Assembly: GCF_900070205.1 (NCBI RefSeq) | Contig: NZ_FAOO01000016.1 | Location: forward strand, 1-43,650 | Length of the DNA: 43,650 nt | Reading direction: 5' to 3' | From: Candidatus Thermokryptus mobilis | GTDB taxonomy: Bacteria; Bacteroidota; Ignavibacteria; Kryptoniales; Kryptoniaceae | Shown here: piece by piece, positions 1-43,650 of the stretch | Numbering within the stretch: the stretch's first letter is position 1 | Layout: every line of letters begins with the position of its first letter | Translations under genes and position numbers: made by a program | The notes under the pieces: generated by a model | What the model was told of the DNA's origin: nothing | What the model saw: only the letters and a program-made list of their open reading frames with translations | The model's database searches: none

Positions 1-50
1 TAACTGGAATTAAATTAAAATTTGAAATGACAAGCATCAAAAATAAGTAG
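1..50 (+). CDS. 3' end of an XRE-type HTH regulator (cut by window edge)
   Basis: Entering in the frame whose first complete codon is ACT at position 3, the plus strand reads LTGIKLKFEMTSIKNK and stops at TAG 48-50. The LTGIKL stretch is identical to the end of the small XRE regulator at 10391-10591, and positions 1-19 match 10548-10566 base for base, after which the two tails diverge. I infer a paralogous small DNA-binding protein whose HTH lies left of the window. Its tail overlaps the end of the degraded minus-strand gene next door by 14 bases. Whether the missing part is intact cannot be seen. Confidence 0.6.
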   Translation, partial: TGIKLKFEMTSIKNK

Positions 51-543
51 ATTCATTCAAGTAATTCATAACTTTCTTATAGAAAATTTTCAAAATTTTA
101 TAATTGGCAATAGGCGATGCATAAATAATCCTGCCATTGTTGATAAAAACACACAAACCATACTCCAAACTGCACTTCACATTTCTCACATAATTGAAAA
201 AATCTAATAATAAACCACGCTCTTGGAAAAACTAATTAAGATTAAGCTCTCTCTTTCCAAAATCAAATAAACATTAACCCCAAACAATTTTAAACTATCT
301 CGGTAGTTGTTAATCAAATCACTAACGGCTAAAATAACGCAAGATTCACAAATTTTTGAAGGTACAATAAATATGATCCCCTCTTTAGACATACCATTTA
401 CTCGGAGTCCTTCAATTGAATCAGCACAAGTAACACAAACCATATTTCCGCTCTTTTTTAACTTAATAGCCAAAATAAAATTTGAACAAAAACATTAAAA
501 TTAAAGCGAAACCTAACACTAAGATTGTCCGCCTTTCAATCAT
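37..543 (-). pseudogene. Remnant of a membrane-anchored, thioredoxin-like CxxC protein
   Basis: From ATG 543 the minus strand reads MIERRTILVLGFALILMFLF, a basic N-terminus plus one membrane segment, then stops at 463. An overlapping frame continues with a CVTC motif and a strand-like run leading into KICESC, then stops at 204. A third frame carries on with LLLDFFNYVRNVKCSLEYG and NNGRIIYAS to a stop at 37-39. Joined, the pieces give one protein of about 165 residues: anchor, a thioredoxin-like beginning with CxxC, and a C-terminal strand pair. At least two frame changes and one in-frame stop are needed, so I call it broken. The family is not recognised with certainty; the thioredoxin comparison is inference from CxxC placement and predicted strands. 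Confidence 0.5.
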
Positions 544-907
544 AACTAGTATTGATAGATCTGGATAAAGCTGGATGGCGAAAAATTTAACCTCTTCAGG
601 ATCAAATACCACATCAAAAACACTTCTATCAAATGTGAAACATTTTAAAAAATTCCCATCATAATCGTAAACATACATATATTTATACTCACATAACCCC
701 AAATCGCTTTCTCAATATCAACCGCCATAACTGGGGAACCATTACTTGTTGCGACATTGTATAGTAAAATCAAATATTTACCTAAACATAAACGGAACCC
801 GAATCCTCACAACAACTCCCACCAACTAAAGCAAACACAGGCTCAATGAATAAACTTGAAACAAAAGAAAAGCAAGACAAAACTAAAAGCCAAATAAAGC
901 TCTTCAT
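544..907 (-). pseudogene. Remnant of a secreted beta-propeller-like protein
   Basis: A well-formed start (GGAGGT at 912-917, 4 nt, ATG at 907) opens a 41-residue frame with a signal peptide (MKSFIWLLVLSCFSFVSS) and then CCEDSGSVYV, stopping at 782. Further on, another frame (about 700-545) reads YMYVYDYDGNFLKCF and then DVVFDPEEVKFFAIQLYPDLS, which resembles the last blade of 6-bladed propellers such as the gene at 5964-6989. The stretch between holds open fragments in several frames. The distance is far too short for a whole propeller, so this is probably an internally deleted, frameshifted gene. Alternatively the 41-residue product is a real short secreted peptide. Confidence 0.45.
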
Positions 908-1270
908 AGTTACCTCCATAATTTAATTTTTCTTCTCTCACACAGTTATTAAGTTCACGCTTGAACTCCATCGGTGAAATCTTCAACCTGCGTTTAAAAG
1001 CCCCTCTAAATGTCCTTGCCTGCCGATAACCACACTTTTTAAATACATCCTTCACCTTAACCCCACTTGCAATTAAATCTATAACTCTATCAATCCGATA
1101 TGTCTCAATCAATTTATGGGGAGTTACACATAATTTTCATAAATAAAATCAAAAAGATTGGAAAAGGAAACATTCAAACATCGTGAAAGAGTATAAACAC
1201 TAAAATTTTGATCGGTGAAATTTTTCTCAATTACTTTCTCAAATGATCCACGACTAATTCGCATAATCAT
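843..1270 (-). pseudogene. Stand-alone AraC-type HTH protein, frameshifted
   Basis: From ATG 1264 (or 1270) the minus strand encodes MRISRGSFEKVIEKNF and reaches FDFIYENYV, then hits TAA at 1124-1126. Two bases out of phase the family sequence resumes with TPHKLIETYRIDRVIDL, then GVKVKDVFKKCGYRQARTF and RGAFKRRLKISPMEFKREL. This is the classic AraC second helix-turn-helix, with the CGY and AFKR-xSPxEF signatures. Removing one GT from the GTGT before the stop would restore a protein of about 110 residues with both HTH motifs and no effector domain. It begins 14 bases after the adaptor gene ends, so it may once have been the last gene of the efflux operon. The extended 3' part overlaps the next remnant's start. 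A sequencing error is the alternative. Confidence 0.65.
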
Positions 1271-1284
1271 CCCCAATTTTATTC

Positions 1285-2541
1285 TCACCTTGAAACCTTA
1301 ACCCTTGAATCATGTGCCAAATTGTAATTCCCCTCAACTATAATCGTATCCCCGGGATTTATACCGCTTTTTATTTCGTAAAATTGTTCATTTTCACGAC
1401 CGAGCTCAACATAAAACCATTTTGAAAGACCATTATCTTCATCCACACCTTGATATACAAATACAACTGGACGATTATCTCTCATCACGACTGCTTTTTT
1501 AGGGACAAGTAAAACATCTCTGTAGATATCTCCCTGAATCCTCACATTTGCAAACATCCCCGGTTTTATCTTTTCCCCGATGTTCTCAATAAGGACGACA
1601 ACTTTGCCAACCCTTCTTTCAACATCAATATATGGATTCACTTCAACAACCCTCCCTCTGAAAATTTCCCCTGGATAAGCCACAAGTTCAACCTCGGCGA
1701 TATTACCGGTTTTAATTTTCGCCAATTGTGTTTCAGTAACCTCTACGACTATCTTCACAAAAGATATATCAATAAGTTTCATACACTTCTGCCCAGGGCT
1801 AACATAACTTCCGACATTTATATCGCAGTCAGCTATATAACCAGAAAATGGCGCCTTTATTTGAGTATATTCAAGATTTAACTTCGCCCTTTCATACTCA
1901 ATCAAAGCTCTATTCAAACCACTTTTATTCGCTATGACATCTTCACGATTAACATCGCTATAAACGAGCAATGCTTCATAATCCCTTTTAACCCTTTCAA
2001 AATCACCCTCGCCAACAAGTCCCATTTCATATTTCTTTTTCATCTCCTCATAAACTTTCTTCAAACTGTCAATTTCCTTCTTAAACCTCCCCACATCAGC
2101 TCCGCCTGGGACGGAACCAAACTTCATCAAGTTATATTCCACCCTTGCGTCAAGGAGATTATATTCTGCCTGTTTCAGGGCTATTTTATACTCCGTATCG
2201 TCAATTTTGAAGATCAAATCATCTTTGTTTATAAATTTTCCGTTATGGACATTTAAAAGCACAACTTGTCCGCCAACCCGTGATATTATATCAACTTCTT
2301 GTATCGGTTTCGCCACACCGCTCGTGTTAACCCACTGTATCAAATCCCCTTTTCTCGCAACATCAACTTTAACAGGGAAAAATATCTCGCCTGGCTCTAC
2401 ATTTTGAATTGTCACATTCGTTTCCTCTCCACCGCCCCAAAAAATTATCCCAGCAATTAAAAAAAGCAAAAAGATACCGGATAAAATGAACATCAAAATC
2501 TTTAACCAGGGCTTTCTCTTTGTTGTGTTTTCACTGGGCAT
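1285..2541 (-). CDS. RND efflux periplasmic adaptor (membrane fusion protein)
   Basis: The 418-aa protein bridges an inner-membrane RND pump to an outer-membrane channel. It has a single N-terminal membrane anchor (about residues 13-35) instead of a lipobox. A lipoyl half follows (GGQVVLLNVHNGKF, about 90-105), then a charged coiled-coil hairpin (about 140-215, rich in K and E), the second lipoyl half (APFSGYIADCDINVGSYVSPG) and the beta-barrel and membrane-proximal domains (KPGMFANVRI, LLVPKKAV). The order and length fit HlyD/AcrA-type adaptors. It starts 14 bases after the RND gene ends, so it is the last gene of this operon. It is the only complete adaptor for the two pumps in the window. 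No clear ribosome site precedes it. Substrate unknown. Confidence 0.92.
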   Translation of the reverse strand: MPSENTTKRKPWLKILMFILSGIFLLFLIAGIIFWGGGEETNVTIQNVEPGEIFFPVKVDVARKGDLIQWVNTSGVAKPIQEVDIISRVGGQVVLLNVHNGKFINKDDLIFKIDDTEYKIALKQAEYNLLDARVEYNLMKFGSVPGGADVGRFKKEIDSLKKVYEEMKKKYEMGLVGEGDFERVKRDYEALLVYSDVNREDVIANKSGLNRALIEYERAKLNLEYTQIKAPFSGYIADCDINVGSYVSPGQKCMKLIDISFVKIVVEVTETQLAKIKTGNIAEVELVAYPGEIFRGRVVEVNPYIDVERRVGKVVVLIENIGEKIKPGMFANVRIQGDIYRDVLLVPKKAVVMRDNRPVVFVYQGVDEDNGLSKWFYVELGRENEQFYEIKSGINPGDTIIVEGNYNLAHDSRVKVSR

Positions 2542-2555
2542 TTCACATTGAAATT

Positions 2556-5500
2556 TTATTTTGCAATTATTTTATAAAGAGATGGAACAAACAGCAAAAC
2601 GATGAACATTGAAAAGAGAAGCCCACCCGAAACAGCCACAGAAAAAGGATACCAAAGCGAATAAACATTCTTTGTGAATATAAAAGGAACGAAACCAGCT
2701 ATCGTGGTCAAATTCGTTATTAAAATTGGTCTAACCCTCTGCATGGACGCTTGAGCAATAACTTCATCATAACTCGGCTCATTAGTTTTAACATTTTTGC
2801 TTTCCACCGCTTTTGAAATTTTATCAACAAGAATTATCCCGTTGTTAACCGAAAGCCCTATCAAAAGAATAAGACCAGCATATCCACCCCTACCGAAATT
2901 GACATCAAAGATGTAAAAGACAAGGAATAAACCTATCAAAGACATCGGAACGGAAAGAATTATGACGAACGGTTTTCGCAGCGATTCATATAAAGATGCT
3001 GTTACCATAAAGACAAGCGAAACAGAAACAAAGGCGATTAAAATTAACGGTATCCTCTCTTTCTCCCCGATGATGAAGAAATAATCCGGTCTTTTAATTT
3101 CATAACCTGGCGGGACTTTTACGCTCTTTATCACAGCATCCGTAAATTTATAGCCGTAATGATACGGACCCCTGAAATTAAAAGTTATATATCTTGTGTA
3201 TTGCTGATTCTCGCGCCTTATCTCAGGCATAGTTGGAACAAGTTCAATCCTCAGAACATCGGAAAGCTTGACGCTTTTCCCTTTGACCACTAAACTTGCC
3301 TCAAGGAGCTCCCTCACATCAACATCTTTTAAGTTTCTTCCCGACCCAGAAATTGCGATTTTTAATTTCACATCTTCATTTTGAAGTCGCAAATTTAAAT
3401 TCTCAACCGAAACCCTCAATTTGCCAGCAATGAAATAAATCAAATCACTAACATCAACTCCATATCTACTCACTTTTTCCCTGTCAATATATGCAACAAC
3501 TTCATATTCCTTCGCTTTCCAAGGCAACCTATCAAGTTCAATGTCGGCAACCCTTGGGTTTTGAGATAAAATTTCACTGATGTTTTGCGCAATTTGCTTC
3601 ACCACATCGTAATTATATCCGAGAATTTGAATTGTAAAACTCGGTGCGATGTCTCCGCCGGAGAAAAATCCAGGACCAAATCCATAAACAGATGTCGTAA
3701 AACCGCTTGTTTGAGCACATATTGAGATTAAATTTTCCTTGATTATATACGGGACGGATGTCATAGCAACTTTATCATCAAATTCAACCCTTATTGTGGC
3801 AAATCTATCAGTTATCCTTGAAGTGAATTTCCTGATCAAGCCAAGATTTCTCAAGAGATTATCTTCAATTTTTCTAACAAGTTCATCAACCCTTGATATC
3901 TCAGTTCCCTGCGGAGCCCAGATGTTCACAACTATATACGTTTCCCCACCCCATTTCCAAAGCTCCCCCTTGTAGACATACTTGAAAAATAGATGCGAAA
4001 CTCCACCAAGCCCATGGTCAACATAGGGCTTTATCTTTGAATAAAGATCGCTACCGAAAATTTCATTGTAAAGTTTAACAAACCCAGCGATTGAAACCTT
4101 TTTATCAAATACCCTTAAACTTAAATTTTCCTTTTTAACCTCAATCTTCTCGGGCAATAACCATATCGGAAAACCAAACAACCATATTAAAATAATAACT
4201 ATGAGTCGCCGATGCCTGATATTCCAAAGCAAAATCTTCCTATACACATTTAAAATCACATCAAAAAACTTAACCTTCCCCTTAAACCCGCTCTTTATCA
4301 AAATTTTCTGTGAAATGATGGGAATGAATGTTAAAGAGACGAAAAGTGAAAAAAGAATCACAAACCCAGCAGTCAATGAAAAATGAATGAAGTATGGCTT
4401 TAAATTTTCCGGCAAAAGAAACACTGGGACAAGCGCACCAACTGTTGTCAAAGAGGCAGAAATAACAGGCAGTTTCATCTCTTGAACGGATTCAAAAATC
4501 AAATCAAAATCAAGCTTGCCCATCTCCTCAAAACGCCTTTGAATGTTCTCAAACACAACCACACTGTTATCAATCACTATCCCAAACGACAAAGCGATCG
4601 CAGATAAACTCATTATATTTAAACCAATACCACTTGCGTATAAAAATACAATAGCACCAGCAATAGAAAATACAACCGACAGGAAAATCACGAAAGATGA
4701 AACAACATTTCTTAAAAATAGGACAAGTATCAACACTATAAACAAAGCCGAAATCAATGCCTTGTTTCCCAATTCGCTTATCTCCGCCCTTATATCTTTG
4801 CTCCTGTCATATATCTTATCAATTTCAACTTTAACACCATAACGAGATTTCGCGATCTCCTTTAAATTATCAATCAACTCATCAACCTGTCGGGCAACCT
4901 TTAACATATTTATACCCGGCTCCTTATCAATCTCAATTGTAAGCGTCGGTTTACCATTTATCCTCGCAAAACTTCTTTGCTCAGCTATCGTATCAACCAC
5001 AACTGCTAATTCAGAAAGCTTCAAATATCTACCCTCACCAACTCCGACTTTCATTTCCTTTACATCATCAACACTGTTAAAATAATCGCCCGAATAAACG
5101 AAATGCCTGACATTGTTCACATCGGCATACCCAACCAATTTAAAAATCTGATTTTCATTAAGCGCACGGATTAATTCAACCATGTTCAATCTGTAACTTT
5201 TAACCTTGTTCTCATCTACAAGAATCAAAATCTCCCTTTTAACCTCGCCTATCGTTCTGACATTAGCTACGCCTTTTATCCCCAGAAGAGCCGGTTTTAT
5301 CGTTTCATCTATTATCTTCTGAATTTTGTAAATATCAGCATCCGCATAAACACTGAAACTCATAAACCCCTGAAGTTCTTGAAATTCCTGCGGGACAAAC
5401 TTTTGAATCTGAGGATAACTTACCCCTTGCGGGAGTGTTTTGTATACAGTTGAAATTTTCTCCGAAAGCTCAAGCCGTGCGAGGTCAATATCCACACCCT

Positions 5501-5783
5501 TTTGAAACTCAACTTCAACCCAAGATGTCCCCTCCCTCGTCCAAGATGAAACCTTCTTTACACCTGTTACCGTCGTCGCTACCTCCTCAATCCTCATCGT
5601 AACAAACCTCTCTATAATTTCTGGAGATGCCCCATACCACTGCGTCACGACATTTAACCGCGGAAAATCAACATCAGGGGTTATCTCAATAGGAAGGCGT
5701 GTCAAAGAAAATATCATCAAAACGAGAACGGCAAAATAGAACATCAAAACAGTAACCGGTCTTCTCAAAATCCTCTCAAGCAT
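2556..5783 (-). CDS. RND multidrug-type efflux pump, first of two in window order
   Basis: An inner-membrane proton-driven exporter of about 1075 residues, typical for AcrB-like RND proteins: membrane helix 1 (RRPVTVLMFYFAVLVLMIF), porter loop, helices 2-6, second loop, helices 7-12. The helix-4 signature is GIVIDNSVVVFENI, so the AcrB Asp-Asp pair is Asp-Asn here. The helix-10 region reads GLSVNNGIILVDK, with Asn where AcrB has its relay Lys. I place the start at ATG 5783, not the GTG at 5792, because AGGTGA lies 5 nt upstream of the ATG, the same layout as recN. Its ribosome site overlaps the stop of the 53-aa lipoprotein gene, so the two are probably translationally coupled. The adaptor follows 14 bases downstream. 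Confidence 0.93.
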   Translation of the reverse strand: MLERILRRPVTVLMFYFAVLVLMIFSLTRLPIEITPDVDFPRLNVVTQWYGASPEIIERFVTMRIEEVATTVTGVKKVSSWTREGTSWVEVEFQKGVDIDLARLELSEKISTVYKTLPQGVSYPQIQKFVPQEFQELQGFMSFSVYADADIYKIQKIIDETIKPALLGIKGVANVRTIGEVKREILILVDENKVKSYRLNMVELIRALNENQIFKLVGYADVNNVRHFVYSGDYFNSVDDVKEMKVGVGEGRYLKLSELAVVVDTIAEQRSFARINGKPTLTIEIDKEPGINMLKVARQVDELIDNLKEIAKSRYGVKVEIDKIYDRSKDIRAEISELGNKALISALFIVLILVLFLRNVVSSFVIFLSVVFSIAGAIVFLYASGIGLNIMSLSAIALSFGIVIDNSVVVFENIQRRFEEMGKLDFDLIFESVQEMKLPVISASLTTVGALVPVFLLPENLKPYFIHFSLTAGFVILFSLFVSLTFIPIISQKILIKSGFKGKVKFFDVILNVYRKILLWNIRHRRLIVIILIWLFGFPIWLLPEKIEVKKENLSLRVFDKKVSIAGFVKLYNEIFGSDLYSKIKPYVDHGLGGVSHLFFKYVYKGELWKWGGETYIVVNIWAPQGTEISRVDELVRKIEDNLLRNLGLIRKFTSRITDRFATIRVEFDDKVAMTSVPYIIKENLISICAQTSGFTTSVYGFGPGFFSGGDIAPSFTIQILGYNYDVVKQIAQNISEILSQNPRVADIELDRLPWKAKEYEVVAYIDREKVSRYGVDVSDLIYFIAGKLRVSVENLNLRLQNEDVKLKIAISGSGRNLKDVDVRELLEASLVVKGKSVKLSDVLRIELVPTMPEIRRENQQYTRYITFNFRGPYHYGYKFTDAVIKSVKVPPGYEIKRPDYFFIIGEKERIPLILIAFVSVSLVFMVTASLYESLRKPFVIILSVPMSLIGLFLVFYIFDVNFGRGGYAGLILLIGLSVNNGIILVDKISKAVESKNVKTNEPSYDEVIAQASMQRVRPILITNLTTIAGFVPFIFTKNVYSLWYPFSVAVSGGLLFSMFIVLLFVPSLYKIIAK

Positions 5784-5788
5784 CTCAA

Positions 5789-5950
5789 TCACCTAAATGT
5801 CACTTTCTTGGACAAATCCCCAACCTTCAATGCTGGAATAGAACCAACTTCCATCTCAGCTACTTTTCTTCTCTCCCCACAACCAATGACAAGAAGAAAA
5901 ACTAACAAACATAATTCAAAGCTTTCAACGAAAAATTTTTCTCGCCACAT
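5789..5950 (-). CDS. 53-aa lipoprotein resembling an RND adaptor N-terminus
   Basis: From ATG 5950 (AGG 6 nt upstream) the frame encodes a hydrophobic signal ending in the lipobox LLVIGC, then GERRKVAEMEVGSIPALKVG and DLSKKVTFR before a stop. The mature part is only about 30 residues. Its shape (Cys, charged linker, IPALKVGDLSKKVTF) matches the first strand of membrane-fusion adaptors; the complete adaptor at 1285-2541 has FPVKVDVARKGDLIQWV at the equivalent point. I infer either an adaptor gene truncated after its first beta-strand or a tiny accessory lipoprotein. An upstream TTG at 5974 would overlap the propeller gene and has no ribosome site. It is followed directly by the RND start. Confidence 0.6.
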   Translation of the reverse strand: MWREKFFVESFELCLLVFLLVIGCGERRKVAEMEVGSIPALKVGDLSKKVTFR

Positions 5951-5963
5951 AACCGACCTATTT

Positions 5964-6989
5964 TTATTTTTCAATTACCCTATATTTCACAACCGATTGG
6001 ACATCAAGCTCGTCCTTTTTTACAGCGTAAACATAATCCCCAGAGCATAACTTTAATGAAACATTATCATGGATGTCAAATTGACTTATCTTGCTCCCTT
6101 TATCATCAAAAACCATACAGATATAATCATAATCATCTTTGCCAATATCCCTCACAATCCAAAACCTTCCTTTTGAATCAACTATAAAATCCCCTATCAC
6201 AGGTAGAAATTTTGGGACTGGAGTTAACGACTTGTTAAGTTTTAGATATCTATTTTCATCCCCCCTGAAAAGTTTGAGCCATTTCTTCTTCGTTATTTTG
6301 ATTTTATCAACCTCATAACTAAATAAATTTTTCTGTTCCCCATCAAAACCCAGAGAATTAATCCCAAGAACACTACTGTTAGCAAAGTAAATGTTGCCCT
6401 TTGAATCAGACCTCCAAATTGTCTTCTCACCAAAAGGAATTCCTCCAATGAGCGAGAATGACCTGCCTTCTCCGAAAACCAAAACTTGCGGTGCCAGAAC
6501 TTTCAATAATGGATTTTGACCTGTTTGACCATTTCTATCAACTTGAAATAAATACATATATTTTGGCTTCATATAATCCACCGTGGTGTAGTATTCACGA
6601 TATGTAAGTAGGAAATCTCCATTCTTTTGCAAGAAGAAAGGTATGGCATAAACAGTGTCGTTTTCCCCAATTATTATTCCGTTCAACATTTTAAACTCCC
6701 CAGGACCTTCTCCCGCTTTTCCTATTTTCCCAAGGAATTTCCCATCTCCATCATATAAATGAATTGTGTTGTTCATTCCATCGCAAATATAAATTCTACC
6801 GCGACTATCTACCTGTATATCCGCGATATACCCGAACTCATCGCTTGAAATTTCAATTTCCTGTTTTAACTCCATCCTTTTCTGCCCAACTTCTATACCC
6901 AGGTCTCGCTTGCTCAAAACTTTATAAACCAAAAAAACAGCAAAAACAAAGACAACAATCGCAACAGAAATAAGAATTTTTTTCCTCAT
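5964..6989 (-). CDS. Membrane-anchored 6-bladed beta-propeller protein
   Basis: The 341-aa protein has a short basic N-terminus, one hydrophobic anchor (about residues 5-22) and an extracytoplasmic propeller. Blade signatures are visible as ADIQVDSRGRIYICD (blade 1), GKAGEGPGEFKMLNG, SDSKGNIYFANSS and GDFIVDSKGRFWIVRD. This is the NHL-like 6-bladed propeller type common in Bacteroidota. The start has a good site (AGAGGA, 5 nt, ATG), 21 bases after the upstream RND gene. It sits between two RND genes with tight spacing, so it is co-expressed with the pumps. I infer a periplasmic or surface sensor or scaffold role, but no ligand can be read from the sequence. A related propeller tail appears in the decayed region near 545-700. 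Confidence 0.8.
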   Translation of the reverse strand: MRKKILISVAIVVFVFAVFLVYKVLSKRDLGIEVGQKRMELKQEIEISSDEFGYIADIQVDSRGRIYICDGMNNTIHLYDGDGKFLGKIGKAGEGPGEFKMLNGIIIGENDTVYAIPFFLQKNGDFLLTYREYYTTVDYMKPKYMYLFQVDRNGQTGQNPLLKVLAPQVLVFGEGRSFSLIGGIPFGEKTIWRSDSKGNIYFANSSVLGINSLGFDGEQKNLFSYEVDKIKITKKKWLKLFRGDENRYLKLNKSLTPVPKFLPVIGDFIVDSKGRFWIVRDIGKDDYDYICMVFDDKGSKISQFDIHDNVSLKLCSGDYVYAVKKDELDVQSVVKYRVIEK

Positions 6990-7010
6990 TTTAATCCTCT
7001 GGTATTTATT

Positions 7011-10000
7011 TTATCTTCCTTTCAATGAAAACTTATCAAAGTAAGAGTAAACCACTGGGATGACAAAAAGAGTGAAAAGCGTTGAGGCGATCAATCCGCC
7101 AATCACAGGATAACTTATCGCAACAGCGAGCTCAAGTCCCTTTCCAAACCCAACGACGAGAGGAATTATTCCAAGTATAGTTGTCAGCGTCGTCATCACT
7201 ATCGGTCTGAACCTCTTTGTCATACCGTCAAGTATCGCATCTTCAAGATTCATCCCGCTTCTTCTATTTGATATCATAAGGTCAACTGCTATGACCGCAT
7301 CATTATCAATTGCACCAAGCATTATAACAAGCCCAACAATTGACATAACATTATAACTTTGACCGGCAAGATACATTGTAATGAAAGCCCCAACAAGTGC
7401 AAGGGGACTTGTGATTAAAATGACAAGCGGATAAACGATTGATTCATACTCCGATGCAAGTATCATATAAACCAGAAAAATTGAAAGCAAAATTATTATC
7501 AAAAGCCCACGATATGACTCGTAAATTTCTTCTATCTTGCCACCGAGCTTAACAGAAAAACTCGGATGCGACTTTTCAACATCGTTTAAAATTTTCCCAA
7601 TTTCACCACTCAAATTTAGAATGTTTTTCCCGCTTGCACTTGCAAGGACGACAACAGCCCTGTTTCCATTTTCACGATAAATTTCGCTTAAGCCCCTCTC
7701 CCTTCCAACCTTAACAATTGAACGGACGGGAATTGAAGCAACATAATTTCCTCTGTCCATCTTCAAACTGTAATTCAAAAGGGAAATTAAAACATCCTCA
7801 TTATCCGACTTGTTTGCGATCACCCGTATCGGTATCCTATCACTAAATGTATTAAAATAAGTCGCGACCTTCCCCTTGAGATAACTTTCTATTTCAGATA
7901 GTATCTGCGAATTGTTAAACCCATATTTTGCAATTTCATCTTTGTCAACCAAAATTTTTATCTGCGGATTTCCCGGCTCAGGTATGATTCTAACATCTGA
8001 AACACCACCTATATTTTTAATTTTTTCGGCTACCTTTCTCGCCACTAAAATCGCTGAATCCAAAGAAGCCACGCCGACCTGCTTACTCACGATTTTAATC
8101 GCTATATCACTTTCGGCGCTTTGAAGGATTCTCTCAAATGTAGTCGTTCTTCTCTGGAAAACAACTTCAGCACCGATCGCCTCAAACTTTTTAAACAATC
8201 CGCTTCCAATCATGTCCTGACGAACCTTTTTCATCACATAATCAACGCTGAACTCCGGCTTAACCTTAACATAAATTTTTGCTTTATTTAAACTTGCAAA
8301 CAAAATGCTAAAATAATCCTCTTGCGATGATATCCCGATGTCAGACACAACAGCTGAAACCTCTTTCATATTTAACAATTGTTTCTCAATCATTTCAACA
8401 GCACTTGACACCGCTTCAAGCGTTGAGCCGTAAGGCATGTTCACTTCAACTGTAAACCTACTTTGGTCAATGTCTGGTGCTTGTTCCGCCCTTATCAAAA
8501 GAGCAACACCAAGCGAAATCAATATCAAAAGAACCGTAGCTAAAATAATAACACTTCTATTTCTAAGCGACCACTTCAAAAAGGCAATGTATGAATCCAT
8601 CAACCCGGTGTAAAATCTCTTAAAAAATGTTAGTTTAACGGATTTGTTTATGTCTTCCTCTTTCAATCTTGATAAAATTCCTGGGACAAGCATCACTGCA
8701 ACGAGAAGTGACGAAAGAAGCGAAAATGTCATCGTCAATCCCATATCAAGAAAAAGTTTCTGTGCAACACCCTTTACAAGGACAACGGGCAAGAAGATCG
8801 CAACATTTGTAAATGTCGCAGCTGAAACCGCAAGGTTTATCTCCTTAGCTCCCTTTAAAACTGCTTCTCTAACGCTTAAACCCCTCTCCCTCAACCTCGT
8901 GAAATTCTCAACTATTATCACCGCATTATCACCGATCATACCAATTCCAAGCGCAAGCCCAGTCAGCGAAATTATATTGAAATTTATACCAGAAAGATAC
9001 ATCATCACAACAGTGGCAAGAATTGAGAACGGTGTTGCTATACCGATGATCAGCGGATATCTGAAATCACGAAGAAAAATGAAAAGGGATAAAAAAGCAA
9101 ATAAAGCGCCCCAAAATATCGCCTGCTCAATATCCGAAATTGACTTCCTTATAAACTCCGCTTGATCAAAAATAATTTCAATTTTAACATCGGGATAATC
9201 CCTCGCCAATTCATCAACTACATCCCTAACCTTTCTGCTTACATTTATTGAATTAGCCCCTGCTTCCTTCTTGACAAAAATTAAAATCGCCTCACTTCCA
9301 TTTAAACGCGTAAGCCCTTGCCTTTCTACAAAATCAAATCTAACCCCAGCTATATCTGACAAACGAACACCCTTATCCCATCCAGTTTTGATGATGACAT
9401 TTTCTATATCTTTCAAATCTCTGAATTCTGAAGCGACTCTAAAAGGATACCTGAAAACGCCCTGCTTAATTGTTCCCCCAACCAAACTCAAATTTGAACT
9501 TTTCAAAGCATTTGAGATATCTTCAAGTGTGAGATTGAACGACCTCATTTTAGAAATATCAACGAGGATATGCACCTCTCTATCATACCCACCAGCCACA
9601 ACCGCCTGTGAAACACCCTCAATCTGTTCAAGGCGCCTTTTAACAAGCGCTTGGGCAAATTCCTTTAAGCTTGCTATGTCCCCTTTTCCCATAACTCCAT
9701 ATGTATAAGTCAAAGCAATCGTCATTATGGATTCAGAAGAAGGATCAATTTTAACTATCGTCGGTCTTTGTGCATCTTCCGGAAGCGAACCCCGTATAGC
9801 GTCAAGTTTCTCCCTGACCTCAAGCATAGCGTAATCTATATCAGTCCCCCAATAAAATTGCAATCGCACAAGCGATAAACCCTCTCGCGAGATTGAAATT
9901 ACCCTTTTTACACCTTTGACCGTGTTAAGTATTGACTCAATGGGTTCACTTATCTGTCTCTCAACTTCCTCCGGCGAAGCACCAACATAAATCGTCTGAA

Positions 10001-10139
10001 CAAGAAGCTCTGGGATCTGAACCGATGGAAGATAATCAACGCTTATATAAGACAATGCTATAACCCCAATGACAGCAATCCCAATGAAGAACATTGCCAC
10101 AGTAACAGGACGATTTACAGACACCTCTGTCAAAGACAT
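7011..10139 (-). CDS. RND efflux pump, operon-first gene
   Basis: A 1042-aa inner-membrane RND exporter: helix 1 (NRPVTVAMFFIGIAVIGVIA), porter domain (VGASPEEVERQISEPIE), helices 2-6 including GLALGIGMIGDNAVIIVENF, a second porter domain and a C-terminal helix bundle ending in ISYPVIGGLIASTLF. Length and order fit the hydrophobe/amphiphile (HAE) families. Helix 4 has Asp-Asn where AcrB has Asp-Asp, and helix 10 reads LGAIDNDAVIAVD. It is clearly different in sequence from the other pump (2556-5783), so the two are not a recent duplication. It is first in the operon, behind the promoters at 10176-10184 and 10267-10295. No adaptor is adjacent; it presumably shares the one at 1285-2541 or forms a mixed complex with the other pump. 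Confidence 0.93.
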   Translation of the reverse strand: MSLTEVSVNRPVTVAMFFIGIAVIGVIALSYISVDYLPSVQIPELLVQTIYVGASPEEVERQISEPIESILNTVKGVKRVISISREGLSLVRLQFYWGTDIDYAMLEVREKLDAIRGSLPEDAQRPTIVKIDPSSESIMTIALTYTYGVMGKGDIASLKEFAQALVKRRLEQIEGVSQAVVAGGYDREVHILVDISKMRSFNLTLEDISNALKSSNLSLVGGTIKQGVFRYPFRVASEFRDLKDIENVIIKTGWDKGVRLSDIAGVRFDFVERQGLTRLNGSEAILIFVKKEAGANSINVSRKVRDVVDELARDYPDVKIEIIFDQAEFIRKSISDIEQAIFWGALFAFLSLFIFLRDFRYPLIIGIATPFSILATVVMMYLSGINFNIISLTGLALGIGMIGDNAVIIVENFTRLRERGLSVREAVLKGAKEINLAVSAATFTNVAIFLPVVLVKGVAQKLFLDMGLTMTFSLLSSLLVAVMLVPGILSRLKEEDINKSVKLTFFKRFYTGLMDSYIAFLKWSLRNRSVIILATVLLILISLGVALLIRAEQAPDIDQSRFTVEVNMPYGSTLEAVSSAVEMIEKQLLNMKEVSAVVSDIGISSQEDYFSILFASLNKAKIYVKVKPEFSVDYVMKKVRQDMIGSGLFKKFEAIGAEVVFQRRTTTFERILQSAESDIAIKIVSKQVGVASLDSAILVARKVAEKIKNIGGVSDVRIIPEPGNPQIKILVDKDEIAKYGFNNSQILSEIESYLKGKVATYFNTFSDRIPIRVIANKSDNEDVLISLLNYSLKMDRGNYVASIPVRSIVKVGRERGLSEIYRENGNRAVVVLASASGKNILNLSGEIGKILNDVEKSHPSFSVKLGGKIEEIYESYRGLLIIILLSIFLVYMILASEYESIVYPLVILITSPLALVGAFITMYLAGQSYNVMSIVGLVIMLGAIDNDAVIAVDLMISNRRSGMNLEDAILDGMTKRFRPIVMTTLTTILGIIPLVVGFGKGLELAVAISYPVIGGLIASTLFTLFVIPVVYSYFDKFSLKGR

Positions 10140-10175
10140 CTCCCGCCTACGCTTTGTTTCAAAACTCTTCTATTA

Positions 10176-10184
10176 ATTATAACA
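10176..10184 (-). promoter_or_regulatory. Extended -10 promoter of the RND operon
   Basis: On the minus strand this reads TGTTATAAT, a perfect extended -10 element (TGnTATAAT), leaving a leader of about 30 bases before the RND start at 10139. No good -35 lies 16-18 bases upstream, which is normal for extended -10 promoters. Predicted from sequence only. Confidence 0.5.
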
Positions 10185-10266
10185 CATACTCTAACTCAGC
10201 GTTTTCATCCCACAATCACCTTTTATAAATACTAACCAAAGCAAAACCTCAATAACTCTCATCCAA

Positions 10267-10295
10267 AATTTAAATCAAGTAAATTTCCTTGTCAA
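10267..10295 (-). promoter_or_regulatory. Upstream sigma70-like promoter of the RND operon
   Basis: Minus strand: TTGACA (10295-10290), 17-base spacer, TAAATT (10272-10267). The -35 is perfect and the -10 is four of six. It would give a leader of about 120 bases, with the stronger extended -10 inside it, so this could be a second promoter or a chance match in AT-rich DNA. Confidence 0.35.
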
Positions 10296-10315
10296 GACCT
10301 TGAGGGCAACTTTTT

Positions 10316-10334
10316 ATTGAACAAATAGTTCAAT
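10316..10334. promoter_or_regulatory. Operator-like inverted repeat beside the XRE gene
   Basis: Perfect 7-base arms ATTGAAC and GTTCAAT are separated by AAATA. The 19-base dyad lies about 56 bases before the XRE start and about 21 bases upstream of the distal RND -35 box, in the divergent intergenic region. Size and placement suit a dimeric repressor site, plausibly for the neighbouring XRE protein. Function is inferred. Confidence 0.4.
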
Positions 10335-10390
10335 TAATTAACACTGATTTTTGACCCTCTTTTCTTGACTTTCTCGCTTTTTTCTCAAAT

Positions 10391-10591
10391 ATGACCCTCG
10401 GGGAAGCCCTGAAACTATACCGACTCAAAAACAACCTCCTTCAAAAACAAATGGCTTATTTGCTCGGAATCTCAAAAGAATACTACTGCAAAATTGAAAA
10501 TGATAAAATCATTCCAGGAAGAAAACTAATTCAAAAAATAACAAAATTAACTGGAATTAAATTAAACTTCCGAATTGTAGTAAAAAGATGA
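10391..10591 (+). CDS. Small XRE-family HTH regulator
   Basis: This 66-aa protein is essentially one Cro/C1-type domain: MTLGEALKLYRLKNNLLQ, QMAYLLGISKEYYCKIEND (helices 2 and 3) and GRKLIQKITKLTGIKL. There is no effector or oligomerisation domain. It is the only whole plus-strand gene in the first 15 kb and is divergent from the RND operon, so it may regulate that operon, itself, or both; the dyad at 10316-10334 is a candidate site. No Shine-Dalgarno sequence precedes ATG 10391. Its last residues match the fragment at positions 1-50, so a paralogue lies just left of the window. It converges on cysS with 17 bases between. Confidence 0.75.
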   Translation: MTLGEALKLYRLKNNLLQKQMAYLLGISKEYYCKIENDKIIPGRKLIQKITKLTGIKLNFRIVVKR

Positions 10592-10608
10592 GGGGTTTAA
10601 AGATTTGT

Positions 10609-12063
10609 CTATAATTCTGCAAATCGCCAGATGGTTGTCCCGTCCTTTTTATCTTCAAGTATAATACCTAAATTTTTAAGTTCATTCCTTATCCGATCAG
10701 CAAGCTCCCAATTTTTTTCAGCTCTAGCCCTTGCTCTTATTTCAAGTAAAATTTCAATCAACTTACTTTCAACCCCAACACTGATTTTCTTCTCTTCAAA
10801 TTCATCTGGGATCAATCCAAGTATCTTTCCACCGAAATCTCTATAAAAGTCGTCAATTTCTTTTAACGATTCAGAAGAATAAACTTCATTTGAATTCAAA
10901 ATCTGATTGACTTCCCTTGAAAGATCAAATAGAACAGATATTGCAACTGGCGTGTTAAAATCATCGTCCATTGCCTCAATGAACCTACGCTTATATTCGT
11001 CAAGATTTATTTCATGCTTTCTACCGGGTTGAGATTTAGAAATTTCATATCTGAGAAGTTTAACTGTATTGTGAAGTTTTTCAAGTCCTTTTTCTGCGGA
11101 GTCAAGCGCCTCATCACTGTAATCAACAGGACTTCGGTAATGGCTTGAAAGTATGAAAAATCTTATCGCAAGGGGATGATGCTTTTTAAATGCGTCTTTC
11201 AAAGTCACAACATTTCCAAGCGATTTGCTCATTTTCACACCGTTTACAGTGACCATATTGTTATGCAACCAATATCTGACGAACTGCTTTCCCGTCGCTG
11301 CTTCACTTTGAGCTATCTCAGAGTCATGATGCGGAAATTGATTCTCTATACCACCACCGTGAATATCAAAGGTTTCACCGAGATACTTCATGCTCATCGC
11401 TGAGCATTCTATATGCCACCCCGGGTATCCGATCCCCCAAGGACTTCTCCATCTCATTATATGACCTGGTTCAGCCCTTTTCCAAAGAGCAAAATCAAGC
11501 GGATTTTTCTTTTCGCTTCTAACTTCAACCCTCGCACCAGCTATTAAATCCTCAATCTTTTTACCGGAGAGCTTTCCATACTCAGGAAATTTCATCACAT
11601 CAAAATAAACTGAACCATTAACTTCATAAGCAAATCCCTTTGATAGAAGAATTTCAATTAATTCAATCTGTTCAGGTATATGCCCTGTTGCCCTCGGGGA
11701 AATATCAGGTCTTAAGTTCCCAAGCCGATCCATATCTTCAAAATAACTTCTCATATAAATCTCAACAAGTTCCATCGGCTCAAGGCGTTCTTTTCTTGCC
11801 TGAGCTATAATTTTGTCCTCACCTTGATCAGCATTGTCCGTCAAATGTCCAACATCGGTTATATTTTGAACATATCTAACTTTATAGCCCAGATATCTCA
11901 AATATCTCACAATTACATCAAAGGAAACATAACTTTTAGCATGCCCAAGATGGGAATGCGCATAAACGGTTGGACCACAAACATACATCCTGACAAACCC
12001 CTCAATCTCAGGTTTAAATTCCTCCTTTCTCCTTGTCAACGAGTTATAAACTTTAAGAGCCAT
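10609..12063 (-). CDS. cysS: Cysteinyl-tRNA synthetase
   Basis: This class I synthetase of 484 aa charges tRNA-Cys in the cytoplasm. The zinc-site Cys and HIGH-type motif are in [15 protein letters not shown] (Cys29, HLGH 38-41). Other zinc ligands lie in [10 protein letters not shown] and [10 protein letters not shown], and the KMSKS loop is [10 protein letters not shown]. The C-terminal helical and anticodon-binding parts are present ([31 protein letters not shown]), so this is a full CysS and not the shorter MshC-type ligase. It is last in the operon, 16 bases after recN. Base and codon use look like its neighbours. Confidence 0.98.
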
Positions 12064-12079
12064 TTTTAAAGGTTAAAAT

Positions 12080-13795
12080 TTATTTTGATTTCCCTTTTAA
12101 TCCCATCAATTCCTTCGCACTTTCAATTGATGCCTGCGTTACTTCTTCACCGCTCATAAGTTTTGCAATCTCTTTTATTCTCTCTTCAATTTCAAGTTTT
12201 CTAATTCTGGTCACAGCTCTTCCGTTTTGAATGACTTTCTCAGCAAGGAAATGAGTATCAGCAAAGCTCGCAATTTGAGGCAGATGAGTTATTGCTATTA
12301 TTTGATGATATTTTGACAAATTTTTCAAACTTTGACCAACCTTTTGAGCGATCCTTCCACTTATACCAGTGTCAATTTCATCAAACACAAGAAGTGGTAA
12401 TCGTTCGGATTTAGCAAGGACACTTTTCAAGGCAAGCATTATTCTTGAAATTTCACCGCCCGATGCAACCTTAACAAGTGGTTTTGGGTCCTCCCCGATG
12501 TTAGTTGAAATATAAAACTCAACAAAATCAATCCCGCGATTTGTCACCTCGTAACTTTCATCCCCAAGCTTAACATAACACCTACCAGAGCGTTTGGGTC
12601 TGTTTTCAATTTTGACCTCAAATTGTGCGTTCTCTATCCCAAGTTCCTTAAGTACAGAAACAATCGCCTCACTTACACCTTCAGCAACCTCTCTCCTTTT
12701 TGAGGATAATCTCTCCGCTATCTCAGAACAAATCTTTATTTGCTCATCTATTCTTCTTTCAATCCTTGCGATTTCATCCTCAAAATTTTCAGCTATTTCA
12801 AGCTCCCGTTTAATTTTATCTTTATATTCAATCACCTTTTCAACTGTTCCACCGTATTTTTTGCTCAATCTGTTAAGTGCGTGTAATCTCTCGCGTATGT
12901 ATTCAAGCCGTTCGGGATTAAACTCAATTTTTGAGTTGTAGCTCTGGACGAAATTCGTTATCTCATCAATTATCACCTGAGCAGACCTTGCATCTTCAAC
13001 ATACGGTTGAAATCTTTTATCAATTGTTGATAAATCCTCAAGTTGATTTCTGACGATGACAAGAAGATCATGAATTGATGTTTCAGAACCATAAAGCATT
13101 GAGTAAAGCCGAGATGTCGCCTCATAGAGCTTTTCAGCGTTCTCAAGAAGTTTAAGCTCATCTTCAAGCTCTTCAATCTCCCCCGCTTGAGGATTTATCA
13201 TTTCAATCTCGCGAAGTTGAAACTCGTAAAGTTCCCTCTTTTCCTTCAGCAAACTTTCCCTTCGTTTTAAATCATCAATTTCCTTATAGTAATTTTCAAG
13301 TTTGTTAAGTTCCCTCTTAAATTCCTCTACCATTCCCATAAGTCCGCCGAAGTCATCAAGAAGTTCTATATGCGTTTCAACTCTTAGCAAAGATTGATGC
13401 TCATGTTGCCCGTGAAGGTCAACAAGGTGATTTCCGATTTCCTTCATAACTGAAAGAGGTATCGGGGTATCGTTTGCAAAACATCTACTTTGTCCTTTTG
13501 CTGAAACCTCTCTCCTTAAAATTAGATCATCTGAAAATTCAATTCCGTTCTCCTCAAGTATCTTTTTGAGTTTTCTATTACCTCCGATATAAAAAACGCC
13601 CTCAACCACGGCCTTATCAGCCCCTTTACGGACAACCTCGCTACTTGCCCTTTCACCAAGTATCAATCCTAACGCATCAATTAAAATTGACTTCCCCGCG
13701 CCTGTCTCACCCGTGATTATGTTCAAACCACTCTCAAACTCAACCTCTATTTCATCAATCAACGCATAATTTCTCACATATAAACTGCGCAGCAT
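12080..13795 (-). CDS. recN: DNA repair ATPase RecN
   Basis: RecN is an SMC-like ATPase that acts at double-strand breaks. With the start at ATG 13795 (AGGTGA 5 nt upstream) the protein is 571 aa, normal for RecN. Walker A is GETGAGKS (29-36), the long coiled coil fills the middle (about 155-370), the ABC signature is KVASGGEISR and Walker B with catalytic Glu is LLVFDEIDTGISGR. The ATG 9 bases upstream directly abuts the ribosome site and is less likely. It lies 48 bases after the ATP-grasp gene and 16 before cysS. Confidence 0.97.
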   Translation of the reverse strand: MLRSLYVRNYALIDEIEVEFESGLNIITGETGAGKSILIDALGLILGERASSEVVRKGADKAVVEGVFYIGGNRKLKKILEENGIEFSDDLILRREVSAKGQSRCFANDTPIPLSVMKEIGNHLVDLHGQHEHQSLLRVETHIELLDDFGGLMGMVEEFKRELNKLENYYKEIDDLKRRESLLKEKRELYEFQLREIEMINPQAGEIEELEDELKLLENAEKLYEATSRLYSMLYGSETSIHDLLVIVRNQLEDLSTIDKRFQPYVEDARSAQVIIDEITNFVQSYNSKIEFNPERLEYIRERLHALNRLSKKYGGTVEKVIEYKDKIKRELEIAENFEDEIARIERRIDEQIKICSEIAERLSSKRREVAEGVSEAIVSVLKELGIENAQFEVKIENRPKRSGRCYVKLGDESYEVTNRGIDFVEFYISTNIGEDPKPLVKVASGGEISRIMLALKSVLAKSERLPLLVFDEIDTGISGRIAQKVGQSLKNLSKYHQIIAITHLPQIASFADTHFLAEKVIQNGRAVTRIRKLEIEERIKEIAKLMSGEEVTQASIESAKELMGLKGKSK

Positions 13796-13843
13796 GACAT
13801 TCACCTAAAAGTTACTTTGTCCTTTGAATTTAATTTAAAAAAC

Positions 13844-14755
13844 TCACTTTAAACTCGCAACGAACTCAGCTATTTTATCTGCAACTTTAAACACGACCTC
13901 ATCTGGAACACCGTCAAACGCCTTTGACTTCAACCTCATATCACACATCTCATTGACATAATCAACGGGGATAAATTTTCGTTCCCCATCCCGATGTACA
14001 ATGGCGATCTCGCTTGAGAAAAAGTCAAGTTTGCAAACAGAATAAATTTTTCTCATCAGATCTTCAATCTCCCATAGGTTATATTTCTCAATCTCATCTT
14101 CTTCAACCTCCTGATAAACCTTTAAATCTTTGTCCCACCAACACATCAAAACCTCATCCAAAATATAAAAAATTCTAAACCATCCCTTTTTATCACCAAG
14201 CATAACAGGATGGATCAGCTCTTGCACAAGATATTTATCATAAGGAAACTCCTTCCTTGCCTCAAATATATCCTCAATTGAGTTTCCAACTTTTACGCCC
14301 GTCCCACCGCCGGTTTCGGTTGACGGTTTTATGATGAAAGGGCGACCGATGATTTCAAGGGCGTTTATATCAATTTCAAGCAATGGATTTTCATCGTAAG
14401 GTTGGATGATCAAGGTATAAGGAAGGTGAACACCTAAATTTAGCAATTCAAGATGCATCGTTGCTTTATCGGAAGCTCTTAACATATGCTCATATTTATT
14501 TATCACCCTTGCACCCGATTTTTCAAGCAAAAAATTCAATTCAACAAAGTTATCATCAACATCTGAAACCCTGTCAAAATAAACAAGAAAACTTAGCTCC
14601 CCCAATTCAACCTTGTTATAAACATCTGTAAAATTTTCCGGGGTTATGAAATAAACCTTTAAATTCCTATCACGACATCTTTCCCCTATTATTTCAACAA
14701 AGTCAAAATCATACTCCCATTCCCAAGCAACGCCGAGGTCATAAATCTTGGACAT
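13844..14755 (-). CDS. RimK-like ATP-grasp ligase
   Basis: The 303-aa cytoplasmic protein has the ATP-grasp arrangement. After an N-terminal alpha/beta preATP-grasp domain, PFIIKPSTETGGGTGV (139-154) gives the ATP-binding Lys and Gly-rich loop and KYLVQELI (174-181) gives the hinge. GWFRIFYI (191-198) follows, and FIPVDYVNEMCDMR (261-274) carries the acidic and Asn metal ligands. Such enzymes form acyl-phosphate intermediates and join a carboxylate to an amine or thiol. The closest architecture is RimK or glutathione-synthetase-like, but the substrate cannot be named. Neighbours are recN and cysS downstream and an XRE gene upstream, which gives no clear pathway. Confidence 0.75.
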   Translation of the reverse strand: MSKIYDLGVAWEWEYDFDFVEIIGERCRDRNLKVYFITPENFTDVYNKVELGELSFLVYFDRVSDVDDNFVELNFLLEKSGARVINKYEHMLRASDKATMHLELLNLGVHLPYTLIIQPYDENPLLEIDINALEIIGRPFIIKPSTETGGGTGVKVGNSIEDIFEARKEFPYDKYLVQELIHPVMLGDKKGWFRIFYILDEVLMCWWDKDLKVYQEVEEDEIEKYNLWEIEDLMRKIYSVCKLDFFSSEIAIVHRDGERKFIPVDYVNEMCDMRLKSKAFDGVPDEVVFKVADKIAEFVASLK

Positions 14756-14783
14756 TTCAACTTAAGCTATGCCTCTGAAAGAT

Positions 14784-14984
14784 TTATTTTTTCTTTTTCT
14801 TCTTCGGTAAACCTTTCTGCGCTATCTCAAGCAACTTGTCGCGATATTTTTTAGCAACCCTTTTACCTTTGATTATTTGCGAAACATACGACTCGGTGAC
14901 GCCGAGCGCCTCAGCAAGGTCTTTCTGTTTTATCCCCTTCTTCAAGAGCATCACCTTGATGTCCGTCGGTGTTAATTTCTTCAT
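14784..14984 (-). CDS. XRE-type HTH protein with polylysine tail
   Basis: This 66-aa protein starts at ATG 14984, preceded by CAGGAG at 6 nt; the TTG two codons upstream falls inside that spacer. The HTH reads KQKDLAEALGVTESYVSQII, followed by KGKRVAKKYRDKLLEIA. The protein ends KGLPKKKKKK, a strongly basic tail that could add nonspecific DNA binding or nucleoid association. It is first in the operon with the ATP-grasp gene, recN and cysS, behind the promoter at 15024-15052, so it may be autoregulatory. It is not closely similar to the XRE protein at 10391. Confidence 0.8.
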   Translation of the reverse strand: MKKLTPTDIKVMLLKKGIKQKDLAEALGVTESYVSQIIKGKRVAKKYRDKLLEIAQKGLPKKKKKK

Positions 14985-15023
14985 GACCAACTCCTGATTT
15001 TAAGTTTATATGTTTTCAAGTAT

Positions 15024-15052
15024 ATAATAAAAAAATTCATTTTAAATGTCAA
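15024..15052 (-). promoter_or_regulatory. Promoter of the XRE/ATP-grasp/recN/cysS operon
   Basis: Minus strand: perfect TTGACA (15052-15047), 17-base spacer, TATTAT (15029-15024, five of six). It leads into an AT-rich leader of about 30 bases and the CAGGAG site of the XRE gene. This is the best sigma70-type promoter in the window. Confidence 0.65.
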
Positions 15053-15135
15053 GTTGAAACGTCCGAATGCTTTCAGTTGGAATTCCGAAAAGAATTTCTC
15101 TTGGAAACCACATATGAAAATTAAAAAATTTTAAC

Positions 15136-15164
15136 TTGACTTTTAAGACCCCCACAAGTTAAAT
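15136..15164 (+). promoter_or_regulatory. Promoter of the bd-like oxidase genes
   Basis: Plus strand: TTGACT (15136-15141), 17-base spacer, TTAAAT (15159-15164). It is followed by AGGAG and ATG 15201, giving a leader of about 30 bases. The -35 is five of six and the -10 is weaker. It diverges from the promoter at 15024-15052. Confidence 0.45.
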
Positions 15165-15200
15165 TATTTGCGAATTAAAACAAAGTTCAGGAGAACATCT

Positions 15201-16496
15201 ATGAACTACCCTGTCTGGGACATCCCACTAATTGGAGGAGGACTTTTAATCGGATTTGTTGCAATCATCCACGTTTTCATCTCACACTTTGCCGTTGGAG
15301 GCGGAATCTACCTTGCATTAACTGAAAGAAAAGCTATTAAGGAAAACAACAAAGCGTTGCTTGATTTCTTGAAAAAACATTCAAGATTCTTTCTACTTTT
15401 AACGGTTGTCCTGGGGGCAGTTTCAGGCGTTGGCATTTGGTTCACGATTGGACTTGTTCATCCAAGCGCGACATCTACCTTAATCCATAGCTATGTCTTC
15501 GGCTGGGCGATTGAATGGGTCTTCTTCATCGTTGAAATTTCAGCTATCTTAATTTATTATGCAACATGGGACAAACTTGACCCGAAAACTCATAACATAA
15601 TCGGATGGATTTATTTTGCCGGGGCATATTTGAGCTTGGTGATTATCAACGGTATCTTAACATTTATGTTGACAACCGGAAGCTGGACCGAAATTCCGTT
15701 CACAGAGCCGTCAAAGAAATTCTGGCTTGGCTTTTTCAACCCGTCCTATTTCCCGTCTCTTTTCATAAGAACTGGCGTTGCATTAGCTCTTGCAGGTCTT
15801 TACTCCCTGATAACAGCAACCAGATTAAAGGATGAAGACCTAAGAGCCGAACTCGTTCAATATTCTGGTAAATGGCTTGTCCCAGCGTTTATTTTAATAC
15901 CTGTCGCTGGCATTTGGTATATTTCAATAATCCCACCGCTTGCACGTGAAATCTCAATGGGCGGAGCTCCCGCTGTAACGGTATTTGCTGCTTTAAGCGT
16001 TGTTTTTTCCCTCATAATCGCATTGTTTGCATGGCTTGGTCCAATTAAAACACCAAGGCAAACTTCTTTTGCTTTTGCCCTCGGTCTTCTCGTAATTGGA
16101 TTCATGGTTACGGCTGTAACTGAATGGGTCAGGGAAGCAGTGAGAAAACCTTATATCATTTACGAGTATATGTACTCAAACTCAATTTTAAAAGAATCAG
16201 CAGATAAAATTAACTCACTTGGGACTTTAAATGTTGCAAAATGGGTGAGCGTTAAAGAAATCAACGATGAAAACAAGCTCAAAGCTGGTGAAGAAATCTT
16301 TAAGGTTCAATGTCAAAGTTGTCACACAATTGATGGTTATAATGGGATAAAGAAACTCGTCAACGGTTGGAGCGAGACATACATTGATTTTCAACTCCAA
16401 CATCTTGATATGCTCAAAGGTTTTATGCCTCCGTTTTACGGCACCGAACAGGAAAGGAAAGCCCTTGCAAAGTGGCTTTATAATTTGAATAAGTAA
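15201..16496 (+). CDS. CydA-like membrane protein with C-terminal cytochrome c domain
   Basis: I start at ATG 15201 (AGGAG, 7 nt), giving 431 aa; the longer TTG frame from 15168 lacks a site. Helix 1 IIHVFISHFAVGGGIYLAL puts His24 on the CydA heme ligand His19. AIEWVFFIVE (Glu105, Glu112) matches CydA Glu99 and Glu107, and VTEWVREAVRKPY (Glu308) matches the Glu445 and GRQPW region. Arg190 stands where CydA has His186. There is no space for the quinol-binding Q-loop. After about eight helices comes a soluble domain with CQSCH (371-375) and GFMPP (Met409), a single-heme cytochrome c, presumably periplasmic. It pairs with the next gene, 20 bases downstream. I infer a divergent bd-type oxidase or related redox complex fed by or feeding cytochrome c. 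Confidence 0.72.
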   Translation: MNYPVWDIPLIGGGLLIGFVAIIHVFISHFAVGGGIYLALTERKAIKENNKALLDFLKKHSRFFLLLTVVLGAVSGVGIWFTIGLVHPSATSTLIHSYVFGWAIEWVFFIVEISAILIYYATWDKLDPKTHNIIGWIYFAGAYLSLVIINGILTFMLTTGSWTEIPFTEPSKKFWLGFFNPSYFPSLFIRTGVALALAGLYSLITATRLKDEDLRAELVQYSGKWLVPAFILIPVAGIWYISIIPPLAREISMGGAPAVTVFAALSVVFSLIIALFAWLGPIKTPRQTSFAFALGLLVIGFMVTAVTEWVREAVRKPYIIYEYMYSNSILKESADKINSLGTLNVAKWVSVKEINDENKLKAGEEIFKVQCQSCHTIDGYNGIKKLVNGWSETYIDFQLQHLDMLKGFMPPFYGTEQERKALAKWLYNLNK

Positions 16497-16516
16497 AACA
16501 AAAAAGGTTTAAAAAA

Positions 16517-17632
16517 ATGAACGAGCAAATCATTTTACCTGAACCTGATCCGATCCCATTGCCAGCACCATACTGGCTTTTGAAATTCTTGCTTGTCTTA
16601 ACATTTATATTACACATAATCGCTATGAACTTCGCCCTTGGTGGTGGATTTATAGCCGGAATCACAGACCTCATCGGTAGAAAAAAGAGCAACCAATTTT
16701 ATACAAATCTTTCAGCTTCGCTCTCAAAGATGTTACCAATTGCAACTGCGTTTACGATAACCCTTGGAATAGCACCGCTACTGTTCGTGCAGGTTTTGTA
16801 TGGTCAATACTTCTACACCTCCTCAATCATTATGGCTTGGCCTTGGCTTTCTGTCATATTGCTTTTGATAATTGGATACTACGGATATTACATCTACCAG
16901 TTTAACTTTGAAAAATTGTCAGGTATAAGAGCTTGGATCGTTCTCGGAAGCGCTGTTCTTTTCGCCGTGATCGGTCTAATCTATACGAACAATCTCGTCT
17001 TGATGCTCACCCCTGAAAAGTGGGCTCAAAAGTATTTCACTAATCCACACGGGACAAACTTAAACTTTGATGACCCAACTGTCATTCCGAGATATTTGCA
17101 CTTCTTCGTTGCTTCAATCTCCGTTGCTGGTCTGCTTGTGTTAATCTATGGACTCGGCAAGATAAACAAAGATGAGAAATATGGTAGATGGGCTATAAAA
17201 TATGGTGGTTTGTGGTTCGTCATCGGAACCATCGTTCAATACGCGGTTGGGATATGGTTCTTGTTAAGTTTGAAAAAAGAATTTTTGCTTCTTTTCATGG
17301 GTGAAAATTCGCTCGCAACAATCATCTTCGGAGTATCCGTCTTGCTATCGCTTTTAAGCTTGATTTTAATACTTCTCTCCTTCAACGCACTAAATCCAAA
17401 ACCTCTCGCTATCGGTGGAATCGTCTCGCTCTTCCTTACTATTGCTGGGATGTCAATCATGCGGGATATTTTAAGAAATGCTTACCTTCAAAACTACTTC
17501 AAACCTGAACAATTTGATGTTCAAATACAAATTTCAGTTTTACTTGTCTTTGCTGTGGTGTTCGTGGCTGGATTGATCACCGTTGGATATATGCTAAGCA
17601 AGGTGTTAAAGTTAAAGCCAACAACCGCATAA
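16517..17632 (+). CDS. Second CydA-like membrane subunit
   Basis: This 371-aa polytopic protein has about nine membrane segments. Its first helix FILHIIAMNFALGGGFIAG repeats the pattern of the partner protein, with His33 at the CydA His19 position. PRYLHFFVASISVAGLLV places His195 at the CydA His186 position, which the partner lacks. The acidic pair of CydA helix 3 is absent (MAWPWLSVILLLIIGYYG). It does not look like a standard CydB. The two genes therefore appear to be divergent CydA relatives that work together, with heme-ligand residues shared out between them. AAGG lies about 10 bases before ATG. The gene ends 8 bases before the hairpin at 17641-17662. The function as an oxidase subunit is inferred. 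Confidence 0.62.
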   Translation: MNEQIILPEPDPIPLPAPYWLLKFLLVLTFILHIIAMNFALGGGFIAGITDLIGRKKSNQFYTNLSASLSKMLPIATAFTITLGIAPLLFVQVLYGQYFYTSSIIMAWPWLSVILLLIIGYYGYYIYQFNFEKLSGIRAWIVLGSAVLFAVIGLIYTNNLVLMLTPEKWAQKYFTNPHGTNLNFDDPTVIPRYLHFFVASISVAGLLVLIYGLGKINKDEKYGRWAIKYGGLWFVIGTIVQYAVGIWFLLSLKKEFLLLFMGENSLATIIFGVSVLLSLLSLILILLSFNALNPKPLAIGGIVSLFLTIAGMSIMRDILRNAYLQNYFKPEQFDVQIQISVLLVFAVVFVAGLITVGYMLSKVLKLKPTTA

Positions 17633-17640
17633 AATTTTAT

Positions 17641-17662
17641 GGGGCGGTCATTTGACCGCCCC
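17641..17662. terminator. Bidirectional terminator hairpin
   Basis: Perfect 10-base arms GGGGCGGTCA and TGACCGCCCC are separated by TT. The hairpin sits between the converging plus-strand oxidase unit and the minus-strand operon ending at 17672. A T-rich run follows on the plus side and ATAAAATTTTAT on the minus side, so it can stop both. Confidence 0.85.
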
Positions 17663-17671
17663 TTCTTCATT

Positions 17672-18862
17672 TCAAAAGAAAAGCTTTGCAACCTCTATCA
17701 AAAGTGATGGCTGTGCTTTGACAGCTGTCATGAAAAGCGTCTTTAAAGTCAACTTTTCATATGGAACCTTGGCAAGCTCATCAGCTATCTCGTTAAGCTT
17801 CTCATCGGAAAACCTATAAATAAACTGCTTGATCTTGTAATATCTCTCGTGCCTTTGACCAAGCACCTTGCGCCATTCATCCTGATACTTGAAAATCAAA
17901 TTAAGATTTTTTTCCCTTATCGCTTGTCCTGCTATTTGTCCGGCTAACTTACCACCTATCATCCCGCTTATGATTCCACCTCCTGATACAGGATTTACTT
18001 GATGAGCAGCGTCACCAACAAGCATAAGTCCAGCCGTGACGATTTTTTCAGCTGTCTTAGCACATGGAACGCCCCCAGCTATTACGGTCAAAATTGAAGC
18101 TTTGGGAAAATGCTTTTCAACGAACTCTTCAAGATAACTCAAAGCATGCCTTTGCCTTCCGTAAATTCCCGCAATGCCAATGCCGACATTTGCTGTATTT
18201 TTTCCTTTCGGGAAAACCCAAAGATAACCACCTGGTGCGATTTCATTGCCAAAGTAAAAATAACATGTGTCCGGTTCAACCTCAATGTTTGTCAATGTCA
18301 TCTGCGCAGCTGACTCCATATCTTGAAGTTTACAAGTCGTATCAAGCCCAGCCCATCTTCCAACTCTTGATTCAACCCCATCGGCACCGATGACTATCTT
18401 TGCCCTTATCTCAACCTGCTCTGAATTATTCAATAAAACTTTCACCCCTTCAACCTTTCCATCATTTAAAATCAAACCGTTTACATATGCTTTCGTCACA
18501 ACCTCAGCGCCACATTCAACCGCAATTTTAGCTAACTCATAATCAAAAATTCTTCTCTCAAGTATATAGCCGTGTCCCTCAATGTTAGGCTTTACAACAT
18601 TCCCATTTGGTGCAACAAGTTTAAAATATCTAACAGTGCTCGCAATCCACCTCGGATCGGGCTGTATAAATTGAACCAGACCTTCGTGGCTCACAGCTTC
18701 ACCACACCTTACAGGATAACCGACATCTCGGTCTTTCTCAAGGACAAGAACTTTCGCTCCCATCAATGCTGAAAATCTCGCTGCTGTTGTCCCCGATGGC
18801 CCAGCGCCAACTACAATTATATCATAATAATCATCGCTTGGGAAATTTTTACCAAATGTCAT
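17672..18862 (-). CDS. Geranylgeranyl-reductase-family FAD oxidoreductase
   Basis: The 396-aa flavoprotein has the Rossmann dinucleotide motif VVGAGPSG (18-25), then VLVLEKDRDVGYPVRCGE. The FAD-side motif IGADGVESRVGRWAG and the late family signature GLMLVGDAAHQVNPVSGGG are present. These features define the geranylgeranyl/digeranylgeranyl reductase family, which saturates isoprenoid chains; in bacteria the substrate could be a quinone tail or carotenoid, which I cannot decide. The 64-aa two-cluster ferredoxin gene lies 8 bases upstream and is the likely electron donor. An AAGGAG lies 11 bases before ATG. FixC-like quinone oxidoreductases share the fold and are the main alternative. Confidence 0.85.
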   Translation of the reverse strand: MTFGKNFPSDDYYDIIVVGAGPSGTTAARFSALMGAKVLVLEKDRDVGYPVRCGEAVSHEGLVQFIQPDPRWIASTVRYFKLVAPNGNVVKPNIEGHGYILERRIFDYELAKIAVECGAEVVTKAYVNGLILNDGKVEGVKVLLNNSEQVEIRAKIVIGADGVESRVGRWAGLDTTCKLQDMESAAQMTLTNIEVEPDTCYFYFGNEIAPGGYLWVFPKGKNTANVGIGIAGIYGRQRHALSYLEEFVEKHFPKASILTVIAGGVPCAKTAEKIVTAGLMLVGDAAHQVNPVSGGGIISGMIGGKLAGQIAGQAIREKNLNLIFKYQDEWRKVLGQRHERYYKIKQFIYRFSDEKLNEIADELAKVPYEKLTLKTLFMTAVKAQPSLLIEVAKLFF

Positions 18863-18870
18863 CTATCTTT

Positions 18871-19065
18871 TTACTCCTTCACTTTCTTTTGTGGCAGTTG
18901 AAGTTCAAGGACTTCAAAAGGACAAGCCCAAACGCACTTACCACAATTTGTGCACAACTCGTGAATTATTTCTATCCTCGCCTCATATAATTCAATGCAA
19001 TTTTCAGGACAAACGCCAACGCAACAACCGCAAAAGTCACATTTATTTTCTTTTATTATCACCAT
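18871..19065 (-). CDS. Two-[4Fe-4S] ferredoxin, partner of the flavoprotein
   Basis: The 64-aa protein has two complete CxxCxxCxxxCP motifs: Cys9, 12, 15 and 19, and Cys38, 41, 44 and 48. This is a soluble low-potential bacterial-type ferredoxin. I place the start at ATG 19065, with AGGTG 5 nt upstream, and not at the GTG two codons earlier, which overlaps that site. The start is 2 bases past the dnaG stop, so translation is probably coupled to dnaG. The immediate downstream flavoprotein suggests it supplies electrons for double-bond reduction, comparable to ferredoxin-dependent geranylgeranyl reductases; that link is inferred from position. Confidence 0.92.
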   Translation of the reverse strand: MVIIKENKCDFCGCCVGVCPENCIELYEARIEIIHELCTNCGKCVWACPFEVLELQLPQKKVKE

Positions 19066-19067
19066 CT

Positions 19068-20951
19068 TCACACCTGATTTAATGATTTCAGATATTTCCT
19101 AATGATTTCCGAAAACCCTTTGTTTACAAATACATTCTTACGCCGATTAATTTCACTTTTCTTCGCTAAAAGTTCAGAAAGCTTCTCATCATCGCCTTTC
19201 GCCTCCGCCTCCTTTATACCTTGAGATAGCTCCTCCTCAATCCTTGAAATCTTCTTCATGTAAAATCTCGTCAAAACATCATCAACCGCCTTCCATATCT
19301 CCTCATATTCACCCTCCCGTCCAAATCTCTTCGCCCAGAACTTGCTAACCTCATATTTCCCCAAAACTATGCTCGTCACAAAACTTCTGAAATCATCATC
19401 GCTCACACTTTGTAAGAACTCGTGAATGTTCAATTTTTTCCCCTCGCTAAAAGATTGATAAACTGCTTGATAGATCAACTTAACAAATTCACTTTCAATA
19501 TCAGCTTGTTTAATGTAATTAAAGACAAATTTTAAAACCGAATCATCCGCTTCAAACAAAATTTTCACAAGGTCTCTTTCCTCAGCAGGGATTGACTTAA
19601 ATTTTGAAGTTTGACTTGAAGCCCAATCAATCTGATTGTCTTCTTTTCTCTTGGATTTCAATATCACATTTTCAAGTTCAAGCGAAAGGACTTTTTCAGG
19701 TAATTTATACTTTGATGAAACTTCTTTTATGAAAACACTACGCTTCAATTGATCTGGGATTTTTGATATTGACTCAACAAGGGAGCGTATCGCCTTTGCC
19801 TTCACATTCGGATCGTCAAACTTACCGAGCTGTTGATATGTCTGCGCTTTAAACTCAATGAAATTAACAGCGTTCTCAATCAAGGAGTAAAATTTATCCA
19901 CTGAATTTTTCCTTATGAAAGAATCAGGGTCTTCCCCCTCGGGCAACTTGACAATATAAACATCAAGTCCTTGTGCGAGTATAATATCAACCCCCCTTAA
20001 CATCGCCTTTGCCCCTGCAGAGTCAGCATCATAGATGAAATAAATCGTGTTCGTATAATTTGAGAGCAACCTTATCTGTTCATCTGTTAGAGCTGTCCCA
20101 CTTGATGCGACGACATTTTCAATCCCAGCTTGAAAAAGGGAGATGCAGTCCATATAACCTTCAACTAAAATAGCATAACCTCTCCTTCTTATCTCATCTC
20201 TTGCTTGATATAGCCCGTATAAAACTTTACTCTTTGAATAAACTTTCGTCTCTGGCGAGTTTATATACTTTGGTACATCTTCATCATCTTTTAATCTTCT
20301 ACCACCAAATGCGACCACTCTGCCTGAAATTGAAAAAATCGGGAAAATCACCCTGTCCCTAAATCTATCATAATAAGCCCCGTCCTCTCTTTTAACGATT
20401 AGACCTGCTTTTTCAAGTGAATCAAGTGGGAAATTCTGCTTTATCGCGTATTGCACAAGCGCATCCCACCGGTCGGGAGCATAGCCAAGCCCGAAAACCT
20501 TTATTGAAGCATCGTTTATACCGCGCCTGTAAAGATACTCAAGCGCTCTTCTCCCTTCAGCACTTTTAGTTAAATTCCTGTAAAAGAAAGAAGCCCCAAA
20601 ACGATTTGCCTCATAAAGCTCTTCGTATTCCGTCTCAATCCATCGCTGTGTGTCCCCTGGTTTGGGAAGTTCAATCCCCGCATATTCAGCTACCTTCCTA
20701 ACCGCTTCAATGAAAGACACCTTCTCATATTGCATAACGAAATTAAAAAGATTTCCACTGGCACCGCAACCAAAACAATGATAAAGTTGCTTATCAGGAC
20801 TAACTGTGAAAGAAGGTGTCTTTTCGGTATGAAAAGGACACAAACCGACATAATTTTTCCCAACCCTTTTCAACGGGACAAATTGATTAATGTAATCAAT
20901 GATGTCAACTGAATTCCTTATCTCTTCTATTTTATCCTCTGGAAGACGCAT
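19068..20951 (-). CDS. dnaG: DNA primase DnaG
   Basis: DnaG makes RNA primers at the replication fork. Starting at ATG 20951 (MRLPEDKIEEIRNSVDI, as in relatives) it is 627 aa; a GTG 9 bases earlier is the alternative. The zinc-binding domain has Cys38, His41, Cys59 and Cys62 (CPFH...CFGC). The RNA-polymerase domain contains the TOPRIM elements ILVEGYMDCISLFQAG and YFIYDADSAGAKA. A helicase-interaction C-terminal domain follows and ends with a charged helical stretch. It sits in an operon between an outer-membrane protein gene (17-base gap) and ferredoxin, without rpoD or rpsU beside it as in many bacteria. Confidence 0.98.
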   Translation of the reverse strand: MRLPEDKIEEIRNSVDIIDYINQFVPLKRVGKNYVGLCPFHTEKTPSFTVSPDKQLYHCFGCGASGNLFNFVMQYEKVSFIEAVRKVAEYAGIELPKPGDTQRWIETEYEELYEANRFGASFFYRNLTKSAEGRRALEYLYRRGINDASIKVFGLGYAPDRWDALVQYAIKQNFPLDSLEKAGLIVKREDGAYYDRFRDRVIFPIFSISGRVVAFGGRRLKDDEDVPKYINSPETKVYSKSKVLYGLYQARDEIRRRGYAILVEGYMDCISLFQAGIENVVASSGTALTDEQIRLLSNYTNTIYFIYDADSAGAKAMLRGVDIILAQGLDVYIVKLPEGEDPDSFIRKNSVDKFYSLIENAVNFIEFKAQTYQQLGKFDDPNVKAKAIRSLVESISKIPDQLKRSVFIKEVSSKYKLPEKVLSLELENVILKSKRKEDNQIDWASSQTSKFKSIPAEERDLVKILFEADDSVLKFVFNYIKQADIESEFVKLIYQAVYQSFSEGKKLNIHEFLQSVSDDDFRSFVTSIVLGKYEVSKFWAKRFGREGEYEEIWKAVDDVLTRFYMKKISRIEEELSQGIKEAEAKGDDEKLSELLAKKSEINRRKNVFVNKGFSEIIRKYLKSLNQV

Positions 20952-20968
20952 CCATGCCACAAAATTTT

Positions 20969-21763
20969 TTAAAAATCAAAAGATAAACCAAAACCGCCAA
21001 ATTCTCTTTTTAAATTAAAGTATTGCCCATAAATATCAAAACCATTGTAATAAACAAGGTAAAGAAATATTCCTCTTGAATTCCACCGACCAAATTTAAC
21101 ACCGCTTGTCAAATTTAAGCCCCGTGAACTAAAAAATTTAAAATCTGAAGAAAAGATGAAAAAAAGCGGTGATTCAAAAGCTAACGAATGTGAGGAAATC
21201 TCTTTGAAAAACTCAAACCCGAACTGAATGCAAAATTCATCTATATTCGCTGGTTTGTGCCTGAATATAAAGCTTAAACCACTATAAAATCTGATGTTTT
21301 GTCTCTCAAAGGCAAAAATTAAATCAAAAAACTCCATTGTAAACGGAAATGGCGTTGCGCTTATTTCATCATATTCATCAACAAGATGTGAGCTTCTGTG
21401 AAGGACTCTAAGCCGTGTAGAAAAATTATCGCTTTTAAAGCTCACATTCCCACCGAAGAAGCCATCAATCGCTTCAACTCGCAAGATCAAAAACCCGTGA
21501 TTATTCACGAGTGTATACGCAAAGAAATCAACACCGATTGTGCAGCTATAAGAACCAAGGCGAAATTGAAAAACATCAAGCGAATTTCCAATATCAACCT
21601 TCAAGCTGTTTCTGTCAAAGTATTTCATCAACCCAATTCTCGGCTCATAAAAGCTTGCGGTCAATGTCTTAAAGTTTAAGCCATTTGAATCAACAATTTT
21701 AACCTGCGCATTTAAAACCGTTGCGAGAAGAGCAAAAATCTCAAACACTTTTCGCGCCTTCAA
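20969..21763 (-). CDS. Outer-membrane beta-barrel protein, DUF1207-like
   Basis: This protein of up to 264 residues has a short signal peptide (FALLATVLNAQ) and then alternating hydrophobic strands, ending in LSFDF with the C-terminal Phe of outer-membrane barrels. Motifs such as SFYEPRIG, AIDGFFGGNVSF and RLRVLHRSSHLVDEYDE resemble the DUF1207 family of Bacteroidota barrels; I rate that as likely, not certain. The frame opens at TTG 21763, overlapping the upstream gene by 23 bases; a GTG at 21748 with GAAGG 8 nt before it is an equally good start. Its function is unknown. It is co-transcribed with the repair methyltransferase and dnaG. Confidence 0.6.
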   Translation of the reverse strand: MKARKVFEIFALLATVLNAQVKIVDSNGLNFKTLTASFYEPRIGLMKYFDRNSLKVDIGNSLDVFQFRLGSYSCTIGVDFFAYTLVNNHGFLILRVEAIDGFFGGNVSFKSDNFSTRLRVLHRSSHLVDEYDEISATPFPFTMEFFDLIFAFERQNIRFYSGLSFIFRHKPANIDEFCIQFGFEFFKEISSHSLAFESPLFFIFSSDFKFFSSRGLNLTSGVKFGRWNSRGIFLYLVYYNGFDIYGQYFNLKREFGGFGLSFDF

Positions 21764-22244
21764 GACCGAGCAAAAATTCCTTTATTTTGATCCCACCACT
21801 ATAACCACCAAGTGAACCATCAGAGGCGATCACCCTATGACAGGGCACAATTATAGGTAATGGATTTGCACCAAGTGCGTTCCCAACCGCACGATATGCT
21901 TTTGGATTGTGAATTCTTTTCGCAAGCTCTGAATAAGTTATCGTCTCCCCGTATGGGATTTTCATCGTCTCACCCCAAACGAACTTTTGAAAATCCGTTC
22001 CGATCAAATCAATTGGAACATCAAACTTTTTCAACCTCCTCGCAAGATAAAGCCGTATCTGCTCTATCGCCTCTTTATTTTCTTTTTTACTTTCAACCAC
22101 CTCAAACTCCGAAAAGTGCTTCTTTATCCATGATTTAAATTCCACTGAAGAATTAAGCGTGAGCGAGATTTTGCAAACTCCCTTTTCAGACGAAGCAATG
22201 TAAATTATGCCGATGTTTGTCTCAAACGAGGTGCAATATAGCAT
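21741..22244 (-). CDS. ogt: Methylated-DNA-protein cysteine methyltransferase
   Basis: The 167-aa suicide repair protein removes alkyl groups from O6-alkylguanine in DNA by transfer to its own Cys. The active-site motif is VPCHRVI with Cys135. Upstream, IPYGETITYSELA (96-108) and KAYRAVGNALGANPLPI form the DNA-binding helix-turn-helix with the Arg finger (Arg118). The family pattern continues with GGYSGGIKIKEFLLGLEG. Length fits Ogt/MGMT without an Ada regulatory domain. It starts 6 bases after the LysE-type gene ends, inside the same operon. Confidence 0.95.
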   Translation of the reverse strand: MLYCTSFETNIGIIYIASSEKGVCKISLTLNSSVEFKSWIKKHFSEFEVVESKKENKEAIEQIRLYLARRLKKFDVPIDLIGTDFQKFVWGETMKIPYGETITYSELAKRIHNPKAYRAVGNALGANPLPIIVPCHRVIASDGSLGGYSGGIKIKEFLLGLEGAKSV

Positions 22245-22250
22245 AAAATT

Positions 22251-22907
22251 TTAAATTAATTTTCTCAAAACTTCATAGGCAAGATATGAGGCGAAAAACA
22301 AAATGATCACCCCTGAGATTCGGTGAAAGATAGCGATGGTTCTGACTCTGAACTCAACGAAGTTGTGAATAAACTTAAGTAGAAGATAAAACCAAAGGAC
22401 AACACCGAGCCCAACACCAAGAGCAAAGAACAAATTATCAAACGAGTTTGAAATTAAACTCGTTGACTTGACAATTCCAGCAACAGTTATCCAAAATATG
22501 AGGAAGGTCGGATTTAAAGCATACAAAACCATCCCAACAAGGAACGAGCCCTGAATATGATACTTCTTTATAAAGTTAGCCTTCCCATTCCCGTTGTTAA
22601 GCATTGTCTCTCCATTGTGAATTTTCCTAGGATGGACGATCAAATTTCTGAACCCAAAATAAACAAGTATCGCAAAGGCGACAATTTGGACAAGCAAATT
22701 ACCAAGGGAATGTTCAACAATGGCACCCATACCGAACATAGCAAGAAGGCAATAGATAAACTCCATCGTCGCTGAACCAACACCTGTCCAAAAAGCTGGC
22801 TTAAAACCGTCTCTCATCCCTTTCGTTAAAACGGTCAAATTTATCGGTCCAATAGGAATTGAAATAAGCAAACCAAGAAATGTCCCTGCCAAAAGAGATA
22901 TCATCAC
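22251..22907 (-). CDS. LysE/RhtB-family amino-acid exporter
   Basis: The 218-aa inner-membrane protein has about six helices. The N-terminus SIPIGPINLTVLTKGMRDGF carries the family hallmark (P-GP near the first helix, then a Gly-rich loop). Helices continue through GVGSATMEFIYCLLAMFG, IVAFAILVYFGFRNLI, a hydrophilic loop (about 90-112), VLYALNPTFLIFWI and the last two segments. LysE-type carriers export amino acids or related solutes; the substrate here is unknown. It lies 21 bases after the PQQ-type propeller gene and 6 before the methyltransferase. Confidence 0.85.
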   Translation of the reverse strand: MMISLLAGTFLGLLISIPIGPINLTVLTKGMRDGFKPAFWTGVGSATMEFIYCLLAMFGMGAIVEHSLGNLLVQIVAFAILVYFGFRNLIVHPRKIHNGETMLNNGNGKANFIKKYHIQGSFLVGMVLYALNPTFLIFWITVAGIVKSTSLISNSFDNLFFALGVGLGVVLWFYLLLKFIHNFVEFRVRTIAIFHRISGVIILFFASYLAYEVLRKLI

Positions 22908-22928
22908 AGGAAAAAATTAATTTTTAAA

Positions 22929-24008
22929 TCATTCAATCGCATACAGAAAATTATCCTTTGAGCCTATAAGTAAAATACCGTCAACAATTATCGGCGAAGA
23001 AAAGATACGATGCCACATATCAAACGCAACATCCATCTTCCCTGTTCTTCTATTTAGCCTATAGATTCCAGAATAAGTCGCGGTATTAACCCCAACATAA
23101 ATAAAATCACCAGCGACAATCGGTGGACTCCATATTGAAACCTCATTAAGAGCGAACTTCCAGATGAGTTTTCCATTTAGAGAAACGATGTAAAAAGCAC
23201 CGTCAGCGGAACTGAAATAAACCGCTTTGTCATCAACCGCTGGTGTTTGGGTTATTTGACCACGCGTTTGAAATGTCCATTTGATAACTCCCGTTTGAGC
23301 GTCAACTGCGTAAAGTTTGCCATCGTGCGAGCCAAATAGAACCATCCCGCGCGAAATAACAGGCGAACTTGTTATCATCCCATTAGTTGAAATGACCCAA
23401 ATTACTTTGCCTGTCTTTGAATCAATGGAATAAAAACTTTTATCAAGCGATCCAAAATAAATTTTCCCATTAAAATAAGCAGGTGAAGAATATATCGCTT
23501 TCCCTGCCTTAAATTTCCAAATCAAGGTCCCACTCTTTGCATCAAGCGCATAAAGAACTCCCTCACCAGAACCAAAATAAACAATGCCATCCACTAATAT
23601 TGGAGAGCTCATAAGCCAACCCTCAACTTTGAACTTCCAGATAACTTTCCCAGTTTTGGCGTCAAGTGAATAAAAATAATGATCATTTGAACCGAAATAA
23701 ATTTTACCGTCAAAATACGCTGGTGATGTTTCAATCGTGTTGTTCGTTTTAAATTTCCATTTGAGTTTTCCGGTCTTGAAATCAAGAGCGTAGAAAAAGC
23801 CATCGTTTGAACCAAAATAAACGGTGTTATTCACCACAGCTGGTGAGGAATATATCGTTCCACCAGTTTCAAAGCGCCATTTTATTTTTTCAAGTTTCGG
23901 CAATTTCTCGCCCGTATAGTTTCCTGTATGAGCAACATTGTAACGGAAAACGGACGATTCAACATAAAACAAAAGGATTAAAACTAAAACAGAAAACTTC
24001 ATTTTCAT
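22929..24008 (-). CDS. Secreted PQQ-type beta-propeller repeat protein
   Basis: The 359-aa exported protein has a signal peptide (FSVLVLILLFYVESS) and seven to eight near-identical blades. Each has the form SSPAxxNGxxYFGSxDGxxYALDxKTGKxxWKFK, for example at about 55-90, 95-130, 135-170 and 175-210. The repeats are also visible in the DNA as recurring sequence blocks. The WD-like Trp and TG turns fit PQQ-like repeats as in BamB or quinoprotein propellers, but the catalytic and PQQ-binding residues of dehydrogenases are not evident. I infer a periplasmic scaffold or binding protein. It begins 3 bases after the symporter gene ends. Confidence 0.85.
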   Translation of the reverse strand: MKMKFSVLVLILLFYVESSVFRYNVAHTGNYTGEKLPKLEKIKWRFETGGTIYSSPAVVNNTVYFGSNDGFFYALDFKTGKLKWKFKTNNTIETSPAYFDGKIYFGSNDHYFYSLDAKTGKVIWKFKVEGWLMSSPILVDGIVYFGSGEGVLYALDAKSGTLIWKFKAGKAIYSSPAYFNGKIYFGSLDKSFYSIDSKTGKVIWVISTNGMITSSPVISRGMVLFGSHDGKLYAVDAQTGVIKWTFQTRGQITQTPAVDDKAVYFSSADGAFYIVSLNGKLIWKFALNEVSIWSPPIVAGDFIYVGVNTATYSGIYRLNRRTGKMDVAFDMWHRIFSSPIIVDGILLIGSKDNFLYAIE

Positions 24009-24011
24009 CGC

Positions 24012-25541
24012 TTAACTTGAAGAAGAGTTTTTCATCAAGCCCTCACTCCTTGCAACGAAAACAGCCGCACTTGCATCACCAGTTATATTTACAACCGTTC
24101 GGCACATATCAAGAATTCTATCCACACCGAGGATTAAAGCAATCCCTTCAGCAGGGATATGGATTGCCTTTAAAATCATAACGAGCATAATTATCCCAAC
24201 TCCGGGGACTGGAGCAGTCCCAATTGAAGCAAGCACAGCAGTGAGAACAATTGTAAGTTGTTGTGTTATATCAAGATTAAAACCGTAAACTTGAGCTATG
24301 AAAACAGACGCAACCCCTTGATACAGGGCTGTTCCATCCATATTTATTGTAGCTCCAAGCGGTAAAACAAAACTTGTTATCTGCTTCGGAACACCGAGAT
24401 TTCTTTCAGTGCATTCAAAGTTCACAGGCAAGGTCGCTGCGCTTGAACTCGTGCTGAAAGCAATTATCTGCGCCTCTCTCATACCCTTGTAAAATTTCAA
24501 CGGATTCATCTTACCGAGAAATCTAACAGAAAGCGAATACACGCCAAATAAATGAATCAGCAAACCAACCAAAACCGTGATTATATACCAAAGCAAAGTA
24601 GAAAGAATCCCAAAGCCAAAATCGGCAACTGTTGCAGAAATCAAAGCAAAAACACCATAAGGCGCAATCTTCATAACAAGGTCAACCATCTTTATCATTG
24701 TATCGCTGACACCATCAAGAAACTTGATGACAACATCGGACTTATTTTTATCAATCATGGTCAAAGTTATGCCGAATATAACCGCAAAGAAAACGATTTG
24801 AAGCATGTTCCCGTTAGCCATAGCGTTTATAGGATTCGTAGGAACGATATTAACAAAAAAATCAACTACATCAACACCAAGTTCTTGCTGTATCTTCTCA
24901 CTTATATCCGCTTGATATTCGGATGCCATCCTGTCCCTTATTACAGGTGAAATTTTATTCCCCGGCTGAATAAAATTTGCACAGATAAGACCTATCGTTA
25001 TAGCAATAGATGTCGTTATAATGTAATAAGCAATCGTCTTCCCACCGATTCGCCCCACTTTTCGTATATCTCCCAAGCTCGCTGCTCCAACAATTAAAGA
25101 CGCTATCACAAGTGGGATAGCAAGAAAGCTTAACAGACGAACAAAAATTGTCCCTATAGGTTTTATCTCCGTTGCGATCGTCTTGACTTTTTGTATCTCA
25201 ACGATATTTTCAAATTTTATAACCTGCGTCTCTTTAAAATCCCCCGAATCCATCCTTTTGTAAAAAATCAAAACGACCTTCGCCTTGTCAGAAGGTGAAA
25301 GGTCGCGGAAAAACTTAATTATTTTTGCCTGATCGTCACTTGAAAATTCTTTTTTAACCCCCGATAAAATAAATTCCGCCTTTTCCCATCTCTCAACGAT
25401 CGCTTTCTCTTCCCCCTTTGAGCTCTTCGTTGTTACCTTCAACTTATGCGCATCAACGCTAAAAATCACACCGAATATAGCTCCGAGTATAAGAGCGATG
25501 ATTATCTGCGTGTGAATTGGGATTTTTTTCTTCAAAAGCAT
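24012..25541 (-). CDS. Dicarboxylate/amino-acid:cation symporter with large N-terminal insert
   Basis: The 509-aa inner-membrane carrier belongs to the DAACS/GltPh family. Family signatures are clear: the HP1 serine-rich tip STSSSAATLPVNFE, the helix-7 motif GATINMDGTALYQG (NMDGT), the HP2 region ASIGTAPVPGVG and DRILDMCRTVVNITGDASAA in helix 8. Unlike GltPh-type carriers, about 75-90 extra charged residues lie between helix 1 (about 12-29) and helix 2 (about 125-145), including SSDDQAKIIKFF and SPSDKAKVVLIFYKRM. This looks like a small helical domain in the loop. The Asp/Arg pattern in helix 8 suggests acidic substrates such as glutamate, aspartate or C4-dicarboxylates. It is first of the eight-gene operon down to 17672. 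Confidence 0.92.
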   Translation of the reverse strand: MLLKKKIPIHTQIIIALILGAIFGVIFSVDAHKLKVTTKSSKGEEKAIVERWEKAEFILSGVKKEFSSDDQAKIIKFFRDLSPSDKAKVVLIFYKRMDSGDFKETQVIKFENIVEIQKVKTIATEIKPIGTIFVRLLSFLAIPLVIASLIVGAASLGDIRKVGRIGGKTIAYYIITTSIAITIGLICANFIQPGNKISPVIRDRMASEYQADISEKIQQELGVDVVDFFVNIVPTNPINAMANGNMLQIVFFAVIFGITLTMIDKNKSDVVIKFLDGVSDTMIKMVDLVMKIAPYGVFALISATVADFGFGILSTLLWYIITVLVGLLIHLFGVYSLSVRFLGKMNPLKFYKGMREAQIIAFSTSSSAATLPVNFECTERNLGVPKQITSFVLPLGATINMDGTALYQGVASVFIAQVYGFNLDITQQLTIVLTAVLASIGTAPVPGVGIIMLVMILKAIHIPAEGIALILGVDRILDMCRTVVNITGDASAAVFVARSEGLMKNSSSS

Positions 25542-25570
25542 TCCTTCTTTTTTTCTTTTTTAAATTAAGA

Positions 25571-25609
25571 GGGGCTCGCACGCTCAACATAAACAGAGCG
25601 CCGAGCCCC
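25571..25609. terminator. Hairpin terminator after the S46 peptidase gene
   Basis: Outer arms GGGGCTCG (25571-25578) and CGAGCCCC (25602-25609), plus inner arms CGCTC (25581-25585) and GAGCG (25596-25600), form a 13-pair hairpin with a 10-base loop. It starts about 12 bases past the peptidase stop and just upstream of the symporter start. The U-tract on the minus side is imperfect (TCTTAATTT). Confidence 0.75.
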
Positions 25610-25620
25610 CAAGCTAATTT

Positions 25621-27792
25621 TCATTTCACTATCCTTCCAGCTTCAATCTCATCAACTATCCGATCAGCATTGTAAACATGCCTTAAAGCTTCAACTATAC
25701 CTTTAAAGTGGACTGCAACAGCTCGGTTCTTTTCATCAACATAGATGAAATCACCAGGTAAGCTTTCAATGTTGCCATCAAAAATCAATCCAACAACTTC
25801 AAGGTCCTTGTTAACAACAGGGCTTCCGGAATTTCCGCCGATTATATCATTTGTAGCAACGAAATTAAGCGGAGTGCTAAGGTCAAATGTCGCTGGTAAA
25901 TTCTTCCATCTCTCGGGCAAATCCCAATCCCTTCTTTCTGTATCTTTAAATGAATAATGCCTATCAAAAAGTCCGTAGAATGTCGTTATCGGTGGCGCAA
26001 TTGTCCCGTTATACTCATAACTTTTAACGACACCATCTGCAATCCTTAATGTAAATGTCGCATCCGGTGGTATTGAGGTGCCATAGACATCAAAAATCGC
26101 CCTTCCAAGAAGTTGAAGCTTTGCTGATTCCTTTGCTGTGATTTGATTATATTTTTTGCGCACCTCGTTCGCCCTTGCTCTTGTCTTAACGACGAATGAA
26201 ATGAACGGGTCGTTTGAATTCAAAATCGCATTCGGATCACCCTCAACAAGGTTCATAACCTTTTCCTTATCCGTTAAAATCGTCGTTGAAAGCAAATAAT
26301 TAACCGCTTCTTCAGGAGACCTCCCTCGCAAAAGTTCATTGAACGCAGAATTTTTATCAACGAAAACCGACTTCATAAAACTTAATTGATAAGCTAGCGT
26401 CATCTTTTCAAGTTCTGGCTCAATCTCGGATGGATAAATTCTCGCCTTTGTCGCCTTTAACCTTTCACCCTTGTAATTTTCTGCTCTCTTTTCCTCGGGA
26501 AGTTTCATTTGCTCCGCGTACTCAACAAGGTCATTGGCAATCCTGAAATAAACGCTTCTTCCAGTCCCTGCGAAATTATACGCTTGAAGCTCATAGAACA
26601 ATTTCGCCTTTTCAACTTGATACTTGGCTATTTCATCCCAAAGGTTTCCATACTTTGCTTTCAATTCGGGATTTCCAAGTACGGAATTTTTGAACTTTGC
26701 TTCAAAATCACGCTTTCTCGCCATAAGATATGGGTCTCTCAAACCAGCAAGTCGCCCAGTATATGCCTTTTGAGAGTTTGAAAAACTAAATAACCGTGTC
26801 TGATATTTCAATTTCTTCTCGGGATACTTCGCGAGAAATTCCGAATAAATTTTGACAAGGTTATCAAGAAGCGAGAGTGTATAGGGGTAGCTATAATCCC
26901 TGAAAAATTCAAGTTGGGCAACGGTTAAAAGTCGGTTTGTCCTCCCGGGATTACCGATTACGAAAACAGGGTCACCTTCTTTTATCTCTGTCTTACTGAA
27001 TGGGAAGTAATACTTTGTTTTAACGGGTTTCCCATCCTCATAAACTCTGAAAAACGCAACATCAAGGTCATATCTTGGATATGTGAAATTATCGGGGTCA
27101 CCGCCAAAGTAAGCAACTATTGTCTCGGGCGCATAAACAAGACGCACATCGGTATATCTTTTATAACCATAAAGCGAATACTTCCCACCGTTATAAAAAG
27201 TCACAACGCTGAAAACCATAGAATCCTTTGGATTCGTCTCCTTAAATTTCTTATAATACCTTTCCTGAATCTCCCTTATTTTCTTATCTCGGTTTGAAAC
27301 CCTTTCCTCATCCGTTTTTCCCACCTCAAACGCCTTCTGAACTTCCTCTGTCACATCTTCAATTAAAACAAGTTGGTCAACATAAAGATTTGGGACTTTT
27401 CTTTCCTCCTCAAGTGTTTTTGCATAAAACCCCGTTTCTGGTAAATTCTCACCCTCACGATTTACAGCAACAAGAGCTCCCCTTGCACAGTGATGATTCG
27501 TCATAACAAGACCATCTTCAGAGACAAACGAAGCAGAGCAATTTGGAAGACGCAAAGCCGAAAGCCGTGCCTTTTCAAACCAATCGGAAGTCGGCGTAAA
27601 ACCGTACGTCTTTGCAAAATAATCAATCGGAGGATAATCAAATGTCCACATCTTTCCTGTGTCAAATTGACCCGCCTTTACGGTGTCAAGATAGGCAAGG
27701 TAAGATGGCTTGGTTGCTTGATAAGTTGTGCAACCTGAAAAAACGAAAATCAAGACAAATGAAAACAAAAGAAGGTTCTTAAAAAATCTCAT
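25621..27792 (-). CDS. S46-family dipeptidyl-peptidase, lipoprotein form
   Basis: The 723-aa exported serine peptidase is of the DPP7/DPP11 type, which releases dipeptides from peptide N-termini. The N-terminal signal ends in FSGC (Cys21), so a lipid anchor is likely. The catalytic His is in TNHHCA (98-103), the Asp is in YPRYDLDVAFFRVYE, and the Ser is in GGNSGSPVVN, followed by LIFDGNIESLPGDF and AVAVHFKGI. The large helical insertion typical of S46 lies between the two halves of the protease fold. Length matches the family. The start has AGGTGA 4 nt before ATG. It is a single gene with its own terminator and would supply peptides in a protein-scavenging lifestyle. Confidence 0.93.
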   Translation of the reverse strand: MRFFKNLLLFSFVLIFVFSGCTTYQATKPSYLAYLDTVKAGQFDTGKMWTFDYPPIDYFAKTYGFTPTSDWFEKARLSALRLPNCSASFVSEDGLVMTNHHCARGALVAVNREGENLPETGFYAKTLEEERKVPNLYVDQLVLIEDVTEEVQKAFEVGKTDEERVSNRDKKIREIQERYYKKFKETNPKDSMVFSVVTFYNGGKYSLYGYKRYTDVRLVYAPETIVAYFGGDPDNFTYPRYDLDVAFFRVYEDGKPVKTKYYFPFSKTEIKEGDPVFVIGNPGRTNRLLTVAQLEFFRDYSYPYTLSLLDNLVKIYSEFLAKYPEKKLKYQTRLFSFSNSQKAYTGRLAGLRDPYLMARKRDFEAKFKNSVLGNPELKAKYGNLWDEIAKYQVEKAKLFYELQAYNFAGTGRSVYFRIANDLVEYAEQMKLPEEKRAENYKGERLKATKARIYPSEIEPELEKMTLAYQLSFMKSVFVDKNSAFNELLRGRSPEEAVNYLLSTTILTDKEKVMNLVEGDPNAILNSNDPFISFVVKTRARANEVRKKYNQITAKESAKLQLLGRAIFDVYGTSIPPDATFTLRIADGVVKSYEYNGTIAPPITTFYGLFDRHYSFKDTERRDWDLPERWKNLPATFDLSTPLNFVATNDIIGGNSGSPVVNKDLEVVGLIFDGNIESLPGDFIYVDEKNRAVAVHFKGIVEALRHVYNADRIVDEIEAGRIVK

Positions 27793-27893
27793 CTTTTCAC
27801 CTCAAAATTTTATTTTCAAATAGGTAAATTTAAATTAATACGAACATAGATAAATTTCAAGTGCTGGAGGGTTCGGATTCTCCCATTTTATTT

Positions 27894-28025
27894 TTACTCA
27901 AAGTCCTTTAAAGCGAAGTTGACATTAAAGGGTTCTGTGTAGAATGTTTGGTCTTGCTGAGTTGAATATGGAAAACGATAAAAAATTAAAGTTAGAGATG
28001 AGACCTTGGCTGATATTAACCCAAT
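27894..28025 (-). pseudogene. Short coding-like remnant between operons
   Basis: The gap 27793-28053 has no normal gene. On the minus strand one frame is open from 28025 to TAA 27894 and reads VSSLTLIFYRFPYSTQQDQ, then TFYTEPFNVNFALKDFE. Its composition is protein-like and it ends naturally, but no start codon with a ribosome site is present, and a stop bounds it upstream. It may be the tail of a decayed gene, possibly a strand-rich exported protein. I do not recognise the family. Nothing else was seen in this gap apart from a weak CCCAAT/ATTGGG pairing just after the hydrolase stop. Confidence 0.3.
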
Positions 28026-28053
28026 TTATTGAGATCATCGCCATTGGGGAGAT

Positions 28054-30291
28054 TTAAATTTTTAAAATCTTTCCCTCCCCCCTTTTTAAATCAACTTCAA
28101 TTTTTCTGTCTTCAATCAAAATTTCTCCGATAAAACCCTCGTCTGTTGCAATAAAAACATACTTTGAACCATTGCCTAACACTTCAAAAGCAAAGATAAA
28201 AGCATCGCCATCCCCAATCAATTGTGCATCTAAAGGCAATTTTTCAACCTTAATGACTTCTCCCTCATACAAAACATCATCAATGCCAGAGATATAAAGT
28301 TTACCTTCAAACATAAAGGCATCTATCAAACGACCCTTGAAATTTAAATTCTCAATTGCGATCCATTTCCAGTTCGGTGGTAGGGATGGTTCAAACTTAA
28401 CCTTATCAAATTCAAAGGAAAACCCGAGCAAACCTTCAACAGCAAGCCAGATATAAGTTGGTGGCATCCACGGGCTTAAAGTCATCCCCTTACTTGACCC
28501 GTCCTCACCATGTAATCTCTCTGGGAACTGACCCGGGACAAGGTTTTGATACTTTGCGGGTTTTTGCGACTCTATTAACTTAAATATGTTAATCATAGCT
28601 TCAGCAACTTTTTCAGGATAAAATTTCCTAACGGCATAACCGACCCAAGCAGTTAAATTTGGCCAAATCCCACCGAGGAGATGATATGATGCATCAGGGT
28701 CATAATTTCTCTCGGTAGAGCTAACAGTTCTAACGCCAAATTCCGTCCAAAGGTCATGCTGGATCAACCTCTGCGCTATCATCTTTGCCTTCTTTTCATC
28801 AACGACACGAAACAACAACGGAAACACTAAATCTCCAGTTATATCGTGATGTTTCACACCTTTTGAATCAATGTTAAGCAAAGGTAAATTCGTGACTTCA
28901 GAAATTAATTTTTTCATAAAAGCGTCTCTCAAACGCTCGGCTTCGTTTTTATACTTTAAAGCATCTGGTTTATTGCAAATCAAATCCGCAATTTTTGAGA
29001 TGAGCTCAAGCGAAAAGATACATTCTGAATTTATCTCAGAAACATATCCGCCGAGTTCATATCCATCAATTATGTTTCTCCAACTCGTAATTCCATATAC
29101 GCCCTGACCTTCGGTGCGCGAATAAACGAGTTCATCTTTCACTTGGGTCAAAATGTAATCCGCTATCTTTTTTAACATTTCATATTCACTCAAAATATCG
29201 TGTTCCTGGCATAAATTAACATGATGATACACAGCCCAGATCAAAAGCGGTGTGTCGTCATTTATATTTAAGTTATAATCGTAAAGTTTTGGATTTAATT
29301 CGTTTGCATGGACATATTCAGTGACCTTGCCGTCTGGATGAATGCTGTATTTTAATGCGAAGTTAACGAGCTCGTGTGAGAACTTCGGCGTTACATAATC
29401 CGAACCAAGAATGAACCAGGCTAAATCCCGCATCACAACAATGTCTTGGGGTGGGTCATTTGTAAATGCAAAGCCAGTTTTATAAAGATGCTCAACCCTG
29501 CACATATTGACCTTTGCCCATTTGACACCATTATTTATCGTTTTATTAGGCGTAAAAATTGAAGCAATTTTAAGGATTTTCTCCATCTCGGAAAGCGAAA
29601 ACTTAAAAATCTCATCGTAAAACTTTCTAATTTCCCCGATTTCAAATCCCCCAATTGAAAAAGTCAACAGAACATCTTTCGTCTCGCTAGGATTGACCTT
29701 TACACTTTGAATGCATTTTAACTTTCTCCCATCAAAATTAAGTCCGTCAAAAACAAAATTTGATTTGATTTTCCTCTCACCCTCGTTTAAATCAATCGGT
29801 TCAAATCTCAAAATACCCTCGGAAACTTCAAGATTAAACCTCTTGATCTTTTCTTCGTCTGGCGGTTGCTTCGTAAAATATGGTGAACCTACAGCAGGCA
29901 AAATTATACTGTGCGAAATCTTAATCTCAACCTCTTCATCGGTTCTGTTCTCAAGCGAAATAACATAAAACAAATTCCGAAGCTTTTCCATCATAGCTTC
30001 AAGATTTTCAATCCTAACGAAAGGGAGAAACGACTTTTTAAAAGCAGTTACATCGCTGGAGGAATTAATATATTTTGTTGCTTGTGTCAACGGTTCAAAG
30101 GTTGTTTCAACCGGTTTTAATTTTTCACCAGCGATAAAAAAGTTGATCTCCCACCTACCGCAGTAAAATTTATTATCCATTGAATGCCATAACCCATCAA
30201 GGTTCGTCTCTTTGTCAAAGCGTGCAAATAAAAGGAGGTTTCCTAAACTTGAACCAGTTGTCAGGTCTTCAACTTCTACAGTATATTTCAT
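28054..30291 (-). CDS. Cytoplasmic (alpha/alpha)6-toroid glycoside hydrolase
   Basis: The 745-aa protein has no signal peptide. It has an N-terminal beta-sandwich (about 1-230, with LDGLWHSMDNKFYCGRWEIN) and a helical toroid (about 250-640). Recognisable toroid elements are VMRDLAWFILGSDYV, INDDTPLLIWAVYHH, YGITSWRNIIDGYELGGY, LGGIWPNLTAWVGYAV and MTLSPWMPPTYIWLAVEG, followed by a C-terminal beta-domain. The layout is that of glycogen-debranching or GH63-like enzymes, but I cannot fix the family; an Asp or Glu in these loops would be catalytic. It is the last gene of the carbohydrate locus, 19 bases after the ABC permease, and would degrade imported oligosaccharides. Confidence 0.7.
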   Translation of the reverse strand: MKYTVEVEDLTTGSSLGNLLLFARFDKETNLDGLWHSMDNKFYCGRWEINFFIAGEKLKPVETTFEPLTQATKYINSSSDVTAFKKSFLPFVRIENLEAMMEKLRNLFYVISLENRTDEEVEIKISHSIILPAVGSPYFTKQPPDEEKIKRFNLEVSEGILRFEPIDLNEGERKIKSNFVFDGLNFDGRKLKCIQSVKVNPSETKDVLLTFSIGGFEIGEIRKFYDEIFKFSLSEMEKILKIASIFTPNKTINNGVKWAKVNMCRVEHLYKTGFAFTNDPPQDIVVMRDLAWFILGSDYVTPKFSHELVNFALKYSIHPDGKVTEYVHANELNPKLYDYNLNINDDTPLLIWAVYHHVNLCQEHDILSEYEMLKKIADYILTQVKDELVYSRTEGQGVYGITSWRNIIDGYELGGYVSEINSECIFSLELISKIADLICNKPDALKYKNEAERLRDAFMKKLISEVTNLPLLNIDSKGVKHHDITGDLVFPLLFRVVDEKKAKMIAQRLIQHDLWTEFGVRTVSSTERNYDPDASYHLLGGIWPNLTAWVGYAVRKFYPEKVAEAMINIFKLIESQKPAKYQNLVPGQFPERLHGEDGSSKGMTLSPWMPPTYIWLAVEGLLGFSFEFDKVKFEPSLPPNWKWIAIENLNFKGRLIDAFMFEGKLYISGIDDVLYEGEVIKVEKLPLDAQLIGDGDAFIFAFEVLGNGSKYVFIATDEGFIGEILIEDRKIEVDLKRGEGKILKI

Positions 30292-30310
30292 TTTAGAAGT
30301 TTTTTTGTTT

Positions 30311-31123
30311 TTATTCCTTTAATCCCGTTCTCGCCAAACTCTCAATGAAATATCTTTGAAAGAAAACATATGCAACGATAATCGGTAAAGCCAGCAATGT
30401 TGCGGATGCAAGCTGAACGCCAAGTTGACTTCCAGCTTGTCCACCAACAACAAAAATCGTAACAAGTTGAGGCATTGTCATAAACTTCTCACTCCTTACA
30501 ACTATAAGGGGCCAAAGAACCTCATTCCAACTTGATGTAAAGGTTAAAATCCCAACCGTTGCAACCGCTGGCTTTGATAATGGAATTATTATCTTGAAAA
30601 GAATTTGAAGGTTGTTGCAACCATCAATCCGAGCCGACTCAATCAATGACTGCGGTATCGTCAGAAAAAATTGTCTGAAAATTAAAATAGCAAGCGAATT
30701 CATCATCGCCGGGAAAATCAAACCAGCGTAAGAATCAACAAAACCAAGTTTAACTATAAGGACATATGTTGGTATAAGTGTGATCTGAAAGGGTATCATC
30801 ATCGTGAACAAGATAAGAAATAAAATTAAGTCTCGCCCTTTAAAGTTCAATCTTGAAAGCGCATATCCTACGATTGAACCAAATATTATGACGGAGAAGG
30901 TGATCGCCGTTGACACAAACAAACTATTGAAAAACGCTCGGACGATAGGTATTTTTGCGAAGACGGTGGAATAATTTTTAAAACTTAAATTTTCCGACAT
31001 AAACCACAACTCTGATATCTGGGTTTCCGGCTTTAATGATGCAAAAAACATCCACAAGAATGGATATGCGAAGAAAATAGCCCCGATTACAAGAGTTATA
31101 TATGTTAGTGCGTTACGCCTCAA
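30311..31123 (-). CDS. ABC sugar transporter permease, MalG type
   Basis: The 270-aa inner-membrane permease has six helices. The ATPase-contact (EAA) loop is ESARIDGCNNLQILFKIIIP followed by LSKPAVATVG, and the C-terminus has the MalG-like FFQRYFIESLARTGLKE. It starts at TTG 31123, whose bases overlap the TGA stop of the partner permease, with AGGGA upstream, so the two are translationally coupled. It pairs with the gene at 31120-31983 to form the membrane channel for the binding protein at 31980-33254. No ATPase gene is in the locus. Confidence 0.93.
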   Translation of the reverse strand: MRRNALTYITLVIGAIFFAYPFLWMFFASLKPETQISELWFMSENLSFKNYSTVFAKIPIVRAFFNSLFVSTAITFSVIIFGSIVGYALSRLNFKGRDLILFLILFTMMIPFQITLIPTYVLIVKLGFVDSYAGLIFPAMMNSLAILIFRQFFLTIPQSLIESARIDGCNNLQILFKIIIPLSKPAVATVGILTFTSSWNEVLWPLIVVRSEKFMTMPQLVTIFVVGGQAGSQLGVQLASATLLALPIIVAYVFFQRYFIESLARTGLKE

Positions 31124-31983
31124 TATACTTCCCTTTCTATAAATTTTCTTTGGATAATGACGATGATTAATATCACCATTGCGAAGAAAAAGCCAAGCGT
31201 CGCAGCATAGCCCATATGGTTGAAATAAAACGCCTGATTATAAATATAAAGCATAGCTGAAAGGGTGCTGTCCAATGGACCTCCACCAGTTAAGATATAC
31301 GGCTCAATAAATAGAGAAAAGCCACCAATGGTTGATAAAACGACAACGAGAACAACAGTTGGATTTAAAAGTGGGAGCGTTATCCTGAAGAATTTTTGGA
31401 AATTTGAAGCACCATCAATTTCAGCGACCTCATAAAGTTCATTCGGTATGCTCTGAAGCCCAGCAAGGAAAAGGACTATATAAAACCCAACATTTTTCCA
31501 AGTAGCCATCACAGCAATTGAAGGCATAGCAATTTCCGGACTCACAAGCCATGGGATTTTCTTAAAACCAAGACCCAAAAGCATTTGATTTATTAAGCCC
31601 GTTTCATAGGCATATATCTGTTGCCATAGTATAGTTATAACAACACCAGAGACGACAACTGGAAGAAAATATAGCGCGCGAAAGAAAGCACGAAATTTTA
31701 TTTGCTTGTTAAGAAGATTTGCGAAAAATAAAGCTATAACAATTTGAAGCGGTATGTGAATTGATAGGAAAATTAAGGTGTTAATTATTGCCTTGAAGAA
31801 AAGCTCGTCCCTAAACAACCTCACAAAATTTTTCAGCCCGATGAATTCCATCGGCGTGACTATGTTCCAGCGGTGAAATATAAGTATAAATGAAAAAAAC
31901 AAAGGATAAGCAACAAATGCGGCGAAATAAACAAAATAAGGCATAACCATAAAATAGCCAGCTTTGCTTTCAACCCTACTCAT
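31120..31983 (-). CDS. ABC sugar transporter permease, MalF/UgpA type
   Basis: The 287-aa inner-membrane permease has six helices. The N-terminal helix is FMVMPYFVYFAAFVAYPLFF; the EAA loop is EVAEIDGASNFQKFFRITLP; GGFSLFIEPYILTGGGP is the usual C-terminal loop of MalF-type proteins. I start at ATG 31983, which forms an ATGA overlap with the stop of the binding-protein gene, and not at the ATG three codons upstream. Partner of the following permease. Confidence 0.93.
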   Translation of the reverse strand: MSRVESKAGYFMVMPYFVYFAAFVAYPLFFSFILIFHRWNIVTPMEFIGLKNFVRLFRDELFFKAIINTLIFLSIHIPLQIVIALFFANLLNKQIKFRAFFRALYFLPVVVSGVVITILWQQIYAYETGLINQMLLGLGFKKIPWLVSPEIAMPSIAVMATWKNVGFYIVLFLAGLQSIPNELYEVAEIDGASNFQKFFRITLPLLNPTVVLVVVLSTIGGFSLFIEPYILTGGGPLDSTLSAMLYIYNQAFYFNHMGYAATLGFFFAMVILIIVIIQRKFIEREVY

Positions 31984-33254
31984 TTTGACCATTCAATTAT
32001 AACTTTTGTTCTCTTAATCAAATTTTTCACCGCTTCATCAGGCGATTTAGCACCGTAAACAGCGCACGCCTCAAACTCACGCGAGATCGCATCAAAAACC
32101 TCCTTCATCTCAACAACTTCATCAACCCCTCTTGTAAATGGCGCTTGCTCTGCGAATATCTTCATTTTTAAATTTCGGTTAAAATAATCCGCAAATTTTT
32201 TATTTTCAAGCAAATCACCCCTTATCGGAAGCTGATTGCAAATTTCAAGCAAAAGCGAATCCGAATACTCGCTCACAAGAAACTTGACAAACTCCCAAGC
32301 TTCCCTTTTATATCTCGTTGTGCTGAATATGGCGATGTTCTTGGGATCACCATAAGTGTAAACCTTGCCTTGATAATCGTCCGGGACTGGAATTGGAGCG
32401 AAATCATACTCAAACCCGCTCGGCTTATTCCCCTCAAGATAAGTTATAGTCCAAGGACCGGTAAATCTCATTGCGATTTTTTCGCTCAAGAAGGGATCAA
32501 CTTGAAAATTCGTAATTGGGAAATATTTCATTTTAAAACAGGTTCTAAAAAAATCAAACACTTTAACAGCAATCTCATAATCAATGTCAAGGTCATCACC
32601 TTTAAAAAACGTTCTCCCACCGGATGAAGCGATATAAAACGGATAAAAATCAAAAAACCTCTGCCACCAGATCGGTCTTATATCCGTATACCCTGGGAAT
32701 ATCCCAAGCTCTTTTATTTTCTCACACGCCTCAAAAAACTCGGAATATGTCCTTGGTGCTCTCTCAATCCCTGCTTTTTCAAAAATTTTAACATTATACA
32801 AAAGCATCACAGGGTTTGTCTTCCAAGGAAGTTGATAAAAATGCCCATCCTTTGACCTGAAACTTTCAAGCAAATCAACTGGGATTTTCCGGGCACTGAT
32901 AAGAGAATCAAAATCTTCAAATTCATCAAGCGCAACTAAACCACCAGCTTTTATGTATTCAGCTATTGCCCCTGGCCAGATATTTGAACAAACATCTGGG
33001 GTTGTTCCCCCAGCTATCGCTGCTAGAAGAACTTCCTCTGAGGATTGACCAGCTGGTAAAGCTTGAACTTCAACTTGAATCTCAGGATGAAGCCGATTCC
33101 ATTTATCAACAAGAATTTTTGCAAGCTCAATCTCCTCAGGATTTGGAGCGCACCAATACGTTAATTTTTTGTTCGCCTGATTAAAAGCATTTTTCCGATC
33201 ACTTGAGCACCCAAAGACAAAAAACAAAATAAATAAAAACAAGAACGATTTCAT
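31980..33254 (-). CDS. Sugar-binding lipoprotein of the ABC importer
   Basis: The 424-aa family-1 extracellular solute-binding protein has a signal ending in the lipobox VFGC (Cys16) and then a two-lobed fold. Typical features are LVDKWNRLHPEIQVEVQALP near the N-terminus, LLAAIAGGTTPDVCSNIWPG, QLPWKTNPVMLLYNVKIFEK, FTGPWTITYLEGNKP and the late KREAWEFVKFLVSE. It starts in an ATGA overlap with the T9SS-sorted enzyme upstream and ends in an ATGA overlap with the first permease, so the three are one translational chain. It would capture oligosaccharides in the periplasm at the inner membrane. Confidence 0.93.
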   Translation of the reverse strand: MKSFLFLFILFFVFGCSSDRKNAFNQANKKLTYWCAPNPEEIELAKILVDKWNRLHPEIQVEVQALPAGQSSEEVLLAAIAGGTTPDVCSNIWPGAIAEYIKAGGLVALDEFEDFDSLISARKIPVDLLESFRSKDGHFYQLPWKTNPVMLLYNVKIFEKAGIERAPRTYSEFFEACEKIKELGIFPGYTDIRPIWWQRFFDFYPFYIASSGGRTFFKGDDLDIDYEIAVKVFDFFRTCFKMKYFPITNFQVDPFLSEKIAMRFTGPWTITYLEGNKPSGFEYDFAPIPVPDDYQGKVYTYGDPKNIAIFSTTRYKREAWEFVKFLVSEYSDSLLLEICNQLPIRGDLLENKKFADYFNRNLKMKIFAEQAPFTRGVDEVVEMKEVFDAISREFEACAVYGAKSPDEAVKNLIKRTKVIIEWSK

Positions 33255-35260
33255 CTCAACAGTATCAACTTTTTTATTTTTGAAAATCCACCAGCATCAA
33301 CAAAACAGAAATACAATCCGCTTGAATTATTATCAAAATTTAATTTTAACAACCCTGCTTCAGATGTCATCTCATCAACCTTCCTCCCGCAGATGTCAAA
33401 AACTCTCAACTTGAAGATGCCTTTGCCCTTTAAAAAAACATTCGTTTCCCTGTTAAATGGGTTTGGGAAAATATCAACTTCAAAATCGTCTAAATCATCA
33501 AAAGAACCTCTTTCCTTAATTCCAGTTATCACTGCGCGCTCAACTTTCAATTCAGCCCCATCAGGACTTTGAAAAATCTTCCTCTCAACGATTGGTTGAA
33601 TTATGAAGTAGTCAATCCAGACGAAATCGCCAACACCTCTGAAATAGACATCAATCGTATGTTCTCCAGAATGAAGAGGGAAAGAACCGTTAATTCTATC
33701 TATCCAGATATAATCTTGCGACGAAGAACCGCTCATATCAAAGTAAAACTTATAAATTGAATCAATCACGATTTCAACCCCAGCATAACCGCTTGGTAAA
33801 CTCCTCTTACGATATTGAACATAAATCGTGTAAAAGTTCAAATCGTCATAAACATTGTCAATGTCAAACTTAATTCTTATCCCATCCTCATTCTTAAGCT
33901 CAACGAGACAACCTTTACTTATGTTCGCCCAGTTGAATTCGCTCAAATAAATTTTTTTCGGGTCACCATATGTTGAAGCAAAATTTTCAGCTTCAATTAT
34001 CTTATAAGAATTGTCCGACTTTGTCTTATAAAAAAGATATCTTGAAGCGATATCATCGTAAAGCGCTGTCTGTAAGCCAATAAGACCCTCTGAGACGGAT
34101 TCAGCCCCTGAGTTTAAGTTCATCGTTCCATCTGCTTTAACCGCATCATAAAACCTGCCGGTTGCAGAATCATAAACCGGATAATTTGCTATGTTATTTC
34201 CGAGCCACCAAGACCCATAAAGACCGCCGAACATTCTGTAAGTTGTGTCCCCTGTTATCTTTCCATATTCAATGAATGCTTGAACGATCGGAGCGATGCC
34301 ATAATTTATCTGATCACCCCTTTCTGGATACGGCTTTATATCAGTTAAATCAAACGATAGAAGCATTTTTTTATAAAAGTTATCTATTTCCCTTCTTGCC
34401 GACTCAATCCAATCCGCTCTATTAAAAATTTTCCCGGCTATAAGAAGCGCATAAGATTGTCTGCTTCCCCAGGAATGCCAAATGTAAAGATTTGGAGTGA
34501 AAGATGGATGCATCCCAAAAGGAAAGTCATCCTCATCCCCAAATTGATATGTTGAGATCGCTTTACAAAGTTTTTCAACAACCCACTTTGCTTTTTCGCT
34601 TTTTGAAAACTCATAATAAAGCGACGCTCCTATAACCGCCTCAGCCGATGCATCTGCGCCATTTTCAAGTAGCCAATAACCTTGCGCTGGAACTTTCCAA
34701 TTTATAAACAACTCGTAAATATCGGACTTATTTATCGTCCTTATCGCTTTTGACAATGCCCTTTCAATCCTAACTGCAAGCGTATCTTTAAACTCTTTCT
34801 CAACATTAAATTTTGAGAAAATATTATAAGCATAGCCCATAGCCCAAAGTGCCCTGCAAGCCCACCACTTAAAACTATCATTGTTGCTTGTTTGACCGAA
34901 TTTATTTATTGAAAGGTCCTCATAAACAAAGTTATAAAATCCGCCATCCTCCGCTTGCATCTTCAATGTAAATTTAAGAAGAAGCTTCGCTTGATTTAAA
35001 CTATGCTGGTCTCTAAACCTTTCATAATGCATAAGATAAGCAACCGAAGCTCTGGTTGCGTCATCAACGCAGGCAATCCCCTCACCCAGTGCTGGGACAT
35101 ATTTATAATCGGGATAATTTGAATATATATGAATTATCGCAACCGTATCAGCATCCATCACAACCTTTTCAACGAGATAATCAATGTGCTTTAAATTTAT
35201 ATCAAAGCTTTGCGAAAAAGCTATATCAACAAGGAAAGCGACGAAGATTAATTTTTTCAT
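33251..35260 (-). CDS. Secreted alpha/alpha-toroid carbohydrate enzyme with T9SS sorting domain
   Basis: The 669-aa protein has a signal peptide (KLIFVAFLVDIAFSQ) and a helical toroid-like domain (about 20-410, with GIACVDDATRASVAYLMHYE, KMQAEDGGFYNFV, WWACRALWAMGYAYNIF and WHSWGSRQSYALLIAG). A beta-sandwich follows (about 420-560; EAENFASTYG, GEHTIDVYF, VWIDYFIIQP) resembling carbohydrate-binding modules. The C-terminal T9SS type-A sorting domain reads DIFPNPFNRETNVFL and FDICGRKVDEM, then GLYFCFVDAGG, and ends KKLILLR. The Asp-Asp pair and WW motifs suit GH88/GH9-like toroids, but the family is unresolved; a polysaccharide lyase is possible. It is coupled to the binding-protein gene by ATGA. 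Confidence 0.75.
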   Translation of the reverse strand: MKKLIFVAFLVDIAFSQSFDINLKHIDYLVEKVVMDADTVAIIHIYSNYPDYKYVPALGEGIACVDDATRASVAYLMHYERFRDQHSLNQAKLLLKFTLKMQAEDGGFYNFVYEDLSINKFGQTSNNDSFKWWACRALWAMGYAYNIFSKFNVEKEFKDTLAVRIERALSKAIRTINKSDIYELFINWKVPAQGYWLLENGADASAEAVIGASLYYEFSKSEKAKWVVEKLCKAISTYQFGDEDDFPFGMHPSFTPNLYIWHSWGSRQSYALLIAGKIFNRADWIESARREIDNFYKKMLLSFDLTDIKPYPERGDQINYGIAPIVQAFIEYGKITGDTTYRMFGGLYGSWWLGNNIANYPVYDSATGRFYDAVKADGTMNLNSGAESVSEGLIGLQTALYDDIASRYLFYKTKSDNSYKIIEAENFASTYGDPKKIYLSEFNWANISKGCLVELKNEDGIRIKFDIDNVYDDLNFYTIYVQYRKRSLPSGYAGVEIVIDSIYKFYFDMSGSSSQDYIWIDRINGSFPLHSGEHTIDVYFRGVGDFVWIDYFIIQPIVERKIFQSPDGAELKVERAVITGIKERGSFDDLDDFEVDIFPNPFNRETNVFLKGKGIFKLRVFDICGRKVDEMTSEAGLLKLNFDNNSSGLYFCFVDAGGFSKIKKLILLR

Positions 35261-35274
35261 AAACTTTCCAAAAT

Positions 35275-36297
35275 TTAATATTCAACACTTAACACAACTG
35301 TATGGACACCTTTCAACCTGCCATAATCGTTGTATGAGTAATCAAACTGAACCTTCATATCGCTAAACGGAATTTGCATCTTAACACCGGCGCCAAGAGA
35401 TAAGCCACCTTCACCATCTTTTAAAAAGAGCATTTGATAACCGCCTCTTATAAAGAACATGTCCCTAAAAGAGTATTCCGCACCAGCGTTTATATATTGA
35501 TAATTGTCGCTTGGGTTTACAGCGTCTGTTGATATCATAAGCTTACTGGCTTCTGAATTAAAGATATAAGTTGAAATCCCAAACTGAAAATTCAATGGTA
35601 ATTGCCAGTTATCAGTTTCAAGCATTGCGGGTATCCTATCATTATTCCCATATTTATTTGGATCTGGGTCATAGAAAACTCTGGCATCCCTCCCATACAT
35701 TCTCATACTTGTACCAAAATTTGAGATCGTTGCTCCAATGGTCATACCACCGAAGAAATCCGTTTTAAAAAGCGTTCCAACATCAATGGCAACAGCCCAA
35801 GCCGACATGTGCCATATCCTCTGCCGAATATATTTCGCATTAAATCCTATTGAAAACCTATCTGTTAAATTTCTCGCATATGTCAAACTTAAAGCGAAAT
35901 CGTTCGCATTAAAATATTCCCCTGTCCCCTCAGGTCTTTCAACCGTTGTAACCGGCATATCAGGTATGGTCAAAGTTGTCAAGCTTGCTCCAAGCGTCCC
36001 AAAAGAACCAACAGGCAGGACAACCCCTATAAAACCAAATTTTGTATCCGCAAGCCAACTTGTATATTGAAACATCGCTTTTATTCCCTCGCTCCTTGCG
36101 ATACCACCAGGATTCCAATATAAGGCGCTTGCATCATTTGCGACAGAAACAAATGACCCACCCATAGCGGTTGCCCTCCCTCCAACAGGTATACTAAGAA
36201 AAACAGCAGCTGTTGTCCCAACTTTTGAAACATTTGATACAAAATTTTGCGAATAAGAAAATGAGACGAATAATAAGATAAACCAAACTTTTTTCAT
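35275..36297 (-). CDS. PorV/PorQ-family outer-membrane protein
   Basis: The 340-aa beta-barrel belongs to the FadL-like group that includes the T9SS shuttle PorV. It has a signal peptide (VWFILLFVSFSYSQ) and the characteristic front end FLSIPVGGRATAMGGSFVSV followed by ANDASALYWNPGGIA. A series of amphipathic strands follows and ends VHTVVLSVEY. PorV carries T9SS clients to the surface attachment complex. Here the gene lies between two genes for proteins with T9SS-type tails (gaps of 16 and 14 bases), so I infer a dedicated shuttle or cap for these clients, not the housekeeping PorV. Confidence 0.88.
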   Translation of the reverse strand: MKKVWFILLFVSFSYSQNFVSNVSKVGTTAAVFLSIPVGGRATAMGGSFVSVANDASALYWNPGGIARSEGIKAMFQYTSWLADTKFGFIGVVLPVGSFGTLGASLTTLTIPDMPVTTVERPEGTGEYFNANDFALSLTYARNLTDRFSIGFNAKYIRQRIWHMSAWAVAIDVGTLFKTDFFGGMTIGATISNFGTSMRMYGRDARVFYDPDPNKYGNNDRIPAMLETDNWQLPLNFQFGISTYIFNSEASKLMISTDAVNPSDNYQYINAGAEYSFRDMFFIRGGYQMLFLKDGEGGLSLGAGVKMQIPFSDMKVQFDYSYNDYGRLKGVHTVVLSVEY

Positions 36298-36313
36298 GGC
36301 ACAAAAATTGAAT

Positions 36314-39300
36314 TTATTTTATCACTGCGAAACGTCCGATTTTTTCGCCTATCCCTGGGGCTTCAACATGATAAATGTAAATCCCATAAGCTATATCCAT
36401 TCCATCCTTTGAAACAAGGTCCCATGAAACAGCCCCGTAATTCTCACTCCCGTTGTAAACGATTGTATCAACTAGGTAACCCCTGATCGTGTAAATTCTT
36501 ATCGTGCAATTCTTTGGCAAATTTACGAACCAAATTTTCCTTTCACCCCTGCCAGCTCTGTATCTATTTGCCGGTTCCCAAGAAGCTGTAGCAACATAGG
36601 GATTGGGAACAACGGAAATTTTATCAAGGTCACTTTTTGCTTTTTCAAAGTCAATTCCCTGACCCCTTACCTTAAACTCAAAATATTCTCCATTTCTAAA
36701 TGGCTTCCTTGTAGCGATCAAATAAACATCCCCGGGGGACGGTGGAATTTGAACTGGTTTCAAGGTGTCCTCAAAGAATTGAACCCTCCAAGTCGCCTTC
36801 CAACTTCTCGGATTTGGCCTCTGAGTTGCTGAATCGCCACCAAGAACAATTATCAACCTGTCCCCTGGGGAAAGCGTTGAATCCTTATCTGAATCAAAGA
36901 AAATAAAATCCGCCTTTTTACCCTCTGTGAGATTCCAAACCGTGAATTTAACCGGGATTCTCTGCTGTCCGAAAATTAACGCAAGAGAAGTATCAATAAC
37001 TTTGTCGCTGAAACGAACCTCAAAATCAGCAGGATATTTTATGTTCCTCACTACAAAAGTTGGATCAAGGTCAACTCTGACGATATAATTTGAATTACCC
37101 TTGACCCATCCAGTCCTGTTGTTGTCAAGACTAACAGATGAATCGTTGTAAAGATAAATCACAAGACCATTGAAAATCGGCGACTCCTGACCGTAAACTT
37201 TTAACTCAACGGTATCAACAATTCTAATCCCAGATGTCAAGTCATAGATTGAATACCTTGGAATAGCTGAATTATAAAATTTTGATGTGTCAAAGAAAGA
37301 GACCCTATAAATATGCCCATCCTTTATTGAGTCGGGTTGAAGTATATGAACCTCAATTCTGCCAGTTCCGGGTCCAACATGCGTTAAATTTCCATCAATA
37401 CCTGCCTCAATATAACCAGCGGATGGGGGATTTGGAGTGACAACGGCTGTGTTTATATCTGGCTTAATCGTTCCAGTCACATCAGCTTTTATAATTGATG
37501 TACATTCAGATGGAGCAATCCCATCAATGTTTCCATAAGCATCCCTAGTCACATAACCCCTATCATAAGAAACAACAGCATAATAATATGTCTGTCCATT
37601 TTGAACATCTTGATCAACAAATGAATGTCTCAAACCGGAATCATCTCCGAGATAATACTTCAACCCGTAGATATCAATTGGATGATAACCTTTTATCCCG
37701 TTTACAAGGTCAAACTGTGCTATGGGCTTTTTGAACAACTTATTACCGTGTGCATCAGTTATAACAAATGCTTCAAGAAAACTTGGATCCGTGCTCTTAT
37801 AAATTTTATATCCCTCAAAATCATACTCCTGAAGGAACGGGTCCCAAGAAAGTTCAGCTCTTGAATCCCAATAAAGCGTAACCTTCTTATCACCGGGCAC
37901 AGCTACAAGTCGGGGCTTTTCAGGCGGTTTTGCAAATCTATAATTTGCATTGTAAATCTGTTGAACTGTCTTTTTTCTTTTTATCAAATCATCTCTATCC
38001 TGACCAAATAAAAGAGCCATTGAAAACCTCTCAACATGACCTGCTGGCATAGGGAAAATCCCAGATGAAAAGAACATCCCAAGATTGACCGCCTGAAGAA
38101 GTTGGTCCTTTTGTGGGAGAGGTGCAGTAAAAACGCTCCAATTTTGCTCATCGTCCCAAAGTTCATAAGTATGAACAGGGAAAATTGAAAAACCAGTCAA
38201 ACCGATCTGATCTGATTCATCCTTGTCAAGAATTCCAAAGTTTGGCTCACCTTGATCTGGACGACCATTACCTTCGCTACCATCTGGGTCAGGTCCTGTA
38301 TAACCCTCGTCAAGTGGACCAATTCCGTCACTTCCAACATCATCATTAAGCGGTTCGCCGGGGTCCCATATACCATTTCCGTTTAAATCAGTGAAGCCCC
38401 GCCAATTCATGTTCTCATCAGCTGTCCACCAATAACCTTGCCTTACAGCAGGGATATCATCGACGCTTGAATAGTTGTAAAACCTTAAAAATTTCGCCAG
38501 GTCATAATTTGCCTGAATGTAACTAATTATGTTTTCTTTCCCCACTATAAGCTGACCGGCATCGGGGTCATTTCTTCGCTCATCAATAATCCCATCGTCA
38601 TCATTGTCTTTACCGTCATTTTGAATCCCTGGGCTTTCAAGAAAGGCATAACCTGCAACACCAACTGGACCCCATCGCCCTGGAGTTCCAATGCCATCTG
38701 AGTCAAAAGCCCAAGCGATGTCAAGTTCCGTATCATACAAACCAGAATCATCACCTGAATCATCCGTTCCTCCAACTCCCCAGTCAATATATTGAGCAAA
38801 TAGAGCTTTTTGATAATCCGTCTTCCCTTCATTTAAAATTTCATAATGCCAAAAAATAACATCTTGTGCAAGCACATGTGACCATTGAAAACCACGCATT
38901 GCAACCTCCATTCCAATTCCCCTTCTTGTTGTATCGGTTGGGTCGGGATAAAAATCCCATTCTTCGTCTGGATCATCATCAAAGACAAAATATGTTTCAA
39001 GATCAGCGTTTCTAACACCTTTTCCGAAATATCCATTCCAATAACCAGCCCAATCTGGCGGTCTATCGGGCCAAAATGCTGGCCAAGTTGAGGGGTCATT
39101 GCTCATAGCTGGCTTCGGTTGCGTCGGATTTGCATACCCTGGCAAAGGAGCCCAACCCCATGGGGTTCCATCAGGTCCTATGTCAATAAACTCACGATAC
39201 ATCGTCTCCATAGGATGAATTATTTTACCAGTTCTATCCCTCGTCTCAACTTGAACTATCATAGCAACACCGTCAACATAAGAATGACCGCTACCCTTGG

Positions 39301-39493
39301 GCCACTCTCCACTTGGTTGATCAGGCCAATGAGCAACCTCACCGTGATTAAAAAACATCGTCCTGACCATGTTCCCATCCATTATCCCCTGCTTGGTGTA
39401 TTTCCTGTGCCCGACATTTGGGTCTGGTTTAACATGCTGTGAAAATAAAGCAAGTGGAATAAAACTCAAAAAAAGCAAAAACTTTTTAATCAT
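36314..39493 (-). CDS. Large secreted protein with Asp/Gly-rich region and T9SS-like tail
   Basis: I start at ATG 39493, where MIKKFLLFLSFIPLALFSQ is a signal peptide; the longer frame from 39592 runs inside the receptor gene. The mature protein is about 1040 aa. It has an N-terminal domain rich in Trp, Pro and Asp (PDWAGYWNGYFGKG, DDDPDEEWDFYPD), and a calcium-site-like stretch at about 297-430 (DGKDNDDDGIIDE, DLNGNGIWDPGEP, DPDGSEGNGRPDQGEP, DKDESDQIG). A fibronectin-like module follows (about 535-650; KVTLYWDSRAELSWDP, YYYAVVSYDRGY). The tail resembles T9SS type-A domains (SVVPNPYVATASW, TIRIYTIRGYLVD, GIYIYHVEAPG). No enzyme motif is recognised. It sits between a TonB receptor and a PorV-like gene; I infer a surface partner of the receptor. 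Confidence 0.7.
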   Translation of the reverse strand: MIKKFLLFLSFIPLALFSQHVKPDPNVGHRKYTKQGIMDGNMVRTMFFNHGEVAHWPDQPSGEWPKGSGHSYVDGVAMIVQVETRDRTGKIIHPMETMYREFIDIGPDGTPWGWAPLPGYANPTQPKPAMSNDPSTWPAFWPDRPPDWAGYWNGYFGKGVRNADLETYFVFDDDPDEEWDFYPDPTDTTRRGIGMEVAMRGFQWSHVLAQDVIFWHYEILNEGKTDYQKALFAQYIDWGVGGTDDSGDDSGLYDTELDIAWAFDSDGIGTPGRWGPVGVAGYAFLESPGIQNDGKDNDDDGIIDERRNDPDAGQLIVGKENIISYIQANYDLAKFLRFYNYSSVDDIPAVRQGYWWTADENMNWRGFTDLNGNGIWDPGEPLNDDVGSDGIGPLDEGYTGPDPDGSEGNGRPDQGEPNFGILDKDESDQIGLTGFSIFPVHTYELWDDEQNWSVFTAPLPQKDQLLQAVNLGMFFSSGIFPMPAGHVERFSMALLFGQDRDDLIKRKKTVQQIYNANYRFAKPPEKPRLVAVPGDKKVTLYWDSRAELSWDPFLQEYDFEGYKIYKSTDPSFLEAFVITDAHGNKLFKKPIAQFDLVNGIKGYHPIDIYGLKYYLGDDSGLRHSFVDQDVQNGQTYYYAVVSYDRGYVTRDAYGNIDGIAPSECTSIIKADVTGTIKPDINTAVVTPNPPSAGYIEAGIDGNLTHVGPGTGRIEVHILQPDSIKDGHIYRVSFFDTSKFYNSAIPRYSIYDLTSGIRIVDTVELKVYGQESPIFNGLVIYLYNDSSVSLDNNRTGWVKGNSNYIVRVDLDPTFVVRNIKYPADFEVRFSDKVIDTSLALIFGQQRIPVKFTVWNLTEGKKADFIFFDSDKDSTLSPGDRLIIVLGGDSATQRPNPRSWKATWRVQFFEDTLKPVQIPPSPGDVYLIATRKPFRNGEYFEFKVRGQGIDFEKAKSDLDKISVVPNPYVATASWEPANRYRAGRGERKIWFVNLPKNCTIRIYTIRGYLVDTIVYNGSENYGAVSWDLVSKDGMDIAYGIYIYHVEAPGIGEKIGRFAVIK

Positions 39494-39515
39494 AACAGGG
39501 GGAGAATTTTTATTT

Positions 39516-42158
39516 TTAAAAGTCAAATGAAATCCCAAAAATAACCTGCCTTGGCTCAGAGTAAAAATCAGGTCTTGTGAAATATTCCTCAACCGTGTTT
39601 ATACCCCTGGGACGACCAGAATAAATCGTAGATAAAGTGTAGCCAGCCCGACCTGTATCACCAAAAACTTCAATCTCGTTCTTTATATCAAACACGTTGT
39701 AAACTTTCACGAAGAATTGCATATTTAAGCCAAAGAGTTTAAAAATCTTATAAAAATAAAGATCAAAATTATAAACTGGCGGTTTGTTATCGCTGTTTTC
39801 AACCGCTATTCTTTGATTTTGAAAAGCTGGTGTGTAAGGAAATCCCGTGCCAAGTTGCCCAATTAAACTTAACACAAAGTTATCCGGTTGCCCAAGTGAA
39901 ACCGTAAAGTTGAGAGAATGCCTCCTATCCCAATCAAGAGGAACGAGCTGCTTATTACCTTCAATCGGAGGATCAGCTTGATTGTTTAAAAACTCTGCAT
40001 CAGGATCAGACGCGTTGCCACGGGCAAGCTGAAGGGTATAATCAAGTGTGGCACCAAAACCATCCCTAAATCTTTTCTCCAAAGATACCGTTATACCACG
40101 AACATTACCATAATCTCTATTTATATACCTTGCAAATTTATCAACATTCAAATACTGATGGATCTGCATCCCAAGAAGATTTCTTATGTCCTTATAATAC
40201 CCAGTTATATCAACTGCGATATCATCGCTAAGCTGTTGCTGTAACCCGATCTCATAGCTTACAGTCCTCTGTGGCTGAAGGTCGGCGTTTCCAATTTTAC
40301 TCTTTAACCTTCCAACCTCAATTTCAAATTCTGGATTGGTGTAAAGAAATTCAAACGGTGGGATTTGAAAGAAATGTCCGTAAGAGATGTGAATTACACC
40401 CCTGTCAGTTATAGGATAAGCAAGACCTATTCGCGGACTGAGTTGATATTTTGCCCTCGCCTTCCTAAATAAACTATCAGGAAGCGGTCTATCCGAAGGG
40501 AGATGATCCGGATCAATCAAAACTTTACCATCCGGTTCAAAATAATCAAACCTTAAACCTACATTCGCAACAAGATACTCAAACTCCATCTTATCCTGAA
40601 GATAAGCAGAAAACTCATACGGCTTGTGAAGATATTCGTTGTTATTAAAAGATGTCCTCGGTGGAAGCGATGGAACAAACTTGTCTTTAAATCTCTCATC
40701 CCGAACTATCTCATATTCTCTTAGCCACAAACGATGGAACCTAAACTCAATCCCCGTCTTTATTTGATGTGTCAATGTTATCTGATTCGTATAATCAACC
40801 TTTGCGATGTATGTTCTCGTGTTTCTGAAAAAATGCCACATCTGAGACCCACCCGTCAAGAAGGCATTGTTGCTTGCATCTTGAAGTCGTTTCGGATCAG
40901 GATAAAGATTTATGTCCTTCCAAACATATTGCTGATAATCGTTATAAAGAATTGAACCTTTCAAAGTCAAGAACGAAGATGAACTCACCACATGGGTATA
41001 GTTGAGCGTCAAGGTATACGAGTATTGATATCTTTTGTAGTCCCCATCAGGATTGTATTTAAACCTGTGGTCATAAATTTTGAAAAACCTGCGCTGATAA
41101 ATGCCTTCAAGATTTAGCTTGTTTGAAGGCGTAATCTTAAACGAAATCTTACTCTGAAATGTCAACCTTTGCTCCGGATTCATCGGAACATATGCACCAT
41201 CACCCGTTGCACCAATATACCACTTAGAGGGGTCATCCGAACTGAAATTTGATGAGTCATATGGAGTAAAAATTCTCCTACCATAAATCCAACCGTCGTT
41301 TTTATAGTATCTCCACGAGAAGAAAAAACTAAACCTATTTCCAAGAAACGGAAAAGGTCCGCCAAGTGTCCCTTGAAAATTATATATGGAGTTTGGTTTT
41401 ATATCACCTATGTTCATAAAAATATCGCGGTGCGAAGAGATATAATCACCAAAATAACTTGAGAAACTCCCGGAGTATTTATCCCCACCCTCTTTTGTTA
41501 TTATATTGACGACACCGGACATCGCCTGACCGTATTCAGCATTAAATGTGCCAGTTATAACCTCCATTTCTTGTATAGTGTGATTTTCAACTTGGATTGC
41601 ATAAGTATTTGAAAAGACATCATTTACAGGAATACCATCTACAAGATAAGCAACTTCACCTATGCGACCGCCACGAAAATGACCTTCAACAACACCCGCT
41701 TTAAGATTAACTAAATCGGTGAAATTCTCAACCGGTAACTTCTCAATCATATCCTTACCTATCTTCACCGTCGTTGATGTCAGATCTCTTTGAACAAGTG
41801 GTCTTTCAGCCACAACAAGGACTTCCTCACCAAGTTCAATCGCAACCTCTTCAAGCTTGAAATCAACCCTTGTAGTTTGATCAACCGAAACGCGAACATT
41901 TGTAACCCTCACAGTTTTAAAACCCACAGCACTCGCACGCAAAGTGTAAATTCCGGGTGGAACATTAAGTATTATATAATTTCCTTGCATATCAGTTGCT
42001 GCCCCAAGCGTAGTCCCCTCAATTATAATGTTCACAGCAAACAACGGCTCACCAGTTGATTTATTCACAACCCTGCCGGTTATCTTCCCCGTTGTTCCCG
42101 AGAAAAGAGACCCAAAATTCAAAACTAAAACCAAGATAATGAAAAATTTTCTCAACAT
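39516..42158 (-). CDS. TonB-dependent receptor with carboxypeptidase-regulatory domain
   Basis: The 880-aa outer-membrane transporter has a signal peptide (MLRKFFIILVLVLNFGSLFS) and a CarboxypepD-regulatory-like Ig domain (about 24-105; GKITGRVVNKSTGEPLFAVN, TDMQGNYIILNVPPG, DFKLEEVAIELGEEV). The plug (about 118-220; TTVKIGKDMIEKLPVENFTD, YLVDGIPVN, MEVITGTFNAEYGQAMSGVV) is followed by a 22-strand-type barrel ending GISFDF. It resembles SusC-class receptors in its first domain, but no SusD gene accompanies it. It is first in an eight-gene unit with T9SS and ABC sugar genes, so an oligosaccharide is the likely cargo. GGGTGA lies before ATG 42158, inside the hairpin at 42163-42180. Confidence 0.93.
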   Translation of the reverse strand: MLRKFFIILVLVLNFGSLFSGTTGKITGRVVNKSTGEPLFAVNIIIEGTTLGAATDMQGNYIILNVPPGIYTLRASAVGFKTVRVTNVRVSVDQTTRVDFKLEEVAIELGEEVLVVAERPLVQRDLTSTTVKIGKDMIEKLPVENFTDLVNLKAGVVEGHFRGGRIGEVAYLVDGIPVNDVFSNTYAIQVENHTIQEMEVITGTFNAEYGQAMSGVVNIITKEGGDKYSGSFSSYFGDYISSHRDIFMNIGDIKPNSIYNFQGTLGGPFPFLGNRFSFFFSWRYYKNDGWIYGRRIFTPYDSSNFSSDDPSKWYIGATGDGAYVPMNPEQRLTFQSKISFKITPSNKLNLEGIYQRRFFKIYDHRFKYNPDGDYKRYQYSYTLTLNYTHVVSSSSFLTLKGSILYNDYQQYVWKDINLYPDPKRLQDASNNAFLTGGSQMWHFFRNTRTYIAKVDYTNQITLTHQIKTGIEFRFHRLWLREYEIVRDERFKDKFVPSLPPRTSFNNNEYLHKPYEFSAYLQDKMEFEYLVANVGLRFDYFEPDGKVLIDPDHLPSDRPLPDSLFRKARAKYQLSPRIGLAYPITDRGVIHISYGHFFQIPPFEFLYTNPEFEIEVGRLKSKIGNADLQPQRTVSYEIGLQQQLSDDIAVDITGYYKDIRNLLGMQIHQYLNVDKFARYINRDYGNVRGITVSLEKRFRDGFGATLDYTLQLARGNASDPDAEFLNNQADPPIEGNKQLVPLDWDRRHSLNFTVSLGQPDNFVLSLIGQLGTGFPYTPAFQNQRIAVENSDNKPPVYNFDLYFYKIFKLFGLNMQFFVKVYNVFDIKNEIEVFGDTGRAGYTLSTIYSGRPRGINTVEEYFTRPDFYSEPRQVIFGISFDF

Positions 42159-42162
42159 ATCA

Positions 42163-42180
42163 TCTCACCCTTTTGTGAGA
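42163..42180 (-). promoter_or_regulatory. Hairpin covering the receptor ribosome site
   Basis: On the minus strand the arms TCTCAC and GTGAGA (6 pairs) enclose AAAAGG. The ribosome site GGGTGA of the TonB receptor lies in the loop and 3' arm, 4 bases from ATG. It follows the hairpin at 42196-42214 by 15 bases, so it could limit translation or form part of an attenuator. Inferred from pairing only. Confidence 0.4.
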
Positions 42181-42195
42181 TTTTTTAAATTAACA

Positions 42196-42214
42196 GGGGG
42201 CACAAAGTGCCCCC
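42196..42214. terminator. Terminator-like hairpin between T9SS gene and TonB receptor
   Basis: Perfect arms GGGGGCAC (42196-42203) and GTGCCCCC (42207-42214) flank an AAA loop, 7 bases after the stop of the upstream gene on the minus strand. A TGTTAATTT run follows in the transcript. It should end or attenuate transcription before the receptor operon. Confidence 0.75.
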
Positions 42215-42220
42215 AAAATT

Positions 42221-43650
42221 TTATTTGAGCAAAATCATCTTCCTAGCAATAGCATTTCCACCGGCAACAAGACGATATATATAAATCCCCGAAGATACAC
42301 GTATCCCATTGTCGTCTGTTCCATCCCAATAAATCCTATACCTGCCCGCATCAAAATATGAGTCAACCAACGTCCTCACCTTTTGTCCAGCAAGATTGTA
42401 AATCTCAAGCTTCACATGACCAGCCTCAGGTAAGAAATACTCAATCACAGTTGATGGGTTAAATGGATTTGGATAGTTTTGATACAACTCATACTTTGAT
42501 GGTATGTTACCATCTCTAACAAAAACCTTATCGTCAACCCCAACAACTATATCGCTTATCGGTGCAAGTGCAAAGTCGTCGTAGAAGACTTTTCCATAGA
42601 AAAGTGGCCAGAACCTTGCTCTAACACTTACAGCAACGACATCATCATCTGGAACAGTTATAACAGTTGCAAACTGCGTCCAATCAAGGCGACTTAACCC
42701 TTGATCCCTCATAAACTTCAAATCAAACTTGTAATCCTCTGCCCTCTTCTCACTCCAACCGGTATTCGGTCCAACTACCCTTGTGTGCCAAGTCCAAGTA
42801 AAACCAATAGCATAACTCTCATTCAAAAGTGAATCAGGTATCAAACTATCTATCTTAACCCAAGCACTCAAAACATACTTCTTACCCTTACCCTTAACAG
42901 GCAACTCATATATGTCACTTATCCAAACAACCTCATCACTATCCATATCCCACTCAGCCAACTTCAACGACTTGCTCCCACTATGACTCGCCTCGGAACT
43001 AACCGTAGCCGTTATATACTCATTCGTCCCAAGCTCAAAATCCTTCCACCAATAAAACCATCCCTCATTCGCATTAAAACTATTGTTAAACAAACTACCT
43101 ACCCAATCCCAACCTTCCGCCCTCCTACCATACAAAAATAAATCATCAAACCAAACACTACCCGTAGCATCCTTACCACCAACCAACTTTACTATCAACT
43201 TATACGCAGTATCAGGCAAAACAACAGAAACATCATTTTCTATCCTTGTCCAATCAACACTTGAATTCTCCTGCGGAACATATACCCTAACAGGTTGACC
43301 ACCTATCAAATTATCAGCCCTGTCATAAAACGAAAACTCAATGTAAAACCTCTGATCATCACTCTGAGGATTAACATTTACACCACTCGTCTTAACATAT
43401 CCACCCATCACAAGCTCCTTCCCAGGAAATATAAAAGGCGCCCAATATGTGCACATATTCTCGCTCTCCCAATAAACCGCCTCCGATGTAACCCCCTTCG
43501 CTATCTTCAAAGAATAATCCCTACTCCTACTCTCATCAGTAGCCCACTCAAGAACCGCTCCACTTACACCCCTCGCACCAAACAAAGCAGGATTACCAGA
43601 CTCAAACCCACCATTGCGCAAAACAACATTATCAGGTAAAGGTATCAGCA
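42221..43650 (-). CDS. T9SS-sorted protein with two CBM-like domains (5' end beyond window)
   Basis: The frame is open to the right edge (LIPLPDNVVLRNGGFESG at the edge), so the start lies outside. Two jelly-roll-like modules are visible. The first begins LRNGGFESG and continues through RDYSLKIAKGV, LVMGGYVKTSGV and GSVWFDDLFLYGR. The second contains SHSGSKSLKLAEWDMDSDE, YVLSAWVKIDSL and KVFYDDFALAPI. These resemble the NGGFE-type carbohydrate-binding modules of secreted enzymes. The C-terminus is a standard T9SS type-A sorting domain: YELYQNYPNPFNPSTVIEY, LEIYNLAGQKVRTLVD and GTDDNGIRVSSGIYIYRLVA, ending RKMILLK. Any catalytic domain would be upstream of the window. Codon use in the module part is more G/T-rich than in the sorting domain. 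Confidence 0.85.
   Translation of the reverse strand, partial: LIPLPDNVVLRNGGFESGNPALFGARGVSGAVLEWATDESRSRDYSLKIAKGVTSEAVYWESENMCTYWAPFIFPGKELVMGGYVKTSGVNVNPQSDDQRFYIEFSFYDRADNLIGGQPVRVYVPQENSSVDWTRIENDVSVVLPDTAYKLIVKLVGGKDATGSVWFDDLFLYGRRAEGWDWVGSLFNNSFNANEGWFYWWKDFELGTNEYITATVSSEASHSGSKSLKLAEWDMDSDEVVWISDIYELPVKGKGKKYVLSAWVKIDSLIPDSLLNESYAIGFTWTWHTRVVGPNTGWSEKRAEDYKFDLKFMRDQGLSRLDWTQFATVITVPDDDVVAVSVRARFWPLFYGKVFYDDFALAPISDIVVGVDDKVFVRDGNIPSKYELYQNYPNPFNPSTVIEYFLPEAGHVKLEIYNLAGQKVRTLVDSYFDAGRYRIYWDGTDDNGIRVSSGIYIYRLVAGGNAIARKMILLK

Follow-up and report, generated by a model that had tools for sequence, protein, structure and literature searches.

A CydA-like protein with a fused cytochrome c domain and its CydA-like partner in Candidatus Thermokryptus mobilis: a probable cytochrome c-fed relative of cytochrome bd

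Described relatives in the cytochrome bd superfamily

The canonical cytochromes bd, e.g., those of E. coli (CydAB), Geobacillus and Mycobacterium, share with protein A of the locus described here the CydA fold (Z 30–33) and the residues numbered H19, E99, E107, E445 and R448 in E. coli CydA. However, three features of these quinol-oxidising enzymes are absent from the locus, i.e., the Q-loop, the H186 ligand in the CydA subunit and the CydB partner; protein A carries a fused heme c domain, and its partner, protein B, is CydA-like. The archaeal CydAA′ of Caldivirga, which is a heterodimer of two CydA paralogues like the proposed A–B pair, was reportedly shown to oxidise quinol, whereas the A–B pair lacks the quinol site and bears heme c as a fused domain.

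The OR-C families described by Murali, Gennis and Hemp in 2021 are said to bear heme c and to have CydA paralogues in place of CydB. To our knowledge, no OR-C-type enzyme has ever been purified, and the kind is apparently uncharacterised. OR-C resembles the A–B pair in having the CydA active-site helices without the quinol site, cytochrome c as the proposed donor, and CydA paralogues with no CydB; no difference was found in this comparison of descriptions. According to two papers, Murali et al. 2021 divided the superfamily into three families, only one of which has the quinol site; for the other two, cytochrome c or a different donor is suggested (PMC8509429, PMC10839748).

The bd-like oxidases of Nitrospira and Nitrospina (OR-N) have been treated in several studies (PMC3578206, PMC10839748, PMC12342949). 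They also lack the quinol-binding residues, have two associated CydA-type subunits and have cytochrome c as the suggested donor. However, the Nitrospina protein has 14 helices, with three extra ones at the place of the Q-loop, and a fused heme c is unmentioned in its description (PMC3578206), in contrast to eight helices in protein A, nine in protein B, and a fused heme c in A. An OR-N identity was rejected by this helix count.

The locus and its genome

The A–B pair was found in a window of 43,650 nucleotides (contig NZ_FAOO01000016.1) from a hot-spring bacterium with a 2.42 Mb genome that is 97.5% complete. Both open reading frames of a preliminary description of this window are present at the positions given in Table 1, and form a two-gene unit on the same strand with 20 bases between them. 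The flanking genes have the opposite orientation and no obvious respiratory role. One of them, a small Cro/C1-type HTH gene (Pfam HTH_3; 14784–14990, minus strand), is divergent from the operon; it was rejected as a regulator of the pair because it was not found in the loci of relatives. A chance or frame artefact was also rejected, since the pair is kept across phyla with its genes adjacent or overlapping by 4 bases.

Table 1. Features of the A–B locus, with positions in the window
Feature	Position	Strand	Basis
Sigma-70-like promoter candidate, TTGACT-18-TAAATT	15136..15165	+	Consensus scan, 9/12 matches; regional near-chance level, weak
Gene A (P0001, 431 aa): CydA-like, with a cytochrome c domain at the C-terminus	15201..16496	+	ATG to stop; ORF, translation, Pfam, AlphaFold2
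Membrane core of A, residues 7–329, eight helices matching CydA	15219..16187	+	Model and fold comparison
H24 of A = E. coli CydA H19 (active-site heme ligand)	15270..15272	+	Profile alignment; invariant 109/109
E105 to E112 of A = E. coli E99 and E107	15513..15536	+	Profile alignment; 109/109 each
R190 of A, where canonical CydA has H186 (heme b558 ligand)	15768..15770	+	Profile alignment; Arg 109/109
Short helix 6–7 loop of A at the Q-loop place, ~13 residues	15930..15968	+	Helix limits of the model; residue spacing
E312 and R315 of A = E. coli E445 and R448 (high-spin heme site)	16134..16145	+	Motif, phmmer; invariant 109/109
Cytochrome c6-like domain of A, residues 358–431; CQSCH 371–375, distal Met409 (GFMPP)	16272..16493	+	Pfam, fold
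Gene B (P0002, 371 aa): diverged paralogue of CydA with nine helices and without heme c	16517..17632	+	ATG to stop; ORF, AlphaFold2, profile match to A
H33 of B = E. coli CydA H19	16613..16615	+	Profile alignment; invariant 96/96
H195 of B = E. coli CydA H186	17099..17101	+	Profile alignment; His in 81/94 readable rows
Terminator-like hairpin, 9 pairs (8 G-C), 9 bases past gene B	17641..17662	+	Far strongest among three hairpins found

The preliminary description had noted that no CydB-like gene lies beside the pair. A PF02322 search extended this absence to the whole genome, and the same search did match in control genomes. The genome encodes four bc-type cytochrome b proteins and two homologues of cytochrome c oxidase subunit I, which makes the existence of a cytochrome c pool able to feed the A–B pair very likely. 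For Kryptonia, respiration of both O2 and iron(III) has been predicted (PMC4737851).

Protein A retains the CydA fold and active-site residues

The assignment of protein A to the CydA family was borne out by both Pfam and fold. Residues 17–198 match Cyt_bd_oxida_I (PF01654) above the cut-off with an E-value of 2.8e-13, and an AlphaFold2 model built from 51 sequences (pLDDT 89, pTM 0.86) has a membrane core that superimposes on E. coli bd-II CydA (7ose_A) with a VIA-align Z of 33.1 and an rmsd of 2.7 over 319 residues. NrfD-type subunits matched the model of protein A in general fold with a Z of 19, far under the values for CydA (30–33), and neither A nor B has an NrfD Pfam match.

All of the active-site residues of protein A listed in Table 1 are invariant among 109 homologues, and so are E308 and R311. 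The local-mode hhalign alignment of protein A with CydA is reliable only through helix 5, and the equivalence of E312 and R315 is therefore based on phmmer and on the motif pairing of REAVRKPY (A) with AEYGRQPW (E. coli CydA). The positions of H186 and E445 are 122 residues apart in protein A (121–133 in homologues), compared to 259 in E. coli CydA, in agreement with the earlier claim that there is no space for a Q-loop. Thus, protein A retains the CydA active site, but has lost the quinol site as well as the ligand of the low-spin heme b558.

A single-heme cytochrome c domain at the end of protein A, with a Met of GFMPP as the candidate distal ligand, had been recognised before. It was identified here as Cytochrome_CBB3 (PF13442, E-value 1.9e-9, residues 359–426), and in the model it matches the cytochrome c6 fold with a Z of 7.7 (71 residues). 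The CxxCH motif is found in 109 of 109 homologues and the distal Met in 107, the remaining two being gapped at that column. The loops before the last helix contain 14 Lys/Arg on the inner side versus 3 on the outer side. This positive-inside distribution, together with the eight helices of the model, predicts that the heme c domain is on the periplasmic side, as the preliminary description had proposed from about eight helices.

Protein B is a diverged CydA paralogue

The second protein had also been called CydA-like. By an ordinary family search this did not hold, as protein B has no Pfam match at all; by profile and by fold it did, since hhalign aligns protein B with the A profile at a probability of 99% (E-value 1.2e-18), and its AlphaFold2 model (pLDDT 94, pTM 0.90) matches CydA (5doq_A) with a Z of 29.4. 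Neither of the outcomes that had been named as counting against the CydA assignment, i.e., an unrelated family by profile or a fold unlike CydA, appeared for either protein. B was rejected as a CydB, because the PF02322 match is absent and Foldseek prefers the CydA chain (5doq_A, E-value 2e-5) to the CydB chain (5doq_B, 5e-3). Protein B is thus a diverged CydA paralogue rather than a CydB.

The acidic active-site residues are missing from protein B, which has two histidines at the positions of E. coli H19 and H186 (Table 1). The second of these is replaced by Met in 11, Lys in one and Phe in one of the 94 readable rows, which makes the presence of heme in B uncertain. Met and Lys are also able to ligate heme, and a heme b at the place of H195 is therefore plausible. 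In the order-level relatives (L010–L018) the residue at this position is Met (PRWLMMFG), or Phe in L012; the Met possibly represents a His-to-Met ligand change.

Distribution and co-inheritance

The nearest named relatives, with 88–89% identity in protein A, are Candidatus Kryptonia / Kryptonium thompsonii, and orthologues with 84–90% identity were found in four of the six further genomes of the genus. Among the matches listed, carriers span at least 12 bacterial phyla and include Ignavibacteria, Acidobacteriota, Armatimonadota, Calditrichota, Omnitrophota, Latescibacterota, Eisenbacteria, Methylomirabilota, Chloroflexota, Symbiobacteria, Poribacteria, Neomarinimicrobiota, Verrucomicrobia and Thermodesulfobacteriota. 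The contig scan covers 80 of the 557 stretches that encode a relative of A, so that its counts do not represent frequencies.

Gene B adjoins gene A in nearly all loci long enough to cover both, frequently with a 4-base overlap. The pairwise distances of A and B are correlated with a coefficient of 0.92, compared to a maximum of 0.17 in 2000 permutations, showing that A and B are co-inherited. Among the loci examined, no neighbour gene is conserved across phyla, and the neighbours are lineage-specific. In a tree calculated by a quick method, with long branches flagged and only the grouping used, A (including its heme-less relatives), B and canonical CydA separate cleanly. The 600-aa CydA-like proteins of Bacteroidota (L123–L130), which served as stand-ins for OR-C and OR-N in this tree, split off on long branches and therefore carry no weight for the placement.

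Proposed function and alternative readings

The best reading of the class is that the A–B pair is of the quinol-site-less OR-C kind of Murali et al. 2021, an assignment made by description; the OR-C features found are the missing quinol site and the fused CxxCH domain in all 109 homologues. This kind was proposed in 2021 from phylogenomics and is widespread.

The preliminary description had proposed cytochrome c, in place of quinol, as the electron partner of the complex, and the fold, the lost quinol site, the fused heme c, the missing CydB and the predicted periplasmic position of the heme c domain support this proposal. We consider it likely that A and B form a CydA–CydA′ heterodimer of the cytochrome bd superfamily which acts as a cytochrome c:oxygen oxidoreductase. 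In subunit A, the usual active site would hold a pair of high-spin hemes, with H24 and E312 as ligands and E105, E112 and R315 around them, and the periplasmic heme c would be the point of electron entry, replacing both the quinol site and the low-spin heme b558. The bc complexes of the host would reduce the donor, a cytochrome c that is either soluble or bound to the membrane. The steps beyond heme c, which we infer, would lead to the active site of A, where O2 would be reduced to water, with a heme b between H33 and H195 of subunit B as a possible relay. Apart from the uncertain heme in B, three points count against the oxidase reading. Geobacteraceae and Desulfobulbaceae, which carry the pair, are usually regarded as anaerobes, so that in such carriers the enzyme possibly removes O2 rather than respires it, or uses another acceptor; an octaheme neighbour in Geobacteraceae is left unexplained by O2 reduction alone; and other cytochrome c oxidases are already encoded in the genome.

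The main rival is a reverse flow of electrons, which we consider unlikely and which ranks first among the alternatives because the c-arm is multiheme in metal- and sulfur-cycling anaerobes. Here, B or the A–B interface would oxidise menaquinol and the c-hemes would pass the electrons to periplasmic or extracellular acceptors, making the pair a quinol:cytochrome c oxidoreductase or a membrane electron conduit. The fused arm of A contains one to eight CxxCH motifs across homologues, and its growth to three or four hemes in Geobacteraceae and Desulforhopalus and to eight in Desulfobulbaceae would suit such a conduit. The eight-CxxCH form, with the gene order B-A, is common in the Desulfobulbaceae genomes searched. 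It was found at six loci (L076, 10001–12637; L088, L095, L097, L098 and L110) and combines one c6-like heme with an arm of seven hemes that has MtrC/F-like and c7-like matches. In about 25 further Desulfobulbaceae genomes the A protein is of similar length (~880 aa), which suggests that these are also eight-heme proteins, the heme number having been counted in the L-loci. In six Geobacteraceae loci, moreover, an octaheme cytochrome of the tetrathionate reductase family starts about 80 bases downstream of the pair (e.g., L096, 7536–9125; 524 bits in the one locus scanned). The prediction of iron(III) respiration for Kryptonia (PMC4737851) and the occurrence of the same fold, at the lower level given above, in the NrfD-type subunits of alternative complex III also favour the reverse direction. 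However, the residues of the O2-reducing site are all invariant in A, which a plain conduit would not need, the recognisable quinol-binding loop is gone, and single-heme forms are the most widespread type among the matches listed. These observations argue against the reverse flow.

Two further alternatives were considered. Reactions with NO and peroxide are established for canonical bd oxidases, and a detoxifying reductase, which would be fed by cytochrome c and reduce NO or peroxide instead of O2, would fit the occurrence of the pair in anaerobes and in genomes having other oxidases. A protein next to one of the octaheme forms, with a weak match to the NnrU family, points the same way, although NCBIfam calls it a methyltransferase. 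This reading is quite improbable, as the conserved site belongs to an O2 reductase family and no neighbour kept across phyla hints at nitrogen oxides. It is highly improbable that the pair is a structural or regulatory remnant without catalysis, because all ligands, the CxxCH and the distal Met are kept in P0001 and the 109 homologues. Decay does occur in a related CydA-like group (L119, 378–2892; L120–L122) that has lost both H24 and CxxCH; a cytochrome b/b6 gene is adjacent, as read in L119, and the protein may serve as a subunit without heme in a bc-type complex.

Lone forms, wider implications and minor variants

A lone c-fused CydA-like gene was found in 13 genomes (G391–G403) of the GTDB family of Desulfogranum (L182, 3636–4952, minus strand; L181 and L183–L187), and a search of these 13 genomes found neither B nor CydB. 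The lone proteins read retain H24, E105, E312, R315, the CxxCH and the Met; E112 is lost, and a His lies near the place of R190. For cable bacteria, nothing of a bd oxidase beyond CydA homologues has been reported, and the complete enzyme is said to be missing (PMC10030654), a description which a c-fused CydA without B or CydB fits, and the 13 genomes may thus be those of cable bacteria. How these organisms reduce oxygen without a complete bd oxidase is the clearest question that the present locus touches (PMC10030654). A broader and rather unlikely extension is that the c-fused CydA/CydA′ is a general terminal electron-disposal module for cytochrome c and multiheme networks, as in metal reducers and cable bacteria, and that the lone c-fused CydA is the long-missing O2 reductase of cable bacteria, taking electrons from the conductive filament.

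A relative fed by cytochrome c would change the view of energy conservation by bd enzymes and the interpretation of genomes that have 'cydA without cydB'. The comparison supplies residues for testing, i.e., R190 in place of H186, E312, the heme c, and H33 and H195 of the B subunit, and some of the hosts allow an ordinary knock-out.

Two minor variants of the gene pair were also observed. A three-gene form, A-A-B, is present at L029, L031 and L034 (Ignavibacteria, Bacteroidota), where the second A is placed elsewhere in the A tree. Some B proteins have a C-terminal CxxCH of their own, with one motif at L118 (60–1424, minus strand) and two at L188 (2271–3881, minus strand).
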